The notes under the pieces were generated by a model. The model had not been told where the DNA came from and did not search any database. It saw only the letters and a program-made list of their open reading frames with translations. Of a DNA stretch of 64,000 nucleotides, positions 1 through 64,000 are shown in pieces. A program made the translations under genes and the position numbers. Position 1 is the stretch's first letter. Each line of letters starts with the position of its first letter. The DNA is from an uncultured Clostridia bacterium (lineage in GTDB: Bacteria; Bacillota; Clostridia; UBA1381; UBA9506), in NCBI GenBank assembly GCA_944393605.1, contig CALYAO010000044.1, forward strand, positions 1 through 64,000, read 5' to 3'.

Positions 1-567
1 GCACCCGCCCCGGTTGCCGCTCCGCCCGCCGATCATGCTGCTCGTGAGGCACTGTCGCGCGTAGCGCATATACAGCGCGCCGTGGGCGAACACCTCCAGC
101 TCGCTGTCCGTATTGGCCGCGATGGCGGAGATGGCCTCTTTGGACAGCTCCCGCGCCAGCACGGTGCGGGCAAAGCCCAGCGCCTCTGCCTGTTTGACGC
201 CCGCCATGTCCCGGACGGTCATCTGCGTGCTGGCGTGCAGCCGCATGCCGGGCAGATCCCGCCGGATCTGGGCCGCACCGCCCACGTCCTGCACGATGAG
301 GGCGTCCACACCCGTGCGGTATGCCTCGGCAGCCAGGTCGCAAAACGCCCCCAGCTCCCCGTCCCGCACCAGCGTGTTGAGCGCAAGGTACACCTTGGCG
401 CCCCGGACGTGTGCATAGTCCACGGCGCGGCGTAGGTCATCCCCTGCGAAAGCATTGGCCGCCGTGCGCGCAGAAAAGGCGCGCCCGCCTAGGTATACTG
501 CATCTGCGCCGTTTTGCACGGCCGCGACGAGACAGGAAAAATCCCCTGCCGGTGCAAGTAGTTCCAT
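1..567 (-). CDS. Peptidase U32 family protein (3' end cut by window)
   Basis: The frame opens at ATG 567 behind a GGGAGG ribosome site and stays open to base 1, so only the first 189 codons are present. The start MELLAPAGDFSCLVAAVQNG followed by GADAVYLGG is the N-terminal signature of the U32 family, which includes tRNA hydroxylation proteins, the ubiquinone factors UbiU/V and collagenase-like enzymes. These are TIM-barrel-like proteins, many carrying an Fe-S cluster. The visible part also has VRGAKVYLALNTLV and ALIVQDVG, typical inner strands of the barrel. The C-terminal half that would decide the subfamily is missing, so tRNA modification is only the likeliest role. Confidence 0.9.
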   Translation of the reverse strand, partial: MELLAPAGDFSCLVAAVQNGADAVYLGGRAFSARTAANAFAGDDLRRAVDYAHVRGAKVYLALNTLVRDGELGAFCDLAAEAYRTGVDALIVQDVGGAAQIRRDLPGMRLHASTQMTVRDMAGVKQAEALGFARTVLARELSKEAISAIAANTDSELEVFAHGALYMRYARQCLTSSMIGGRSGNRGGC

Positions 568-923
568 GATATGTGTCCTCCCAGCTTGGAATATAACGTT
601 GGCTTTGGTCTGTTTTGGTGCATGCCTTGCAGCAGCGGCCCCGATGCATGCTGTGCCGCCCGCCGTGGTTCCGCTTTCAAAGGACGGGCTTTTGGGGCGT
701 GTTGCGGCGGCCTGCCATTCCAATCTACAGTATACCACATGGGCCCGCCCGCCGCAATGGGACAGCCATGGGGAACCAGATAAAAATATGGAGAAAATCA
801 TTGACGAACCCAAAATCATGGAGTATAATATTGGGTATTGATAAAAATGTCTCAAAGACCTGACACCCATGGGTCAACAATGCAAGGCCGGGCATTCCGG
901 CCGCAATCAATGGAGGTTTTGTT
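568..923. other. Intergenic region between U32 gene and serC
   Basis: A divergent gap of 356 bases with no convincing gene. It holds the serC promoter (801-829) and a serC leader with the inverted repeat GGCCGG/CCGGCC at 886-902. A palindrome ACCCATGGGT lies near 866-875. Nothing clear is seen in 600-780. Confidence 0.6.
801..829 (+). promoter_or_regulatory. Sigma-A promoter for serC-serA
   Basis: TTGACG (801-806), a 17-base spacer and TATAAT (824-829). Predicted transcription start is near 836, giving a leader of about 90 bases before serC. Confidence 0.8.
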
Positions 924-2006
924 ATGGCAAGAGTGTATAATTTTTCAGCGGGCCCGTCCATGCTGCCGGAGGACGTGCTAAAGCGGGCGGCGGCAGAGAT
1001 GACCGAGTATGGATCGGCCGGCATGTCCGTCATGGAGATGAGCCACAGAAGCCCCGCGTTTGAGGAGATCATCCAGGGGGCGGAGGCGACCCTGCGTGAG
1101 CTGATGCACATCCCTGACAACTACAAGGTGCTGTTTTTGCAGGGCGGTGCGTCCAGCCAGTTTGCGATGGTGCCCCTAAACCTAATGAAGGGCTCCAAAA
1201 AGGCGGATTTCGTCATCACGGGCCAGTGGGCCAAGAAGGCGGCGAGTGAGGCGGAAAAATTCGGGACGGTCAACCGGGTTGCGAGTTCTGCCGACAAAAC
1301 CTTTTCCTACATTCCCAAGCTGGATCCGGCCACGTTTGACAAAGAGGCCGATTTCTTCCATATCACGCTGAACAACACCATCTATGGGACGCGGTATACC
1401 ACCCTGCCCGACACGGGGAACGTGCCGCTGGTCGCGGATATCTCTTCCATCGTGCTGTCCGAGCCCATCGATGTGTCCAAGTTCGGCCTGCTGTATGCGG
1501 GTGCGCAGAAGAACATGGGCCCTGCGGGCGTGACGGTGGTCATCATCCGCGAGGACCTCATCACGGGCGCCATAGAGGGTACCCCCACCATGTTTGATTA
1601 CAAGATTCATGCGGACAACGGCTCCATGTACAACACCCCCCCGACCTATGCCATCTACATCTGCAAGCTGGTGTTTGAGTGGCTCAAGAACCTGGGCGGC
1701 GTGGAAGCCATGTATGAGATCAACAAGAAAAAGGCCGCCATTTTGTATGATTTCCTGGATCAATCCAAGCTGTTTACGGGGACCGTGGTGCCGGAGGACC
1801 GGTCGCTCATGAACGTGCCGTTCGTATGCCCCACCGAGGAGCTCAACGCCCAGTTCATCAAAGAGGCCAAGGCCGCCGGCTTTGTGAACCTCAAAGGCCA
1901 TCGGACGGTGGGCGGCATGCGTGCATCCATCTACAATGCGATGCCGGTGGAGGGCGTCGAGAAACTGGTCGCGTTTATGCGGGACTTTGAAGCGAAAAAC
2001 AGCTGA
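924..2006 (+). CDS. serC: Phosphoserine aminotransferase
   Basis: A PLP enzyme (360 aa) that transfers an amino group from glutamate to 3-phosphohydroxypyruvate, the second step of serine synthesis, in the cytoplasm. The protein opens with VYNFSAGPSMLPEDVL, the family's N-terminal signature. GAQKNMGPAGV supplies the PLP lysine at about residue 196, and GGMRASIYNAMP near the C-terminus is also conserved. Length is normal. The ATG lies about eight bases after GGAGG. serA, the preceding enzyme of the pathway, starts 37 bases downstream, so the two probably form one transcript. Confidence 0.97.
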   Translation: MARVYNFSAGPSMLPEDVLKRAAAEMTEYGSAGMSVMEMSHRSPAFEEIIQGAEATLRELMHIPDNYKVLFLQGGASSQFAMVPLNLMKGSKKADFVITGQWAKKAASEAEKFGTVNRVASSADKTFSYIPKLDPATFDKEADFFHITLNNTIYGTRYTTLPDTGNVPLVADISSIVLSEPIDVSKFGLLYAGAQKNMGPAGVTVVIIREDLITGAIEGTPTMFDYKIHADNGSMYNTPPTYAIYICKLVFEWLKNLGGVEAMYEINKKKAAILYDFLDQSKLFTGTVVPEDRSLMNVPFVCPTEELNAQFIKEAKAAGFVNLKGHRTVGGMRASIYNAMPVEGVEKLVAFMRDFEAKNS

Positions 2007-2043
2007 TTTATCTTCATAAAATGAAAAAGGCGGGTGCATACTA

Positions 2044-3213
2044 GTGTTTGATATTTTGACACTCAATAAAATTGCCCAGTGTGGCCTGTGCCACCTGGAA
2101 AAGGAAAATTATACCATTTCGGAAAACGCATCGGATCCCGATGGCATCATTCTCCGCAGCTATGCCATGCACGACATGGAGCTGGGGAAGAACCTGAAGG
2201 CTGTCGCGCGGGCGGGCGCGGGCACGAACAACATCCCGGTGGACAAGTGCTCCGAGCGGGGCATCGTCGTGTTCAACACGCCGGGGGCCAATGCCAACGC
2301 GGTCAAGGAGCTGGTGATCGCGGGGCTCATCCTGTCCTCCCGTGACGTGATTGGTGCGGTGGAATGGGCCAAGGGCCTCCAGGGCCAGGCGGACATCCCC
2401 AAGCTGGTGGAGAAGGGCAAGAGCCAGTTTGTGGGGCCCGAGATCAAGGGGAAGAAGCTGGGCGTCATCGGCCTGGGCGCCATCGGCGTCATGGTGGCAA
2501 ACGCTGCCAGCTACCTCGGCATGGAGGTGGTGGGCTATGACCCGTACATGACGGTGGACGCGGCATGGGGCCTGTCCCGCAACGTCAAGAAGGCCGCGGA
2601 CGTCAAAGAGATCTTTGAGACCAGCGACTATATCACCATCCATGTCCCCTTAAATGACAGCACGCGGGACACGATCAACTGTGACACCATCGCACAGATG
2701 AAGGACGGCGTCCGGATTCTGAACTTTGCGCGCGGCGGACTGGTCAACAATGCGGACATCTTGGATGCCCTTGCAAGCGGCAAGGTCGCATGCTATGTCA
2801 TTGATTTCCCCGACGAGGAAGTGCTGGGCGTCAAAAACGTCATCGCCATCCCGCACCTGGGCGCATCGACGCCTGAGTCGGAGGACAACTGTGCGGTCAT
2901 GGCGGCGGTGCAGCTGAAGGATTACCTGGAAAACGGCAACATCACCAATTCGGTCAACTATCCCGATTGCCATATGCCACGGGAAGAGGGCATGACGCGG
3001 CTCACCATTGCGCACAAGAATGTGCCCAACATGCTGAGCCAGTTCTCCACCATGATGGCAGGCAAGGGGATGAACATCCATAACATGCTCAACAAGAGCA
3101 AGAAGGAGAATGCGTTCACCATCATGGACATCGACGGCGTCATCACCGATGAGATGATTGCCGCGATTGAAGGGATCGAAGGTGTCCAGCGCGTTCGCAT
3201 CATCCCGGCATAA
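2044..3213 (+). CDS. serA: D-3-phosphoglycerate dehydrogenase
   Basis: An NAD-dependent enzyme (389 aa) oxidising 3-phosphoglycerate to 3-phosphohydroxypyruvate, the entry to serine synthesis. The nucleotide-binding motif GVIGLGAIG sits near residues 139-147. The HLGASTPESEDNC segment carries the catalytic histidine. The last 75 residues form an ACT-like domain (NMLSQFSTMMAGKGMNI onward), the usual serine-sensing module of the short SerA type, so feedback inhibition by serine is likely. The start is GTG 2044, placed by an AAAGGCGGG site. It is cotranscribed with serC and followed by a hairpin at 3242-3275. Confidence 0.96.
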   Translation: MFDILTLNKIAQCGLCHLEKENYTISENASDPDGIILRSYAMHDMELGKNLKAVARAGAGTNNIPVDKCSERGIVVFNTPGANANAVKELVIAGLILSSRDVIGAVEWAKGLQGQADIPKLVEKGKSQFVGPEIKGKKLGVIGLGAIGVMVANAASYLGMEVVGYDPYMTVDAAWGLSRNVKKAADVKEIFETSDYITIHVPLNDSTRDTINCDTIAQMKDGVRILNFARGGLVNNADILDALASGKVACYVIDFPDEEVLGVKNVIAIPHLGASTPESEDNCAVMAAVQLKDYLENGNITNSVNYPDCHMPREEGMTRLTIAHKNVPNMLSQFSTMMAGKGMNIHNMLNKSKKENAFTIMDIDGVITDEMIAAIEGIEGVQRVRIIPA

Positions 3214-3241
3214 CCAAACAGAACAAGACATCCGCAAGGCC

Positions 3242-3275
3242 GAAACAGTGAATACGCTTTCGTATTTGCTGTTTC
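3242..3275 (+). terminator. Hairpin after serA
   Basis: GAAACAG-TGAATACG pairs with CGTATTTG-CTGTTTC (15 pairs, two of them G-U) around a CTTT loop. The T tract after it is poor (TTGCTTTGC), so termination may be partial. Confidence 0.55.
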
Positions 3276-3404
3276 TTGCTTTGCGGGGGAATCGGGCCGT
3301 GTAACACTCCCTTCCCCTCCGGCATAGTATGATACTGTATTTTAAGTGTCGTCAGGGAGTGCCTGCCCCGCGTGGCCTCCCAGTTTTTGCAGGAGGTGTT
3401 ACAC

Positions 3405-4655
3405 GTGAACAGGCTTACCATAGAGGGGGGCGTCCCATTGGAGGGGAGCGTCCGGGTGCACGGCGCAAAGAATGCGGTTTTGCCCATCCTGGCCGCGACC
3501 ATCCTAAACCGGGGCGTCAATGTCATCCATGACTGCCCCGACCTCAAGGACGTCCGAACGACCATGAAGATTCTGACCCACCTGGGTGCGAGTGTCAAGC
3601 GGGAGGGCAGCACGGTGATTGTCAACACCGAAGGGGAGCTCACCAACCACATTCCCGATGCGCTCATGCGGGAAATGCGCTCCTCCATCTTCTTTATGGG
3701 GGCCATCCTCTCCCGGTGCAAGAGTGCACGGATTTCCGCGCCGGGCGGGTGTGAGCTGGGGCCCAGGCCCATTGACCTACATATCAAGGCGCTTGGTGAG
3801 ATGGGGGCAAAGATCCAAGAGTCCCATGGGTATATCAACTGTGAAGCGGAGCACTTGGTAGGGACCAACATTCATCTGGCGTTCCCCAGTGTGGGTGCGA
3901 CAGAGAACGTCTTGCTGGCGGCGGTGTTCGCGGATGGGAAGACCACCGTGACCAATGCGGCCAAGGAGCCGGAGATTGCTGACCTTGCAGCGTTTCTCAA
4001 TCAAATGGGCGCGGATATCCGCGGCGCGGGGACGGGTGTTGTGGAAATCACCGGTGTAAAGGAGCTCCATGGCGCAGAACATACGGTCATCCCCGACCGC
4101 ATCGTTGCGACTACATATCTGGCTGCCGCGGCGGCCACCCATGGCAATGTGACGCTGACCAATGTGATCCCGGCCCACAATACGGCGGTGCTGTCCTGTC
4201 TCAAAGACTGCGGCTGCAGCCTCACCATCGGGGAACAGTCGGTTACCATGCGGGCGCCGCGGGTGCTAGCGCCGCTCGATTATATCAAGACGCTGCCCTA
4301 TCCGGGGTTTCCCACCGATGCACAGTCCCCCATGATGGCAATGCTGACGGTCGCGGATGGGACCAGCATCGTCGCGGAGACCATCTTTGAGAGCCGCTTT
4401 AAGCACGTGGAGGAGCTGGTGCGGATGGGAGCGGACATCAAGGTGGATGGCCGGGTGGCGGTGATCCGGGGCGTACCTGCGCTGTCGGGCGCAACGGTGA
4501 CCGCCATGGACCTGCGGGGCGGTGCGGCGCTGGTGGTGGCAGGCCTTGCGGCAAACGGGCTGACGGAGATTAGCAATCTGCAATATATTGACAGAGGCTA
4601 CGAGGACATTGAGCACAATTTGAGGAGCCTTGGGGCACGAATCAGGCGGGCATAG
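3405..4655 (+). CDS. murA: UDP-N-acetylglucosamine 1-carboxyvinyltransferase
   Basis: Transfers enolpyruvate from PEP to UDP-GlcNAc, the first committed step of peptidoglycan precursor synthesis. The 416-aa protein opens NRLTIEGGVPLEGSVRVHGAKN, where the lysine binds UDP-GlcNAc. PGGCELGPRPIDLH carries the catalytic, fosfomycin-reactive cysteine at about residue 116. The start is GTG 3405, seven bases after AGGAGGTG; an in-frame GTG at 3372 lacks a ribosome site. It heads a wall/division cluster with divIB 30 bases downstream. Confidence 0.97.
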   Translation: MNRLTIEGGVPLEGSVRVHGAKNAVLPILAATILNRGVNVIHDCPDLKDVRTTMKILTHLGASVKREGSTVIVNTEGELTNHIPDALMREMRSSIFFMGAILSRCKSARISAPGGCELGPRPIDLHIKALGEMGAKIQESHGYINCEAEHLVGTNIHLAFPSVGATENVLLAAVFADGKTTVTNAAKEPEIADLAAFLNQMGADIRGAGTGVVEITGVKELHGAEHTVIPDRIVATTYLAAAAATHGNVTLTNVIPAHNTAVLSCLKDCGCSLTIGEQSVTMRAPRVLAPLDYIKTLPYPGFPTDAQSPMMAMLTVADGTSIVAETIFESRFKHVEELVRMGADIKVDGRVAVIRGVPALSGATVTAMDLRGGAALVVAGLAANGLTEISNLQYIDRGYEDIEHNLRSLGARIRRA

Positions 4656-4685
4656 CGGCCTGCGCGTACTTGAGAGGAACGGTTC

Positions 4686-5588
4686 ATGGCACAGTCGACC
4701 AAAAAAAAGAAACGCAAAAAACAGAAAATAAGAGTAAGGCGCACGATACTGCTTTTGCTGCTTTTGGCTGCGGCCGGAACGGCATTCTGTCTCTTCGCGC
4801 CTTTTTTTCATATCCAGGAGATTGCGGTGACGGGCAACAGTAAGGTGTCCACCGAGGAAATCATCCAACGGGCGCAGATCCCGGCTGAATACAATCTTTT
4901 TCGGCTGGACACGGGGCAGGTGGCGCAAAATATCGCACAGATTCCGTATATCGATACGGTGCAGGTCAGCCGGAAGCTGCCTAACCGTGTGGCAGTGACA
5001 GTGACGGAATCCACGCCTGCGTTCCTTGCGGCCTATGGGCAGGAGTGGCTGCTGCTTGACCAGCAGGGAAAGGTGCTGGAGGCTGTGGCGTCCACGGAAG
5101 GCTATGATCTGCCCGTGATGACAGGTCTTACCATTCAATCGGCAGTTCCTGCCAGCCCCATTGGGATTGACGATCCCCAAAAATTTGATATCATCATCAG
5201 CAATTGCAGGCAGTTGGTGGATGCGGGGCTTTTGCCCCAGATCCGCGAGGTGGATGCTTCTGACATCCTGGAATTTACTGTCACCCTAAAAAGCGGGCTG
5301 CGTGTCATGTTTGGCAAGGCGGATAACATGGACTATAAATTAGCCATGCTGGAAAAGGTATTGCCGCAGGTGGACCAGATGGAAGGCGCGTATCTGGATC
5401 TGCGCGTGCCCGAGAAGGCGTTCTATGGGGAAGAGGAGACGCCTTCGCCATCCCCTTCGGCTGACCCCGGCGCTTCCCAAGCTCCCGATGCATCGGACAG
5501 CCCGGGGGAGGATGAAGGGGCGGATGCTGAGGTGGAGCAGACGCAGGAGCAGGAAAACCAAGAGGACGAAGTGACAAAGGATGCGTAA
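4686..5588 (+). CDS. divIB: Cell division protein FtsQ/DivIB
   Basis: A bitopic membrane protein of the divisome (300 aa). It has a basic cytoplasmic N-terminus, one transmembrane helix (TILLLLLLAAAGTAFCLFAPF, about residues 20-40), then a POTRA domain (HIQEIAVTGNSKVSTEEII) and the FtsQ-type domain (PNRVAVTVTESTPAFLAA). The tail after about residue 250 is low-complexity, rich in Pro, Ser, Glu and Asp, and probably disordered outside the cell. FtsQ/DivIB links early and late divisome proteins. It lies between murA and the DUF881 gene, in line with other Bacillota division clusters. Confidence 0.92.
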   Translation: MAQSTKKKKRKKQKIRVRRTILLLLLLAAAGTAFCLFAPFFHIQEIAVTGNSKVSTEEIIQRAQIPAEYNLFRLDTGQVAQNIAQIPYIDTVQVSRKLPNRVAVTVTESTPAFLAAYGQEWLLLDQQGKVLEAVASTEGYDLPVMTGLTIQSAVPASPIGIDDPQKFDIIISNCRQLVDAGLLPQIREVDASDILEFTVTLKSGLRVMFGKADNMDYKLAMLEKVLPQVDQMEGAYLDLRVPEKAFYGEEETPSPSPSADPGASQAPDASDSPGEDEGADAEVEQTQEQENQEDEVTKDA

Positions 5589-5633
5589 TCCGTATGGCGC
5601 GGCAGCACGCGGGAAAGGAGCGGTACGCCATTG

Positions 5634-6374
5634 ATGAAAAATTGGAAGGCACAAGTTTCCATTGGGCTTGTGGTGATGGTATTGGCGTTTTTGATTGCGG
5701 TACAGTTTAAAAGCGTGACCAAAAACTATGAGGCCATGCAGCAGACCAGCATTCGGACGGAGGAACTGCAGGCAGACCTGAAAAAAGAGCGGGAAAAGAG
5801 CGATGATCTTCAGCGCCAGCTGGATGCCTATAAAAACGAAGTGGAAGAATACCGCAAGGAAGCGGAGACCAGCAGCGGGTATTATAAATTGCTGAGCGAA
5901 CAGCTCACCAAGGCAGAGATCATGGCGGGTTTGGTGGATGTACAGGGACAAGGCATTGTGGTGACCTTAAATGACAGCCAAAAACGCACGGGAGACAATA
6001 TCACCGACCTCAACGTCACCCTAATCCATGAGGACGATCTGCGCCGCGTGGTGAACGAGCTGTCCGCCGCGGGCGCGGAGGCCATCGCCATCAATGACAG
6101 CCGGATTGTGAGCAACAGCGCCATTCGGTGTGTGGGGCCCGTGATTTTGGTCAACGATGAGAAGATGGCCCCGCCTTATACGGTGAAGGCCATTGGGAAG
6201 CCCGATCAGCTGACCGCTGCGCTCAACCTCAACGGCGGTGTCATCGAAATGCTGCGTGCATTCGGCTTTGAGGTATCCATTCAGCAGCAGAGTGACATTG
6301 TCATTCCCAAATACAACGGAACGGTCACCTTCCAAGATGCCGTTCCCATTGAAAAGGAGGAGACGGCGCAATGA
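5634..6374 (+). CDS. DUF881 family protein, division-cluster membrane protein
   Basis: A 246-aa protein with one N-terminal transmembrane helix (IGLVVMVLAFLIAVQF), a coiled coil at about residues 35-75 rich in Glu/Lys/Gln, and a C-terminal DUF881 domain (LVDVQGQGIVVTLNDS, NDSRIVSNSAIRCVGPVILVN). The family's function is unknown, but it is typically coded beside ftsQ and ftsZ in Bacillota and actinobacteria, which suggests a role at the septum. The start could be ATG 5634 or TTG 5631; GGGAAAGGAG lies 10-13 bases upstream. The stop overlaps the next start (ATGA), indicating translational coupling to sbp. Confidence 0.88.
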   Translation: MKNWKAQVSIGLVVMVLAFLIAVQFKSVTKNYEAMQQTSIRTEELQADLKKEREKSDDLQRQLDAYKNEVEEYRKEAETSSGYYKLLSEQLTKAEIMAGLVDVQGQGIVVTLNDSQKRTGDNITDLNVTLIHEDDLRRVVNELSAAGAEAIAINDSRIVSNSAIRCVGPVILVNDEKMAPPYTVKAIGKPDQLTAALNLNGGVIEMLRAFGFEVSIQQQSDIVIPKYNGTVTFQDAVPIEKEETAQ

Positions 6375-6730
6375 TTGTGATCGCTGGCATTGTGATTGGC
6401 GTACTCGCGGGCATTTTCCTGCCGCTGCATATACCGGCGGCATACTCCTCCTATGTCGCCATCGCCATTGTGGCGTCTTTGGACTCGGTCTTTGGTGGTC
6501 TGTCCGCCGTGTCCCGCAAGTGCTTTGACCTTAAGATCTTTGTGACAGGTTTCTTTGGAAACGCGCTTCTCGCGATGGGGCTGACTTTTATTGGGAAAAA
6601 GCTGGATGTTGACCTCTATTTGGTTGCGCTCATCGTGTTTGGAACCCGCCTGTTCAACAACTTTTCCATCATTCGCCGGTATTATCTGGACAAGTGGCCC
6701 ATTCGGCGAAAGGTAAAGGATTCTGTGTGA
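6371..6730 (+). CDS. sbp: Small basic protein Sbp (DUF1290)
   Basis: A 119-aa integral membrane protein with three hydrophobic segments (IVIAGIVIGVLAGIFLPL; YVAIAIVASLDSVFGG; FFGNALLAMGLTFIG) and a basic C-terminus. It matches DUF1290/Sbp, whose genes sit next to ftsZ in many Bacillota. The biochemical role is not established. It overlaps the preceding DUF881 gene by four bases. About 250 bases, including a separate promoter, separate it from ftsZ. Confidence 0.88.
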   Translation: MIVIAGIVIGVLAGIFLPLHIPAAYSSYVAIAIVASLDSVFGGLSAVSRKCFDLKIFVTGFFGNALLAMGLTFIGKKLDVDLYLVALIVFGTRLFNNFSIIRRYYLDKWPIRRKVKDSV

Positions 6731-6821
6731 GTTGTGGCTAGATAAACAGGGAATTTTTGGTGGTTTTGCCGTGTTTGCCGGCCAAATCATAAAAAAAATT
6801 GGTGTAATTGTAATTTTACAC

Positions 6822-6851
6822 TTGTGTAACCATATTGTAATATGTTATAAT
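6822..6851 (+). promoter_or_regulatory. Promoter upstream of ftsZ
   Basis: Perfect TATAAT (6846-6851) with an upstream TG, an extended -10. TTGTGT (6822-6827) lies 18 bases upstream as a weak -35. The region is AT-rich, and the leader to ftsZ is about 120 bases. Confidence 0.7.
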
Positions 6852-6979
6852 GGGACTATCCTAAAATCGTGTTTAGAGAATGTTTTGTGCGTTTGACAGC
6901 TTGGAAGAAATTGACAGTGGTGGACACGACGGGTTGACACGGCCGGGAGGCAGTTTATTCAAAAGAGGAGGAAACGGGA

Positions 6980-8131
6980 GTGTTTGAGTTTGATACGGAT
7001 GCTGCGCTGGTAGCAAATATCAAAGTGGTAGGTGTCGGCGGCGGCGGCAACAATGCGGTAAACCGCATGATTGATTTCGGCTTAAAGGGAGTTGAATTCA
7101 TCTCTATCAATACAGATAAGCAAGCACTGTTGGCATCCAATGCCACCCTTAAGATACAGATCGGTGAAAAGCTGACCAAGGGCCTGGGTGCGGGAGCAAA
7201 TCCTGACATTGGCGCCAAGGCGGCAGAGGAAAGCCGGGAGGAGATCATGGCGGCGCTGCAGGGCGCGGACATGGTGTTTGTAACGGGCGGCATGGGCGGC
7301 GGAACCGGAACGGGCGCAGCGCCTGTGGTAGCTTCCATCGCACGTGAGATGGGCATCCTGACGGTTGGCATTGTGACCAAGCCGTTTGGCTTTGAAGGCC
7401 GGCAGCGCATGGTGAAGGCCGAGACGGGCATCGGGAACCTGGCAGAAGCGGTGGATTCGCTGGTCACCATTCCCAACGACCGTCTGCTCCAGGTCTCCAA
7501 CCAGCATACCACCTTTGTGGACGCTTTCCGCATGGCGGACGATGTGCTCCGTCAGGGCGTGCAGGGTATTTCGGACCTCATCAGTGGTGAGGGGTACATC
7601 AATTTGGACTTTGCGGATGTGGTCGCCATCATGAAACATTCGGGCATCGCGCACATGGGCGTTGGCCGTGCGACCGGGGAGAAACGCGCGGAGGATGCTG
7701 TGCGGGCAGCCATTGCCAGCCCGCTGCTTGAGACCTCCATTGACGGGGCGCGCGGCGTCCTGCTCAATATTACGGGCGGCATGGATCTTGGCCTGTTTGA
7801 GATCAACAGCGCGGCCGCGCTGGTGAAGGAAGCGGCGGATCCCGATGCGAACATCATCTTTGGTGCGGCCATTGATGAGAGTCTCAAGGATGAGATTTTG
7901 ATTACGGTGATCGCGACTGGGTTTGACAGCGCGAAGGCGACGGCGAAGAAGGAGACAACACCTGCCGGCCTCGGCTTTGGTGCTAACATGCCGATGTTTG
8001 GCAATGCCCGCCCAACCACAGCGGCGCCTGCGGCGGCTGCGCCTACCTATGAAGCGCCTTCCGCCAAGGCGGATGAGGGAAATGACATTGATATTCCCAT
8101 TTTCCTGCGCCGGATGAAGATGGATTCTTAA
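6980..8131 (+). CDS. ftsZ: Cell division GTPase FtsZ
   Basis: The tubulin-like GTPase (383 aa) that forms the Z ring at midcell. It has [14 protein letters not shown] at the N-terminus, the GGGTGTG phosphate loop at about residues 105-111, and the T7-loop segment NLDFADV. A linker rich in Ala, Pro and Thr precedes the C-terminal peptide [10 protein letters not shown], which docks ZipA/FtsA/SepF-type partners. The GTG start at 6980 follows GAGGAGG. It ends in a strong terminator. No ftsA is seen in this cluster, so membrane tethering probably relies on another protein such as SepF coded elsewhere. Confidence 0.97.
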
Positions 8132-8137
8132 AAAAGC

Positions 8138-8173
8138 AAAGCCCTGCGGCTCAAGGCCGTGGGGCTTTTTTTG
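8138..8173 (+). terminator. ftsZ terminator
   Basis: AAAGCCC-TGCGGC pairs with GGCCG-TGGGGCTTT, followed by seven T residues. Confidence 0.9.
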
Positions 8174-8186
8174 TTCGCATGAAAAA

Positions 8187-8212
8187 GCGCCATGGGGATT
8201 TCCCCATGGCGC
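8187..8212 (-). terminator. gatD terminator (convergent with ftsZ)
   Basis: GCGCCATGGGGA and TCCCCATGGCGC form a perfect 12-bp stem with a two-base loop. On the minus strand it is followed by TTTTT. Confidence 0.85.
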
Positions 8213-8259
8213 CTTGTTGTTTTCAATGACATTTGGCGGATAGCACCCGTAATGCGTTA

Positions 8260-8994
8260 TCATGCCTTGGATGCAAACCGATCCACAATGTATCCCTTGG
8301 CTTCCAGCTCCAACGTATCATCCAGCAGCGGCAGGACGACGCGCGCGCCATATTTGCGTTCCAGCGCGCGGGAGAGCAGGAAATCCGCCACCTCGGGGTT
8401 CTTGGGCAGCAGGGGCCCATGCAGGTAGGTGCCAATGGTGTTTTTGTACAGGACGCCTTCGGTGCCGTCCTCGCCGTTGTTGCCAAACCCGGCCGCCACC
8501 TTGCCAAAGGGGAGGTGATCGCCGATATGCGTGCGGCCGCCATGGTTTTCAAAGCCCGCGACCTGAAATGCCCGCCCGTCCAGAGAGGTGGACAGCACAA
8601 CGTTGCCGATGAGGCGGCCTTCTCCGGCTTCGGTGGTGATGTCCAAAATGGACAGGCCGGGAATGGTCTCTTCCTTTAACTGGTAATACCGCCCCAGCAG
8701 CTGGTATCCGCCGCAAACGGCCAGCGTCACGCCGCCGTCCTCCACGTAGGCCGTAAAGGCGTCCTTCTGTTCCAGCAGCCGGTTGCACACCAGCTGTTGT
8801 TCCCGGTCAGAGCCGCCGCCCAAAAATACGATATCCAGCTTGGAAAAATCAATGTCGTCTTGGAGCTCAAAAGAGACGACCTTCGCATCCATCCCGCGCC
8901 AGAGCAGGCGGTTGGTCAAGGCTGCAATGTTGCCCCGGTCGCCGTATAGGTTGAGCAGGTCGGGATACAGGTGCCCGATGGTTAATTGGTACAT
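8260..8994 (-). CDS. gatD: Lipid II isoglutaminyl synthase, glutaminase subunit GatD
   Basis: A class I glutamine amidotransferase (244 aa) that releases ammonia from glutamine. With MurT it converts D-Glu in the stem peptide of lipid II to D-isoglutamine. The fold is CobB/CobQ-like: IGHLYPDLLNLYGDRGN at the N-terminus, the nucleophile cysteine in VCGGYQLLG (about residue 93), and the catalytic histidine in GTYLHGPLLPKNPEVADFLL. It lies 37 bases downstream of murT on the same strand, as expected for the two-subunit enzyme. The adjacency makes GatD far more likely than a cobyric acid synthase. Confidence 0.93.
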   Translation of the reverse strand: MYQLTIGHLYPDLLNLYGDRGNIAALTNRLLWRGMDAKVVSFELQDDIDFSKLDIVFLGGGSDREQQLVCNRLLEQKDAFTAYVEDGGVTLAVCGGYQLLGRYYQLKEETIPGLSILDITTEAGEGRLIGNVVLSTSLDGRAFQVAGFENHGGRTHIGDHLPFGKVAAGFGNNGEDGTEGVLYKNTIGTYLHGPLLPKNPEVADFLLSRALERKYGARVVLPLLDDTLELEAKGYIVDRFASKA

Positions 8995-9031
8995 GGCATT
9001 CCCACCTTTCCAAATGGCCGCCCGGGCGGCC

Positions 9032-10381
9032 TTACTGTGTCTTTTGCAGGTCCTTTAGGATGTCCTGCATGGGGAAATTCGCGGTGTAGTTCACAAGGAA
9101 GTAGCACACCTTGGTGGGCTTTGCGATGGCTTCCTCCGCGGCCTGCCGCAGAGAGCGCACCTTCCGAACGCCGCCAATCCCCGCATAGTGAAACCGGACA
9201 GCCAGGTCGTCCACCCGGATGCCCGTGGCGACGTAATGTCTGATATTGCCTTCCGTCAGGCGCTCAAAGTCCACGTCCCAGATCCACGAGATGTCCCGCC
9301 CGTCCTGCGCATTGTCGTTGATGGCCACGAGCAGGTCTTTTTCCCGCGGATCGGCCAGCACGGTGGAGATGGCCTGGTTAAAGCCTGCCGGGTTTTTGGA
9401 GAGGTTTAGGATGACCTCCGTGCCGCGGATGGTGAAGGTCTCCATGCGCCCGATCTGGGGCTGATAGGTGGAAAGCACCGTCAGCACCCGCCCCGTATCC
9501 CCCGTCGCAAGAAAGCTGCCCGCGAAGGACAGGAGGATGTTGTAGATGTTGTAAAACCCACGGTAGGAGACGCTGATGTCCATGCCGCCGCCGGGATATG
9601 TCAGGTGGAACCGGAGTCCGTCTGCCATGTCCACATGGTCGGCACGGAATGACAGCGCCGGCCGCGCAAAGTCGCAGCCCGTGCAGCGGTAGGAGCCCAG
9701 CTGGCTGTAGTGGTAGTAGTCATAGGCGAGCGGCGCGCCGCAAATGGCGCAAAACCGGCCCTCCTTGGTCTCCTGCAGGTGGATGCCAACGTCCTGGTCC
9801 ACCCCCACATACACGCAGTCATGCGCACTGTGGTATCCAAACTGCGCGACCAGAGGGTCGTCCCCATTGAGGATGAGCTGCGCATCCGGCGCCATGGCCA
9901 GCGCACGCCGCAGATAGTCGATGGTGATGTCAATCTCCCCATACCGGTCCAGCTGGTCCCGGAAGAGGTTGGTGATGAGGATGCGGCTGGGGGTCACATG
10001 CGCAAACACCTTGACGGCGGAGGCCTCATCCACTTCCAGACATGCAAAGTCCGCATCCAGCTTCCCCCAGAGGTTCGCGCTGTCCACAAACGCACAGCAT
10101 ACGCCGTACAGCATGTTGGCGCCCACGCGGTTGCACACCACCCGGTACCCCTGTGCCCGGAGCAGGCTGTCGAGGAGGTTGTTGGTGGTGGTCTTCCCAT
10201 TGGTCCCGCACACCACCAGGATCTCCCGCCGCACCGAGGCCGCCAGTTCCCGCAGGATGCCGGGATACACCAGCAGTGCGAGCTGCCCTGGTTTGGAGGA
10301 GCCCTTTTTGCCCAGCAGTTTGCTGCCAAAAATGGCGAGCTTACAGACCCAGACCGCAAGTATTCTTCGAATCGTATTCAT
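9032..10381 (-). CDS. murT: Lipid II isoglutaminyl synthase, Mur-ligase subunit MurT
   Basis: A Mur-ligase-like ATPase (449 aa) that activates the D-Glu carboxylate of lipid II for amidation by GatD-derived ammonia. The P-loop VCGTNGKTTTNN lies at about residues 58-68. A four-cysteine zinc ribbon (CAIC...CTGC) is inserted in the central domain, a MurT hallmark. The C-terminal DUF1727 domain closes the protein. The ATG at 10381 has an AAAGGA site and its own promoter. The frame stays open farther upstream, but that extension runs antisense into the ferritin-like gene and is not coding. Confidence 0.94.
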   Translation of the reverse strand: MNTIRRILAVWVCKLAIFGSKLLGKKGSSKPGQLALLVYPGILRELAASVRREILVVCGTNGKTTTNNLLDSLLRAQGYRVVCNRVGANMLYGVCCAFVDSANLWGKLDADFACLEVDEASAVKVFAHVTPSRILITNLFRDQLDRYGEIDITIDYLRRALAMAPDAQLILNGDDPLVAQFGYHSAHDCVYVGVDQDVGIHLQETKEGRFCAICGAPLAYDYYHYSQLGSYRCTGCDFARPALSFRADHVDMADGLRFHLTYPGGGMDISVSYRGFYNIYNILLSFAGSFLATGDTGRVLTVLSTYQPQIGRMETFTIRGTEVILNLSKNPAGFNQAISTVLADPREKDLLVAINDNAQDGRDISWIWDVDFERLTEGNIRHYVATGIRVDDLAVRFHYAGIGGVRKVRSLRQAAEEAIAKPTKVCYFLVNYTANFPMQDILKDLQKTQ

Positions 10382-10415
10382 GGAATCGTTCCTTTGCTGC
10401 GTTTTCATACCTACC

Positions 10416-10444
10416 AGTATAGCATGTGGGCCAGGGGATTGCAA
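10416..10444 (-). promoter_or_regulatory. Promoter for murT-gatD
   Basis: On the minus strand TTGCAA (10444-10439), 17 bases, then TATACT (10421-10416), about 35 bases upstream of the murT ATG. Confidence 0.75.
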
Positions 10445-10525
10445 CCACGGATTTTGTGAAATTGTAACGGGGCAGGCTGTTTTTACATATATTGGTAACA
10501 GCCAGGTTGGAAAGGAGGAGATCAA

Positions 10526-11035
10526 ATGGGAAAACGAGTGTTGTATGCGGCGAGTCTGCCCTATCCGTCCGCCCGTGCGGAAGGCTGTAATCCTGCCTAT
10601 GCGCGGATTGTGTTGGAGAGCTTTGGGGGCGCCGAGGGGGAACTGACGGCGATTACCACCTACACCTATCAGGACATCGAGCTGGGAGAAAGCTACCAGG
10701 AGGTTGCGGAAACGCTGCACGGGATTGCGATTGTGGAGATGCGGCACCTGCGCATGCTGGGGGACTTGGTCAAGTCGCTGGGCGGCGACCCCGTCTTTGG
10801 CGCCTATCAGCGCCGGCATCTGCAGTTTTGGGATGGAGGCAATGTCAACTATACCAAGACGCTGGGGGACTTGCTGCTGGCGGACATCCGCATGGAGGAG
10901 GCAGCGATCTTCGGCTATCGGCAGGCGGCGGAACGCATTGAGGACGACGCAGTTTGTGCGGTGTTGGAGCGCATTGCGCTGGACGAGGAGGTTCACCTCG
11001 CGCTGCTCAAGGAGCTGCTGGAGCGGTACTGTTAG
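10526..11035 (+). CDS. Ferritin-like di-metal protein
   Basis: A 169-aa four-helix-bundle protein. Helix 1 has GGAEGELTAITTYTYQ, helix 2 VEMRHLRML (ExxH), helix 3 ADIRMEEAAIFGY and helix 4 LDEEVHLALL (ExxH). This glutamate/ExxH pattern, repeated twice, matches the di-iron or di-manganese site of the rubrerythrin/ferritin superfamily. There is no rubredoxin-type Cys4 domain, so it is not a classical rubrerythrin. A role in peroxide or metal handling is inferred. The start has a GGAAAGGAGG site; a strong bidirectional terminator follows. Confidence 0.82.
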   Translation: MGKRVLYAASLPYPSARAEGCNPAYARIVLESFGGAEGELTAITTYTYQDIELGESYQEVAETLHGIAIVEMRHLRMLGDLVKSLGGDPVFGAYQRRHLQFWDGGNVNYTKTLGDLLLADIRMEEAAIFGYRQAAERIEDDAVCAVLERIALDEEVHLALLKELLERYC

Positions 11036-11045
11036 GGCACCTAAA

Positions 11046-11075
11046 AAAAGAGACGGCTGCAGCCGTCTCTTTTTT
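11046..11075. terminator. Bidirectional terminator
   Basis: AAAAGAGACGGCTG and CAGCCGTCTCTTTT form a perfect stem with A and T flanks on both strands. It serves the ferritin-like gene and possibly the convergent comEC transcript. Confidence 0.9.
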
Positions 11076-11194
11076 GATAGTTGCACCGTGTAGGCAAGGG
11101 ATAAGGGAAAAGATGCGCTGCACCGCTGCTTGCGCCGTCGTGGCAAACATCCTCGCTTTTGGTCATGGATGGGCAGAAGACTGCAGCTGTCGGG

Positions 11195-13603
11195 TCACGC
11201 GCCGCCGGGGTTGCCTGTGCGCAGGTCGGAGAGGACACCATCCCGCAGGTAAAAGGTGATGTCTTTTTGCAGGTCGGTCCGCAGCACGCGGGCATGCACC
11301 TCATCCAGCCGATCTAGGACCTCTTGGTGCGGGTGGCCATAAGAATTGTCCTCCCCGCAGCAGATGACGGCATAGTCGGGCGTGACGGCGGCAAGGAATG
11401 CGGCGGAAGAAGAGGTTCTAGAGCCGTGGTGCCCCACCTTCAGCACGTCCGTATCCAGCGCGTCTGCCCGGGTATCCAAGAGGTATGCTTCCCCATCCGA
11501 CTCCAAATCCCCCATGTAGAGGAAGGAGGTTTCGCCGCAGTCTAGGCGCGCAACCAGGGAGTTGTTGTTCTGATTGGTTTGGCCTTTCAGCCATTCGGGG
11601 TCGGGCGACAGCATCTCCATCTCCGCATCAGCCGAAAATTGCAGCGTGTCCCCCGCCATGAAATATACCACGGGGATATCCTCTTCCGCCGCCTTGGCGA
11701 GCAGCTGGTCTTTGAGCGCGCTGTCCGCATAGGTGAAGGGCAGGACGAGCTTGCCCACCTCCATGGTGTCCATCACGCCCAGCATGCCCTGTGCATGGTC
11801 TGCGTGGTAGTGGGAAACCAGCGCGATATCCACGGCATCCACGCCTTTTTTGCGCATGTAGGGCACGACGGTCTTGGCGCCGATGTTATTTTCTTCGGAG
11901 TCGGTAATGCGCCCGCCCGCATCCACCAGGATGTCGGTATCCCCCAGCTGGATGTAGGAACAGTCCCCCTGTCCCACGTTGATAAAGCACACCTGTGCGT
12001 CATAGACGCCCAGGGGGCGGATGGGACCGATGGTGACCAATAGCCCCAGGATGCACAGGGCAGCCAGCGGCGCGGCGCAGCAGAGCGTGACAAAGCGTTT
12101 TTTGCGGGTGATGACACAGTAGCAGGTGCCGAGCAGGAGCCCATATCCCAGCAGCAGAAACGGGGACATTTCCCCGACGGCCCAAACGCCGGCGGATGCC
12201 CCGCCAAACAGGGAGGCGACGCCGTTTACATAGCGGAGCAGCACATAGCAAAATCCCGCCACGGGGAGCGCGAGCACATCCCACAGGGAGCCGAGGTAAC
12301 ACAGCAGCATCCCGGCCGCCATGAGAATGGGGATGATGGGCGTGACCAGCAGGTTGGTCACCAGGCTCCAGACCGAGACGGTACCAAACAGGTACACCAT
12401 GACGGGGAAGGAGAACAGCTGGGCCGAAATCGTCACACACAAGACACTGACGACACTCCGCACGGCCCGCCACCGCCCGATGTGCGTCCGGTCCAGCAAC
12501 GCGCCCAGCCAGCCCTGCACGTGGTCTGAAAACACAGTGATGCCCAGCGCGGCGGAGAAGGACAGCATGAAGCCCGCGTCAAAGGCCGCAAGCGGGTTGG
12601 GCACCAGGATGAGCAGCCCGGCCGCGCCCAGGGAGGTCAGCGTGTCGGGCGGACGGTACAGAAGGTTCCCGCCGATGACGATGAGCCCCAAGATGGTGGC
12701 TCGGATCACCGACGGGGTAACCCCCACCAGCCCGACATAGACCGCCAGGGCCGCGGCGGCAATGATGCTTGCGGTCCGCCGCCGGACGTGGAGCAGCTCG
12801 GTGAGCAGGAACAGCAGCATCACAAGGTATCCGACGTGCATGCCCGAAACCGCCACGATGTGGGACAGGCCGCTGTTTTTGAAGTGTTCCTGCATCGCAT
12901 CCGACATGGTCTCCTTGTCCCCCAGCAGGATGCCCCGCATGAGGGCAGCTTCCTCTCCCACCAGCTGCGCGTCTATCACATCGAGGAAGTGAAACCGCAG
13001 CAGGGCGAGGTAATCGACGGGGGTAAATGTCTTGGTGCCGACCTTCTCCAGCGAGATGCCGATTGCATTGCAGGTAAAAAAGATCCCGCGGGACTTGAGA
13101 TAGACCGCATAGTCAAAGCCGCCTTCGTTGAGGCTTTCCATGGGCAGCGCGATCTCCCCGGTCCCGCGGATCACGTCCCCATAGCCGAGGAGCGCATCCC
13201 CCTCTTCGTAGGGCACCGACAGGCGCACCGACTCCCGGACGGGGATGGCCTCCCCGTCATAGGAAACCGCTTCCATCGTCATGTCGTAGCTGCACCGGTA
13301 TTCTCCAATCTCAGGGCGGCTTAAGATAGTGCCTGCGAAGTCCACCGTCTTGGTGAGGTACGGATAGAGTGGGCGGCGGGACGCCTCATCCGCCCAGGAA
13401 AAGGCAACAGCGCCGGCAAAAAAGCTCACTGCCAGCAATCCGGCCACCACAGCCGATCGCGTGCGACGGGTCACAAACTGACACACAAGGACCGCAAGGA
13501 GCAAAACGCCTGCACCCGCCAGGCACAGGGGCAGGGAAAGCTGCGCGCCGGCATAAATGCCCGCGGCGAAGGCGATGGCGGTCCAGAGCAGTTTGCGTTT
13601 CAT
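11195..13603 (-). CDS. comEC: DNA uptake channel protein ComEC/Rec2
   Basis: A polytopic membrane protein of about 802 aa that carries single-stranded DNA across the membrane during competence. It has an N-terminal DUF4131 region, the Competence domain (NSGLSHIVAVSGMHVGYL) with many transmembrane helices, and a C-terminal metallo-beta-lactamase domain with SHYHADHAQG, the metal-binding HxHxDH motif, probably a nuclease. The ATG at 13603 has a good AAGGGG site; an in-frame ATG at 13636 has a weak one. No other com genes are in the window. An intact gene does not prove natural competence. Confidence 0.93.
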   Translation of the reverse strand: MKRKLLWTAIAFAAGIYAGAQLSLPLCLAGAGVLLLAVLVCQFVTRRTRSAVVAGLLAVSFFAGAVAFSWADEASRRPLYPYLTKTVDFAGTILSRPEIGEYRCSYDMTMEAVSYDGEAIPVRESVRLSVPYEEGDALLGYGDVIRGTGEIALPMESLNEGGFDYAVYLKSRGIFFTCNAIGISLEKVGTKTFTPVDYLALLRFHFLDVIDAQLVGEEAALMRGILLGDKETMSDAMQEHFKNSGLSHIVAVSGMHVGYLVMLLFLLTELLHVRRRTASIIAAAALAVYVGLVGVTPSVIRATILGLIVIGGNLLYRPPDTLTSLGAAGLLILVPNPLAAFDAGFMLSFSAALGITVFSDHVQGWLGALLDRTHIGRWRAVRSVVSVLCVTISAQLFSFPVMVYLFGTVSVWSLVTNLLVTPIIPILMAAGMLLCYLGSLWDVLALPVAGFCYVLLRYVNGVASLFGGASAGVWAVGEMSPFLLLGYGLLLGTCYCVITRKKRFVTLCCAAPLAALCILGLLVTIGPIRPLGVYDAQVCFINVGQGDCSYIQLGDTDILVDAGGRITDSEENNIGAKTVVPYMRKKGVDAVDIALVSHYHADHAQGMLGVMDTMEVGKLVLPFTYADSALKDQLLAKAAEEDIPVVYFMAGDTLQFSADAEMEMLSPDPEWLKGQTNQNNNSLVARLDCGETSFLYMGDLESDGEAYLLDTRADALDTDVLKVGHHGSRTSSSAAFLAAVTPDYAVICCGEDNSYGHPHQEVLDRLDEVHARVLRTDLQKDITFYLRDGVLSDLRTGNPGGA

Positions 13604-13647
13604 GCATATTTCCCCTTTTTCGCGCTTTTTAGACATGTCGTATCCCT

Positions 13648-13676
13648 ATTATATACCATTTTTTACGCCATGGCAA
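13648..13676 (-). promoter_or_regulatory. Promoter for comEC
   Basis: Minus strand TTGCCA (13676-13671), a 17-base spacer and TATAAT (13653-13648). It is divergent from the aroK promoter. Confidence 0.75.
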
Positions 13677-13710
13677 CAGATTGGAGCCTTTCTGTACGTG
13701 TTGTGACCGG

Positions 13711-13739
13711 TTGACTTTGTACGGAAATTGGTTTATAAT
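13711..13739 (+). promoter_or_regulatory. Promoter for the aroK operon
   Basis: TTGACT (13711-13716), a 17-base spacer and TATAAT (13734-13739). Confidence 0.8.
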
Positions 13740-13784
13740 AGAGCACATACATGTAAGAAGCGAAAAAACCGGGATGGAGGGCAT

Positions 13785-14330
13785 ATGGTGGAACAAAAAA
13801 AGAATATCGTGCTCATCGGCATGATGGGATGCGGCAAATCCACCATCGGCCGGGCGCTGTCTTATAAACTGAAGATGCCCTATGTGGACCTGGATCAGTG
13901 GCTGGAAAAGCGGACGGGGCGAACCATCCCCAATATCTTTGCGGAGGACGGAGAAGCGGGCTTCCGTGAGATTGAGCACGCGATCGTACAGGAGGCCGCA
14001 GGTTGGCATGGGACCATTTTGTCCACGGGCGGCGGCGTCGTGCTCCGGGAGGACAATATGCGCTTGCTCCGGGAAAGCGGCCTGGTGGTGTTTATTGACC
14101 GCCCCGTGGAGGAGATCATCCGGAAGATCAATGTCAAAAAGCGGCCCATCCTGGCCCAAGGAGGCAAGGAGAAGCTCTATCAGCTCAAACGGGAACGGTA
14201 TGCGCTCTACCGGAAGTATGCACATCTGCGGGTGGTCAACCGCGGGACGTTCTCTGAGGGCGTTGAGAACACATACCACAAGATTAAACGGGCGTTACGC
14301 CGCCAAGGGAGGAAACACAGCCATGCTTGA
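13785..14330 (+). CDS. aroK: Shikimate kinase
   Basis: Phosphorylates shikimate with ATP in the chorismate pathway. The 181-aa protein has the P-loop GMMGCGKST (about residues 12-20), the shikimate-binding aspartate in MPYVDLDQWLEKRTG, and STGGGVVLRE. ATG 13785 is chosen because GGAGG lies just upstream; an earlier in-frame start at 13728 overlaps the promoter. It is the first gene of a long plus-strand operon running to apbE and overlaps the next gene by eight bases. Confidence 0.93.
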   Translation: MVEQKKNIVLIGMMGCGKSTIGRALSYKLKMPYVDLDQWLEKRTGRTIPNIFAEDGEAGFREIEHAIVQEAAGWHGTILSTGGGVVLREDNMRLLRESGLVVFIDRPVEEIIRKINVKKRPILAQGGKEKLYQLKRERYALYRKYAHLRVVNRGTFSEGVENTYHKIKRALRRQGRKHSHA

Positions 14331-15768
14331 AAAACTCAATCTGACCATGCTGGTGGACTTTTATGAATTCACCATGGCAAACGGCTATCTGGTGAACGGG
14401 CTTGGGGATGAGATCGCCTATTTCGATATGTTCTTCCGCACCGTGCCCGACGAGGGCGGTTTTGCCATCATGGCGGGGTTGGAGCAGTTTATTACCTATC
14501 TGGAAAATCTGCATTTTTCGGAGGAGGACATCCAATATCTTCGCAGCAAGGGCATCTTTGATGAGCGGTTTTTGGACTATCTGGCGAACTTTCAGTTTGC
14601 GTGTGACGTCTGGACTGTGCGGGAGGGGACGCCCATCTTCCCCCACGAGCCCATCGTGACGGTGCGGGGTCCTGTGATTCAGGCGCAGTTTGTGGAGACC
14701 ATGCTGCTGCTCTCCATCAACCACCAGTCCCTCATCGCGACCAAGGCCAACCGCATTGTGCGGGCGGCGGAGGGGCGCGCGGTCATGGAGTTTGGTTCCC
14801 GCCGCGCACAGGGGTATCACGGCGCGATTTACGGCGCACGCGCGGCCTATATCGCAGGATGTGCCGGGACGGCATGTGCCATCTCCGACCGGGATTACGA
14901 GATCCCCGCGCTGGGCACCATGGCGCACAGCTGGGTGCAGCTGTTTGACACCGAATATGAGGCGTTTGCGGCCTATGCGCGCACCTACCCCAAGAACTGT
15001 ACGCTGTTGGTGGATACCTACAATGTGCTCAAGTCGGGTATTCCCAATGCGATCCGCGCGTTCAATGAGGAACTGCTGCCCCGGGGCTGCCGGCCGGTGG
15101 GCGTCCGCATTGACAGCGGCGACATCGCATACCTCACCAAGCGCATGCGTAAGATGTTAGATGACGCGGGGTATCCCGACTGTCAGATTGTGGCATCCAA
15201 TTCGCTGGATGAATACATCATCCGGGATACGCTGATGCAGGGAGCATGCATTGACATGTTCGGCGTTGGTGAGCGGCTGATCACCAGCAAATCCGAGCCC
15301 GTGTTCGGCGGCGTCTACAAGCTGGCCGCGGTGGAACGGAACGGGGAGATCGTGCCCAAGATCAAGGTGAGTGAAAATGTGGAAAAAATCACCAATCCAG
15401 GTTTCAAGCAGGTGTACCGCCTGTATGGTCGCACCAGCGGCAAGGCCATCGCGGATGTGCTCACTCTGCATGACGAGGAGATTGACGATACCAAGCCCTA
15501 TGAGATTTTCGACCCGGAGTATACCTGGAAGCGCAAGACGGTGACGGATTTCCGGGCGGAAAAGCTGCTGATCCCGGTCTTCGAGAAGGGCAAATGCGTC
15601 TACCAGAGCCCCGATATCCACACCATCAAGCGGTTCTGCGCCGAGCAGGTGGAAACGCTGTGGGACGAGGTCAAGCGGTTTGAGAATCCCCATCGGTACT
15701 ATGTGGACCTGTCCGAAGATCTGTGGCAGATTCGGCAGACGCTGCTCAAAAAATATTCCATGAAATAA
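14323..15768 (+). CDS. pncB: Nicotinate phosphoribosyltransferase
   Basis: Makes nicotinate mononucleotide from nicotinate and PRPP in the NAD salvage pathway. At 481 aa it has the usual Bacillota length. LTMLVDFYEFTMANGYL at the N-terminus, FGSRRAQG (phosphoribosyl-binding region) and PVGVRIDSGDIAYL are family signatures. The ATG at 14323 follows GGGAGG and overlaps the end of aroK. The same frame is open for about 440 bases inside aroK, but that part translates to arginine-rich out-of-frame sequence and is not used. Confidence 0.95.
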   Translation: MLEKLNLTMLVDFYEFTMANGYLVNGLGDEIAYFDMFFRTVPDEGGFAIMAGLEQFITYLENLHFSEEDIQYLRSKGIFDERFLDYLANFQFACDVWTVREGTPIFPHEPIVTVRGPVIQAQFVETMLLLSINHQSLIATKANRIVRAAEGRAVMEFGSRRAQGYHGAIYGARAAYIAGCAGTACAISDRDYEIPALGTMAHSWVQLFDTEYEAFAAYARTYPKNCTLLVDTYNVLKSGIPNAIRAFNEELLPRGCRPVGVRIDSGDIAYLTKRMRKMLDDAGYPDCQIVASNSLDEYIIRDTLMQGACIDMFGVGERLITSKSEPVFGGVYKLAAVERNGEIVPKIKVSENVEKITNPGFKQVYRLYGRTSGKAIADVLTLHDEEIDDTKPYEIFDPEYTWKRKTVTDFRAEKLLIPVFEKGKCVYQSPDIHTIKRFCAEQVETLWDEVKRFENPHRYYVDLSEDLWQIRQTLLKKYSMK

Positions 15769-15784
15769 CAAGGAGGGCACCCGG

Positions 15785-16498
15785 GTGAAGGAACATATCT
15801 ATACCATCCCGCTGTCCGAGGCGGTGGAGCAGGGTGGCGAGTGCCTGTTCTGTACGCTGGAAAAACGCCTGGAGGCCGAAGCGGTGGATTATGCGCTGGG
15901 CGCGTCCATGATGGAACCCGACAGCCGCGTGGTCTCCAACGAAAAGGGCTTCTGCCGGCGGCACTATGCGCAGATGGCGGAGAAAAACAATGCGCTCAGT
16001 CTCGCGCTGGTGCTGGATACCCATTTGAATGAGGTGCGGGAGCGGCTTGCCAAGACCAAAGATGCGGCCACCGCAGGCAAAGGCGGCCTTTTTAAGAAGA
16101 ACGCGGGCCTTGCGGATGCGGCGGTCAAGGTGCGGGAGATGACAGACAGCTGTGTCATCTGTGAAAAACTGGAAAAGACGTTGGCCCGGTATGCGGATAC
16201 CTTTTGGCACCTGTATACCACCGAGCCCGACTTTCGGGAAAAGGTCCGATCGGGCAAGGGCTTCTGCCTGCCCCATTTTGCCCTGCTGCTTGCGGCATGT
16301 GAGCGGGAGGTGCCGGGCGGCAAGCAGGCGGCATGCATCGAGGAGCTGTATGCGCTGGAGGAAGCGCAGCTGGCCCGTTTAAACGAAGAGGTCAATTGGT
16401 TTACCAAGAAGTTTGATTACCGGTTCCACGATGCGCCGTGGGGCGATGCGAAGGATGCGCCCGCCCGCACCATGGAGAAGGTGGCAAAATTTCTGTAA
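15785..16498 (+). CDS. DUF6062 family protein, function unknown
   Basis: A cytoplasmic, helix-rich protein of 237 aa with four short cysteine/histidine motifs: CLFC (about 21-24), GFCRRHY (about 56-62), CVIC (about 123-126) and GFCLPHF (about 159-165). The pattern is an internal two-fold repeat of CxxC followed by GFCxxH, which suggests two metal or Fe-S sites. It resembles the uncharacterised DUF6062 family of Clostridia. The GTG start at 15785 follows AGGAGGG. It sits between NAD (pncB) and CoA (coaE) cofactor genes, but a shared function is only a guess. Confidence 0.8.
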   Translation: MKEHIYTIPLSEAVEQGGECLFCTLEKRLEAEAVDYALGASMMEPDSRVVSNEKGFCRRHYAQMAEKNNALSLALVLDTHLNEVRERLAKTKDAATAGKGGLFKKNAGLADAAVKVREMTDSCVICEKLEKTLARYADTFWHLYTTEPDFREKVRSGKGFCLPHFALLLAACEREVPGGKQAACIEELYALEEAQLARLNEEVNWFTKKFDYRFHDAPWGDAKDAPARTMEKVAKFL

Positions 16499-16521
16499 CA
16501 GCGGCATAGGGAGGCGGCGGC

Positions 16522-17106
16522 ATGGCAAAGGTGATTGGGCTGACAGGGGGCAGCGGCGCGGGCAAGAGCACCGTCGCGCGCCTGTTTGCACAGCAGGGTG
16601 CCGAGGTGCTGGATGCGGACCAAATCGCGCGGGACGTCATGCAGCCCGGTATGCCGGCGCTGTCTGAAGTTAGGGCGTCCTTCGGCGCAGACGTGTTTCG
16701 GCCGGATGGGTCGCTCCGCCGCCAGGCGCTGGCGGATATCGTATTTTCCGACCCTGCACAGCTTGCCCTCTTAAACCGCATCACCCACAAGTACATCCTT
16801 CGCGTGGTGGAGGAGCGGCTTGCGGCGACGGCGGCAGACGTTGCGGTCATTGACGCTGCGGTGTTGATTGAGAGCGGGCTCGCCGCAAGATGCGACTGCG
16901 TGGTGAACGTGCTGGCGGGTCGGGAGGAGCGAATCTCCCGCATCATGGCGCGGGACGGCTTGACATATGCACAGGCGGCAGCCCGCATTGACGCCCAGCC
17001 GCCCGACGCGTTTTATCGGGCGCATTCGGATTTCCTTCTGGACAATGGGGCGGAAGGGATTCGTGCATCCCAGGTCACGGCAATCTTGGACAAGGTAAAG
17101 GAGTAA
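16522..17106 (+). CDS. coaE: Dephospho-CoA kinase
   Basis: Phosphorylates the 3'-hydroxyl of dephospho-CoA, the last step of CoA synthesis. The 194-aa protein begins AKVIGLTGGSGAGKST (P-loop at residues 9-17), followed by VLDADQIARDV, where the aspartate acts in catalysis, and VIDAAVLIESGLA in the CoA-binding region. The ATG follows GGGAGGCGG. The next gene starts four bases after its stop, so this is a tight operon. Confidence 0.94.
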   Translation: MAKVIGLTGGSGAGKSTVARLFAQQGAEVLDADQIARDVMQPGMPALSEVRASFGADVFRPDGSLRRQALADIVFSDPAQLALLNRITHKYILRVVEERLAATAADVAVIDAAVLIESGLAARCDCVVNVLAGREERISRIMARDGLTYAQAAARIDAQPPDAFYRAHSDFLLDNGAEGIRASQVTAILDKVKE

Positions 17107-17110
17107 TGGT

Positions 17111-17689
17111 GTGGCAAAACGGCATCCTTTCAGGCGGTTTGTGCTGGTGGTATTGGTCTTTGTGCTTGCCGCCGGTATCTATAATATCAAGCATATCCTG
17201 CGCGCCATCTATCCGGTGGCCTATGAGGAGGATATCTATGCGGCGGCACAGGAGTACGCGGTAGATCCGTATCTCATCATGGGCATCATCAAGGCGGAGA
17301 GCGGGTTTGACGTGCATGCGGTATCCCATAAGGATGCGCGCGGCCTCATGCAGCTCACCGATGAGACGGCGGAGTGGATTGCGGAAAAGCTGGGCCTTTT
17401 AGACTATGATGTCACGCTGTATGCCGACCCTGCGCTCAACATCCGCATGGGATGTTACTATGTGCGGTATCTGTCCGATTTGTTTGAGTATGAGACCAAG
17501 ACGGTGCTGGCGGCATATAACGCGGGGCCCAACCGGGTCAAGGAGTGGCTGGCGGATCCCGCGTATTCCAACGACGGTGAGACGCTCACCCACATTCCCT
17601 TCCGTGAGACCGAGCGGTATGTCAATAAGGTGCAAAACTATGAGGATGTGTACAGGCGGCTGTACAGTGCGGATGCGCCTGTGCAATAG
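17111..17689 (+). CDS. Membrane-anchored lytic transglycosylase (SLT domain)
   Basis: A 192-aa peptidoglycan lyase that cleaves MurNAc-GlcNAc bonds to leave 1,6-anhydro ends. One N-terminal hydrophobic anchor (FVLVVLVFVLAAGIYNI) places the domain outside the cell. The SLT fold shows the catalytic glutamate in IIKAESGF, then DARGLMQLTDETAEWIAEKL and LAAYNAGPNRV. This is the short Slt/MltE type common in Bacillota. GTG start at 17111. An SLH-domain protein follows 10 bases later. Confidence 0.92.
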   Translation: MAKRHPFRRFVLVVLVFVLAAGIYNIKHILRAIYPVAYEEDIYAAAQEYAVDPYLIMGIIKAESGFDVHAVSHKDARGLMQLTDETAEWIAEKLGLLDYDVTLYADPALNIRMGCYYVRYLSDLFEYETKTVLAAYNAGPNRVKEWLADPAYSNDGETLTHIPFRETERYVNKVQNYEDVYRRLYSADAPVQ

Positions 17690-17699
17690 GAGATTACCC

Positions 17700-18377
17700 A
17701 TGAAAACGAGAAGCATTGTGATGTTGCTGGCAGTTCTGCTGACAGTTGGTTTGCCGCCGGTTTCGGCGGCGGAGGAGGTAGAGGACGCGCTGTCCCACCT
17801 GGATGCGCTGGTGGGAGAACATGGAACGGCGGGGCCGCAAACGCCCTTTTCGGACCTGGACGAGGCGGCCTGGGCAGCGGAGGACATCGCGTTTTTGGTG
17901 GACCGGGGAATCCTGGCGGGTGTGGAAGAAGGCCGGTTTGCGCCAAACGACAGCGTGACGCGGGCGCAGTATACCAAGATGCTGGTGCTGGCGCTAGGGC
18001 TGTATGACGAGACGGCGGCGCCTGCGTTTTCGGATGTAGCAGAGACGCACTGGGCAGCAAGCTACATCGGTTCCGCGTTTTCCCCAATGGAATTGGGCGG
18101 GGAGGCCTTTTCCCCGGATGTGCCCATTTCGAGGGAGGATATGGCCTATTTTTCGGTGCTGCTGATGCAAAAGGCGGGCATTTCGGTGCCGCTGGACGCA
18201 ACCGTATCGTTTGCCGATGAGGCGGATATTGCGGCCTATGCAAAAGGGGCGGTTGCGGCCATGGCGGACCTTGGGATCATTCATGGCGTTGGGGACAACC
18301 GGTTTGACCCCAAGGGCAACTGTACCCGTGCGGCGGCAGCCAAGGTGCTGCGCGGCGTCATGGATGCCTGTGCGTAG
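17700..18377 (+). CDS. Exported S-layer homology (SLH) domain protein
   Basis: A 225-aa protein with a signal peptide (MLLAVLLTVGLPPVSAAEE; cleavage likely after VSA) followed almost entirely by SLH repeats: FSDLDEAAWAAEDIAFLVDR with GRFAPNDSVTRAQYTKML, FSDVAETHWAASYI with FSPDVPISREDMAYFSV, and FADEADIAAYAKGAVAAM with RFDPKGNCTRAAAAKVL. SLH domains bind pyruvylated cell-wall polysaccharide. No separate effector domain is visible, so it may be a small wall-coating protein. Its 3' end overlaps apbE by 14 bases. Confidence 0.9.
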   Translation: MKTRSIVMLLAVLLTVGLPPVSAAEEVEDALSHLDALVGEHGTAGPQTPFSDLDEAAWAAEDIAFLVDRGILAGVEEGRFAPNDSVTRAQYTKMLVLALGLYDETAAPAFSDVAETHWAASYIGSAFSPMELGGEAFSPDVPISREDMAYFSVLLMQKAGISVPLDATVSFADEADIAAYAKGAVAAMADLGIIHGVGDNRFDPKGNCTRAAAAKVLRGVMDACA

Positions 18378-19359
18378 CATCTTGTCCCGCCCGGTCAAAT
18401 GGCTGCTGCTGGCGCTGGTGTTGGTGCTTGCGGTATCGGGCGTGACGATGAATGCCATATGGCGCGTCCCATCCTATGGACGGACGGTGTATGCGATGGA
18501 TACACTCATCCAGCTTACGGCATACGGGCGGGGCGCGGAAGACGCGCTGGCGCAGGCGGAGACGCGGCTCCATGAGATTGAAAGCAAGTTCAGCGCATAT
18601 CGTCCTGACAGCCAGATTGCGCGCCTAAACCGCGGGGAGACTGACCAGGTGGATGACGAGGTGTTTGGGGTGCTTTCGCGCGCGCTGGCGGTGTGTGAAG
18701 CGACGGGCGGCCGGTTTGATATCACGGTGGGGCCGCTTACTGCGTTGTGGAACATCATGGGCGAGTCGCCCCACGTGCCCACGCAGGCGGAGATCGACGA
18801 GGCCCTCACCCGCGTGGGATACCAGGATGTGCAGCTGGATGCGGCGCAAAACCGCGTGATTTTCCAAAAAAAGGGAATGGCGCTGGACTTGGGCGGTGTC
18901 ATCAAGGGGTATGCGGCGGAGGAGGTTCTGCGCATCTTAAAGGAGGCAGGTGTCCAGCATGCCTGCATTGACCTGGGCGGTAATGTGGCCGTGATGGGCG
19001 GCATGCCGCTGTCCCCCACGGAGCGGCTTTTGCACCTGTTTTCGGGGGAGACAGCCCGCCCCTTTGTGGTGGGCATTCAAGACCCGAGCGCCCCGCGTGG
19101 GACGCCGGCGCAGACCATCCAGCTCTCGGATGGCATGGTGGTGACCGCGGGGGACTATGAGCGGTATTTTGAACAGGACGGCGTTCGCTACCACCATATC
19201 CTGGATCCGCGTACAGGGTATCCGGTCAACCGCGGCGTCCACAGTGTCACGGTGGTGACAGAGGACGGCTTGCTGGCAGACTGTCTTTCCACTGCCATCT
19301 TTGTGGATGGGGCGGTCGCCGAACGATTTCCCGATGTGCAGGTCATCACGCTGCCATAG
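18364..19359 (+). CDS. apbE: FAD:protein FMN transferase
   Basis: Attaches FMN covalently to threonine or serine of exported or membrane flavoproteins, such as the Rnf/Nqr subunits. The 331-aa protein has an N-terminal membrane anchor (WLLLALVLVLAVSGVTM). ApbE motifs include MDTLIQLTAYG, GRFDITVGPLTALW, ALDLGGVIKGYAAE, IDLGGNVAVMG and TAGDYERYFEQDG. HHILDPRTGYPV is the metal/FAD-binding C-terminal signature. ATG 18364 lies inside the SLH gene; GTG 18370 is an alternative. The flavinylated partner is not in the window. Confidence 0.93.
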   Translation: MPVRSILSRPVKWLLLALVLVLAVSGVTMNAIWRVPSYGRTVYAMDTLIQLTAYGRGAEDALAQAETRLHEIESKFSAYRPDSQIARLNRGETDQVDDEVFGVLSRALAVCEATGGRFDITVGPLTALWNIMGESPHVPTQAEIDEALTRVGYQDVQLDAAQNRVIFQKKGMALDLGGVIKGYAAEEVLRILKEAGVQHACIDLGGNVAVMGGMPLSPTERLLHLFSGETARPFVVGIQDPSAPRGTPAQTIQLSDGMVVTAGDYERYFEQDGVRYHHILDPRTGYPVNRGVHSVTVVTEDGLLADCLSTAIFVDGAVAERFPDVQVITLP

Positions 19360-19432
19360 GCGTGTGGGGTGGCTGCAAATTGCCTGTTTTTTGCCCGATG
19401 CATGAAGATCGGATAAATTTTTGAAAAAATAC

Positions 19433-19461
19433 TTGCAATTCATGCCAGCTTGTGATACAAT
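19433..19461 (+). promoter_or_regulatory. Promoter for rpsT
   Basis: TTGCAA (19433-19438), a 17-base spacer and TACAAT (19456-19461). Confidence 0.75.
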
Positions 19462-19522
19462 GCAATAGAATAAACGCGGTGCGTCTATTTTTTTTGGGTA
19501 CCGAAAGATGGAGGTGAAAGAA

Positions 19523-19789
19523 TTGCCGAACATTCAATCTGCAAAGAAGCGGGTAAAGGTCATCAAATCCAAGACCCTGCAAAACCAAATGCTGAAATCT
19601 GCACTCAAAACATATATTAAGAAGTTTGACAGCGTCGTTGTGAGCGGGAACAAGGCGGATGCAGAGGCCGCATTCCGGCTGGCGGTCAAGAAGATTGACC
19701 AGGCTTGCGCAAAAGGGATTTTGAAAAAGAACACGGCAAGCAGAAAAAAAGCGCAATTGGCCATGAAGCTGAACCGGGCGATTGCATAG
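19523..19789 (+). CDS. rpsT: Ribosomal protein S20
   Basis: A small-subunit protein that binds 16S rRNA. The 88-aa product reads MPNIQSAKKRVKV from a TTG start at 19523, the conserved S20 N-terminus and length. GGAGGTGAAAG sits directly upstream and fixes this start; an ATG at 19508 overlaps that ribosome site and would add five residues. The protein is lysine/alanine-rich and helical as expected. The gene is monocistronic, with its own promoter and terminator. The TTG may keep translation low, as known for S20 in other bacteria. Confidence 0.95.
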   Translation: MPNIQSAKKRVKVIKSKTLQNQMLKSALKTYIKKFDSVVVSGNKADAEAAFRLAVKKIDQACAKGILKKNTASRKKAQLAMKLNRAIA

Positions 19790-19808
19790 TAGTCAAGGTG
19801 AAACGAAA

Positions 19809-19838
19809 AAAGACTTTCTGCCTCAGAAAGTCTTTTTT
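19809..19838 (+). terminator. rpsT terminator
   Basis: AAAGACTTTCTG and CAGAAAGTCTTT form a 12-bp stem with loop CCT, then seven T residues. Confidence 0.92.
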
Positions 19839-19985
19839 TCGGTCCAAAATTGACTTGGAAATGTAATACGAAAGACATACTTTGTTCATATCTTTCTGAT
19901 ATAATGAAACCACCTATTATTGGCTGAATATTCCGTTTTTGGCACAAAGTATGTGGGCAGTACAAATGATGGAGATGGAAGAACA

Positions 19986-20957
19986 ATGAGTGTGAAGCGA
20001 TTCTTTGCGGCATTTGCCCTGACGGCAGGTGCGCTGATCATGATATTTTTGGGCTGGCAAGGGGCGCGGTTTCTGTATGGCACCAACATCGACGGAAATG
20101 TGCTGAACTGGCTGGACCAAGTATCAGACGAGCCGGTCAATGTGCTTTGCCTGGGGCTGGATGAAGATAAGACCCGTTCGGATGTCATCATGCTCGTGTC
20201 GCTGGACCCTGAGCTGGGAACCGTGAAGATCTTGTCCATCCCGCGGGATACCCGCGTGCAGATCAATGGCTCCACGGCGAAAATCAATGCGACCATGGGG
20301 TATAAAAACCGGGAGGAGCTGTTAATCTCCAAGATCAAGGAAATCACCGGCCTGCCTGTGCACTACTATGCGGAGGTGGATTTCAGCGGGTTTATTGATA
20401 TCATTGATATCCTTGGCGGCGTGGATTACAACGTGCCCTATTATATGGACTATGACGACCCGGTTCAGGATCTGCACATTCACTTTGAGCCGGGCATGCA
20501 GCACCTAGACGGTCAGGCGGCGCATGATTATGTGCGCTTCCGGCACAACAACGACGGCAGCGCGCCAGGGCCGTATGCTATGGGAGATGAAGGGCGCATC
20601 CAGGCGCAGCAGGAGTTCTTAAAGGAGCTGTTCCGGCAGAAGCTCAATCCCCAGTATATCACCAAGGTGCCTGAGCTCATCAATGCGATTTATGAGCATG
20701 TGACCACCAATTTCAGCGTGGCGGATGCGATCAAATATGCCAACGTGATCCTAAAGAATGCGACGGCGGACTCCATGGAGACCTTTGTGCTGCCCGGTGA
20801 GTCAAAGTATATGGACAGCCTGTGGTATTATGTCTATGATCCCGAGTTGACGCAGCAGCTCGTGGAAACGGAGTTTATGGGGCTAGAAGAGGAGCCGACA
20901 GGCAGCGCGTCCCCTTCGGCGGGTGCGTCCTCAGGAGAACCTGCAAGAATCGATTAA
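19986..20957 (+). CDS. LytR-CpsA-Psr (LCP) family wall-polymer ligase
   Basis: A 323-aa membrane enzyme that transfers lipid-linked anionic glycopolymers to peptidoglycan. It has an N-terminal transmembrane helix (FAALTAGALIMIF-like segment), then the LCP domain: RSDVIMLVSLDP, ILSIPRDTRV (arginine and aspartate contacting pyrophosphate and Mg), KINATMGY, and YVRFRHNNDG. The C-terminal 20 residues are Ser/Pro/Gly-rich. ATG 19986 follows GGAGATGGA. A -10 (TATAAT, 19900-19905) lies upstream with no clear -35. SLH proteins in the window would need such a polymer, a plausible link. Confidence 0.92.
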   Translation: MSVKRFFAAFALTAGALIMIFLGWQGARFLYGTNIDGNVLNWLDQVSDEPVNVLCLGLDEDKTRSDVIMLVSLDPELGTVKILSIPRDTRVQINGSTAKINATMGYKNREELLISKIKEITGLPVHYYAEVDFSGFIDIIDILGGVDYNVPYYMDYDDPVQDLHIHFEPGMQHLDGQAAHDYVRFRHNNDGSAPGPYAMGDEGRIQAQQEFLKELFRQKLNPQYITKVPELINAIYEHVTTNFSVADAIKYANVILKNATADSMETFVLPGESKYMDSLWYYVYDPELTQQLVETEFMGLEEEPTGSASPSAGASSGEPARID

Positions 20958-20969
20958 AAACACATAGAA

Positions 20970-20998
20970 AAAGAAGGCCAGAGATGGCCTTCTTTTTT
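20970..20998 (+). terminator. Terminator of LCP gene
   Basis: AAGAAGGCC and GGCCTTCTT around AGAGAT, followed by T residues. A-rich on the other side, so it could also serve the convergent spo0A transcript. Confidence 0.88.
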
Positions 20999-21010
20999 GA
21001 TCGCTGCGCA

Positions 21011-21856
21011 TCAGCCAGCGGTCTTCATCTTGAGACGGATGGAGTCGGACACCAGTGCGATGAATTCTCCGTTGGTCGGTTTGCCGCGGCTGCTGTCAAT
21101 GGTGTACCCAAAGAGCTTGTAGAGCACTTCGTTGCTCCCGCGGCTCCATGCCACCTCAATGGCATGCCGGATGGCGCGTTCCACGCGCGTCGCCGTGGTG
21201 ACATTTTTCTGTGCGATGGCAGGATACAATAGCTTGGTAATGCCGCGCTCGAAGGATTTGTCGTTGACACACATCCGGATGGCGTCCCGCAGGTACCCGT
21301 ATCCTTTGATATGGGCGGGGACGCCAATTTCGTGGATGAGGTCTGTGATGATGTTGTCCAGGTTGTTTTCATCGATGACCGGCGTGTCGTTGAACCGGCC
21401 GGCAACCCGCGTCCGGCTCATATCCACCAGGCGCCCCGCGGTGCCGTCCACTTCTTTGAAGGTTTCGGGGGTTTCCATGTTGCTTAAATTGCGAATGCGG
21501 CTTTCTAGGATCTCGATCCGTTCGAATGGCTTGACGATATAGTAGTGTGCACCGAGCTGCATGGCCCGCTGCGTGATACCATCGTGTCCCACGGCGGATA
21601 ACATTAGGTAAGAAATGGGTTTTTCCATCGGGGTGACCTGCAGCTTTTCGAGAAGGCCAAGGCCATCCAGCCGGGGCATCACAACATCGATGATCGCTAC
21701 ATCGGGCTGCATGTTACAGATCAGCTCATACCCTTCCACTCCGTCATGTGCAATGCCGACGATCTCAATATCTTCCACTTTTTTGAAATAATTGGATATC
21801 GTATTGCAGAGATCCCTTGCGTCATCCACCAAAACCACCCGAATTACCGATTTCAA
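21011..21856 (-). CDS. spo0A: Sporulation master regulator Spo0A
   Basis: The response regulator that starts sporulation. The receiver domain has the acidic pair (VLVDDARDL), the phospho-acceptor aspartate in [12 protein letters not shown] (about residue 57) and the switch lysine in YYIVKPFER. The C-terminal Spo0A DNA-binding domain is complete ([35 protein letters not shown]). I place the start at TTG 21856, nine bases after AAGGAG. The ATG at 21874 has no ribosome site, and that AAGGAG would lie inside its coding sequence. With the TTG start the length is 281 aa. Confidence 0.96.
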
Positions 21857-21923
21857 ATTCAACAACTCCTTCATTTAATGTGTTTATGTTGTGGTAAAAA
21901 TACACCAATGTCTGACAACGTAT

Positions 21924-21952
21924 ATTTTACTACACAATTCCAACTAATTCAA
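21924..21952 (-). promoter_or_regulatory. Promoter for spo0A
   Basis: Minus strand TTGAAT (21952-21947), 17 bases and TAAAAT (21929-21924). Just upstream GTAGGAAAA followed by GGAATT faintly resembles a sigma-H site but the spacing is not right. Confidence 0.65.
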
Positions 21953-22187
21953 GTCTTTTTTCCTACTTTATTTCCAAAAATTTGAAATTTATATGAAAAA
22001 AGCGATACAAACGGCAGTATTACTGGGTTTTTTGATTCGAAAAATTTTTTTGAAAAATAGAATGATTTACAAATATTGTATGGCAATAATCAATATAATT
22101 GTATTTTACTAATAAATCTTGGTATTACAATAAATGGAAATAATGGAAATTCAGAAAGCAAAATTGTCAAAAACCATCCGTCGCTGC

Positions 22188-22216
22188 TTGTAAAATAGCG
22201 TAAGATATGGTAAAAT
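22188..22216 (+). promoter_or_regulatory. Promoter for tatD
   Basis: TTGTAA (22188-22193), 17 bases and TAAAAT (22211-22216). Confidence 0.6.
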
Positions 22217-22317
22217 AACAAGCAAATCGGATGCATCACATGATATCGATACAGCGAGTATGACGGCGCCATGCCGGCAGAAGCGCTGGGTACATGGCGG
22301 CAGTTTGGGGGACAAAG

Positions 22318-23079
22318 ATGTTATTTGATACACACGCACACATGGATGACAAACAATTTGATACGGACCGGGATACGCTCCTGGCGCAGCTGCCCGCAGA
22401 GGGCATCTCGCTATTGGTCAATATCGGCGCGAACCTGGCGACTTCCAAGGCAAGCTGTGCGCTGGCGCAGCACTATGCGTATGTATATGCCGCGGTGGGC
22501 GTTCATCCTGAGGACGTCGCAACGCTCACAGAGGAGGATCTTGCCGCGCTGCGGACACTGGCACAGGGTGAAAAGGTGGTTGCCATCGGGGAGATTGGCC
22601 TGGATTATCACTATGGGGATGTCCCAAAAGCGGTGCAACGGGAATGGTTTGTGCGGCAGCTTGCGCTGGCACAGGAGCTTGACCTGCCGGTTGTCATCCA
22701 TGACCGGGAGGCGCATGCGGACTGTATGGCCATTGTCAAAGAGGTCGGATATCACAACGGCGTGTTTCACTGTTTTTCGGGAAGCGCGGAGATGGCGCGC
22801 CAGCTTGCGGCATTGGGGTGGTATGTCGCGTTTGGCGGAACGGTTACCTTTCAAAACGCACCCAAGGTGAAGGAGGCGGCCATGGCCGTCCCGACTGACC
22901 GGCTGCTGCTGGAAACCGACTGTCCCTATCTCTGTCCCCATCCCTTCCGAGGAAAGCGCAACAACCCCGCGATGGTACGATATGTGGCAGAAGAGATTGC
23001 GCGGCTGCGCGGATGGTCTTTTGAGGAGACGGCCCGGATCACCATGGAAAACGGCAAGCGCCTGTTTCGCATCCAATAG
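22318..23079 (+). CDS. tatD: TatD family metal-dependent hydrolase/DNase
   Basis: A TIM-barrel amidohydrolase-type nuclease (253 aa) that acts on DNA 3' ends; the family includes YabD/YcfH. Metal ligands are visible in FDTHAHMDD (HxH), GEIGLDYHYG (Glu), PVVIHDREAH (His), GVFHCFSGS (His) and LLETDCPYLCPHP (Asp). ATG 22318 follows GGGGGAC. The role, DNA repair or turnover, is inferred from the family. Confidence 0.93.
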   Translation: MLFDTHAHMDDKQFDTDRDTLLAQLPAEGISLLVNIGANLATSKASCALAQHYAYVYAAVGVHPEDVATLTEEDLAALRTLAQGEKVVAIGEIGLDYHYGDVPKAVQREWFVRQLALAQELDLPVVIHDREAHADCMAIVKEVGYHNGVFHCFSGSAEMARQLAALGWYVAFGGTVTFQNAPKVKEAAMAVPTDRLLLETDCPYLCPHPFRGKRNNPAMVRYVAEEIARLRGWSFEETARITMENGKRLFRIQ

Positions 23080-23151
23080 ATGGCGTATAAATACCCGCAT
23101 GCTGGGTGAACCTATGGGGGAAGCTCCCCGAATCAGAAAGGATGATGTGTT

Positions 23152-23859
23152 ATGCAAAACAATCAGATGCCTGCGGTGGATGTCCCAAAAACCCCATCTT
23201 CTTTGGCGCGGTATACCAGCAAGACCTTTTTGTGGATGTTTATCGGCTTGCTGCTGACTTTTGGAACGTCCTTGGCGGTCCTGCGTTCCGAGATGGCGCT
23301 CCGATGGATCTATGGGTCGCCTGCTGTTCCTTTTATCATCTTGATTGCGGAACTGGTGATTGTGCTGTTTCTCAGTGCGCGCATCCAGAAACTGTCCACG
23401 GCAGCGGCCACGGCGCTGTTTTTTGCGTATTCCATCGTAAACGGGCTGACCTTTTCCTCTGTTTTTCTGCTGTATGACCTGGGCAGCGTTGTATTTGCGT
23501 TTGGATGGACGGCGTTGTTTTTTGGCACCATGGCGCTGTATGGGTTTGCCACCAAAAAAGACTTGACCCGGATTGGATACATTTTGTCCTTTGGCGTGAT
23601 ATTTTTGCTGTTGTTTTGGGTGGCATCTTTATTTTTGAATCTGTCCATGTTCCAGACGGCGATTTGTTTTATCGGTATTGTGATTTTCCTGGGGCTGACG
23701 GCGTATGACACCCAGAAGATTAAGAATTACCATGCGCTGTTCGCCGCGGATCCAGATATGCTGGCAAAGGCATCCATTTTTGCCGCGCTGCAGCTGTATC
23801 TGGATTTTATCAATATCTTTCTCTATATCCTGCGCCTGCTGGGCAACAAACGGAGCTAG
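23152..23859 (+). CDS. Bax inhibitor-1/YccA family membrane protein
   Basis: A polytopic inner-membrane protein (235 aa) with seven predicted hydrophobic segments. It shows the family pattern: ARYTSKTFLWMFIGLLLTF at the start, AYSIVNGLTFSSVFLLYDLG in the middle, FFGTMALYGFATKKDL and a last part with GLTAYDTQKIKNY, carrying the conserved aspartate thought to gate a pH-sensitive calcium leak in BsYetJ. The ATG lies nine bases after AAAGGA. The terminator follows at once. Confidence 0.92.
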   Translation: MQNNQMPAVDVPKTPSSLARYTSKTFLWMFIGLLLTFGTSLAVLRSEMALRWIYGSPAVPFIILIAELVIVLFLSARIQKLSTAAATALFFAYSIVNGLTFSSVFLLYDLGSVVFAFGWTALFFGTMALYGFATKKDLTRIGYILSFGVIFLLLFWVASLFLNLSMFQTAICFIGIVIFLGLTAYDTQKIKNYHALFAADPDMLAKASIFAALQLYLDFINIFLYILRLLGNKRS

Positions 23860-23873
23860 TGGATAAGTGTATG

Positions 23874-23907
23874 CGGCCGCGGGGGGGGGCCTGCGGCCGT
23901 TTTTTTG
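23874..23907 (+). terminator. Terminator of BI-1 gene
   Basis: CGGCCGC (23874-23880) and GCGGCCG (23893-23899) around an unusual G9-containing loop, then seven T residues. Confidence 0.85.
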
Positions 23908-24146
23908 TAGGGACATGGCCGGCTAAATGGCCCCATTGGAGAATGGTATGGATTGTGTGGGAAGCATTCTGAGGCCATGGCACGGTAACGTGACTGCAGG
24001 GGACAAGTCACAGGCGGGAGGCGCTTGCTGTCACATTGGTTTGCGGCCAAAGCCTGTCTGGAAGGGAACAAATGGGGAGGGGAAATCGTCTAATGTAACA
24101 AAAAGGTTGCGAAACCATGAACTTTTTGGCAATTTGCATTTTGCTA

Positions 24147-24175
24147 TTGTCTTTTTGACAGTTATCGTTTATACT
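24147..24175 (+). promoter_or_regulatory. Promoter for thioesterase gene
   Basis: TTGTCT (24147-24152), 17 bases and TATACT (24170-24175). TTGACA at 24156-24161 overlaps but has no well-spaced -10. Confidence 0.6.
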
Positions 24176-24257
24176 TAAAGCAGAATATGACGCGCAGTAA
24201 GAACGGTGCGTGTTGTATTAGGACAAGCAGCGTTGCGGTGACGGAAGGAGGGCGTGT

Positions 24258-24653
24258 ATGACAGAGAATTTGGCGGCAGGGCTCAAAGGACGGGCGGACC
24301 TCCTGGTGGACGAGCAGGTGAGCGCAAAGGCAGTTGGAAGCGGAACTCTTTCGGTGTTTGCGACGCCCATGATGGTTGCGCTGATGGAACAGGCCGCATA
24401 CCAGAGCGTGATGGCCTACTTGCCCGAAGACTGTGCGACGGTGGGCACGCGGATGGAGATCCGTCATCTGTCTGCAACCCCCATGGGGATGCAGGTGTAT
24501 GCGGAAAGCACGCTCAGTGAGGTGGATGGCCGGCGGCTGGTGTTTTCTGTGGTGGCCTATGACGAAGCGGGCAAGATTGGAGAAGGTATTCATGAGCGGT
24601 TTGTGGTGGAGACGGACAAGTTTCTGGCCAAGGCCGCAGGGAAACGCAAATAA
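24258..24653 (+). CDS. Hot-dog thioesterase, fluoroacetyl-CoA thioesterase-like
   Basis: A 131-aa single hot-dog-domain protein. FATPMMVALMEQAAYQSV on the central helix and GTRMEIRHLSATPMGM on the following strand match the FlK-like thioesterase family. The helix glutamate and the following threonine/histidine are the usual catalytic positions. Most relatives act on unknown acyl-CoA esters rather than fluoroacetyl-CoA, so the substrate is open. The start follows GGAAGGAGG. mecA starts 79 bases downstream. Confidence 0.87.
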   Translation: MTENLAAGLKGRADLLVDEQVSAKAVGSGTLSVFATPMMVALMEQAAYQSVMAYLPEDCATVGTRMEIRHLSATPMGMQVYAESTLSEVDGRRLVFSVVAYDEAGKIGEGIHERFVVETDKFLAKAAGKRK

Positions 24654-24732
24654 ATTCAATTTGTTTTTGTAAGATGCATATAATAGATTAGCAAGTGCAT
24701 GGAGATAATCTATTTGAAAGCAGGTGATTTGT

Positions 24733-25347
24733 ATGAAGATCGAAAAATTAGATACCAACAAGCTGAAAGTTTCGCTGACAGCCAGCGACCTCATTCAGTT
24801 GGATTTGAATTTTGCCCGTGCCGCGGATGATGCGGAATCGGTCAAGCAGGCGTTTATTCGTCTCATGAAGATTGCGCAGAAGGAGACGGGCTTTGATCTG
24901 TCGGATGCCCGGCTCATGATCGAGGCGGTTCCCGACAAGGATGACGGGTTCATCCTGTTTGTCACCCGCGTGGACGAACAGCAGGAGGAGATTGGCTTTG
25001 CGGTGCGGACGGTGAAGAAAAAGCCCGTCTTAAAGGCAAAGAAGATCCCTGCGCAAAGTGTCAGCTGTATCTTCCGATTTTCGGATTTTGAGCACCTCAT
25101 TGCGTTTGCAGCGCATATGGGCGAAGCCTTTGACGATTACTCCACGCTGTATGCGTTTGGGGATGCGTACTATTTGTCCATTGTGAAGAATCCGCTGAAG
25201 TCTTCCTTTGCGCGCATGTGTGTGGCGGCGTCCGAGTATGGGACGCGGCTGTTCCGCAACAATATCAACGAAGCGTATCTGCTGGAGCATGGGAAGCTCC
25301 TCATGAAAAATGACGCGATGGAAACCATCCGGAAGTATTTTGCATAA
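24733..25347 (+). CDS. mecA: Adaptor protein MecA family
   Basis: A 204-aa protein with MecA-like architecture: an N-terminal domain that would bind substrate (MKIEKLDTNKLKVSLTASDL, then an amphipathic helix), an acidic/basic linker around residues 85-110, and a C-terminal domain with FRFSDFEHLIAFAAHM and a conserved alternating tyrosine/phenylalanine pattern. In Bacillus MecA delivers ComK and other proteins to ClpC/ClpP. Start ATG 24733 has AGGTGA five bases upstream; an in-frame GTG at 24724 overlaps that site. An ideal terminator follows. The presence of comEC in the window does not prove a competence link. Confidence 0.82.
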   Translation: MKIEKLDTNKLKVSLTASDLIQLDLNFARAADDAESVKQAFIRLMKIAQKETGFDLSDARLMIEAVPDKDDGFILFVTRVDEQQEEIGFAVRTVKKKPVLKAKKIPAQSVSCIFRFSDFEHLIAFAAHMGEAFDDYSTLYAFGDAYYLSIVKNPLKSSFARMCVAASEYGTRLFRNNINEAYLLEHGKLLMKNDAMETIRKYFA

Positions 25348-25358
25348 TCGGCGCAGCC

Positions 25359-25392
25359 AAATGCCCATACCATCTGGTATGGGCATTTTTTG
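25359..25392 (+). terminator. mecA terminator
   Basis: AAATGCCCATACCA and TGGTATGGGCATTT form a perfect 14-bp stem with loop TC, then T residues. Confidence 0.95.
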
Positions 25393-25469
25393 ATGCTGTT
25401 TCACAAGGTATGTTTTTGTGGAAAACGCGCACCCTAAATGGGAAGACATGTCAAAGGAGGCGCTTTTTC

Positions 25470-27188
25470 GTGCATGCCTATTTGCATCCCAATGGGGATG
25501 GTTCTTATGATCTGATTTTGGAGACGGGGCGGTTTGATGCGGAATTTGCCCTGGACTTTTTCCGGCGGGGCGGCGGTTTAGCGGGGTTGTTTCCCGCCAG
25601 CAGCGTCCGCATCCGGATGGTCAAGCTGCTGGTCGCCGGGAGCTTGCTGCTGGCAATCCCGTTTACCCAGTTTACCGCTGCGCAGGACGACGTACGGTAT
25701 GCGATGTCCTATGTCTATTTCGGCAGCGTCGCCACCCAGATTCGCAACGTGCTCGCAGCCAAGGACGCGCTGTCCGTTGCGTCCCCCAGCTATTTTGACC
25801 TCAATGCGGACGGCAGTCTGAAGCTGGGATATGTGAGCGAGGACTTCATCCGCACCATGCATGCCAACGGGATTCGCGTGGTACCTTTTCTCAGCAACCA
25901 CTGGGACAGGCAGTCGGGTGTCAACGCGCTCGCAAACATTGAGGGATTGGTGGCGGACATCGTCGCGGCCATCGAGCAGTATGACCTGGATGGTGTCAAT
26001 GTGGACATCGAAAATGTCACCGAGAAACAGCGGGATCAATACACCACGCTGGTGCGCCGGCTGCGGGAGTCCCTCCCGGCGGACAAGGAGGTGTCCGTCG
26101 CGGTGGCGGCCAATCCCAGGGGATGGAACACGGGCTGGCATGGCTCCTATGACTATGCTGCGCTGGGCCAGTATGCCGACCACCTGTTCATCATGGCCTA
26201 TGATGAGAGCTACCAAGGAGGCCCGGCGGGCCCGGTCGCGAGCATTGATTTCGTGCGGGATTCCATCACCTATGCGCTGGCGCGTGTCCCCGCCGAAAAG
26301 ATCGTGCTGGGCATTCCATTTTTTGGGCGCCTGTGGCAGACGGGCGGCGCGGTCACGGGGGAGGGCATCTCGCTGAGCCGCGCTGCGGAGCTCGTGTCAC
26401 AATATGGCGCACAGGTGACCTATGATGCGGCATCCCGCTCCCCCAAAGCGGTCTTTACCATCCCCGAAAATGGGCCGGCTTTTACGCTAAACGGCAGGAC
26501 CCTGCCAGCGGGGGAGTATGTGCTTTGGTTTGAGAACAGTGACAGCCTGAAGGAGAAGCTCGCGTTGGTGAGCCAGTTTGATCTCAAAGGTGCGGGCAAT
26601 TGGAGCGCGGGGCAGGAGACGTCTGACGTCTGGGACTACTATGAGCTATGGCTCAACGGCAAGTATTTTTCGGATATCCACAGCCACTTTGCCAAGGACG
26701 CCATCATCCGCGTCACGACGGATGGCATCATGAAGGGGGTTTCAAACAGCGAATTTGCGCCCCATGACAAACTGACACGTGCCCAGGCGGCTGTGGTGTT
26801 TGCGCGGCTGCTGGATCTGCCGCAGACGGATGCTGCCGCGCCCTATACGGATGTCGCAGGGCACTGGGCGGAGCGGGAGATTGCGGCCGCGGCCGCCGCC
26901 GGATTGATGGAGGGGTATGGCGATGGCATATTTGGGCCCGATGAGGCGGTGACACGGGAGCAGATCGCGGCATTGCTCGCGCGGGTACTGGGCAGAGCGG
27001 GCAATCTGCGGGGGCGGATTGATTTTACGGATGTGTCCCCCGAGCGGTGGTCCTATGATGAGATCACCGCCCTGGCGCAGATGGGCATCCTGATGGGATA
27101 TGAGGACAACACCTTCCGCCCCGGGCAGGACATCGACCGCGGGGAGCTTGCCGCGCTGGTGGATCGGGTGTTGGACCTGTCTGAATAA
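25470..27188 (+). CDS. GH18-family glycoside hydrolase with three SLH domains
   Basis: A surface enzyme of 572 aa. Order: about 45 hydrophilic residues, one transmembrane or uncleaved signal segment (MVKLLVAGSLLLAIPFTQF, about 50-68), a GH18 barrel (about 75-375) with the catalytic motif DGVNVDIE near 173-180, and three SLH domains from about 400 to the end. Relatives such as SleL/YaaH cleave spore or cell-wall peptidoglycan, others cleave chitin. The SLH set points to wall anchoring. GTG 25470 follows AAAGGAGG. The N-terminal extension before the membrane segment is unusual for an exported protein. Confidence 0.88.
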   Translation: MHAYLHPNGDGSYDLILETGRFDAEFALDFFRRGGGLAGLFPASSVRIRMVKLLVAGSLLLAIPFTQFTAAQDDVRYAMSYVYFGSVATQIRNVLAAKDALSVASPSYFDLNADGSLKLGYVSEDFIRTMHANGIRVVPFLSNHWDRQSGVNALANIEGLVADIVAAIEQYDLDGVNVDIENVTEKQRDQYTTLVRRLRESLPADKEVSVAVAANPRGWNTGWHGSYDYAALGQYADHLFIMAYDESYQGGPAGPVASIDFVRDSITYALARVPAEKIVLGIPFFGRLWQTGGAVTGEGISLSRAAELVSQYGAQVTYDAASRSPKAVFTIPENGPAFTLNGRTLPAGEYVLWFENSDSLKEKLALVSQFDLKGAGNWSAGQETSDVWDYYELWLNGKYFSDIHSHFAKDAIIRVTTDGIMKGVSNSEFAPHDKLTRAQAAVVFARLLDLPQTDAAAPYTDVAGHWAEREIAAAAAAGLMEGYGDGIFGPDEAVTREQIAALLARVLGRAGNLRGRIDFTDVSPERWSYDEITALAQMGILMGYEDNTFRPGQDIDRGELAALVDRVLDLSE

Positions 27189-27194
27189 CCAATA

Positions 27195-27222
27195 AAAAAG
27201 GCTGCCTTTGGCAGCCTTTTTT
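27195..27222 (+). terminator. Terminator after GH18-SLH gene
   Basis: AAAAGGCTGCC and GGCAGCCTTTT around TTT. Symmetric A/T flanks make it usable in both directions, also for fprA. Confidence 0.92.
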
Positions 27223-27252
27223 GATGCAGTTTCCTAGCAGACAACGGACGCC

Positions 27253-28446
27253 TCAGCCAATGGCATCTATGACCTCATTGGCATATGCCTCCACGGCGGC
27301 AAGTTCCTTTTCATCGGGGGAGAACACCACGCGGATGCCTTCTCCCACCACGTTGAGCTTGAGCCCGCGCAGGCGCTCTACGATCATCTTGACCGCTTCC
27401 CCGCTCCAGCCATAGGAGCCGAAGACGCCAACGGTCTTGCCCTTGCTGGAGATCGCATCGATGGAGGACAGCACATCCCAGATGGGCTTTAATGCATCCC
27501 GGTTGATGGTGGGCGAGCCGATGAACAGCGCGTCGGCCGCATGCAGCTTGGCGGCTATTTCTGCGGTTTCATAATCGATGGCATCCATCATCTCCACCTC
27601 ATAGCCCCCTCGCACCAGCAGGGTTTCGCGGATCTTTTCTGCCATCCTGCGGGTATATCCATAGGCCGATACGTACACGATGAGCACCTGTTTGACCTCG
27701 TTTGGCACCTGCGTGCTCCACGTCCGATACTTTTCCATGACCTCGGGGATAAAGTCGGTCAGGACGGGCCCGTGGCTGGGGCAGATCATGTCGATGGCGA
27801 GCCCTGACAGCTTGTCCATGCCCGAGAGAACAAAGGGCTTAAACGGCCCAAAGATGGCCGTATAGTAGTAGAGCAGCGCGTCGTTGTACTTGTCCTTGTA
27901 TGCGACAAACTTGTCCACGATCTTGGGTTCGCAGAAGTGGCATCCAAACATGTCGCAGGAGAAGAGCACCTTGTCTTCGGGAATATAGGTGAACATGGAG
28001 TCGGGCCAGTGCAGGAAGGGCGCGTTGATGAACTGCAGCGTCTTGCCGCCCAAATCCAGCGTATCCCCATCCTTGGCCATGAGCTCAGCAAAGGGTTGGT
28101 TGGTGATGCTCTTGGCATACTTGAGCCCCGCCATAGAGGCCACCACCGTGATGTTTGGGTTCATTTCGAGCAGACGCGCCAGGCTCCCGGTGTGGTCGGG
28201 CTCGGTGTGGTTTAGGATGATGTAGTCAATGTCCGAAACCTCGCAGATATCCGTGATGTTGTCCAGGTATTGTTCAAAGAAGCGGGCATGCGCTGTCTCG
28301 ATGAGCGCCGTCTTCTGGCTCCCCTTTACCAGGTAGGAGTTATACGAAGTGCCGTATTCGGTTTTCATGATGATGTCAAAGACGCGCAGGTTGGGGTTTT
28401 GCACGCCGACATAATAGATGTCTTTCTTCAGCTCTATTTTGACCAT
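27253..28446 (-). CDS. fprA: A-type flavodiiron protein (oxygen/NO reductase)
   Basis: Reduces oxygen to water or NO to N2O, protecting strict anaerobes. The 397-aa protein has an N-terminal metallo-beta-lactamase-like domain with the di-iron motif HTEPDHTG (about residues 79-86) and further ligands in LHWPDSM and CPSHGPVL, then a flavodoxin domain from about 250 (VLIVYVSAYGYTRRMAEKI; GSPTINRDALKPIWDVL). There is no fused rubredoxin; the rubredoxin gene lies just upstream on the same strand. The start follows TTGGAGG. Confidence 0.95.
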   Translation of the reverse strand: MVKIELKKDIYYVGVQNPNLRVFDIIMKTEYGTSYNSYLVKGSQKTALIETAHARFFEQYLDNITDICEVSDIDYIILNHTEPDHTGSLARLLEMNPNITVVASMAGLKYAKSITNQPFAELMAKDGDTLDLGGKTLQFINAPFLHWPDSMFTYIPEDKVLFSCDMFGCHFCEPKIVDKFVAYKDKYNDALLYYYTAIFGPFKPFVLSGMDKLSGLAIDMICPSHGPVLTDFIPEVMEKYRTWSTQVPNEVKQVLIVYVSAYGYTRRMAEKIRETLLVRGGYEVEMMDAIDYETAEIAAKLHAADALFIGSPTINRDALKPIWDVLSSIDAISSKGKTVGVFGSYGWSGEAVKMIVERLRGLKLNVVGEGIRVVFSPDEKELAAVEAYANEVIDAIG

Positions 28447-28506
28447 GGGTTTGCCTCCAATCAGTGGTTTTTCTGCTTTTTGGTTGTTGGATGGAAAAAA
28501 GAGAAC

Positions 28507-28532
28507 GCCCGCCGACTAAAAAAGCGGCGGGC
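28507..28532 (-). terminator. Hairpin between rubredoxin gene and fprA
   Basis: GCCCGCCG and CGGCGGGC pair around a 10-base loop; a T run follows some bases later on the minus strand. Lying within the operon, it may lower fprA expression relative to rubredoxin or protect the upstream mRNA. Confidence 0.65.
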
Positions 28533-28542
28533 AACCTTTGGG

Positions 28543-28704
28543 TTACTGGACTTCCGAGAAAACGTCCTTTCCCAGCCCGCACATGGGGCAGGTCCAATCG
28601 TCGGGGAGATCTGCAAACGCCGTCCCTGCCGGGATGCCGTTGTCGGGGTCCCCCACCGCCGGGTCATACACATACCCACACGCGCTGCACTCATAGCTTG
28701 CCAT
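28543..28704 (-). CDS. Rubredoxin
   Basis: A 53-aa electron carrier with one iron held by four cysteines: C6 and C9 ([11 protein letters not shown]) and C39 and C42 ([10 protein letters not shown]). [16 protein letters not shown] is the usual rubredoxin core. ATG 28704 follows AGGAGG. It is cotranscribed with fprA and is the likely direct electron donor to that flavodiiron protein. Confidence 0.96.
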
Positions 28705-28780
28705 TGCTTACAACCTCCTGTCGACCGCCAGTGGCGTCTTTAAATGAAGTAACCATATATATGATTTTCTATCTGCCTCT

Positions 28781-28809
28781 ATTATATACCATCTACTTGC
28801 ATTTGGCAA
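28781..28809 (-). promoter_or_regulatory. Promoter for rubredoxin-fprA
   Basis: Minus strand TTGCCA (28809-28804), 17 bases and TATAAT (28786-28781). The untranslated leader is about 70 bases. Confidence 0.78.
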
Positions 28810-28949
28810 GCAAAACCATTTGCACACATCATACAAAATTACAATAAAAATGAAAAAGCCGGTTGTGTATTTGATCAGGTATTTTTTGGAAAATGAGGTA
28901 TAAGAGACAAAAGGTTCGTCCATACTCTTTGCCAGGAGGTGTTTTTTCA

Positions 28950-29678
28950 ATGCACAAATGGAAAGAAGAATGGAAGAAGCTGATTGCAAAGGATGGGCTG
29001 CTGCATAGCCGGAAGCTATACATAGCCGCCGGGATATGTGTAGTGGTACTGGTTGTTGGCATGGTGGCACTCTCGGGGCTCCAGCCCCAGGAGGTCGTTT
29101 TGATGGGGGAGGCGACACAAACCCCGACCGTGATTCCGACCCCTGGTGTGGGTGCTTATAAGCTGCCGCCGCGGGCGTCTGAGGTGCCCGTTCCCACCAA
29201 GACGCCCCTGCCGCGGGAGACCCAACCGCCCGCGACGCCCCAGGTGGATACGGTGGCGACGGATCCCGGGCCTGTTAAGCTGACCATGCCGGTGGTTGGG
29301 GATGTGATCCAGCCATTTTCCATCCATGAGCTGGTCAAGTCCAAGACCACGGGGGATTGGCAGGTGCACAAGGGCGTTGACATCAAATCGGACTTGTCCA
29401 CGGCGGTGCAGGCTGCGGCGGACGGCGTGGTGGCGGAGGCATACCTGGATGACCTTTATGGCAACACCATCGTCATAGACCATGGCCAGGACACCAAGAC
29501 TCTGTATGCTAACCTGTCGGGGCTGGATATGGTGACGGTGGGGGAGACGGTCAAGGCGGGCCAGACCATCAGCGGCGTCGGGGACAGCGCGCCCATCGAG
29601 CTGCTGGAGGAGGCACATCTGCACTTTGCGCTCCTGGTGGGCGGCGAGTGGCAGGATCCCATGCAGCATATGCAGTAA
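28950..29678 (+). CDS. Membrane-anchored M23 (LytM) peptidase-like protein, SpoIIQ-like
   Basis: A 242-aa protein with one N-terminal transmembrane helix (LYIAAGICVVVLVVGMVAL), a Pro/Thr-rich spacer (about 60-110) and a C-terminal LytM domain. Zinc-ligand motifs are present: HKGVDI (HxxxD, about residue 144) and HLHFAL (HxH). The DWQVHKGVDIK context and size match SpoIIQ of sporulating Clostridia, which meets SpoIIIAH between forespore and mother cell; clostridial SpoIIQ often keeps the zinc site, as here. A general M23 endopeptidase is the alternative. ATG 28950 follows AGGAGGTG. Confidence 0.82.
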   Translation: MHKWKEEWKKLIAKDGLLHSRKLYIAAGICVVVLVVGMVALSGLQPQEVVLMGEATQTPTVIPTPGVGAYKLPPRASEVPVPTKTPLPRETQPPATPQVDTVATDPGPVKLTMPVVGDVIQPFSIHELVKSKTTGDWQVHKGVDIKSDLSTAVQAAADGVVAEAYLDDLYGNTIVIDHGQDTKTLYANLSGLDMVTVGETVKAGQTISGVGDSAPIELLEEAHLHFALLVGGEWQDPMQHMQ

Positions 29679-29681
29679 GCG

Positions 29682-29719
29682 AAAAAAACTGCTGCCGCAT
29701 CTGCGGCAGCAGTTTTTTT
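29682..29719. terminator. Bidirectional terminator
   Basis: ACTGCTGCCGC and GCGGCAGCAGT around ATCT, with A7 before and T7 after. It ends the M23 gene and probably the convergent ribbon-helix-helix gene. Confidence 0.93.
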
Positions 29720-29885
29720 ATTTTGTTGGGTATCCGTATTTTTTCAATAAATCTTCAATTGCTTCGTCTATTAATCTGGACTTTGGAATACGTGAGATCC
29801 GGGACAGTTCGTCAAACCACGGCACCAGTTCATTTTTGAGTGAAGACGTAAACCGCGTCCGGTATTTTAAGTAAGGTTCTGCCAT
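29718..29885 (-). CDS. Ribbon-helix-helix DNA-binding protein
   Basis: A 55-aa protein. A basic first strand (YLKYRTRFTSSL) is followed by helix A (KNELVPWFDELSRISR) and helix B (PKSRLIDEAIEDLLKKYG), the layout of Arc/CopG-type regulators and of the antitoxin-like RHH family, which act as dimers. ATG 29885 follows AGGAGGGG. No toxin gene is adjacent, so it is more likely a stand-alone regulator than half of a toxin-antitoxin pair. Inverted TATAGTAT sites cover its promoter, which suggests self-repression. Confidence 0.8.
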   Translation of the reverse strand: MAEPYLKYRTRFTSSLKNELVPWFDELSRISRIPKSRLIDEAIEDLLKKYGYPTK

Positions 29886-29928
29886 ATTCTGCCCCTCCTG
29901 CTGTCTGTTGAATCCATACAATATCTAT

Positions 29929-29957
29929 AGTATATATCCAAAATTGCGAAAAAACAA
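29929..29957 (-). promoter_or_regulatory. Promoter of RHH gene with operator-like repeats
   Basis: Minus strand TTGTTT (29957-29952), 17 bases and TATACT (29934-29929). The -10 lies inside TATAGTAT (29926-29933), and its inverse ATACTATA occurs at 29972-29979, upstream of the -35. Confidence 0.6.
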
Positions 29958-30171
29958 TTGGTTGCAGATAGATACTATATAGTGTACGGTGGAAGCAGAG
30001 GGTGCTGGGGTGCTGGAAAATCGGTGTTGCAGCGCATGCAAATACTTTGAGCCGCATTTCATTCAATGGAAGAATCGATAGTGCCCATCGGCGATGGGCA
30101 CTGTATGTATCCGCGCCTCAAGCGGCGGCCGGACAAGGCGCCTGCCAGCAACCACTTTATACAAAAAAGAT

Positions 30172-30205
30172 AAAAAAAGCCGGCCCTTTTTGGGCCGGTC
30201 TTTTT
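30172..30205 (-). terminator. hup terminator
   Basis: GCCGGCCC and GGGCCGGTC around TTTTT, flanked by A7 on the plus side, read as T7 on the minus strand. Confidence 0.88.
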
Positions 30206-30211
30206 AACCTC

Positions 30212-30484
30212 TTATTTCACAGCATCTTTGAGCGCCTTGCCGGCCTTGAAAGCCGGAACGGTGGAAGCTGCGATGTTGATGGCTGCGCCAGTCTGCGGGT
30301 TCTTCCCAGTACGGGCCGCACGCGCACGGGTCTCAAACGTCCCAAAGCCGACCAGCTGCACCTTTTCACCCTTTACCAGGGCCTCGGTGATGCTGTCCAT
30401 AACAGCTGCCAGCGCTTTGTCTGCATCCTTTTTGGAAAGCTCTGCCTTCTCCGCAACCTTTGCTACCAGATCCGTTCTGTTCAT
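30212..30484 (-). CDS. hup: HU family DNA-binding protein
   Basis: The 90-aa histone-like protein that bends and compacts DNA as a dimer. The sequence [20 protein letters not shown] and [25 protein letters not shown] (quoted in two parts of the conserved core) are typical of HU, as is the C-terminal [12 protein letters not shown]. The RTGKNPQTG arm inserts in the DNA minor groove. It has its own promoter and terminator. Confidence 0.97.
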
Positions 30485-30568
30485 TTGTTCGGTTCCCCCT
30501 CTTTCGTATGGTGGACGCCAAAAGGCGTCATTTTTTTATGCAGCATAGCTGTTGCAAATACTAGGTGC

Positions 30569-30597
30569 ATTATATCAGATTCGCCTTGGAAATGCAA
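30569..30597 (-). promoter_or_regulatory. Promoter for hup
   Basis: Minus strand TTGCAT (30597-30592), 17 bases and TATAAT (30574-30569). The leader of about 80 bases contains the small hairpin GACGCC/GGCGTC (30515-30530). Confidence 0.78.
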
Positions 30598-30650
30598 TGG
30601 TTTTTTTGGGGTTTTTTCAAAAAAAACCAGTTATTTTCAGGCTTTTGGCA

Positions 30651-31754
30651 TCATTGGGAGGCGATTTCGCGCATCCGCTCGATGATGGGCAGCTTCTGAG
30701 TACACAGCTTTTCGCACTGCCCGCATGCCACACAGGCCTGCGCAGCGGTTTTGTCGATGCCCCAGTGGCCCGACAGCCGGTCATGAACCCGGGCCATGTC
30801 CCCCGACAGGATGAATCGGTTATAGGCCTCCATGAGTTTGGGAATGGGGACGCCGGCGGGGCAGGAATCGCAGTACCCGCAGCTTGTGCACATCGTGTTC
30901 ATGCCGCCCGTGAGGTTTTTGGCCATGTCGGCGTAAAAGGCATCGGAGATCTCATAGAGATCTTCGGCCGCCTTGACATCCTCCTTCAGTTGCTCCATGG
31001 TGGATACGCCGCACAGCGCTACCGTCACCTGGGGCTGGCTGGTGATGAACTTGAGGGCCGCGACCGTCAGGCTGTCTGCCCCCTGCCGAAGGAACCCAAA
31101 GTGCTGTGGGTTTTCGGGGATCATGCCGCCGCCAAGCGGATTCATGGTAACGACTCCCAGTCCGGCGTCGTATGCGCCGTCCACGCCGTCCTGCCGGTAG
31201 GCAAAGTTGATGGCGTTGTATCCCAGCGTGACCCCTTCAAACAGGCCCGTCTTGGCTACGGTCCGGATGTCCTTGCCCGCCATGTGGGTGGTGAAGCACA
31301 CGTGCCGGATGAGGCCTTCCTCCTTGGCGCGGAGCGCGGCCTCATAGATGCCGCCTGGCTTGGTAAACTCCTCAAATTCCGCCATGGTTTTGATGCACCA
31401 CATATTGTAAATGTCAATATAATCCACGTGCAGCCGCTCCAGCGACCGATAGATGACATCCCGCGCAGACAGCTTGTCGTCCACCGTCCACAGACCACAC
31501 TTGGTGGACACCACAAAGCTGTCCCGCTTCATGGTGCGAAACGCCTCTCCAAAGATGTATTCGCTTTTGTCGTCACAGTAGCCTGGTGCGGTGTCAAAGT
31601 AGTTGATGCCCAGGTCGCTGGCGGCATGCACCAGCTCGGCACATCGGCCAAACGCCCCGTCTTGGTACTCTTCCCGCAGGAAACGCATCCCGCCCATACC
31701 AATGGCGGAGACTGTCATGCCGGTTTTGCCGTAAGGTTTGTAGATCATGCCCAA
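30651..31754 (-). CDS. Aldo/keto reductase with C-terminal 4Fe-4S domain
   Basis: An oxidoreductase of 367 aa. The AKR barrel (about 1-270) begins YKPYGKTGMTVSAIGMGGMRF and has the catalytic aspartate and tyrosine in NYFDTAPGYCDDKSEYIFG. The C-terminus holds two cysteine clusters, CTSCGYCDSCPAG and CVACGQCEKLC, as in bacterial-type 4Fe-4S ferredoxin domains. Such fused proteins are common in anaerobes and may couple carbonyl reduction to ferredoxin rather than NADPH alone; the substrate is unknown. The start follows GGGGAGG. Confidence 0.92.
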   Translation of the reverse strand: MGMIYKPYGKTGMTVSAIGMGGMRFLREEYQDGAFGRCAELVHAASDLGINYFDTAPGYCDDKSEYIFGEAFRTMKRDSFVVSTKCGLWTVDDKLSARDVIYRSLERLHVDYIDIYNMWCIKTMAEFEEFTKPGGIYEAALRAKEEGLIRHVCFTTHMAGKDIRTVAKTGLFEGVTLGYNAINFAYRQDGVDGAYDAGLGVVTMNPLGGGMIPENPQHFGFLRQGADSLTVAALKFITSQPQVTVALCGVSTMEQLKEDVKAAEDLYEISDAFYADMAKNLTGGMNTMCTSCGYCDSCPAGVPIPKLMEAYNRFILSGDMARVHDRLSGHWGIDKTAAQACVACGQCEKLCTQKLPIIERMREIASQ

Positions 31755-31778
31755 TGCCTCCCCATGTTTGTTTTTTCC

Positions 31779-31807
31779 ATTATACCAAACAGCGCCCCAA
31801 AAAACAA
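31779..31807 (-). promoter_or_regulatory. Promoter for aldo/keto reductase
   Basis: Minus strand TTGTTT (31807-31802), 17 bases and TATAAT (31784-31779). Confidence 0.65.
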
Positions 31808-31817
31808 CCAGTATTGG

Positions 31818-33032
31818 CTAGCGCAGGTCACAGAGTCGCAGATATTGGGGCAGTCCGCCGTCATACGGCACCGTGACCTCCCCTTGGATGAGAGGACGTG
31901 CATATGCCAAAAATGCGGGCGTGATGCCGTTTCCAGCCGCATTGATCCAAGCGGGCGGAATGGTGCGTTCGGCATTGGCAATGCCGTCAATGGCGGCGCT
32001 TTGGATGGTACAGTGGTAGGGCTCGTCGGCCATGCGTGCAAAGGTCATCATGATGCCCGTTTCCCCGCGGGCCGCCGCCTCTGCGCCCGCAAAACCGACC
32101 GCCTCCGCCTCGGACAGGTCGGTTGCGGACAGCATGTGCGCGGCGCACCGCTGGGGAATGTTGAGCTCCATGCTGCGCACCTTGCAGCCAAGCTCGCTTC
32201 GGACGGCCTGTTCCATGACCCGCGCGGTACCGTTTAGGTATTTGTGTCCGAAGATATCCGTGCCGCCCGTTGCCAGGCTCTCACACAGGTAGGAGCCGTC
32301 CGCTAAACGCACCCCTTCGGACACCGTCACGACGACGTTGCGTTTGGTCTCGTGCACCTTTTGCACATCCGCAAGGAACTGCGCCGTGGAAAAGGGCCGT
32401 TCGGGCAGGTAGATGAGGTCGGGGCCGTCCCCGCCTTCGCATGCCAGCGCACTCGCCGCGGTCAACCAGCCGGCGTTCCGCCCCATGATCTCGATGATGG
32501 AGACGGTGTCCTGATCATACACCCGTGCATCTGTCGCGATTTCCCGCACGGTGGCCGCCACATATTTGGCTGCGCTGCCGTAGCCAGGTGTATGATCGGT
32601 TCCGGCGAGGTCGTTGTCCACCGTCTTGGGGATGCCGATAAACTGGATGGGGGAGCCGGTCTGGGCCGCATAGCGGGACAGCTTCCAGACGGTGTCCATG
32701 GAGTCGTTCCCGCCGATATAGAAAAACTGGCCGATGTTATGCCTCTTGAGGATGTCTAGGATCTGCTCATAGACCGCCTGGCCCGCCTCGGGCAGCTTAT
32801 AGCGGCAGGAGCCTAGGAATGCGCCCGGCGTGGTACGCAGCAGCCCGTATTGCGTCTCGGCAATCAGCGTATCCAGCCGGATGAGACGGTCCGCAAGCAA
32901 ACCCTGGATGCCGTTGACCATGCCATATACCCGCTCGGTCCCGGCAGAGAGCGCACCCCGCAGGACGCCTAGCAGGCTGGCGTTGATGACGGCGGTTGGC
33001 CCGCCCGATTGCCCGATAATCGCATGCTTCAA
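31818..33032 (-). CDS. pfp: Pyrophosphate-dependent 6-phosphofructokinase
   Basis: Phosphorylates fructose 6-phosphate in glycolysis, reversibly when pyrophosphate is the donor. The 404-aa protein starts KHAIIGQSGGPTAVINASL. Two donor-specificity sites point to PPi: GGNDSMDT has Asp where ATP enzymes have Gly (GGDGS), and IPKTVDNDL has Lys where ATP enzymes have Gly (PGTIDND). The start is TTG 33032, set by AAAGGGG upstream; no ATG lies in a good position. It follows hisC by 34 bases. Confidence 0.88.
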   Translation of the reverse strand: MKHAIIGQSGGPTAVINASLLGVLRGALSAGTERVYGMVNGIQGLLADRLIRLDTLIAETQYGLLRTTPGAFLGSCRYKLPEAGQAVYEQILDILKRHNIGQFFYIGGNDSMDTVWKLSRYAAQTGSPIQFIGIPKTVDNDLAGTDHTPGYGSAAKYVAATVREIATDARVYDQDTVSIIEIMGRNAGWLTAASALACEGGDGPDLIYLPERPFSTAQFLADVQKVHETKRNVVVTVSEGVRLADGSYLCESLATGGTDIFGHKYLNGTARVMEQAVRSELGCKVRSMELNIPQRCAAHMLSATDLSEAEAVGFAGAEAAARGETGIMMTFARMADEPYHCTIQSAAIDGIANAERTIPPAWINAAGNGITPAFLAYARPLIQGEVTVPYDGGLPQYLRLCDLR

Positions 33033-33066
33033 GATGATACCCCTTTCGTATGTAATACAGAATGGT

Positions 33067-34155
33067 TTATAGAAAATCACCCAGCGCCCGCAGGAAGTCG
33101 TCGCATTCCTCGCGCGTTCCGACCGATACGCGGATGTGGTGCGGAAGGCCGAAGGGTGCGCCGGCTTTTACGATGACGCCTCTGCGGAGCAGCTGCTCCT
33201 GCGCTTCCGCGCTGTCCATGCCGACATCCACCAGCACAAAGTTGGCATAGGAAGGTACATAAGGAACCTTCCTGTTTTGAAGCTGTTCGGTCAGATAGGT
33301 ATAGTTCTCCCGGTTGAGCTTGAGACTGTCCGCGACATACGTGTGGTCATCCAGGCTTGCGCATGCCGCCGCCTGTGCGACAATACTGACATTAAAGGGA
33401 GCGCGCACTTTCTCCATCTCGGTTATGATGTCAGGGCTTCCGATGCCGTATCCGACGCGCAGGCCTGCCAGTCCGTAAATCTTGGAGAAGGTACGCAGCA
33501 CCAATACATTGTTCCGCTTCCGTACATCCTGTATGGTGTCAGGGTAGCTGGCGCATTCCCGTGCATACTCAAAGTAGGCCTCGTCCACCACAACCAGTAC
33601 CTCGGGCGGGATGGCGTCCAGCAGCCTGTCCTGCTCCGCCTGGGTGTACAGCGTACCCGTGGGATTGTTGGGGTTGCATAGCCATACCACCCGTGTCCTT
33701 GGCGTGATGGCATGGGCAAAAGCGGCAAGATCCAGCCCCAGCGCGCCCGTGAGCGGCACTTCCACCGGCGTGGCACCTGCCGCGACGGTGTTGGTGTGGT
33801 ACAGCGAGAAGGTGGACTGGGACATCACGGCCTCATCCCCCGGCGCGAGAAAGGTCTTGGCCGTCAGTTCGATGAGCCCGTCGCTCCCCGTTCCGAACAC
33901 CAGATGGTCTGCGGAAATGCCGACATGCGCGGCGAGCTTTTCCCGCAGGGCATGGCATGCGCCGTCGGGATACCGGAAGCAGTCCTGCGCCGTATCCACA
34001 ATGGCCTGCCGTGCCAGGGGGCCCGCGCCCATCGGGTTTTCGTTGGAAGCCAGCTTGGTGACGTGTGCCAGGCCATATTCGCGCTGGACCTCCTCAATGG
34101 GCTTGCCCGCCACGTAGGGCGAAAGCCCGTCAAATCCGTTTTTTTGCGGAATCAT
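33067..34155 (-). CDS. hisC: Histidinol-phosphate aminotransferase
   Basis: A class I/II PLP aminotransferase (362 aa) converting imidazole acetol phosphate to histidinol phosphate. GLSPYVAGKPIEEVQREYG and LASNENPMGAGP at the N-terminus, VWLCNPNNPTGTLY in the middle, VVDEAYFEYA (PLP ring aspartate/tyrosine) and TFSKIYGLAGLRVGYG (Schiff-base lysine) match HisC. Many HisC-like enzymes also act on aromatic amino acids. No other his genes are near, so that broader role is possible. It sits 26 bases after birA. Confidence 0.93.
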   Translation of the reverse strand: MIPQKNGFDGLSPYVAGKPIEEVQREYGLAHVTKLASNENPMGAGPLARQAIVDTAQDCFRYPDGACHALREKLAAHVGISADHLVFGTGSDGLIELTAKTFLAPGDEAVMSQSTFSLYHTNTVAAGATPVEVPLTGALGLDLAAFAHAITPRTRVVWLCNPNNPTGTLYTQAEQDRLLDAIPPEVLVVVDEAYFEYARECASYPDTIQDVRKRNNVLVLRTFSKIYGLAGLRVGYGIGSPDIITEMEKVRAPFNVSIVAQAAACASLDDHTYVADSLKLNRENYTYLTEQLQNRKVPYVPSYANFVLVDVGMDSAEAQEQLLRRGVIVKAGAPFGLPHHIRVSVGTREECDDFLRALGDFL

Positions 34156-34181
34156 TTGCAGTTCCTTCTTTCTAAATATAG

Positions 34182-35165
34182 CTAGGTTGTTTGGGGCACA
34201 AGCCGCGTGGAGATTTCTCCCGACCGCAAGGTCTCGGTCACCCCGTCCGCCCGGCGCACCATCAGGCCGCCGTCTGCCGACAGGTCATATGCCGTCGCGC
34301 GGTAGGACCCGCTCGGCGCGATGACCGTAATCTCCTGCCCCAGCATGCACAGCTGCGCCTTGTACTGGGCCAGAATGCCGGCGGGGTCACGATGGAGCCG
34401 CAGGTAGTTGGCGCCCAGCATATTTGCCACGGCAGAGGCCAGCGCACAGCGGGAGATGTCCCGCTCCGTTGCGGCTTTCACGGTGGTCGCGATGTCCGAA
34501 AGGGGCGCGGGCAAGGCGCCCGTGACGTTGATGCCGATGCCCACGACGAGATACTCCAGCCGCCCGCTTTCCCCATCGAAATTGCCTTCTGTCAGGATGC
34601 CGCACAGCTTCTTGCCCCGGTATAGGATATCATTTACCCATTTGATCTCCGTTCGCATGCCGGCAGTCTCCCGCAGCGCATCCGACACGCTGAGCGCGGC
34701 CATGATGGTGACAAGCTGAAGCTGTTCCAGGGAAAATTGGGGCCGGAGCAGAATGCTCATATAGACCCCGCTGCTGTCGGGGGAGTGAAATGACCGACCC
34801 ATACGCCCCTTGCCCGCGGTCTGCTGGTCCGCCAGCACAATGCTGCCTTCGGGCGCGCCGTCCGCCGCCATCTGCCGCAGCACATTGTTGGTGGAATCAC
34901 ACTCGGGCAGCACCGTGACGGGGCCGCGCAAGGGGCCGGTCAGCGCCTTTTGGATTTTCTCTGCATCCAGCAGGTCGCACGGCAAAACGATACGGTAGCC
35001 GCGGTTGGTCCGGCTTTGGATCTCATAGCCCGCATCCCGCAGGGCGCTCACGGCCTTCCACACCGCCGCACGGGAGATGCCCAGCCGCCGTGCGAGCTCC
35101 TCCCCAGACAGGTATCCTTCCTGATTTTCCGCCAGCAGGCGCAGGACTTGCTTACTGGTATTCAT
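34182..35165 (-). CDS. birA: Bifunctional biotin ligase/biotin operon repressor
   Basis: A 327-aa protein. An N-terminal winged helix-turn-helix (LLAENQEGYLSGEELARRLG, SRAAVWKAVSALRDAGYEI) precedes the biotin-protein ligase domain with GKGRMGRSFHSP (GRGRxG-type loop binding biotinyl-AMP), KWVNDILYRGKKLCGIL and a C-terminal SH3-like domain. It biotinylates carboxylase carrier proteins and represses biotin genes when charged. No biotin gene is adjacent. The start follows AGGTGA. Confidence 0.95.
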   Translation of the reverse strand: MNTSKQVLRLLAENQEGYLSGEELARRLGISRAAVWKAVSALRDAGYEIQSRTNRGYRIVLPCDLLDAEKIQKALTGPLRGPVTVLPECDSTNNVLRQMAADGAPEGSIVLADQQTAGKGRMGRSFHSPDSSGVYMSILLRPQFSLEQLQLVTIMAALSVSDALRETAGMRTEIKWVNDILYRGKKLCGILTEGNFDGESGRLEYLVVGIGINVTGALPAPLSDIATTVKAATERDISRCALASAVANMLGANYLRLHRDPAGILAQYKAQLCMLGQEITVIAPSGSYRATAYDLSADGGLMVRRADGVTETLRSGEISTRLVPQTT

Positions 35166-35191
35166 GCTTTCATCACCTGATCATATCGTGT

Positions 35192-35224
35192 CAAAAAATC
35201 AACAACGCCTATTGCTAGGCGTTG
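35192..35224 (-). terminator. nusB terminator
   Basis: CAACGCCTA and TAGGCGTTG pair around TTGC; TTGATTTTTT follows on the minus strand. Confidence 0.85.
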
Positions 35225-35232
35225 CTTGAGCT

Positions 35233-35652
35233 TTATGCCTTATTGAGGCCAATCTCCTTCACCACGCTGGCCAAAATGCCGTTCACAAACGCGCCCGCCT
35301 TGGGCCCTTCATAGGTTTTGGCGAGCTCCACACACTCGTTGATGGATACCTTGGTGGGGATGTCATCGCAGTACAGCAGTTCGCTGATGCAAAGCCGCAT
35401 GGCGGCAAGACTCACACGGGAAATCCGGTTTAGCTGCCAGCCGTGGGAATATTTGGTAATGAGGCCATCCACCGTGACGCCGTCCGCAATGGCATGTGTC
35501 ACAACACCGCTGATATAGTCCTGCTGCCCGGCGGTGTCTTCCGTCTGATCGTAATAGAGGGAAAGGAGGTTCTCAGCGCTCTCCTTTTGCGCTTCATAGC
35601 TGAAAATGAGTTTAAATGCGGCGTCCCGCGCGTCTGTTCTATTCAATGCCAA
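35233..35652 (-). CDS. nusB: Transcription antitermination factor NusB
   Basis: An all-helical RNA-binding protein (139 aa) that, with S10, NusA and NusG, supports antitermination on rRNA operons. NRTDARDAAFKLIFSYE at the start, RVSLAAMRLCISELLY and KVSINECVELAKTYEGPKAGAFVNGIL are the NusB signature segments. The start is taken as TTG 35652 (MALNRTDARD) with AGGAAAGG upstream; TTG 35646 is also possible. It lies 13 bases after the cdaR stop and is probably in the cdaA operon. Confidence 0.93.
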   Translation of the reverse strand: MALNRTDARDAAFKLIFSYEAQKESAENLLSLYYDQTEDTAGQQDYISGVVTHAIADGVTVDGLITKYSHGWQLNRISRVSLAAMRLCISELLYCDDIPTKVSINECVELAKTYEGPKAGAFVNGILASVVKEIGLNKA

Positions 35653-35665
35653 GTCCCTGCCTTTC

Positions 35666-36859
35666 CTATTTGTGTGAAATCTGAACGTCAACGTAGTAGG
35701 TCTGGTCGGTCCACGCGCTGCCAAGATATGACAGCTCCAGCGGGAGGGAATACGACCCGGGTTCCAGCCCTGTCATATCCACCCATCCCGTGAGGGAGGT
35801 GATCTGCGCCAAGGCTGTCTCTGAGCCTACCAGCGTGACGGTGACCGGATCAGGCGGCAGCGTAAATTCGCTGTCTGCGCTTATGCCCTTGCCCGAAATC
35901 TGAGTCACGGTCAGTTGCTTGGTGCTCTTCGGTTTCTGGACGAACCGGAGGCTTACAACGTCCCCATCCAGCGCGCGGACACCGGTTGGCAGGATGAGCC
36001 GCGCGGACGCTTGGTTGTCTTCCAGCGCAGTGATGGGCTCGGTTTTCACATATTCCAACGCATCCACCACGTCAGCAGCGCCCGCTACCCGCACGGTTTT
36101 GACGCTGCCAGTGTCGGCCTCATAGATGGTTTCTCCCGCCAGCATTTCAGCGGAAAAAACAGGATAAAGGCTCACTTCCCGGGTTTTTAGAATCTGGCAG
36201 GTGATGTTCGCCTCGGTTGCGGACAGGGAAACATAGGGACTGTTGATTTCCTTTTGATGGCTGCCGACCATTTGTATGGAGGCGGTTCCTAACGCATCTG
36301 CGTCTTTGCCCGTAATATCCAGGCTTGCCGTCAGGCTTGTAATGCCTTCTACGACGGTTTTGGGCCCCGTGACGGTTACGGTCTGGGGCTCCACGGTAAC
36401 GGGCCCCGCAACATAATTCTGCGCGGGCGACCCCGTTAAGACGGGCTCAACCGCCAGTTCCTTGGTCATCAGCTCATCCACCTCCACCGTCAGGGTGGCG
36501 GGTGTTTTCTTTAGGATCTCCACGCCGCCAATGGGGAGCACGACGGAGGTGTACAGTGTATGGGTGCCGGTGGAGTCGATCTGGCTCACATCGGCGGTCA
36601 CGGTGACATTGGTGTTGTTGATATCCACAATGGTCTTGCGCTTGCCCCGCACCCGGATGTCCACGGTGTGCGCCTTGTCCATGATGAGGCTGAGGCCTTT
36701 TTCTTCCAGCACCGCCCTTTGGGTAAATACCACCGGGATGTCCGAAATGGTTGCTTCGGCATCGGGGCTCTGCACCTGGACCACATACAGCCACAGGCCG
36801 ATGGCGATCACCACCGAGATGATTTTCAGGGCAAGGTCACTGCTCCAAAAGTTTTTCAT
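35666..36859 (-). CDS. cdaR: YbbR-domain regulator of diadenylate cyclase (CdaR-like)
   Basis: A 397-aa membrane-anchored extracytoplasmic protein with one N-terminal helix (LALKIISVVIAIGLWLYVV) and about four YbbR repeats of roughly 85 residues (for example IPVVFTQRAVLEEKG and the VTVTGPKTVVEGI type). CdaR binds CdaA and tunes c-di-AMP production. Its start overlaps the cdaA stop by four bases, the standard gene pair. No glmM is seen after it; nusB follows. Confidence 0.92.
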   Translation of the reverse strand: MKNFWSSDLALKIISVVIAIGLWLYVVQVQSPDAEATISDIPVVFTQRAVLEEKGLSLIMDKAHTVDIRVRGKRKTIVDINNTNVTVTADVSQIDSTGTHTLYTSVVLPIGGVEILKKTPATLTVEVDELMTKELAVEPVLTGSPAQNYVAGPVTVEPQTVTVTGPKTVVEGITSLTASLDITGKDADALGTASIQMVGSHQKEINSPYVSLSATEANITCQILKTREVSLYPVFSAEMLAGETIYEADTGSVKTVRVAGAADVVDALEYVKTEPITALEDNQASARLILPTGVRALDGDVVSLRFVQKPKSTKQLTVTQISGKGISADSEFTLPPDPVTVTLVGSETALAQITSLTGWVDMTGLEPGSYSLPLELSYLGSAWTDQTYYVDVQISHK

Positions 36860-37698
36860 TTGCCTCTCCCCTTCCAGAACTTCAGTACGGCGGCCCTGCT
36901 CTCCTTCTCTGGGGTGTCCACCAGCTTGCGGAGGAGCTGCCGCAGGGAGTCAGGGGAGAGGTTTCGGATCATGTCGCCGTTTAAGGCGATGGAGACCTTC
37001 CCGGTCTCCTCCGACACCACCAGCACCACACAGTCGGACAGCTCGGAGATGCCCAGCGCAGCTCGGTGCCGCGTGCCAAGTTCCCGGCTGATGGTCTTGC
37101 TTTCGGCCAGAGGCAGCACGGTGGCAGCCTTTTCGATCCGCCCGTCCCGCACCAAAACCGCGCCGTCGTGCAGCGGGGTATTGGGGACAAAGATGTTTTC
37201 CAAAAGCTCGCTGGTGAGCTCCGCACGGATGACCGTCCCGCCGGTGAGCAGGTCGTCTAGCTTGGTGTCCCGTTCAAACACGATGAGCGCACCCGTTCGG
37301 GAGCGGGACAGCGCACTGGCAGCCAGACAGGTTTCTTCGACCAGCTCCCGGTAGTCATGGCGCGCGTCAAAGTTAAAGATTTTGCCGAATTTGCTCCGGC
37401 CCATATGCTCGAGCGCACGCCGCAGTTCGGGCTGGAAAACGATGAGCAGCGCGATGACGCCCACCTGCATGGTATTGATCAAAATGAAGTTGATGACGTT
37501 GAGGTGCAGCCAGTCGCTTGCATACATGACCACCAGCAGGATGACGATGCCTTTGATGAGCTGGGCAGCCCTGGTCTGTTTGACAAACTTGATGACGTGA
37601 TAGGCGATAAACGCCACCAACACGATGTCCAAAACGTCAAACACCGAAAATGATTTCAAAAACGGCAATATGTTGTTGTTGAAAAATTCAGTCAGCAT
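36856..37698 (-). CDS. cdaA: Diadenylate cyclase CdaA
   Basis: Makes cyclic di-AMP from two ATP, controlling osmolyte and wall homeostasis. The 280-aa protein has three N-terminal transmembrane helices (about 15-85) and a DisA_N/DAC domain with the two catalytic motifs PLHDGAVLVRDGRI and GTRHRAALGISE. ATG 37698 lies seven bases after AAGGAG; the ATG six bases earlier is too close to it. The transcript seems to start near 37908, leaving a 210-base leader. Confidence 0.95.
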   Translation of the reverse strand: MLTEFFNNNILPFLKSFSVFDVLDIVLVAFIAYHVIKFVKQTRAAQLIKGIVILLVVMYASDWLHLNVINFILINTMQVGVIALLIVFQPELRRALEHMGRSKFGKIFNFDARHDYRELVEETCLAASALSRSRTGALIVFERDTKLDDLLTGGTVIRAELTSELLENIFVPNTPLHDGAVLVRDGRIEKAATVLPLAESKTISRELGTRHRAALGISELSDCVVLVVSEETGKVSIALNGDMIRNLSPDSLRQLLRKLVDTPEKESRAAVLKFWKGRGK

Positions 37699-37914
37699 TG
37701 CCATACTCCTTAACGTACCAATACAGCTCAAGAACACGTGCACAGGCCTTGTGGAGCAAGGCACTGTCAGGTAAAAACAAGACGCCGCCATTGGGCAGGA
37801 TATGCGCCATAGCGCGGCTTTCTGCCGCAGGTGCCGCATGCCCAGAATATGGCGCGCGGAGCGGACGCATCACAGGCTGCGAAAGCCCCTTGTTTGAGCC
37901 TTTTTGCATTTTTT

Positions 37915-37944
37915 ATTATATACCAAAAAACCGGGACAGGTCAA
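37915..37944 (-). promoter_or_regulatory. Promoter for cdaA-cdaR-nusB
   Basis: Minus strand TTGACC (37944-37939), 18 bases and TATAAT (37920-37915). Confidence 0.78.
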
Positions 37945-38059
37945 TTCTTTTTTGCGGAATTCGGACATTTCTTTTGCGGCATGCCATGTTTATCCCATTT
38001 TTGTATCATTTGCATAAAGGCAATCTGCCTCATGGCGACAAATTGCATGAAATACCTGC

Positions 38060-38088
38060 TTGACCTCAAATTGCCGGTATGATATAAT
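38060..38088 (+). promoter_or_regulatory. Promoter for KDPG aldolase gene
   Basis: TTGACC (38060-38065), 17 bases and TATAAT (38083-38088), followed by a leader of about 115 bases. Confidence 0.8.
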
Positions 38089-38209
38089 AAAAAACGGAAG
38101 AAAAATGCGCTGATTTTTGCCCGCGCTGCTGCGCCATGCAGCTTTTGGCACGGGGATATCACAGGCGCTTCGTGCTTTGAAGCGACCATATAGCAGGAGG
38201 GTTTTTACC

Positions 38210-38854
38210 ATGGACAAAGAGCAGGTCATACAAAAAATTACAGACGTCGGCATTGTCGCGGTGGTTCGCGCGGAGAGCACCGACGAGGCCATGCGGATTG
38301 CGGATGCCTGTATTGAAGGCGGCGTGGCTGCCATCGAGCTGACATTTACCGTGCCGCGGGCACATCGGGTCATTGAGGACCTGGCAAAGAAGTACACCCC
38401 CGAGCAGCTCATCCTGGGTGCGGGGACGGTGATGGATCCCGAGACCGCGCGGGTCGCGATCCTGTCGGGTGCGGAGTATATCGTGAGCCCCTATATGAAC
38501 CTGGAGACCGTTAAGCTGTGTAACCGGTATCGTGTCCCCTGCATGCCGGGCGCCATGACCATCAAGGAGGTCGTGGAGGCCATGGAAGCAGGTGCGGATA
38601 TCGTGAAGATCTTCCCGGGCGAGGCGTTTGGTCCCAAGATCCTGAAGGCCATCAAAGGGCCCATCCCCTATGCCAAGATGATGCCCACCGGCGGTGTCAG
38701 CGTGGATAACGTGGGCGAATGGATCAAGGCGGGCGCTGTGGCAGTCGGCGCGGGCGGCGCGCTTACGGCGGGCGCCAAGACGGGCGACTATGCGGCCATC
38801 ACGGCGACGGGCCGGGAATTCATCAAACGCATCAAGGAGGCCCGCGGCCAGTAA
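38210..38854 (+). CDS. eda: 2-dehydro-3-deoxy-6-phosphogluconate (KDPG) aldolase
   Basis: A class I aldolase (214 aa) splitting KDPG to pyruvate and glyceraldehyde 3-phosphate; the family also accepts 4-hydroxy-2-oxoglutarate. IVAVVRAESTDEAMRIADA and GGVAAIELTFTVP at the N-terminus, LGAGTVMDPETA, and the Schiff-base lysine in DIVKIFPGEAFGP are visible. PTGGVSVDNVGEW binds phosphate. ATG 38210 follows AGGAGGG. KDG kinase comes next in the same direction, giving the two last steps of uronate or modified Entner-Doudoroff breakdown. Confidence 0.94.
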   Translation: MDKEQVIQKITDVGIVAVVRAESTDEAMRIADACIEGGVAAIELTFTVPRAHRVIEDLAKKYTPEQLILGAGTVMDPETARVAILSGAEYIVSPYMNLETVKLCNRYRVPCMPGAMTIKEVVEAMEAGADIVKIFPGEAFGPKILKAIKGPIPYAKMMPTGGVSVDNVGEWIKAGAVAVGAGGALTAGAKTGDYAAITATGREFIKRIKEARGQ

Positions 38855-39167
38855 GGCCTGCGCCGCATGCGGTTTGGTTTTGTCTTCGCCCTGTTTGCCG
38901 AGTGCACGTCCGTCGGTTGAACGCGATGGGTTGACATCGCGTGCCCTGTGCATTGTGGGGCGGGGAAGCGACAAAATGGGATGAAAACCATACGTACGCG
39001 CAACAAATGGTGTACATGCCTGGCAGAAACTGGTTGCACCTGCCAAGGCTGGGAAACATGTCTTTTGGAAATTTTTGCTGCTTTTCTCTGTAACAGGAAA
39101 GTGCCGCTCTGCCGCGCAAGCTGAGGGGCACTGTTGGCAAAAGATAAAAATGGGAGGTACTATTGAG
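38855..39167. other. Intergenic region between eda and kdgK
   Basis: About 310 bases with no gene. A weak CCGC/GCGG hairpin follows eda, and GTGCC/GGCAC (about 39102-39131) could pair before kdgK. TTGACA at 38932-38937 has no clear -10. Separate expression of kdgK is possible. Confidence 0.45.
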
Positions 39168-40190
39168 ATGGCAAAAGTAGTGACATTTGGCGAGATCATG
39201 CTCCGGCTGCAAACGCCGGGCTTTCAGCGGTTTATTCAGGCCCAGAGCCTGGAGGCCACCTATGGCGGCGGCGAAGCAAACGTGGCGGTGTCTCTGGCAA
39301 ATTATGGGCATGATGCCTACTTTGTGACCAAGCTGCCCGAGAACCCCATCGGGGATGCCTGTGCGGCCGAGCTGCGCAAGAACGGCGTCAAGACGGATTA
39401 TATCGCGCGCGGCGGCGAGCGGCTGGGCATCTATTTTGTGGAGAAGGGTGCATCCCAGCGCGCATCCAACGTGGTGTATGACCGGGCGCATTCCGCGATT
39501 GCGACGGCGCAGCCCGATGATTTCGATTGGGACGCGATCTTTGACGGCGCGGCTTGGTTCCATTTCACGGGGATCACGCCGGCGGTGTCGGACGATGCGG
39601 CGGCGCTGTGTCTGGCAGCATGTAAAGCGGCCAAGGCGCATGGGGTGCAGGTGAGCTGTGACCTCAACTTCCGCAAGAAGCTGTGGACCAGTGAGAAGGC
39701 GGGCCGCGTCATGGGCGAGCTCATGCAGTATGTGGATGTCGCCATCGCCAACGAGGAGGACGCTGAGAAGGTGTTCGGCATCAAGGCGGCGGAGACGGAT
39801 ATCACGGCGGGCGAGCTGTCCGACGCGGGATATCAGGATGTGTGCCGTCAGCTGGTGGAGCGGTTCGGCTTTAAAAAGGTCGCTATCACGCTGCGGGAGA
39901 GCATCTCGGCATCGGTGAACGACTGGTCGGCTCTGTTGTATGACGGGTCTGAATTCTATAAGTCCAAGAAGTACCATATCAACATTGTGGACCGTGTGGG
40001 CGGCGGCGATTCCTTCGGCGGCGGCCTCATCTATGGTCTCCTGGAGGGATACTCCATGCAGGATACCATTGAGTTTGCGGTCGCGGCATCCTGCCTCAAG
40101 CATACCATTGAAGGGGACTTCAACCTGGTTTCGGTGGCAGAAGTTAAGAATTTGATGAAGGGCGACGGCTCGGGCCGCGTCCAGCGATAA
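39168..40190 (+). CDS. kdgK: 2-keto-3-deoxygluconate kinase, PfkB family
   Basis: Phosphorylates KDG to KDPG. The 340-aa protein shows the PfkB pattern: VVTFGEIMLRLQTPG, the substrate-lid segment ATYGGGEANVAVSLANYG, CDLNFRKKLW, and the catalytic site DRVGGGDSFGGGLIYGLL, where the aspartate is the base. The KDGK-type N-terminus and the neighbouring KDPG aldolase support the assignment over other sugar kinases. ATG 39168 follows GGGAGGT. A terminator-like hairpin lies at 40225-40265. Confidence 0.9.
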   Translation: MAKVVTFGEIMLRLQTPGFQRFIQAQSLEATYGGGEANVAVSLANYGHDAYFVTKLPENPIGDACAAELRKNGVKTDYIARGGERLGIYFVEKGASQRASNVVYDRAHSAIATAQPDDFDWDAIFDGAAWFHFTGITPAVSDDAAALCLAACKAAKAHGVQVSCDLNFRKKLWTSEKAGRVMGELMQYVDVAIANEEDAEKVFGIKAAETDITAGELSDAGYQDVCRQLVERFGFKKVAITLRESISASVNDWSALLYDGSEFYKSKKYHINIVDRVGGGDSFGGGLIYGLLEGYSMQDTIEFAVAASCLKHTIEGDFNLVSVAEVKNLMKGDGSGRVQR

Positions 40191-40224
40191 ACGGCAGACG
40201 GCCTTCGGCTTTTGTCTGTGCGGT

Positions 40225-40265
40225 GCAAAAGCGGTTGGCAATTTGCCAGCCGTTTTTGCATTTTT
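40225..40265 (+). terminator. kdgK terminator
   Basis: GCAAAAGCGG-TTGGCA pairs with TGCCAG-CCGTTTTTGC around ATT, followed by TTTTT. Confidence 0.8.
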
Positions 40266-40299
40266 GGGTAAAACTGGAAAAATATTCTATTTGGATGGG

Positions 40300-41718
40300 A
40301 TGTGTGAATCATTGGCTGAGATGGCATGGCAAGCAGATAAGGTAAAAGAGGAGTGCGGCGTGTTCGGCATCTATGACAACGACGGGCTGGACGTGGCGCG
40401 CATGACGTACTACGGGCTGTATGCGCTGCAGCACAGGGGGCAGGAGAGCGCGGGCATCGCGGTGAACGATGACGGCGTGATGTACTGTCACAAGGACCTA
40501 GGGCTGGTGCCCGAGGTCTTTTCGGACCTGACGCTCAATCAATTAAAAGGCACCATTGCGGTGGGCCATGTGCGGTATTCCACCGTGGGGGAAAATACGA
40601 GGGAGAATGCGCAGCCGCTGGTCAACAAATATGTGAAGGGCTCGCTTGCGCTGGCTCACAACGGGACGCTGGTGAATTCGGATGCGCTGCGCCGCGAGTT
40701 GGAGAGCGCGGGCGCCATCTTTCACACTTCCATCGACAGCGAGATCATTATGTACAAAATTGCGCAGAGCCGCATCCGGTCTCACTCCATCGAGAATGCG
40801 GTGCTGGAGGCCATGCAGTTTCTGACGGGGTCCTATTCGCTGGTGCTCATGAGCCCGCGTAAACTCATCGGGGCCCGTGACCCATATGGCATCCGTCCGC
40901 TGTGCATCGGGAAACTCAAAAATTCTTATATTCTGTCCTCTGAGACCTGTGCGCTGGAAAACCTGGGCGCAGAATTCCTGCGGGAAGTGGAGCCCGGCGA
41001 GGTAGTCGTCATTGATCAAAACGGCCTGCGCTCCCTGAAAATGGAAAATGCAAAGGATAAGGCACACATCTGCATCTTTGAGTACGTCTATTTTGCCCGT
41101 CCGGACAGTGAGATCCAGGGTGCGAGCGTGTATGAGATGCGCAAGCTCATGGGGGCGCATCTTGCCAAAGAGCATCCGGTAGAAGCGGACCTGGTGTTTG
41201 GCGTGCCTGATTCGGGACTGTGTGCTGCGCTGGGGTATGCGGATGAATCGGGCATTCCCAACGGCATGGGCTTTGTGAAGAATCGCTACATTGGCCGAAC
41301 CTTCATCCAGCCCACCCAGTCCCAGCGGGAGACGTCGGTCAACATCAAGCTGAATGTGCTCAAAAACGCGGTGAAGGGCAAGCGGGTGGTCATGGTGGAC
41401 GACTCCATCGTCCGGGGGACCACGTGCGCGAAGATCATCAAGCAGCTCAAAGAGGCGGGCGCGCTGGAGGTGCACCTGCGCATCAGCTCTCCGCCCTTTA
41501 TGTGGCCCTGCTACTTTGGGACGGACATCCCGTCCCGCAAACACCTCATCGCGCCGTGGCACTCGGTGGAAGAGATCCGGGAGATGGTGGGCGCGGACAG
41601 CCTGGGCTTCTTGAGCCTGGATGCAATCGCGGAGATTGCGAAGAACATCAACTGCGGGTACTGTGACGCATGTTTCACCGGCAACTACCCCATGGAAGTG
41701 CCGGCGGAAGAAGAATAG
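40300..41718 (+). CDS. purF: Amidophosphoribosyltransferase
   Basis: The first committed enzyme of purine synthesis, converting PRPP and glutamine to phosphoribosylamine. The mature protein begins at the nucleophile cysteine in [10 protein letters not shown] (about residue 19), so an 18-residue propeptide is removed. [13 protein letters not shown], the PRPP loop [13 protein letters not shown] and the C-terminal [15 protein letters not shown], whose cysteines hold the 4Fe-4S cluster of the Bacillus-type enzyme, are present. The start is uncertain: ATG 40300 is preferred but its ribosome site is weak. It leads purF-M-N-H. Confidence 0.95.
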
Positions 41719-41729
41719 GGGGAGAAACG

Positions 41730-42767
41730 ATGAGTGAGGCATACAAGGCGGCCGGCGTGGACGTGACCGCGGGGTACGAGGCGGTCCGCCTCATGAAGGA
41801 GCACGTCAAGAAGACCTTCACGGAAGGTGTTTTGACGGGTATCGGCGGTTTCGGCGGCCTGTTTGAGCTGGGCGAAGGGTACAAGAACCCCGTGCTGGTT
41901 TCGGGGACGGACGGTGTTGGCACCAAGCTGCGCATCGCGTTTTTGATGGACAAGCACGATACCATCGGGCAGGACTGTGTCGCCATGTGCGTCAACGACG
42001 TGGCATGCTGCGGCGCAAAGCCCCTGTTTTTCTTGGACTACCTGGCGGTGGGCAAGAATGTGCCGACCCGTGTCGCGGAGATCGTAAAGGGCGTTGCGGA
42101 CGGCTGCGTGCTCTCGGGCGCGTCCCTCGTCGGCGGGGAGACGGCGGAGATGCCGGGCTTTTATGATCCGGAGGAATATGACCTCGCGGGCTTCTGCGTC
42201 GGCGTGGTGGACAAGGACAAGATTGTGGACGGCAGCAAGACCCAGGCGGGAGACGCCCTGGTGGGCATCGCATCCACGGGCGTGCACTCCAATGGGTACT
42301 CGCTGGTGCGCAAGCTGTTTGGCTTAAATGAGCCCGATGCGAAGGAACGGCTCATGAAATTCGAGCCTGCACTTGGCAAAACCGTGGGCGAGGTGCTGCT
42401 CACCCCGACAAAGATCTATGCCAAGCAGCTGCTGGGCCTCATGGAGCAGGTCCCGGTGCATGCCGTGTCCCATATCACGGGGGGCGGCTTCATTGAAAAC
42501 ATCCCCCGCATGCTGCCGGGCGGGCTGCATGCCAAGATTCAAAAGGGCAGTTGGGACGTGCTGCCCATCTTCCCGCTCATGCAGGAGATGGGCGGCCTGA
42601 CCGAGCAGGACATGTACAACACCTTCAACATGGGCGTCGGCTTGGTGTGCGCGGTGGACAAGGCAGATGCGGACAAGGCGGTCGCATACCTGCGCGGCAT
42701 CGGGGAGAATGCGTGGGTCATCGGCGAGGTGGCCGAAGGCACCATCGAAGGAGTGGCATTATGGTAA
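41730..42767 (+). CDS. purM: Phosphoribosylformylglycinamidine cyclo-ligase (AIR synthetase)
   Basis: Closes the imidazole ring to give AIR using ATP. The 345-aa protein has [50 protein letters not shown] and [14 protein letters not shown], all PurM signatures, plus [18 protein letters not shown] 41730 follows GGGGGAG and lies 11 bases after purF. Its last codons overlap the purN start. Confidence 0.96.
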
Positions 42768-43387
42768 ACATCGGCGTGCTGGTGTCGGGAGGCGGCACCA
42801 ATTTGCAGGCCCTCTTGGATGCACAGGACAGCGGCATTTTAAAAAGCGGCCGGGTGGTCACGGTGGTGTCCAGCCGGGAAGGGGCGTATGCCTTGGAGCG
42901 CGCCGCAAAGTATGGCGTGGAGGGCATTGCCATCCCGCGCAAGGCATATGAGACGGCGGAGGCATATGACGAGGCGCTGGTGGCACACCTCACGAGCCGT
43001 AAGGTAGATGTCGTCGTGCTGGCGGGCTTCTTGTCCATCATCGGGCCCCGTATGGTTGCGGCATTCCCCAACAGAATCATCAATGTGCACCCCGCGCTCA
43101 TCCCATCCTTCTGCGGGAAGGGATTCTATGGGCTCCACGTGCACGAGGCGGCGCTCTCCTACGGCGTGAAGGTCACGGGTGCGACGGTGCACTTCGTAAA
43201 TGAGGTCACAGATGGCGGCGCCATCATCCTGCAAAAGGCGGTGGCGGTGGAGGAGGGGGATACCCCCGAGACGCTCCAGCGCCGCGTCATGGAACAGGCA
43301 GAGTGGGAGCTTTTGCCCCGTGCGACCGAGCTTCTGTGTGCGGGCAAACTGACGGTCACGGGCCGCCAGGTATCCATTAAAAACTGA
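42761..43387 (+). CDS. purN: Phosphoribosylglycinamide formyltransferase
   Basis: Transfers formyl from 10-formyl-THF to GAR. The 208-aa protein has [17 protein letters not shown] (phosphate-binding N-terminus), [15 protein letters not shown], and [20 protein letters not shown], holding the catalytic Asn/His region, followed by [15 protein letters not shown] with the conserved aspartate. It overlaps purM by seven bases, indicating translational coupling. Confidence 0.96.
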
Positions 43388-43390
43388 CCG

Positions 43391-43449
43391 CCGTGGGGGC
43401 GGCCATGGACGGTTCCGGCCATTGGGACGGCCCATGGATGCCCCCACGG
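43391..43449 (+). repeat. Large imperfect hairpin between purN and purH
   Basis: CCGTGGGGGC (43391-43400) pairs with GCCCCCACGG (43440-43449), and the inner CCATGG at 43403-43408 pairs with CCATGG at 43432-43437. No T tract follows, so it is more likely an mRNA stability or processing element than a terminator. Confidence 0.7.
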
Positions 43450-43482
43450 CTCCATCTTTTATACATATCGGGAGGAGATAAC

Positions 43483-45021
43483 ATGGCAAAACGGGCACTC
43501 ATTAGTGTATCGGACAAAACGGGTATCGTGGAATTTGCAAAAGAGCTGGTGGCACTGGGGTTTGAGATCCTTTCCACGGGTGGGACGCAGAAGGCGCTGG
43601 CAGACGCCGGCATCGCGGTTACAGGCGTGTCGGAGGTGACGGGGTTTCCAGAATGCCTGGATGGGCGCGTCAAGACCCTGCATCCCAAGATTCATGCGGG
43701 CATTTTGGCCATGCGGAGCAACCCCGCGCACATGGAGAGTCTCAAGGAGCTGGGTGTTGAAACCATCGACCTGGTCGCCATCAACCTGTATCCCTTCCGG
43801 CAGACCATCGTGAAGGAGGGCGTGGCGCTCGCAGAGGCCATCGAAAACATCGACATCGGCGGCCCCACCATGATCCGCGCGGCGGCGAAGAATTATCAGG
43901 ACGTTGCGGTCATCGTGGACCCGGCGGACTATGCGCGCGTGATCGCGGAATACAAAGAAAAGGGCGATGTGAGCGCGGAAACCAAGTTTGAGCTGGCATA
44001 CAAGGTGTTTGAGCACACCAGCAGCTATGACACCCTCATTGCGGCCTATCTGCGCGAGCAGATCGGCAAGGAGAAATTCCCCAAGGTGCTGTCTCTTACC
44101 TATGAGAAGGCGCAGGAGATGCGGTATGGCGAAAATCCGCACCAGGCGGCGGTGTTCTACAAGGAGATGACCGACGTCGGCGGGACGCTGGCGGGCGCCA
44201 AGCAGCTGCATGGCAAGGAGCTGTCCTTCAACAACATCAACGATACCAACGGTGCCATCGAGCTGGTGAAGGAGTTTGAGGAGCCCGCGGTGGTCGCTGT
44301 GAAGCACACCAATCCCTGCGGCGTCGGTACGGCGAACAACATCTACGATGCGTACCTGCGCGCCTATGAGTCCGACCCCGTCTCCATCTTTGGCGGCATC
44401 ATTGCGGCCAACCGGGAAATTGACAAAAAGACCGCCGAGAAGATCCATGAGATCTTCATTGAGATTGTGATTGCGCCTTCGTTCTCCAAAGAAGCGTTTG
44501 ACATTCTGTCCCAGAAAAAGAACATCCGCCTGCTGGAGCTGCCTGACATCTCCCGCAAGGTGGCAGGATACGATATGAAAAAGGTGCTGGGCGGCCTGTT
44601 GGTGCAGGAGCGCGACACCCAGCTGTATGATCCGGCGGACTGGAAATGCGTCACCAAGGCACAGCCCACCGAGGCGCAGATAAAAGACCTCATCTTTGCG
44701 TGGAAGGTCGTAAAACACACCAAGTCCAACGCCATTGCGCTTGCGAAGGACGGGATGTCCATCGGCGTGGGCCCGGGCCAAACCAACCGCATCATCCCCA
44801 CCCAGGTCGCCATCCAGTATGCTGGGGACCGTGCAAAGGGCGCTGTTATGGCCTCGGATGCGTTCTTCCCCTTCCCCGACTGTGTGCAGGCGGCGGCGGA
44901 AGCGGGCATCGCGGCAATTATCCAGCCGGGCGGATCCAAGAATGACCAGCTCTCCATCGACGAGTGTGATAAGCATGGGATCGCTATGATCTTCTGCGGC
45001 ATGCGGCATTTTAGACACTAA
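43483..45021 (+). CDS. purH: Bifunctional AICAR formyltransferase/IMP cyclohydrolase
   Basis: Carries out the last two steps to IMP. The N-terminal cyclohydrolase (MGS-like) domain shows [18 protein letters not shown] and [15 protein letters not shown]. The C-terminal transformylase has [24 protein letters not shown] (catalytic Lys-His) and SDAFFPFPD. 512 aa, normal length. The start follows GGAGGAG. A hairpin follows the stop. Confidence 0.96.
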
Positions 45022-45038
45022 TAAGCAGGTACCATAGC

Positions 45039-45079
45039 AGGCCGGGGAACTTCTCGCAAGAGAAGTTCCTCTTTGGCCT
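45039..45079 (+). terminator. Hairpin after purH
   Basis: GGAACTTCTC and GAGAAGTTCC pair around GCAA, closed further out by AGGCC/GGCCT. The T tract is weak (TCTTTGG). Confidence 0.6.
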
Positions 45080-45167
45080 TGGCACCCCGTCTATGCCGCG
45101 TGCAACGTGCAGTGCAAAGCCATGCAGAAATCGTCGATGGTCAGCCAGACGGGCCGAGGGAGAGCGT

Positions 45168-45576
45168 ATGGCACAAAATTCAAAATATTCATATTTTTTC
45201 TATAGATTGCAAGAAACGTTTTTTAAATACAAAAATATTGGCGTAAGAGATACTAAAATTTTGAATTTAATCCATTATATTAGAATAAATTCAAAAACCA
45301 TGGCCCAAATATGAAAAAATGAACATATTTATATCAAAATATTGAATAAATTGTGATCATATTTCAAGTATAACATCGGCGATATGATGGAGCAAACAGA
45401 AAATAGCGGTGCTTTTGCATGAGTTTACGAGAAGTGGCATTTCTTTTTTGTATGAAGAAAATGGGACTTTACGTAATTTGTTGAACAAAAACAAGATACT
45501 TGGTATTATAATACAAATTTGACGTATTGATACAGACGATATTGAATTTGTGGCTGCGATGGACATGATATTGTAA
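45168..45576 (+). pseudogene. Decayed AT-rich gene fragment of unknown origin
   Basis: A frame opens at ATG 45168 behind GGGAG (MAQNSKYSYFFYRLQETFF) and can be followed to TAA 45574 if TGA at 45312, 45351 and 45520 is read through and one base is removed near 45400, in an A run. The joined product would be about 135 aa, ending DDIEFVAAMDMIL, and looks protein-like (for example KIAVLLHEFTRSGISFLYEE). All three internal stops are TGA, at places where Trp would fit. I recognise no family. The strong AT bias against the GC-rich neighbours suggests foreign DNA or long decay. Confidence 0.4.
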
Positions 45577-45845
45577 TGTATACAAAAAGTTGGATTTTTG
45601 GAAATGACGGTATGCGATTTGTAAAGAAGGAGACCTGGGGAATGGCGGCCTTTTGTCGCCATTCCGCCGCAAATGTGGGTCTTTGAAAGGCATTGTCAAA
45701 TGATTTACAAAAGTGAATCCGCCGTTTGCAAAAAAAGATCAAATATTTTGTATAAATGAAAACAAAATTCAAAAATTCGAGTTATATATGAAAAGCATGA
45801 TTATAATCTCAATATACTTGGGATTATCCACTGGGAGGTATGATT

Positions 45846-47105
45846 ATGAAAGTATTAGTTGTTGGCGGCGGCGGCCGCGAGCATACCATTATTTGGAAGT
45901 TAGCACAGAGCCCCAAACGCCCCACGCTCTACTGTGCGCCCGGCAATGGCGGCATTGCGCAGCTCGCGACATGCGTGGACATCCGCGCCACCGACGTGGA
46001 TGGCATCGTTGCCTTTGCGAAGGAAAATCAGATTGACCTCACGGTGGTCGCGCCCGACGATCCGCTCATGCTGGGCATGGTGGATGCGCTGGAGGCGGCG
46101 GGCCTGCGTGCTTTCGGCCCCCGGCAGAGTGCCGCCCTGATTGAGGGCAGCAAGGTGTTCTCCAAGGAACTCATGAAACAATATGGCATCCCGACGGCGC
46201 GGTATGAGGTGTTTTCCGACCCAGACGAGGCCATGGCGTATATCCGTGCGCATGGGTATCCCGCTGTCATCAAGGCGGAGGGCCTGGCGCTGGGCAAGGG
46301 CGTCATCATTGCAAAGGACGAGGCGGAGGCCGAGGCCGGTATCCGCGAGATCATGCGGGACAAGGCGTTTGGGGATGCGGGCAATCGCGTCGTGATCGAG
46401 GAATTTTTGACGGGCCCCGAGGTGTCGGTGCTGGCCTTTACGGATGGGAAGACCCTGTGCCCCATGGTGTCCGCACAGGACCACAAACGGGCATATGACC
46501 ACGATGAGGGCCCCAACACGGGCGGCATGGGGACGTTTTCTCCCAGCCGACTGTATACGCCCGAGATCGCAAAGACCTGCATGGAGACCATCTTTCTGCC
46601 CACCATGCGGGCCATGAACGCGGAGGGACGGACGTTTAAGGGCGTCCTATACTTTGGGCTCATGATGACAGCGGACGGCGTCAAGGTGATTGAGTACAAC
46701 GCGCGGTTCGGGGATCCCGAGACGCAGGTGGTGCTGCCCCGGCTCAAGACGGACCTCTTGGAGATCTTTGAGGCCATCGTGGATGAGCGGCTGGCTGATC
46801 TCACCATCGAGTGGGATGACGGCGCGGCGGTGTGTGTGGTGCTGGCGTCGGGCGGATATCCCAAAAAATACCAGACTGGATACCCCATCGAGGGGTTGGC
46901 GGCTGTAGAACAGGAGCCCGGTATGATGGTGTTTCATGCGGGAACCAAGCTGGACGGCGGCAAGCTCGTGACGGCGGGCGGCCGCGTTTTGGGCGTCACC
47001 GCAGTGGGTGGCGATCTGGATGACGCGATCAAACGGGCGTATGACGGCGTTGGCAAGGTTTCGTTCCAGGATATGCATTACCGGAAGGACATCGGCATCA
47101 AATAA
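45846..47105 (+). CDS. purD: Phosphoribosylamine-glycine ligase
   Basis: Joins glycine to phosphoribosylamine with ATP to form GAR. The 419-aa ATP-grasp protein begins MKVLVVGGGGREHTIIWKL, with GYPAVIKAEGLALGKGV (ATP loop), AYDHDEGPNTGGMGTFSP and EYNARFGDPETQVVLPRL. ATG 45846 is chosen because GGGAGG ends seven bases upstream; ATG 45840 is only one base from it. In function it belongs with purF-M-N-H but lies beyond an 820-base AT-rich gap. Confidence 0.96.
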   Translation: MKVLVVGGGGREHTIIWKLAQSPKRPTLYCAPGNGGIAQLATCVDIRATDVDGIVAFAKENQIDLTVVAPDDPLMLGMVDALEAAGLRAFGPRQSAALIEGSKVFSKELMKQYGIPTARYEVFSDPDEAMAYIRAHGYPAVIKAEGLALGKGVIIAKDEAEAEAGIREIMRDKAFGDAGNRVVIEEFLTGPEVSVLAFTDGKTLCPMVSAQDHKRAYDHDEGPNTGGMGTFSPSRLYTPEIAKTCMETIFLPTMRAMNAEGRTFKGVLYFGLMMTADGVKVIEYNARFGDPETQVVLPRLKTDLLEIFEAIVDERLADLTIEWDDGAAVCVVLASGGYPKKYQTGYPIEGLAAVEQEPGMMVFHAGTKLDGGKLVTAGGRVLGVTAVGGDLDDAIKRAYDGVGKVSFQDMHYRKDIGIK

Positions 47106-47124
47106 ACAGGCGGGAGGCAGTCGG

Positions 47125-48048
47125 ATGAAGGTATTGGTGACAGGCGGGCTGGGGTTTATCGGCTCCACCATTGTGGATAAACTGGTTGCGGCGGGCCATG
47201 AGGTGGCCATCGCGGACAACCTTTCGACGGGCAAGCGGGAAAACTTAAATCCTGCCGCAACGCTGTATGAGGTGGATATCCTATCAGATGCGTTTCGGGA
47301 CATATACCAAAAGGCGGCGCCTGAGGTGGTGTACCACATGGCGGCGCAGATAGACATCCAAAAATCCATCCGGGATACGGCGCACGACGCGACGGTCAAC
47401 ATCCTGGGCACCATCCGGGTGTTGGAATGCATGCGGGATTTTGGGGCGCGCAAGATCATCTATGCGTCCTCGGCGGCGGTATACGGGGAACCCCACTACC
47501 TGCCCGTGGATGAGGAGCATCCCAACACCCCCATCTCCTTTTACGGCATCTCCAAATACACCCCCGAGCATTACATCCGCGTGTATGCGGGGATGCACGG
47601 GTTTTCGTATACCATCCTGCGCTTTGCCAACGCGTATGGCATCCGGCAGGATCCCAAAGGGGAAGGCGGCGTTGTGTCCATCTTCGTGGACAAGCTGCTC
47701 ACAGGGCAGACGCCCATCATCTTTGGGGACGGGGAGCAGACGCGGGACTTTGTGTATGTTGCGGATATCGCGGAGGCATGTGTCCGCGCGGCGCACAAAG
47801 GGGACGGCAAGATCATCAATGTCAGCACCAATACCCAGACATCGGTCAACCAGCTGCTGGCTGTGATGGAAGAAGCGCTGGGTGTCGATATTCCGGCGGA
47901 GTATCGGCCGGCCCGCGCGGCGGATATTGTGGACAACTATATGGACAACACGAGGCTCCGGGAGCTGCTGGGCTTTGTACCCGCGTATGATATTAATCGG
48001 GGGCTTTCGGAAACCATTGCATATTACAAAAAACAGTACCAGAAGTGA
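47125..48048 (+). CDS. NAD-dependent nucleotide-sugar epimerase, GalE-like
   Basis: A short-chain dehydrogenase of the extended type (307 aa). The NAD-binding motif [10 protein letters not shown] (TGxxGxxG) opens the protein, and [12 protein letters not shown] follows. The catalytic YxxxK appears in [16 protein letters not shown], with the serine in [27 protein letters not shown] is the usual GalE/WbpP-like segment. UDP-glucose/UDP-GlcNAc 4-epimerase activity is likely, but the exact sugar is not decided by the sequence. It lies 19 bases after purD, with no sugar pathway genes around it. Confidence 0.87.
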
Positions 48049-48115
48049 CATGTATGGGGCGTTTCGTATACGCCCTACTTTTTTCAAGGGTTGTACAGGT
48101 AAGGAGGAATTTGGT

Positions 48116-50344
48116 ATGGAACAGTGGAGAGGATTTACTCCGGGGGCATGGCAGGAGACCATCGACGTCCGGGATTTTATCCAGAAAAACTACACCCCCT
48201 ACGAGGGGGATGGGGCCTTTTTGGCGGAGGCCACCGAGCGGACCCGCCGGCTGAACGAAAAGTATGAACGCCTGCGGATGCTGGAACAGGAATGGGGCGG
48301 CGTGGTGGATGTGGACACCAACACGGTGTCGTCGCTGCTCAATTATGGTCCCGGGTATCTGGACAAAGCAAATGAGATCATCGTGGGGTTCCAGACCAAC
48401 CGGCCCTTAAAGCGGGGCGTCAACCCCTTCGGCGGCATCCGCATGGCGGAGCAGGCATGCCAGGCCTATGGCTATGAATTGTCCGACCGCGTCAAGGAGC
48501 AGTTCTCCTACCGTACCACCCACAACGACGGCGTGTTTCGTGTATACAGTGACGAGATGCGGGCCGCGCGGCACTGCGGGATCATCACGGGCCTGCCCGA
48601 TTCCTATGGCCGCGGCCGCATCATTGGGGATTACCGCCGCGTCGCGCTGTACGGCGTGGACCGGCTGATCGCGGAAAAACAGGCGGACAAGCGCGCCATC
48701 GGCATGCGGGACATGGACGATGAGAATATCCGGCTGTCTGAGGAGGTTTTTCGGCAGATTGACTTTTTAGACAAGCTCAAGCAGATGGCACAGCTGTATG
48801 GCATGGACATCTCGGGCCCCGCGGGGAATGCGCGGGAGGCCATCCAGTGGGTGTATTTTGCGTACTTGGCGGCCATCAAGGAGCAAAACGGTGCGGCGGA
48901 GTCGCTGGGCCGCGTCGGGACCTTTTTGGACATCTACCTCTCCCGTGACCTCGCGGAAGGGACGCTCACGGAGGAGGGCGCTCAGGAGCTCATCGACGAT
49001 TTCGTGCTCAAACTCCGCATGACGCGCCAGCTGCGGACGCCCGCCTACAACGAGCTGTTCGCGGGGGATCCCAACTGGGTCACCGAGTCGGTGGGCGGCA
49101 TGGGGGAGGACGGGCGTACGCTGGTCACCAAAACGTCCTATCGCATGCTGCATACGCTGTATACGCTGGGAACCGCGCCCGAGCCCAACCTCACGGTGCT
49201 GTGGTCGCCCCATCTCCCCCAGCCCTGGCGGGAATACTGCGCGAAGGTTTCCATTGAAACGGACTCCATCCAGTATGAAAACGACGAGCTCATGCGGGCG
49301 CGGTTTGGGGATGACTATGCCATTGCGTGCTGTGTGTCGGCTGCGCGGGTGGGCAAGCAGATGCAGTTCTTCGGCGCACGGTGCAATGCCGCCAAGACGC
49401 TGCTCATGGCGCTCAATGGCGGCAGAGACGAAATTTCAGGCGCGCAGGTCGGACCCAAGGGCAAGACCTTCCCCGCAGGAGAGCCGCTTTTGTATGATGA
49501 GGTAGTTGCAGCCTATCGCACCTATGTGGAGTGGCTGTGCCGGCTGTATGTCAACACCATGAATGTGATCCACTACATGCATGACAAATACGCCTATGAG
49601 AAGATCCAGATGGCGCTGCACGATACCGACGTGGGCCGGTTCATGTCCTTTGGCATGGCGGGGCTGTCGGTGGCTGCGGATTCCCTGTCCGCCATTCGGT
49701 ATGCCAAGGTGACGCCCATCTATGATGAGCGGGGCATCATCTCGGACTTTGACGTGGTGGGGGACTTCCCCAAGTACGGCAACGACGACGACCGCGTGGA
49801 CAGCATTGCGGTGTGGCTGTGTGACCTCTTTATGAGTGAGCTCAGAAAGCACAAGACCTACCGGAATGCGGAGCACACGCTGTCCATTCTCACCATCACG
49901 TCCAACGTGGTATATGGCAAAAAGACAGGCAGTACGCCCGATGGGCGCAAGGCGGGCGAGCCCTTCGCGCCGGGCGCCAACCCCATGCATGGGCGGGAGA
50001 AATGCGGTGCGCTGGCATCCTTAAATTCGGTGGCAAAACTGGACTATAACACCTGCCGGGACGGCATCTCCAATACCTTCACGGTGACGCCGTCCACCCT
50101 GGGCAGGACGCTGCCCGAACAGCAGGCCAACCTGGTTGGCATCCTGGACGGCTACTTTGCACAGGACGCGCACCACTTAAACGTCAACGTCCTGGAGCGC
50201 GCAACACTGCTGGATGCGATGGAGCACCCGGCCAAGTACCCCAATCTCACCATCCGTGTTTCGGGCTATGCGGTGCACTTCACCTCCCTCAGCCGGGCGC
50301 AGCAGCAAGAGGTCCTAAGCCGCGCGTTCCACACCGCCATATGA
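48116..50344 (+). CDS. pflB: Formate C-acetyltransferase (pyruvate formate-lyase)
   Basis: A glycyl-radical enzyme (742 aa) splitting pyruvate with CoA into acetyl-CoA and formate. The adjacent catalytic cysteines are in [19 protein letters not shown] (about C405-C406), the mark of true PFL rather than a diol dehydratase. The radical glycine is in [13 protein letters not shown] (about G717) near the C-terminus. [14 protein letters not shown] is also PFL-specific. The ATG follows AAGGAGG. The activating enzyme overlaps its stop by four bases. Formate made here can feed one-carbon units to the purine steps nearby. Confidence 0.96.
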
Positions 50345-51063
50345 ACGGGGACGTGGGCCGTGTGCACTCGGTGGAGACGCTGGGCGCGGTGGACGGGCCG
50401 GGCCTGCGGACGGTGCTGTTCCTGGCGGGCTGCCCGCTTCGATGCCTGTATTGTCACAACCCCGACACCCATGATTTTGCGGGCGGGGATGCCATGACGG
50501 CGGAGCAGGTGCTGGCGCGCGTGATGCGGTACCGGCCTTACTATGGCAAAACGGGCGGCGTGACGTTTTCGGGCGGGGAGCCGCTGTGCCAGCCGGCATT
50601 TGTTGCGACACTCGCCCGCCACATGCGGGAAGCGGGCATCCACACGGCGGTGGACACCAGCGGGGGCGTTTGGAACGAGGCGGTGCGGGATGCGGTGGAT
50701 GCGGTGGACCTGGTTATTTTGGATGTCAAACACACCGATCCGGCCCGGTTCCGCGCCTTGACGGGCGTGCCCATGGACAACCTGCATGCGATTTTGGCAT
50801 ACTGCAAGGAAATTCAAAAACCGTTGTGGGTGCGACAGGTGATCCTGCCGGGCTGGACGGATACGGTGGAGGAAATCCATACCCTGCGTCGGCTGGTTAG
50901 GGGCGCCAACGTGGAGCGCATGGAGCTTTTGCCCTATCACACGCTGGGCGTGCACAAGTGGGAGGCGCTGGGGCTGCCCTATCCGCTTGTGGGTGTTACC
51001 CCTCCCAGTCAGGCGACGATGGATGCGCTGAATGCGGTGTTATATGAAGAAAAAAGCGGCTGA
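50341..51063 (+). CDS. pflA: Pyruvate formate-lyase activating enzyme
   Basis: A radical SAM enzyme (240 aa) that puts the glycyl radical on PFL. The 4Fe-4S cysteines are C31, C35 and C38 ([18 protein letters not shown]), and the SAM-binding GGE is in [30 protein letters not shown] and the [15 protein letters not shown] segment match PflA. It lacks the extra ferredoxin domain of diol-dehydratase activases, in line with the true PFL upstream. ATGA overlap couples the two genes. Confidence 0.96.
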
Positions 51064-51079
51064 GAAGCCGCTTTTTTTT
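51054..51079 (+). terminator. pflA terminator
   Basis: AAGCGGCT pairs with AAGCCGCTT around GAG, overlapping the end of the coding sequence; eight or more T residues follow. Confidence 0.9.
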
Positions 51080-51179
51080 GGCTGAAATTGCCTGTGGATA
51101 TTCGACGGCAACGGGAATGAAATGGGACGCAGCACAGCATACTAAAGCTGTAACTTTATTTTGGAAAGAAGGATATACC

Positions 51180-51353
51180 ATGATGAAGATGAAAGTACTG
51201 GGCGGTTTGGTGGCGGGCGCCATTGTGGGCTCCGCCATCACCATGATCATGGACCCCATGAGCGGGCGCCAAAAGCGCAAGCTTCGCCGGACGGGGAACC
51301 GGGTCGTAAAGACGGTGGGCAGCATGTTAGACAGCTTTGCCATGAGACGATAG
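51180..51353 (+). CDS. Small YtxH-like membrane protein
   Basis: A 57-aa protein with one glycine-rich hydrophobic helix (VLGGLVAGAIVGSAITMIM) followed by a basic amphipathic tail (GRQKRKLRRTGNRVVKTVG). The helix plus DPMSG turn resembles YtxH/gas-vesicle-like small proteins of Bacillota, whose job is unknown. ATG 51180 follows AAGGA; ATG 51183 is an alternative. It is monocistronic between two terminators. Confidence 0.75.
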   Translation: MMKMKVLGGLVAGAIVGSAITMIMDPMSGRQKRKLRRTGNRVVKTVGSMLDSFAMRR

Positions 51354-51359
51354 CAAAAA

Positions 51360-51388
51360 AAGCCGGTGCGAAAGCACCGGCTTTTTTT
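51360..51388 (+). terminator. Terminator of YtxH-like gene
   Basis: AAGCCGGTGC and GCACCGGCTT around GAAA, with A7 upstream and T7 downstream. Confidence 0.95.
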
Positions 51389-51474
51389 ATGCGTTGGAGG
51401 CGCGGCCCATGCGCTTTTGTGCGGTTTTTTCATTGTTCGGTAAATTTGGGAAAAATCTTCCATTTGTGTTAGCC

Positions 51475-51502
51475 TTGGCAAAAAGGAGGGTATCTATATA
51501 GT
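51475..51502 (+). promoter_or_regulatory. Promoter of zinc-ribbon membrane protein gene
   Basis: TTGGCA (51475-51480), 16 bases and TATAGT (51497-51502). The -10 lies in CTATATAGTATC (51494-51505), a 12-mer also present, inverted, upstream of the RHH gene. Confidence 0.6.
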
Positions 51503-51527
51503 ATCCAATGATCAGGAGGGGACACGT

Positions 51528-51869
51528 ATGGACAGCGATGCAGTAAAAGGTGTGGGGCTTGTGGTAGCGATTCTGTGTGTCATTGGCGGGACCGTTGGAT
51601 GGTTCCAAACGGGATCGTTTTGGGTGATGGCATATGTGCTGGCGGGTGGGGGCTTGCTCTGCGTGCTGCTGCTGACGTTGGGCAGCATTTTGGGGCGGCT
51701 GGAGGATATCCAATTTCTGCTCATGCAGCAGGCGGAACGGGCAAAGACGGCGGAAAAAGATACCCAAGAGGATACGTGGGAGTGCGCGTGTGGTCAGGCC
51801 AATTCCGTGGATTCTATGGCCTGCAGCCGCTGCGGCAAACCGTGGCTTGCCACGTCCAGGACAAAATAA
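51528..51869 (+). CDS. Small membrane protein with C-terminal zinc ribbon
   Basis: A 113-aa protein with two transmembrane helices (GLVVAILCVIGGTVGWF and VMAYVLAGGGLLCVLLLTLG), a short coiled region (LEDIQFLLMQQAERAKTAEK) and a cysteine finger WECACGQANSVDSMACSRCGKP cut here to its key residues: C-x-C near residue 90 and C-xx-C near 101. The topology puts the finger in the cytoplasm. No function is recognised. ATG 51528 follows AGGAGGGG. Confidence 0.75.
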   Translation: MDSDAVKGVGLVVAILCVIGGTVGWFQTGSFWVMAYVLAGGGLLCVLLLTLGSILGRLEDIQFLLMQQAERAKTAEKDTQEDTWECACGQANSVDSMACSRCGKPWLATSRTK

Positions 51870-51953
51870 TCGGGTAAAATTCTGCCAAAAAACATAAAAA
51901 AGTACAATACCGTTCCAGCGGTTTGTGATATAGTATGATAAAACAAAATAACA

Positions 51954-52057
51954 CTTATCTGGGCCAGTCCGGCCAAAACGGAATGGGGTGCAAGTCCCCG
52001 CGAGCAAGTCACTGTGAAGCCCTTTTTTGGGATAAGTCAGATACGTATTCAGATAAG
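51954..52057 (+). ncRNA. Cobalamin riboswitch aptamer (short class)
   Basis: The P1 stem is CTTATCTG (51954-51961) with CAGATAAG (52050-52057). Inside are GGAATGGGGTGCAAGTCCCC (P3/P4 core with the conserved GGTGnnAnTCC loop), CAAGTCACTGTGA (the CACTG element) and AAGTCAGATAC (B12 box core). At about 104 bases it lacks the long side arms of the classical AdoCbl type and may belong to the class II forms. It is followed by a strong terminator, so ligand binding probably stops transcription of the two genes downstream. Confidence 0.88.
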
Positions 52058-52104
52058 ATCGCTGTTTTTGCTTGTACCGAAAACGGACGATGGCTCAGAA
52101 TTGT

Positions 52105-52146
52105 AAGCGCCTGTCTTTGGAAAAGCAAAGACAGGCGCTTTCTTTG
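52105..52146 (+). terminator. Riboswitch-controlled terminator
   Basis: AAGCGCCTGTCTTTG (52105-52119) and CAAAGACAGGCGCTT (52126-52140) form a 15-bp stem followed by TCTTTG. It lies between the aptamer and the 52200 gene, with no gene ending nearby, as in an expression platform. Confidence 0.88.
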
Positions 52147-52199
52147 TATCTATAAAAAAATAGATAAACAAATGTAACATAAAAGGAGGAGACAAAACG

Positions 52200-55100
52200 A
52201 TGAGATTGAAGAAGCAGTGTGTGGCGCTGCTGCTGGGGCTGTGCATGCTGTTTGCGTGCATGCTGCCGGCTGTCGCCGACACGCAAGCGGCACTCACGCT
52301 GTCGCTGGTGGAGGCCGAAGGATTTGCAAACGGCCAGGAGGCGCATGTGACGCTTCTGGCGGAGAATGACGGGGATGCACCCGTTCAGGCAGCATTCTTT
52401 TTGGCGCTGTATGAAACGGATACCAACCGCATGGAGGCCTATACCTATGTGATGGATACCGTTTCTGCGGGGGCGGACAAGCAGTGGGGCGCGGGGATGC
52501 CCATCCCGGACACGGGCAGCTATTATATGAAGGCCTTTGCCTGGGATGACCCGACCGGTGCGTCGCTGGTCAGCAATGTGCTGGAGATCGCCATGGGGCA
52601 GACGGGGCCCGAAGAGGATGTTGCAGAACGTGTCGAAGCGGCCATTTTGAAAACGGGCGCCTATGTCGCAGAAAAGGTGCCATCGCCCTCCGTTGGGATG
52701 GAGAGCGGCGACTGGGCGGTCTTTGCGCTGGCCCGTGCGGGCGTTCAGGTGCCCGCTGGCTACTATGACGGCTACTATGAGCGCGCAGCACAGCGCATTG
52801 CGTCCGAAGCTGCGAAAGAAGACGGCGTCTGGGATGACAAGGTGACGGAGGTGCAGCGCGTTGCGCTGGCGCTGACCGCCATTGGCAAGGATCCGCGTGA
52901 CGTCGGCGGCGAGGACCTGTTGGATTACAGCTATAACAAAGCGGATCATTTCCCGGGAATCAAGCCAGACGGCGAGCTGGGCAGCCGCCAAGGCGCCAAC
53001 GAGCTGATCTATGCGCTGCTGTCGGTGCAGGCGCATGATGCCTATGCCGCGCCCGCTGAGCCTTCCATGGATGAGGCAGAAATGGTAGATGCGCTGCTTT
53101 CTTACAAAGCGGAAGGCGGTTTTGCGCTGTCGGAAGGCGGTGCGCTGAACGCGGATGTAACGGCCATGGCGGTGCAGGCGCTCGCAAAGGCATATGACCA
53201 GCCGGCAGTCAAAGAAGCGGTGGATACGGCGCTTGCGACCTTGTCGGAGCTGCAGTCGGCAGACGGGCAGATCGCGACGGAGAACGGAGAGGTGAAGTCG
53301 CTGGAGACGGTTGCCCAGACCATCGTTGCGCTGACGGAGCTGGGCATGGACCCCGACACCGACGCGCGGTTTGTAAAAGGGGAGAACAGCCTGGTGGATG
53401 CGCTGTTTGCCTATGCGGAGGCAGATGGCTCCTTCCGGCATCTTTTGACCGACGAGGAAAGCAGCCAGATGGCGACCGAGCAGGCATTGTATGCGCTGGC
53501 GGCGCTGGATCGGTTCTATGCGGAGAAGAACACGCTCTATGACATGAACGACGTGACGCTGACGTCGCCTGCACCTGCCGGCATCGCCATTCCGGAGGAA
53601 GCGCTGGCGGCAAACGCATACGAGACATTCTATTACCTGGCGGATCAGACCTATCTCTATCAGGGACAGACCGTCACGTTTGTGTCGGAGAGCGAGATGC
53701 AGGCGGGAGACCAGACCTATCCGCTGCGGAACAAGGCCGTCGAGGTGACGGTGAAAACGGCTGAGGACGGGGCAACCATCGGCTTTACGGGGCTGACCAC
53801 GCCGGTTGGCTCTGTGTCGGACAAGTGGAATTTGGGCTTTGGCGGCGCGGTGCAGATTGCGTATCAGTCGGATATCCCCGGACAGGCCGAGGTGCGCTCA
53901 GAAAACGAAAATCTGACCGAGCTGGTGTTGTCTGACCTCCCCGCCGGGACCTATCATTTGACGAATGGAGCCATCTATGAGGCGGCCAATGAATGGAGCC
54001 CGGGGATAGACTTCGGGGATGGCAAAGGAACCGTCAAGGAAGGCTATTTTGGGACGCTGCCTGACCTGACCATAACGGTCGCAGGCAAGCCGACCGAAGA
54101 GCCGGTTGGGACGGTTTCGGTCTCCATTGAAAAGCGGACCATCGGCAAAGGGGACACGCTGCCGCTGATGCAGACGGACCTCTATGCGGGCGAATCCGCA
54201 TGGGACTTGCTGTCGCGCGTGAGTGCGGCGCAGGGCATTGCGGTCAAAACCACAGGCAATGGGGATGCGATGTACGTTTCCGCAATCGACGGAGACGGCG
54301 AGTATGACTATGGATCGGTCAGCGGCTGGATGTATTGTGTGAACGATGAGATGCCGTGGGTCGGCATTGCAAACTATCAGCTGCAGGACGGGGATGTCCT
54401 CCGGATGCGGTATTACACGGCGGGCTCCATGCAGGAGGACTGGTCGGCGTTTTTGCCGCTGGTAGACCGTCTAGCCTATCTTATCGATGAGACAAACGAG
54501 CTACTTGCGTCGGGCAGCTATACCGAGAGCTCCCGCCAGGCGGTAGAAGAGGCACTAGCAGCGGCGCAGCCCATTGTGGATGACCCGCAGTATGATTCCA
54601 CCGAGACCGAAAAGGAACTGGTGGTAAATGAGTACATCGGGCGCTTGATGCAAGCGGTGGACGGTCTGGTGCCGGGCAACGAGGAGCCGCCTTCGGACAG
54701 CGAGGTGCCCGATGATTGGGAGAACGATCTCTGGCTCCAGTATGATTTTAAGGAGATGTCGGTGGGGGACACGGCGGATATCTATCCGCGGCGGGTGCCC
54801 CAGGCGGTTGCGGATGTGATCAACAATGATGTGGAGCGTCCCAACTTCCGGTTTGAGATCGTATCAGGAGACAGCATTGCGCTGGAAGAGGTGCCAAACA
54901 GTACAGATCCCTCCCGTACGGACAAGGTGACCGTGACGGCGGTAAAAGAAGGGGTCAGCATTGTGAAGGTCAGCTACGATGCCTTCACGCATTCGCAAGG
55001 CACGGCGTTTGGCGCATGCTCCCCCGTCAATGAGACCTATGCCATCTTCCATGTGGCAGGGGCCGACTGCGGCATTGCCATTGACCCGGGTGAACAGCTC

Positions 55101-55754
55101 AAAGCCACCCGTTCATATGATACCATCTACTTTGACAAAGGGGATACCGTGGACTATACCATAAAACCGGTCGTGACGGGTGCGGACAGTGTGACGGTGA
55201 CCGTCAATGGAAAGACCGTGGAGGCAAACCCAAATGGCAGCTATACGCTCCCGCTGGAGAGCCGTGCAAACATCATTGGCATCTCCGCGCAAAACAGCAC
55301 GGGGGCGACCTGTTACTACCAGGTGGTGGATGCGCGGAAGATGGAGATTCAAATTGTGAACAAAACCCATCCCGGCGAGGCGCCCCGCGCGGGGGACACC
55401 TTAAACATCAGCTTCCGCGGTATCACGCCGCCGATGTATAAGCTGGCAACCATTTATAATCCCTACCTTGGCAGCAGCGATCAAGTGGAATATACCAATG
55501 CGCAGCTGGGGACGGTCGTAGGCAAGTCGGGACAGGGCGATTTGGCCACCAACAACGATTTTGATGTAGTGGTGGAAGAGGCCGGAACCTACCAGTTCAC
55601 GGGCGGACGGATCTTAAGCAAGTGGTTTGGCGAGGAACTGGGTGAGGATAAAAACATACAGGGTCAGGGGAATCCCAATCTGGGTGCTGGTACCCATGAG
55701 GGGTATTTTAGCACACTGCCCGATTTTGCCATTACAGTGGCTGCGGCGGAATAG
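52200..55754 (+). CDS. Exported transcobalamin-like protein: alpha/alpha-toroid plus DUF4430
   Basis: A 1184-aa secreted protein. Signal peptide (LLLGLCMLFACMLPAVA, cut before DTQ); a beta-rich domain (about 28-130); a prenyltransferase/squalene-cyclase-type repeat region (about 138-443; for example GGFALSEGGALNADVTAMAV); a first copy of a module ending GYFGTLPDLTITVAG (about 523-629); a DUF4430 (transcobalamin C-terminal-like) domain (about 636-741; SGWMYCVNDEMPWVG); a helical linker; Ig-like parts; and a second copy of the module (about 1065-1184; GYFSTLPDFAITVAA). Toroid followed by DUF4430 is the intrinsic-factor layout, and the B12 riboswitch upstream supports corrinoid binding. No LPXTG or SLH is seen. 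Confidence 0.88.
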   Translation: MRLKKQCVALLLGLCMLFACMLPAVADTQAALTLSLVEAEGFANGQEAHVTLLAENDGDAPVQAAFFLALYETDTNRMEAYTYVMDTVSAGADKQWGAGMPIPDTGSYYMKAFAWDDPTGASLVSNVLEIAMGQTGPEEDVAERVEAAILKTGAYVAEKVPSPSVGMESGDWAVFALARAGVQVPAGYYDGYYERAAQRIASEAAKEDGVWDDKVTEVQRVALALTAIGKDPRDVGGEDLLDYSYNKADHFPGIKPDGELGSRQGANELIYALLSVQAHDAYAAPAEPSMDEAEMVDALLSYKAEGGFALSEGGALNADVTAMAVQALAKAYDQPAVKEAVDTALATLSELQSADGQIATENGEVKSLETVAQTIVALTELGMDPDTDARFVKGENSLVDALFAYAEADGSFRHLLTDEESSQMATEQALYALAALDRFYAEKNTLYDMNDVTLTSPAPAGIAIPEEALAANAYETFYYLADQTYLYQGQTVTFVSESEMQAGDQTYPLRNKAVEVTVKTAEDGATIGFTGLTTPVGSVSDKWNLGFGGAVQIAYQSDIPGQAEVRSENENLTELVLSDLPAGTYHLTNGAIYEAANEWSPGIDFGDGKGTVKEGYFGTLPDLTITVAGKPTEEPVGTVSVSIEKRTIGKGDTLPLMQTDLYAGESAWDLLSRVSAAQGIAVKTTGNGDAMYVSAIDGDGEYDYGSVSGWMYCVNDEMPWVGIANYQLQDGDVLRMRYYTAGSMQEDWSAFLPLVDRLAYLIDETNELLASGSYTESSRQAVEEALAAAQPIVDDPQYDSTETEKELVVNEYIGRLMQAVDGLVPGNEEPPSDSEVPDDWENDLWLQYDFKEMSVGDTADIYPRRVPQAVADVINNDVERPNFRFEIVSGDSIALEEVPNSTDPSRTDKVTVTAVKEGVSIVKVSYDAFTHSQGTAFGACSPVNETYAIFHVAGADCGIAIDPGEQLKATRSYDTIYFDKGDTVDYTIKPVVTGADSVTVTVNGKTVEANPNGSYTLPLESRANIIGISAQNSTGATCYYQVVDARKMEIQIVNKTHPGEAPRAGDTLNISFRGITPPMYKLATIYNPYLGSSDQVEYTNAQLGTVVGKSGQGDLATNNDFDVVVEEAGTYQFTGGRILSKWFGEELGEDKNIQGQGNPNLGAGTHEGYFSTLPDFAITVAAAE

Positions 55755-55763
55755 GAGGACGGT

Positions 55764-57152
55764 ATGTTACGACGTATAACAGGGATATGGCTGGCCATGC
55801 TGCTTCTACTCGCTGCGGCTTGGCCGGTGGCCGCGGCCGAGCCCGAGGTGACGGCGGACGCGGAAACAGGGGAAGTCACCATTTTGGTCAGCGGCGAAGC
55901 GGGTGCGCCCGCTGGGATCCGCATAGAGCGGGCAAACAAGTGTTATTTTTTGGACAGTGCCTATCTGGGATCGGACGGAACCCATACCTTTGCCACCGTG
56001 CTGCCTGTGGATGACGCGGAATATGACGCCGTGGTCAACGTGGCAGGGACAGAGACAACGTTCACGATCCGGTTTGAGGAGGGTGGAGGCGACAACCCCG
56101 GCGGCGGGACGAACCGCGACACGGTCCGCTTTTCGGTGGATGCCCTGACCATTGACCGGGGGTACTTGGTGTCTCAGACGACCGTGACACTGCGGACGGG
56201 GGATACGGTTTGGAGCGTACTGGAGCGCGTTTTGCAGGAGAAGGGCATTGATTATACGAGCGACAGCAGCGGCGGCCGGTATGTCACCTCCATCGACGGC
56301 ATCGGGGAGTTTGATCATGGCCCCGGCAGCGGCTGGATGTATAGCGTAAACGGCACCTTCCCTGACCAAGCCATGGACAAGTATCGGCTTTCGGATGGGG
56401 ATACCATTCGGATTCGATATACGACGGACTATGGCGAAGACGTGGGAGACAACTATGAAGAGAAGCCCCCGACAGGCGGCGATGGCGGCGGGAGCACCGG
56501 CGGCAGTACTGGCGGAAACACGGGGGGCGGGAATACCATCAACGTTCCCGGAAACGGCAACCAGGGCACAGATCCTGCAACGGATCAGCCGGCGCTGAAG
56601 TTTACGGATGTTCCCGAGGACCATTGGGCCAGATCCTATATCCAGGATCTGGTACAGCAGCAGATCGTCAGCGGGCGCACTGATACCTTGTTTGCACCCG
56701 AGGACAACGTGACGCGTGCAGAGTTTGTCAAGCTGCTGGCGGCGGCGTCCGGCGCGGCATTGGAGGCAGCATCTGACGTGCAGTTTGAGGACGTGCCGGC
56801 GGATGCGTGGTTTGGGCCGGCGGTCGCATGGGCGGCGCAGCATGCGGTGGTAAATGGCGTCGATGAGACGTATTTCGATCCGGATGCCCCCATCACGCGG
56901 GAACAGGTTGCGGTCATGCTGACGCGCTTTGCGGACAGCGTGCTGCAGGTTGCGCTGCCTGCCAATCAGGATGCTGTGACCTTTGCAGATGCATCCGCCA
57001 TCTCGGAGTATGCGCGGGATGCGGTGACGGCGATGCAGCGAGCGGGAATTATTAGCGGCCGCGACAATGGGCAGTTTGCCCCTGGCGAAACCGCCACCCG
57101 TGCGGAGGCAGCCAAGATGCTCTCTTTAATACTGGATGTCGCGCAGCAATAG
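55764..57152 (+). CDS. DUF4430 (transcobalamin-like) protein with three SLH domains
   Basis: A 462-aa surface protein. Signal peptide (AMLLLLAAAWPVAAAEP), a small beta domain (about 25-105), a DUF4430 domain (about 118-220; GDTVWSVLERVLQEKG, GSGWMYSVNGTFPDQA), a Gly/Ser/Thr linker (about 228-270) and three SLH repeats (FTDVPEDHWARSYIQDLV, FEDVPADAWFGPAVAWA, FADASAISEYARDAV). It starts nine bases after the previous stop behind AGGAGG and shares the riboswitch. The SLH set would fix this domain to the wall, perhaps as docking partner of the large protein. Ligand binding is inferred from the family and the riboswitch. Confidence 0.9.
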   Translation: MLRRITGIWLAMLLLLAAAWPVAAAEPEVTADAETGEVTILVSGEAGAPAGIRIERANKCYFLDSAYLGSDGTHTFATVLPVDDAEYDAVVNVAGTETTFTIRFEEGGGDNPGGGTNRDTVRFSVDALTIDRGYLVSQTTVTLRTGDTVWSVLERVLQEKGIDYTSDSSGGRYVTSIDGIGEFDHGPGSGWMYSVNGTFPDQAMDKYRLSDGDTIRIRYTTDYGEDVGDNYEEKPPTGGDGGGSTGGSTGGNTGGGNTINVPGNGNQGTDPATDQPALKFTDVPEDHWARSYIQDLVQQQIVSGRTDTLFAPEDNVTRAEFVKLLAAASGAALEAASDVQFEDVPADAWFGPAVAWAAQHAVVNGVDETYFDPDAPITREQVAVMLTRFADSVLQVALPANQDAVTFADASAISEYARDAVTAMQRAGIISGRDNGQFAPGETATRAEAAKMLSLILDVAQQ

Positions 57153-57170
57153 AGGATATATGGTGATCGT

Positions 57171-57202
57171 AAAGTGCCCCGGCAAATGCCGGGGCACTTT
57201 TG
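57171..57202 (+). terminator. Terminator of the DUF4430 operon
   Basis: AAAGTGCCCCGGC and GCCGGGGCACTTT form a 13-bp stem around AAAT, followed by T. Confidence 0.9.
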
Positions 57203-57510
57203 CGTTGTGCCATGACTTGCACATTCGCCAGGAACATAAACCTAAATTTTGGTAACGCGCAGGGGCAAACCTTTTTTCGCATAAAAAGGCCTTATTTCCT
57301 CATGGTTAGGCGACCTTTTGTGATGTCCCAAATAATGGGAATCGACTGTTCCGCGGCGAAAACGGAGGAGCGGTGGACCGCGTGCCGACCGTCTTGCACA
57401 TACGGCAGCGGCGCGCATTGCTTCTGTTGTTTCGGTTACAAGGTTGCTTTATGCGGGCCATTGGCAGGCGCTGTGTTTTGGGGGAAGTGGAATTGATTTG
57501 GATGTAAAAA

Positions 57511-57542
57511 AAGCCCGAGCAAAGCGTTTCTTTGCTCGGGCA
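57511..57542 (-). terminator. tRNA-type terminator downstream of tRNA-Glu
   Basis: GCCCGAGCAAAG and CTTTGCTCGGGC pair around CGTTT; the minus strand continues with T7. Its core GAGCAAAG/CTTTGCTC is shared with the tRNA-Met terminator at 60875-60899. Confidence 0.75.
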
Positions 57543-57636
57543 TGGAACAATCATACAATCTCTTGGGAGCCCGCAAAAGCGCAAGCTGCTTTGTGGGGAA
57601 AAAAGAGTGGCGCTGTGGGCTGTTTTTACAAAAAAA

Positions 57637-57663
57637 ATCGGAGCAAGCATAACTTGCTCCGAT
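57637..57663 (-). terminator. tRNA-Glu terminator
   Basis: ATCGGAGCAAG and CTTGCTCCGAT pair around CATAA, right after the tRNA CCA end; T8 follows on the minus strand. Confidence 0.9.
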
Positions 57664-57664
57664 G

Positions 57665-57739
57665 TGGTAGCCCGTAGGAGAATCGAACTCCTGTTTCTGC
57701 CGTGAGAGGGCAGCGTCTTGACCCCTTGACCAACGGGCC
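57665..57739 (-). tRNA. tRNA-Glu (anticodon CTC)
   Basis: A 75-base cloverleaf on the minus strand. The acceptor GGCCCGT pairs with ACGGGCT (first pair G-U), anticodon stem CTGCC/GGCAG carries loop CTCTCAC, so the anticodon is CTC reading GAG. The T arm has GTTCGATTC. Discriminator A and an encoded CCA are present. Confidence 0.95.
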
Positions 57740-57756
57740 TTGGCCTGACTTTATAT

Positions 57757-57785
57757 ATGATACCATGAATCGAATGGGTTGTCAA
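57757..57785 (-). promoter_or_regulatory. tRNA-Glu promoter
   Basis: Minus strand TTGACA (57785-57780), 17 bases and TATCAT (57762-57757). Confidence 0.85.
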
Positions 57786-57806
57786 GCACTTTTTTTGAAA
57801 AAACAT

Positions 57807-59156
57807 TCAGATGGTATGCCGCTCCCACCGGTGCCCCAGGTACCTGGTGACGAAAAAGATGGCACGTACCACCCAGTCGATGGTCATGGCGACCCAAACG
57901 CCAAATACTCCCATCTCAAAATAGGCCCCCAACAGATAGCTAAAGCCAATGCGGAAAATCCACATGGAACAGATGGAGACCACCATGGTAAACTTCACGT
58001 CGTTGGCGGCACGCAGCGTGTTGGTCAGCGCAAAGGAGAAGGGCCAAATAACCATCGCCATCGAGCCGTGGTAATATAAAATCTGTTCGGCATAGGCAAA
58101 GGTTTCGGCGGACAGATTGTAGATATGCAAAATGCCCGGGATCGCAAGGAAAAAGGCCACTCCGACAATGACCATACCGATATAGATGACAACAAAGATT
58201 TTGCGCGTATAGTAGCGTGCTTGTGCATAGTCTCCGGCACCCACACAGCGGGAGACGACGGTGATCAGCGCAAGGCCCGCTGCCATGCCGGGCAGCGTCT
58301 GGAAGGTCGCGACGGTATTGGAGACCGCGTTTGCGGTGATGGATGCCGTCCCAAAGGTGGCGACCAGACTTAAAACCAGGATTTTGCCCAGCTGGAACAT
58401 GCTGTTTTCCAACCCGCTCGGCACACCGATATACAGAATTTTTTTGATGAGCCGGAACTGGGGGCGAAGCACGACCCGGCGGCTCACATGGATGGGGAGG
58501 CTTTGTTTACGGACCAAAAGATAGATCACAACGGCCGCCACGATACGGGAGACAAGCGTTGGGATGGCGGCGCCCGCCACGCCAAGCTGGAAGCCATAGA
58601 TGAGAATGGCGTTGCCTGTGATGTTGATGACGTTCATCAACAGGGAGGTCAGCATGGAGATCTTGGAATTCCCCATGGTACGAAACAGCGCCGCACCACA
58701 GTTGTAGAGCGCGATAAATGGGATGGAGGCAGAGACGATGAGCAAGTAGGTTTCTGCATGGCCCCGCACTTCAGGCGTAATACTGCCAAACACCACCGAC
58801 AGGATGAACTCTTTGCAGACGTATAATAGTGCCATCACGACGATGGAGGAGACGGTGGTAAATAACAGCAGCTGGTCCGCCGTAAAGCATGCGCGGGTGT
58901 TTTGTTTGCGGCCCAGGAACTGCCCGCATACCACCGCGCCGCCCGTCGCAAGCGCTGCAAAAATGTTGATGAGCAGGATAAAGATGGAATCCACAAGAGA
59001 TACCCCTGAAACGGCGGATTCCCCAACGGCGGCGATCATTATTGTATCTGCCAGGCCAACGGTGATGCTCAGGAGCTGTTCCACCACCAGCGGCAGAATC
59101 AAGCGTACCAGTGCTTGGTTGGAAAATAGCAGGTCCCTGCGGTCAATTTTTTCCAT
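57807..59156 (-). CDS. MATE family efflux transporter
   Basis: A 449-aa membrane exporter with twelve hydrophobic segments in two six-helix halves. The first half opens NQALVRLILPLVVEQLLSI with GLADTIMIAAVGESAVSGVS and GGAVVCGQFLGRKQ, and the second repeats the pattern (GVPSGLENSMFQLGKILV, GMAAGLALITVVSRCVGAGD). This is the NorM/DinF-like group, which exports drugs or metabolites using Na or H gradients. The start has an AAGGGGAAGG site. Its leader carries a terminator, pointing to regulated read-through. Confidence 0.93.
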   Translation of the reverse strand: MEKIDRRDLLFSNQALVRLILPLVVEQLLSITVGLADTIMIAAVGESAVSGVSLVDSIFILLINIFAALATGGAVVCGQFLGRKQNTRACFTADQLLLFTTVSSIVVMALLYVCKEFILSVVFGSITPEVRGHAETYLLIVSASIPFIALYNCGAALFRTMGNSKISMLTSLLMNVINITGNAILIYGFQLGVAGAAIPTLVSRIVAAVVIYLLVRKQSLPIHVSRRVVLRPQFRLIKKILYIGVPSGLENSMFQLGKILVLSLVATFGTASITANAVSNTVATFQTLPGMAAGLALITVVSRCVGAGDYAQARYYTRKIFVVIYIGMVIVGVAFFLAIPGILHIYNLSAETFAYAEQILYYHGSMAMVIWPFSFALTNTLRAANDVKFTMVVSICSMWIFRIGFSYLLGAYFEMGVFGVWVAMTIDWVVRAIFFVTRYLGHRWERHTI

Positions 59157-59211
59157 GGAATCCTTCCCCTTCCCGGCTTCATGCGGCTTCTAGTCATACT
59201 CGCAAAAAAGA

Positions 59212-59230
59212 AAAGCCCCATAAGGGCTTT
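59212..59230 (-). terminator. Leader terminator upstream of the MATE gene
   Basis: AAAGCCC and GGGCTTT pair around CATAA; the minus strand continues TTCTTTTTT. It lies between the promoter at 59330-59358 and the MATE start, with no other gene to end. Confidence 0.8.
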
Positions 59231-59329
59231 GTCGTTGGTGACGGCAAGCAAAACATCGGTGTAAAGGCACAAGTGGTACATGCGTCAAAGGCCACACAAC
59301 TGCCCATAAACCGGTCTCAGTATTTTCTT

Positions 59330-59358
59330 ATTTTACTATATCTGGCGTGGTTTGTCAA
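59330..59358 (-). promoter_or_regulatory. Promoter for the MATE gene
   Basis: Minus strand TTGACA (59358-59353), 17 bases and TAAAAT (59335-59330). The leader to the MATE start is about 165 bases. Confidence 0.8.
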
Positions 59359-59406
59359 TAGCATTGCGGCAATTTGTATGCCCGCGGCACGGCGACGCGC
59401 ATAAAA

Positions 59407-59430
59407 ACAGACGGCAGCGATGCCGTCTGT
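59407..59430 (-). terminator. Terminator of URO-D family gene
   Basis: ACAGACGGC and GCCGTCTGT pair around AGCGAT; TTTTTA follows on the minus strand. Confidence 0.88.
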
Positions 59431-59440
59431 TGGTGCTTGG

Positions 59441-60445
59441 TTATGCATACACTGCCCGGAACATGGCCTCCACATTGGCAAGCGGAACATTGGGCAGCAG
59501 CGCTTCGTGGGAAGGGCTGACGACAAAATTCGGGCCAAACGCCTCCCGCAGCCGCATCACCTCGTCATAGACCTCTGTCGGTGACCCTGTGACCAACAGT
59601 TCCTGCGTATCCACACCGCCGACAAATGCAATATCGCTGCCGTATTCACGAAAAAGCGTCCTGGCATCCATGCCGCTTGCCTTGGCTTGAAGCGGATGCA
59701 GTGCGTCGATGCCTGCATCGATGAGGGCGGGGATCACCCGCGAGATGGCGCCGCAGGAGTGCAGCAGGACCTTCTTTTGGTGCTTCTTTGCGACCTGGAT
59801 GAGCCGGCGGAAGGAAGGCAGAATAAACCGCTCGAAACACGCCATGGAAACCAGCAGATCCCGCTGGGTGCCAAAGTCGTTGCCAAAGAAAAAGGTATCC
59901 ACGCGGTCTCCGGCCTCTGCAAAAAAACGGTCATTGGCAGCGACATAAAAATCCACAACCTTTTCGGTCAAGGCTTCCACCACCGCGGGATGGGTATACA
60001 TCTTTACAAAGTATTCTTCCATGCCCAACAGATCGCACATATCGTGGAAGAAGCAGCTCCACATGCCTGAAAAGACTGCTTTGTCCTGCATGGTGTCGAG
60101 TTTTGCGATGGCATCTGTGAAATCGCAGTCCGCCGGGTCGGGCCAGGGAAGCGATTCCACCTCCGCCACCGTCTCGACGTGGGCTAGGGTGCAACGGTCC
60201 AACGACTGTACCTTTTGAGCGCCGAAATCGAACAGTTGGTTGCCGCTTTCTGCGCGGTAACAATCCTGCGCAAATACCCACCGGCAGTCGTCTCCAAAGT
60301 GGGTCTGCAGCGCTTCAAGGTCCGAAAGGCCCAATGCAGTCAGGTAGATTTCCAGCGTTTTGGGGTCTGGATTGCCGATCCAGCTGCCGCATGTTCCGTC
60401 TCCTTCGCGGCGGAAGATCCGTAAGATTTTTTCCCGTTTTGTCAT
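59441..60445 (-). CDS. Uroporphyrinogen decarboxylase family protein (methyltransferase-like)
   Basis: A 334-aa TIM-barrel protein of the URO-D superfamily. It lacks the arginine-rich N-terminus of true HemE and has KKVLLHSCGAISRVIPALIDAGIDALHPLQ, listed here by key residues H and C of the HxC zinc motif, plus a glycine-rich FVGGVDTQELL. These point to the MtaA/CmuA-like corrinoid or cofactor methyltransferase branch rather than heme synthesis. No corrinoid protein gene is adjacent. The start follows AAAGGGGGG. Confidence 0.85.
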   Translation of the reverse strand: MTKREKILRIFRREGDGTCGSWIGNPDPKTLEIYLTALGLSDLEALQTHFGDDCRWVFAQDCYRAESGNQLFDFGAQKVQSLDRCTLAHVETVAEVESLPWPDPADCDFTDAIAKLDTMQDKAVFSGMWSCFFHDMCDLLGMEEYFVKMYTHPAVVEALTEKVVDFYVAANDRFFAEAGDRVDTFFFGNDFGTQRDLLVSMACFERFILPSFRRLIQVAKKHQKKVLLHSCGAISRVIPALIDAGIDALHPLQAKASGMDARTLFREYGSDIAFVGGVDTQELLVTGSPTEVYDEVMRLREAFGPNFVVSPSHEALLPNVPLANVEAMFRAVYA

Positions 60446-60665
60446 GAATACCCCCCTTTTATTTGAACAACCAACACACGATAAAGCCAGTGTATCACAT
60501 TTGCTGGAAAATGGGAAGGGATATTTTTGGAAAAGAAATTCCGATATTCGTCATCGCAAAACGGTGTCATAAAGCCGCAGTTGTTTGTGGCCGCAAATTG
60601 GGTGACGGGATGGCAGCGCAAAAGCGTTCGTTCAGAAAGTGATCGGGGATTGAATGCCTGAAAGG

Positions 60666-60743
60666 GTTTGGGGGAAAGGAGGAGCAAGGAAGCGGGCGGA
60701 AGGCTTTTTTGCAAAAAAAGCCGGAGCAAAGCATTCCTTTGCT
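60666..60743. repeat. Direct repeat copy A (terminator block)
   Basis: Matches 60818-60896 with two substitutions near its left end and A7 in place of A8. It carries GGAGCAAAG...CTTTGCT but its stem is cut short (TTTAT instead of CCGAC), so it lacks a full terminator stem and has no tRNA beside it. Confidence 0.85.
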
Positions 60744-60817
60744 TTATTTTATCAGTTAGTTTCAAAAGCTGTGAGAAACAAGGGATAAGCGAGGGGTCCC
60801 CGGGCCGCCGGAAGGCG

Positions 60818-60896
60818 GTTTGGGGAAGAGGAGGAGCAAGGAAGCGGGCGGAAGGCTTTTTTGCAAAAAAAAGCCGGAGCAAAGCATTCCTTTGCT
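60818..60896. repeat. Direct repeat copy B (next to tRNA-Met)
   Basis: The intact copy. Its right end is the tRNA-Met terminator stem (60875-60899). Confidence 0.85.
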
Positions 60897-60899
60897 CCG
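60865..60899 (-). terminator. tRNA-Met terminator
   Basis: CGGAGCAAAG (60875-60884) and CTTTGCTCCG (60890-60899) pair around CATTC; T8 follows on the minus strand. Confidence 0.9.
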
Positions 60900-60902
60900 A
60901 CG

Positions 60903-60979
60903 TGGTAGCGGTAGGTGGACTTGAACCACCGACACTACGGGTATGAACCGTATGCTCTAGCCAGCTGAGCTATACCGCC
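60903..60979 (-). tRNA. tRNA-Met, elongator (anticodon CAT)
   Basis: A 77-base cloverleaf. Acceptor GGCGGTA/TACCGCT, D arm TAGCTCAGCTGGCTAGAGC, anticodon stem TACGG/CCGTA with loop TTCATAC, T arm with GTTCAAGTC, and encoded CCA. The anticodon stem lacks the three G-C pairs of initiator tRNA, so it is the elongator form. Confidence 0.93.
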
Positions 60980-60997
60980 ATAAAACCGACAAATGGT

Positions 60998-61026
60998 ATT
61001 GTACTACACAATGTCGGTTTTGTCAA
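60998..61026 (-). promoter_or_regulatory. tRNA-Met promoter within an inverted repeat
   Basis: Minus strand TTGACA (61026-61021), 17 bases and TACAAT (61003-60998). Inverted arms AAAACCGACA (60982-60991) and TGTCGGTTTT (61012-61021) flank the -10. Confidence 0.85.
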
Positions 61027-61080
61027 GCATTTTTTTCGTATTTTATCGTCAAAAACCCCGCTGACGCGCACACATGCTGG

Positions 61081-62460
61081 TCACGCCTGCGTTAGGAAAG
61101 CCAGATATCCCTGGTATGCGGCATAGATATCCGCTTTGGATGCGACCTCAAAGGGCGCGTGCATGGACAGCAGCGGAACGCCACAGTCTAGGACCTCCAC
61201 ATCTAGGTTGGCGACATACTGCGCGATGGTGCCGCCGCCGCCGACATCCACTTTGCCCAGTTCGCCCGTCTGCCAGATGACGCCTGCGTCGCAAAACCGC
61301 TTCCGCACGGCATACACAAACTCCGCATTGGCATCGCTGGTGCCCGACTTGCCGCGGGATCCCGTGTACTTGGTAAGGACGACGCCATGCCCAATTTTGG
61401 CGGCATTGCGCTTCTCCAGCACATCGGGGTATGCCGGGTCAATGCCTGCGCTCACGTCGGCGGACAGGCAGGCCGAGTTGTGCAGCATGGTTTTGAGCAT
61501 CAGTTCGTTGTAGGTGCCCGTACGCTTTTGCAGCAGGGACGCCAGCGCATATTCAAAGAAGGCGGACCGCATGCCGCTGTTGCCCATGCTGCCAATCTCC
61601 TCCTTGTCCACCAGCACGCAGACGGCGGTTTTGGCCGGCTGCTCGGTCGCAAGGATGGCGGATAGGCTCGTGTATGCACACACGCGGTCGTCCTGCCCAT
61701 ATCCGCCGACCAGCGCGCGGTCCATCCCCACATCCCGCGCGGCGCCCGCGGGGACGGCCTCCAGTTCTGCGCTGATAAAGTCCTCCTCGGTGATGCCATA
61801 CTTCTGGTGCAGGAGGGACAGGATGTTCTGTTTGACCTTTTCCTTGCAGTCCGTATCCCCCGCCCCTGGGAGGCTGCCCGCGAGGAGATTGAGTGCCTCG
61901 CCGCTGATGGCGTCTTTGGTCTTCTTCATGGCCTGCTCGTCCGACAGGTGGGGCAGAAGGTCAGTCACGGTAAACACCGGGTCCCCCGGCTCCTCTCCGA
62001 TACAGATCTCAACGCGCTCCCCCGCTGCGGTAAAGATCACGCCGTGCAGGGCGAGCGGGATGGTGGTCCACTGGTATTTTTTGATGCCGCCGTAATAGTG
62101 CGTTTTGAGGAACGCCAGCTCCAAATCCTCATACAGCGGGTTTTGCTTGAGGTCCAGGCGGGGGGAGTCAATGTGTGCGATCACAAAGCGAATCCCCTGC
62201 TCCATGTCCTCGCTGCCAATTACTGCCAGCAAAACGCCCTTGTCCCGGTTGACCACATACACCTTGTCCCCTGGTTTTAGGCTGTCCACGGTGTCCAGCG
62301 CGCGGAAGCCCTTTTCCTCCGCCAGGGCAACCGCCTGGCGGCAGCACAGCCGCTCGGTCTTGCCCGTCGTGATAAAGGATTTGTACCCTTCCGCAAATGC
62401 GAACGCCGCTTTGGCATCCATCCCTGCGGTCCACCCGTTCTTGGTTTCATATGTCAGCAT
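61081..62460 (-). CDS. M18 family aminopeptidase
   Basis: A cytoplasmic zinc aminopeptidase (459 aa) that removes N-terminal residues, forming large tetrahedral complexes in the family. Metal-binding segments are FVIAHIDSPRLDLK (His-Asp), GGYGQDDRVCAYT (Asp), VDKEEIGSMGNSG (catalytic Glu-Glu), SADVSAGIDPAYP and the C-terminal SMHAPFEVASKAD (His). This fits the bacterial aspartyl-aminopeptidase-like group. It lies four bases downstream of the lipoate ligase gene. Confidence 0.94.
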   Translation of the reverse strand: MLTYETKNGWTAGMDAKAAFAFAEGYKSFITTGKTERLCCRQAVALAEEKGFRALDTVDSLKPGDKVYVVNRDKGVLLAVIGSEDMEQGIRFVIAHIDSPRLDLKQNPLYEDLELAFLKTHYYGGIKKYQWTTIPLALHGVIFTAAGERVEICIGEEPGDPVFTVTDLLPHLSDEQAMKKTKDAISGEALNLLAGSLPGAGDTDCKEKVKQNILSLLHQKYGITEEDFISAELEAVPAGAARDVGMDRALVGGYGQDDRVCAYTSLSAILATEQPAKTAVCVLVDKEEIGSMGNSGMRSAFFEYALASLLQKRTGTYNELMLKTMLHNSACLSADVSAGIDPAYPDVLEKRNAAKIGHGVVLTKYTGSRGKSGTSDANAEFVYAVRKRFCDAGVIWQTGELGKVDVGGGGTIAQYVANLDVEVLDCGVPLLSMHAPFEVASKADIYAAYQGYLAFLTQA

Positions 62461-62464
62461 GGTG

Positions 62465-63448
62465 TCATACCCCCATCCATGTAAAAAATTCAGACAACTT
62501 GATGCCTGTAAAATATGCGTCTATTGGTATAGTATGGACGACTTGTTCCATTTCATACCTGGTGCGGTGGATTCCGACCAGCCGCTTGGCCAGCTCCGAC
62601 ACGTCCCGGCGGGAGAAAAAGTCCCCGTAAAATCGGACGTCCTCCATGACGCCGCCGTCTCCCACGCGCAACGCGGCTTCCACGGTACCGCCGTCAAAGC
62701 GGAGGGTCCGGGTTTCGTCATACCGTGGCGAATATCCATAATTCCACGCCCAGGTTCCATATTTTTCCTTCGCCAGCTGCCGGATATCCGCCTCATGGGG
62801 CGCCAGGCTGTATGAGACGCAGTCGGGCAGGTGAGCGAGAAGATAGTCGGATAGCTGCGCAAAAAATGCGGCGGCAGGCAGGCGGACCGGCAGGTGCTCT
62901 GCGATGTTGGTCACGCGGCTGCGCACCGAAGCAATGCCCTTGGAGCGCACCTTGTCGAGCGGGACGCGGAGCACCCCGGCCAGCACATCTGGAACGGTGT
63001 CGTACAGCAGCGTCCCATGGTGGAGCAGGCGGTCATGGTACAGATACTGCGCGTTGCCCGAGCATTTGCGGCCCCCAATGGTCAGGTCGTTGCGGCCCTC
63101 CAACTGGGCATCCACGCCCAGCGACCCCAAAAAATCCAGGATGGGGCGGGTAAACCGCGCATAGTCACAGAAAGCGCTGTCAGCGCCGCTGATGATAAAC
63201 GTGAAATTGATGTTACCCAAGTCGTGGTACACCGCGCCGCCGCCCGACATGCGCCGCACGACACGGATGCCGTGCGCAGCCGCATAGTCTTGATTGACCT
63301 CCGCATAGGTGTTCTGGTTGCGCCCCACCACCACGGTGTTGTGGTTGCGCCACAGCATGCAGACATCCTCGGTGAGCTCCTTTAGCAATACCTCTTCACA
63401 GGCCAGGTTATAATAGGGGTCGGTGGCTTGGTTGTTGACAAAGAGCAA
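62465..63448 (-). CDS. lplA: Lipoate-protein ligase
   Basis: Activates lipoate with ATP and attaches it to E2 and GcvH proteins. The 327-aa form starts LFVNNQATDPYYNLACEEVLL, the usual N-terminus. RRMSGGGAVYHDLGNINFTFI (key RRxSGGGxVYHDxGN) and GRNDLTIGGRKCSGNAQYL with the catalytic lysine follow, then the accessory LplA C-terminal domain. TTG 63448 is preferred, with GGAAAGCGGGTGA upstream. An earlier TTG at 63544 would add 32 residues that fit no LplA. Confidence 0.92.
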   Translation of the reverse strand: MLFVNNQATDPYYNLACEEVLLKELTEDVCMLWRNHNTVVVGRNQNTYAEVNQDYAAAHGIRVVRRMSGGGAVYHDLGNINFTFIISGADSAFCDYARFTRPILDFLGSLGVDAQLEGRNDLTIGGRKCSGNAQYLYHDRLLHHGTLLYDTVPDVLAGVLRVPLDKVRSKGIASVRSRVTNIAEHLPVRLPAAAFFAQLSDYLLAHLPDCVSYSLAPHEADIRQLAKEKYGTWAWNYGYSPRYDETRTLRFDGGTVEAALRVGDGGVMEDVRFYGDFFSRRDVSELAKRLVGIHRTRYEMEQVVHTIPIDAYFTGIKLSEFFTWMGV

Positions 63449-63625
63449 GTTGTCACCCGCTTTCCGTAACCGCTTGGTGCTGTAAATGCGCTGGGTTTTC
63501 CCGGGATGGAAGGGCCAACAGCAGAAATTTTCATTTTTTTCCAAATCATCCTGCTCGTGGAACTTTTCGGTGCCTCTATGTATGCATTGCTTGGGCAGTT
63601 ATCCGCCGCAGTGCATTTCATCTTT

Positions 63626-63654
63626 ATTATAGAAAAGGAATGCCCATTTGTCAA
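63626..63654 (-). promoter_or_regulatory. Promoter for lplA
   Basis: Minus strand TTGACA (63654-63649), 17 bases and TATAAT (63631-63626), a near-ideal sigma-A promoter. The leader to TTG 63448 is about 170 bases. Confidence 0.85.
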
Positions 63655-63663
63655 TACAAAAAA

Positions 63664-63683
63664 GGGGGCGGAAGCCCGCCCCC
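63664..63683 (-). terminator. Terminator of the SLH protein gene
   Basis: GGGGGCGG and CCGCCCCC pair around AAGC; TTTTTTGT follows on the minus strand. Confidence 0.9.
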
Positions 63684-63691
63684 TCCTGGGG

Positions 63692-64000
63692 TTATTGCAT
63701 GAAACTGGTCGGCACATACATGGTGTTGCGCAGCGCACGCAGTTTTTGATATTTGAAGGATTGGTATAGCATTTCGGCTGCCTGTGCCTTGGTGATGTTG
63801 CTCCACGGGCGGAAGGTGTTGTCGTCATAGCCGCGGACGATGCCATACCCCTCCATGTTTTTGACCGCTTGGACTGCCCACTCGGGGATATCGTTGGTAT
63901 CTGCAAAATCCAGCGGGTCCTCGTTGGGGGTTTCCACCTTGAGTGCGTTGTCCAGGATGGTGACACATTCCGCACGGGTCAGTTGTTCATACGGATTGAG
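63692..64000 (-). CDS. SLH-domain protein, C-terminal end (5' part outside window)
   Basis: The frame is open from base 64000 to the stop at 63692 (102 residues). It shows the end of one SLH repeat (YEQLTRAECVTILDNAL) and a complete final one (FADTNDIPEWAVQAVKNMEG, then NTFRPWSNITKAQAAEML), and finishes with a basic tail and YVPTSFMQ. The N-terminal domain, and with it the function, is cut off. It is the fourth SLH protein in this window. Confidence 0.85.
   Translation of the reverse strand, partial: LNPYEQLTRAECVTILDNALKVETPNEDPLDFADTNDIPEWAVQAVKNMEGYGIVRGYDDNTFRPWSNITKAQAAEMLYQSFKYQKLRALRNTMYVPTSFMQ

Follow-up and report, generated by a model that had tools for sequence, protein, structure and literature searches.

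Proteins combining a toroid with an SLBB domain were described in low-GC Gram-positive bacteria by Burroughs, Balaji, Iyer and Aravind in 2007 (PMC1796856). In the available parts of that paper, the operons encoding these proteins also hold CbiO/CbiQ-like genes and the gene of a further SLBB protein, a paralogue of the first, and the hosts lack B12 synthesis. B12 scavenging was predicted for these systems, and the bacterial operons were proposed as the source of the animal B12 carriers. The same parts mention neither riboswitch control nor a CbrT-like S domain, and SLH or S-layer anchoring is unmentioned in the text. No experimental test of the 2007 prediction was found in the literature, and among the retrieved titles and abstracts on DUF4430 none refers to B12 binding in bacteria.

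At the membrane, ECF-CbrT of Lactobacillus delbrueckii (PDB 6fnp) is a proven B12 transporter, for which the available portion of the report describes no extracellular partner (PMC5997447). The CbrUVT systems (Rodionov et al.) are listed as transporters of B12 or its precursors (PMC6593275, PMC8123684). In Bacteroidetes, BtuG and BtuH bind B12 at the cell surface on behalf of an importer (PMC6143338, PMC8941943), and the proteins described below may play a similar part. However, BtuG is a beta-propeller that works with the TonB-dependent BtuB in an outer membrane, and neither BtuG nor BtuH is among the 50 fold matches listed for the protein P1 described here, so the likeness is one of functional analogy only.

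The locus considered here lies in a 64,000-nucleotide stretch of the genome of an uncultured, gut-type Clostridia bacterium, termed the window. It contains two adjacent genes encoding the proteins P1 and P2. These proteins probably constitute a B12-repressed, wall-anchored corrinoid-capture device that feeds a CbrT-type ECF importer in trans. The gene anatomy, the fold, the pairing logic of the RNA, the importer with its conserved linkage and the markers of auxotrophy are documented below, and we infer from them corrinoid binding, the hand-over to the importer, contact between P1 and P2 and the response to B12. The idea is not new, as it was outlined in 2007. The present analysis adds control by a riboswitch, an S domain resembling CbrT, anchoring through SLH domains, a structure match and the split of the system over two loci.

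Gene anatomy and leader of the P1/P2 operon

Table 1. Features of the P1/P2 operon in window coordinates, and the second locus in the same genome
Feature	Position	Strand	Evidence or detail
Probable cobalamin riboswitch aptamer	51954..52057	+	RF00174 match span 51943-52067, 19.4 bits
Aptamer closing stem (P1 stem, 8 bp)	51954-51961 / 52050-52057	+	arms CUUAUCUG/CAGAUAAG
Aptamer loop L5, GUGCAAGU	51988-51995	+	pairing check
P13 hairpin	52058..52091	+	loop region holds L13 GCUUGUAC at 52070-52077
Putative antiterminator strand (5' part of P13)	52062-52073	+	
Predicted intrinsic terminator hairpin	52105..52140	+	15 bp, then UCUUUGU
Terminator 3' arm	52123-52134	+	12/12 pairing with antiterminator strand
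P1, exported, 1184 aa: alpha/alpha toroid, beta-module, DUF4430 (SLBB), C-terminal beta-modules, no SLH	52200..55754	+	
P1 alpha/alpha-toroid domain, aa 131-470 (about)	52590..53609	+	
P1 DUF4430 (PF14478), aa 664-738	54189..54413	+	E 8e-14
P2, exported, 462 aa: DUF4430 and three SLH	55764..57152	+	
P2 DUF4430, aa 146-220	56199..56423	+	E 3.7e-21
P2 SLH triplet, cell-wall anchor	56598..57149	+	E 2.9e-38, three stretches
GC-rich hairpin and T run closing the two-gene unit	57171..57203	+	direct sequence reading
C4 operon (L031): alpha/alpha+SLH, DUF4430 protein, EcfT, EcfAA-S	other contig	-	

A first-pass annotation of the window had noted two adjacent exported DUF4430 proteins, an alpha/alpha toroid in the first and SLH anchors on the second, and this anatomy is borne out (Table 1). 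Each protein carries a signal peptide, both ORFs are intact, and a ribosome-binding site is present. The P1 toroid comprises 12 helices in the AlphaFold prediction, mostly with a pLDDT above 90. Beyond a sub-threshold match to Glucodextran_B, the beta-modules of P1 have no further match in NCBIfam or Pfam, and a search of 95 genomes from the order gave a single match to the P1 C-terminus outside its own genome. No further genes of the unit were seen between 51.9 and 57.2 kb. In addition to P2, other SLH proteins are encoded in the window.

This arrangement, an exported protein with a toroid fused to DUF4430 (equivalent to SLBB) accompanied by a second, paralogous SLBB protein, is that of the 2007 operons as far as these are set out in the available parts of the paper. 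There are two differences from those operons. Here the toroid+DUF4430 and DUF4430+SLH proteins are separate genes, and the transporter genes lie at a second locus, termed C4. Neither the window ORFs nor a domain search placed ECF (CbiO/CbiQ-like) or BtuFCD transporter genes next to P1 and P2.

The leader upstream of P1 had been read as a short cobalamin riboswitch with a terminator. It scores 19.4 bits with the Rfam covariance model RF00174, below the curated gathering score of 31.5 bits, and is the top candidate in the 2.5-Mb genome (E 0.009). A genome-wide search for other B12 riboswitches, which the annotation had suggested, gave only one further RF00174 candidate. This candidate, on contig C7, scores 16.9 bits and was rejected as a false match, since it falls within the coding sequence of a 1769-aa protein. 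Because the leader is sub-threshold and a candidate in coding sequence scores only 2.5 bits lower, the RF00174 score by itself is marginal. Matches of the leader to the S15 leader and to other Rfam families fell below their own cut-offs and were taken as chance.

The riboswitch reading is upheld by structure. The leader has the closing P1 stem, L5-L13, P13 and a terminator with an antiterminator, which are the elements of a class-I-type cobalamin riboswitch. The kissing loop between L5 and L13 is a trait of cobalamin riboswitches. In the window, L5 and L13 are complementary at 8 of 8 positions, including two G-U pairs, and this pairing was equalled in 62 of 5000 dinucleotide shuffles. The antiterminator duplex (-17.6 kcal/mol) was reached by 10 of 2000 shuffles. 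Judged from its sequence, the leader is probably a short, degenerate member of RF00174 of class-I type; the label is qualified in this way because the score is under the cut-off, yet the best in the genome. The geometry of L5-L13, terminator and antiterminator suggests a switch that would turn the operon off when ligand is bound.

Fold comparison with animal B12 carriers

The animal B12 carriers transcobalamin, intrinsic factor and haptocorrin combine an alpha6/alpha6 toroid with a transcobalamin-type beta-grasp domain, as P1 does. The structure of P1 aa 126-760 was predicted template-free from a 27-sequence alignment; the toroid and DUF4430 are confident in this model, and the beta-module between them is of low confidence. 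In a fold search of the PDB, ranks 1-15 are taken up entirely by transcobalamin, intrinsic factor and haptocorrin (E 3e-8 to 8e-6), with toroid and beta domain in the same order, and terpene cyclases begin after them at E 3.5e-5. The transcobalamin-like reading proposed for the operon is thereby strengthened. Identity between the model and the animal carriers is about 10-14% over the alignment. The overall RMSD is 8-13 angstrom, because the relative placement of toroid and DUF4430 is not fixed by the P1 model. A compact natural fusion of a C4-type toroid with DUF4430, L129, places the same 15 animal carriers on top (E 1.5e-10 to 6e-8) and aligns with the isolated transcobalamin beta-domain at a TMt of 0.71-0.74.

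At the sequence level, neither the DUF4430 profile nor the toroid profile detected a transcobalamin, intrinsic factor or haptocorrin chain in the PDB, and the latter matched squalene-hopene and terpene cyclases. P1 is therefore not filed as an orthologue of the animal family. Unlike the animal carriers, the bacterial system also has extra beta-modules, wall anchoring through P2 and riboswitch control, and its proposed route of uptake is an ECF importer, in contrast to receptor endocytosis.

Importer locus, host and related operons

The genome encodes four DUF4430 proteins in total. At C4, a DUF4430 protein with a hydrophobic segment at its N-terminus is encoded together with an alpha/alpha+SLH protein and ECF components. 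The DUF4430 domain at this locus shares 33-39% identity with those of P1 and P2, and the C4 toroid shares 39% with that of P1. In EcfAA-S, two ABC ATPase domains are joined to an ECF S domain within a single 889-aa chain. The best PDB sequence match of the S domain is the S subunit of ECF-CbrT (6fnp_A, E 5.6e-13), followed by 4hzu at 0.018, and ECF-CbrT is thus its nearest solved structure. With a CbrT-related S domain, EcfT and two EcfA, C4 has the make-up of a CbrT-type ECF importer. Unlike ECF-CbrT, it is a dedicated module in which one chain unites both ATPases with the S domain, and toroid and DUF4430 proteins are encoded alongside. The first-pass annotation had anticipated an importer elsewhere in the genome, either ECF or BtuFCD. 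The ECF option is the one that stands, whereas BtuFCD is not the importing partner, because a search of the genome found no BtuF-type Peripla_BP_2 protein. The C4 operon leader has no RF00174 match up to E 10. By eye, it resembles a cobalamin riboswitch, with P1 arms, ACUGU, GAGUCAGAAUGC and a terminator, and is regarded as a candidate only.

The host appears to use corrinoids that it has to take up from outside. Its genome, which is 95% complete, lacks CbiC, the one marker of corrin synthesis that was searched for, and this absence indicates a host without B12 synthesis. A BtuR-type adenosyltransferase is present and the PduO type is absent from the genome. Moreover, a corrinoid protein is encoded next to a RACo-type activator and a PocR/AraC regulator. 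Consistent with SLH anchoring, the genome also encodes a member of the polysaccharide pyruvyl transferase family.

Relatives were sought with the DUF4430 alignment as query in one genome per species, and the DUF4430 protein of C4 proved to have more than 500. Wherever a name is given, the best 80 of these fall in Bacillota; many are from gut MAGs, and named hosts include Paenibacillus, Flavonifractor, Cellulosilyticum, Sporobacter and Ructibacterium. In most of these 80, the gene order is [toroid/DUF4430/SLH]-[alpha/alpha+SLH]-[DUF4430]-EcfT-EcfAA-S. RF00174 matches occur in at least 48 of the 49 genomes of relatives searched. In at least 12 genomes with exactly one match and with the sequence upstream of the operon covered, this match lies 15-242 bp upstream of the operon. 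In genomes of the same family, both halves of the system are united in a single operon that follows a cobalamin riboswitch scoring 35-64 bits (e.g. L033, L043, L045). At a further locus, L032, DUF4430 lies beside non-B12 genes.

The toroid and DUF4430 are fused in P1, L129 and L065, and they also occur unfused, each on its own protein, within the same operons. One locus of Cellulosilyticum ruminicola (L060) was considered as a case of separate toroid+DUF and DUF+SLH genes and rejected, as these are the halves of one frameshifted protein, with pieces in the order DUF4430, toroid, DUF4430, SLH. P1 and P2 therefore look like the usual first protein of the operon split into two genes.

Proposed mechanism, alternatives and significance

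At high intracellular cobalamin, the aptamer would bind cobalamin, L5 would dock on L13, P13 would form, and the terminator would halt transcription. When cobalamin is scarce, the 5' strand of P13 would instead pair with the 3' arm of the terminator, and P1 and P2 would be made. P1 may then bind corrinoid between its toroid and DUF4430 in the manner of transcobalamin. P2 would be held through its SLH domains on a wall polymer or the S-layer and would contribute a second beta-domain. P1, which has no anchor of its own, is perhaps retained by contact with P2 or by its own beta-modules. Together, the two proteins would be the counterpart of one toroid+DUF4430+SLH protein, which in relatives is the product of the first operon gene. 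The corrinoid may finally be handed to the membrane-proximal DUF4430 protein and then to the CbrT-like ECF importer of C4.

The ligand need not be cobalamin itself. It is somewhat unlikely, though of the alternatives it fares best, that the surface proteins bind one or more other B12-related ligands, such as cobinamide, other cobamides or corrinoid precursors, with regulation and import as proposed. ECF-CbrT imports cobinamide in addition to cobalamin, according to the available part of that report (PMC5997447), alternative vitamers have been proposed for Cbr transporters (PMC6593275), and a wider ligand range of the clade is conceded in the parts of Burroughs et al. 2007 at hand (PMC1796856).

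An improbable alternative is that the operon in the window has decayed or is a superfluous copy, in which case the alpha/alpha+SLH and DUF4430 proteins of C4 would perform the capture and P1 and P2 would contribute little. Toroid, DUF4430 and importer are indeed all present in the C4 operon already, and the window riboswitch is degenerate. However, intact ORFs with signal peptides and a ribosome-binding site, together with a complete switch-terminator, argue against decay, and an additional, large toroid+DUF4430+SLH protein is encoded by the first operon gene in many relatives. Less probable still is that P1 and P2 serve a general surface or adhesive role, with a terpene-cyclase-like or glycan-active toroid behind an unrelated attenuator: the toroid profile does match cyclases, SLH domains and beta-modules are frequent in surface proteins, and DUF4430 also occurs next to non-B12 genes, but the fold search with the two-domain region ranks B12 carriers above cyclases, the relatives are tied to CbrT-like ECF and cobalamin riboswitches, and a cobalamin core with L5-L13 is present in the window leader.

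Within the preferred reading of corrinoid capture for a CbrT-type importer, the occurrence of toroid and DUF4430 both fused and separate suggests that the halves meet on the ligand. A tentative extension, possible if short of an even chance, is a "split transcobalamin", in which the toroid of SLH wall proteins and the membrane-tethered DUF4430 would close on a corrinoid across the wall and deliver it to EcfAA-CbrT. If true, such a split carrier would be a first case of a relay that captures the substrate of an ECF transporter outside the cell, and it would be a surviving relative of the protein from which intrinsic factor descended.

The gathering of B12 beyond the membrane in Gram-positive bacteria is largely unexplained, and the literature found assigns no extracellular partners to Cbr-type transporters. 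If the proposed capture device is real, a widespread operon type of gut and soil Bacillota (more than 500 candidate loci) would compete for B12 by means of relatives of the human carriers. The proposed bacterial origin of animal intrinsic factor and transcobalamin would then become testable with purified proteins, and compact natural fusions like L129 lend themselves to binding studies and crystallography.

Cobalamin riboswitches and the leader of the ECF operon

The ECF operon on contig C4 of the same genome is preceded by a riboswitch-like leader in which complementary P1 arms, ACUGU and GAGUCAGAAUGC can be recognized by eye, with a terminator on its 3′ side. The RF00174 model reported no match for this leader, which is possibly a divergent cobalamin aptamer particular to the lineage. 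Among the matches listed in the RF00174 search of operon carriers, four genomes (G042, G046, G064 and G023) have 9–20 cobalamin riboswitches each, and many others have exactly one.

Genomic setting

The URO-D family, to which one window protein belongs, includes corrinoid-linked methyltransferases. Contig C41 (L134) of the same genome carries the gene of a corrinoid protein next to those of RACo and a PocR/AraC regulator. SLH anchoring is generally used by this genome, since the window encodes two further SLH-anchored proteins, one of them a glycosyl hydrolase family 18 protein. The small DUF4430 protein on contig C77 has no obvious B12 context.

Features of the window and related loci
Feature	Location	Coordinates	Strand	Remark
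URO-D family protein (PF01208)	window	59441-60445	-	family match
SLH-anchored protein	window	25410-27188	+	
SLH-anchored protein	window	17406-18377	+	
P1 beta-module, copy 1 (aa 501-640)	window	53700-54119	+	internal duplication
P1 beta-module, copy 2 (aa 1041-1182)	window	55320-55745	+	internal duplication
Cobalamin-riboswitch-like leader, ECF operon	L031, contig C4	11277-11386	-	by eye
Small DUF4430 protein	L032, contig C77	5916-6428	+	directly 3′ of L-fucose isomerase-like gene
Compact natural toroid + DUF4430 fusion	L129, Gracilibacteraceae MAG	780-2399	+	

Toroid–DUF4430 proteins

P1, the exported toroid and DUF4430 protein of the window, contains a duplicated beta-module without a Pfam family, the two copies being 28% identical. 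Across 95 genomes searched from the order, the last 355 residues of P1 have a single match beyond its own genome. The Gracilibacteraceae fusion, directly followed by an EcfT gene, has the domain order of transcobalamin and is well suited to structural work.
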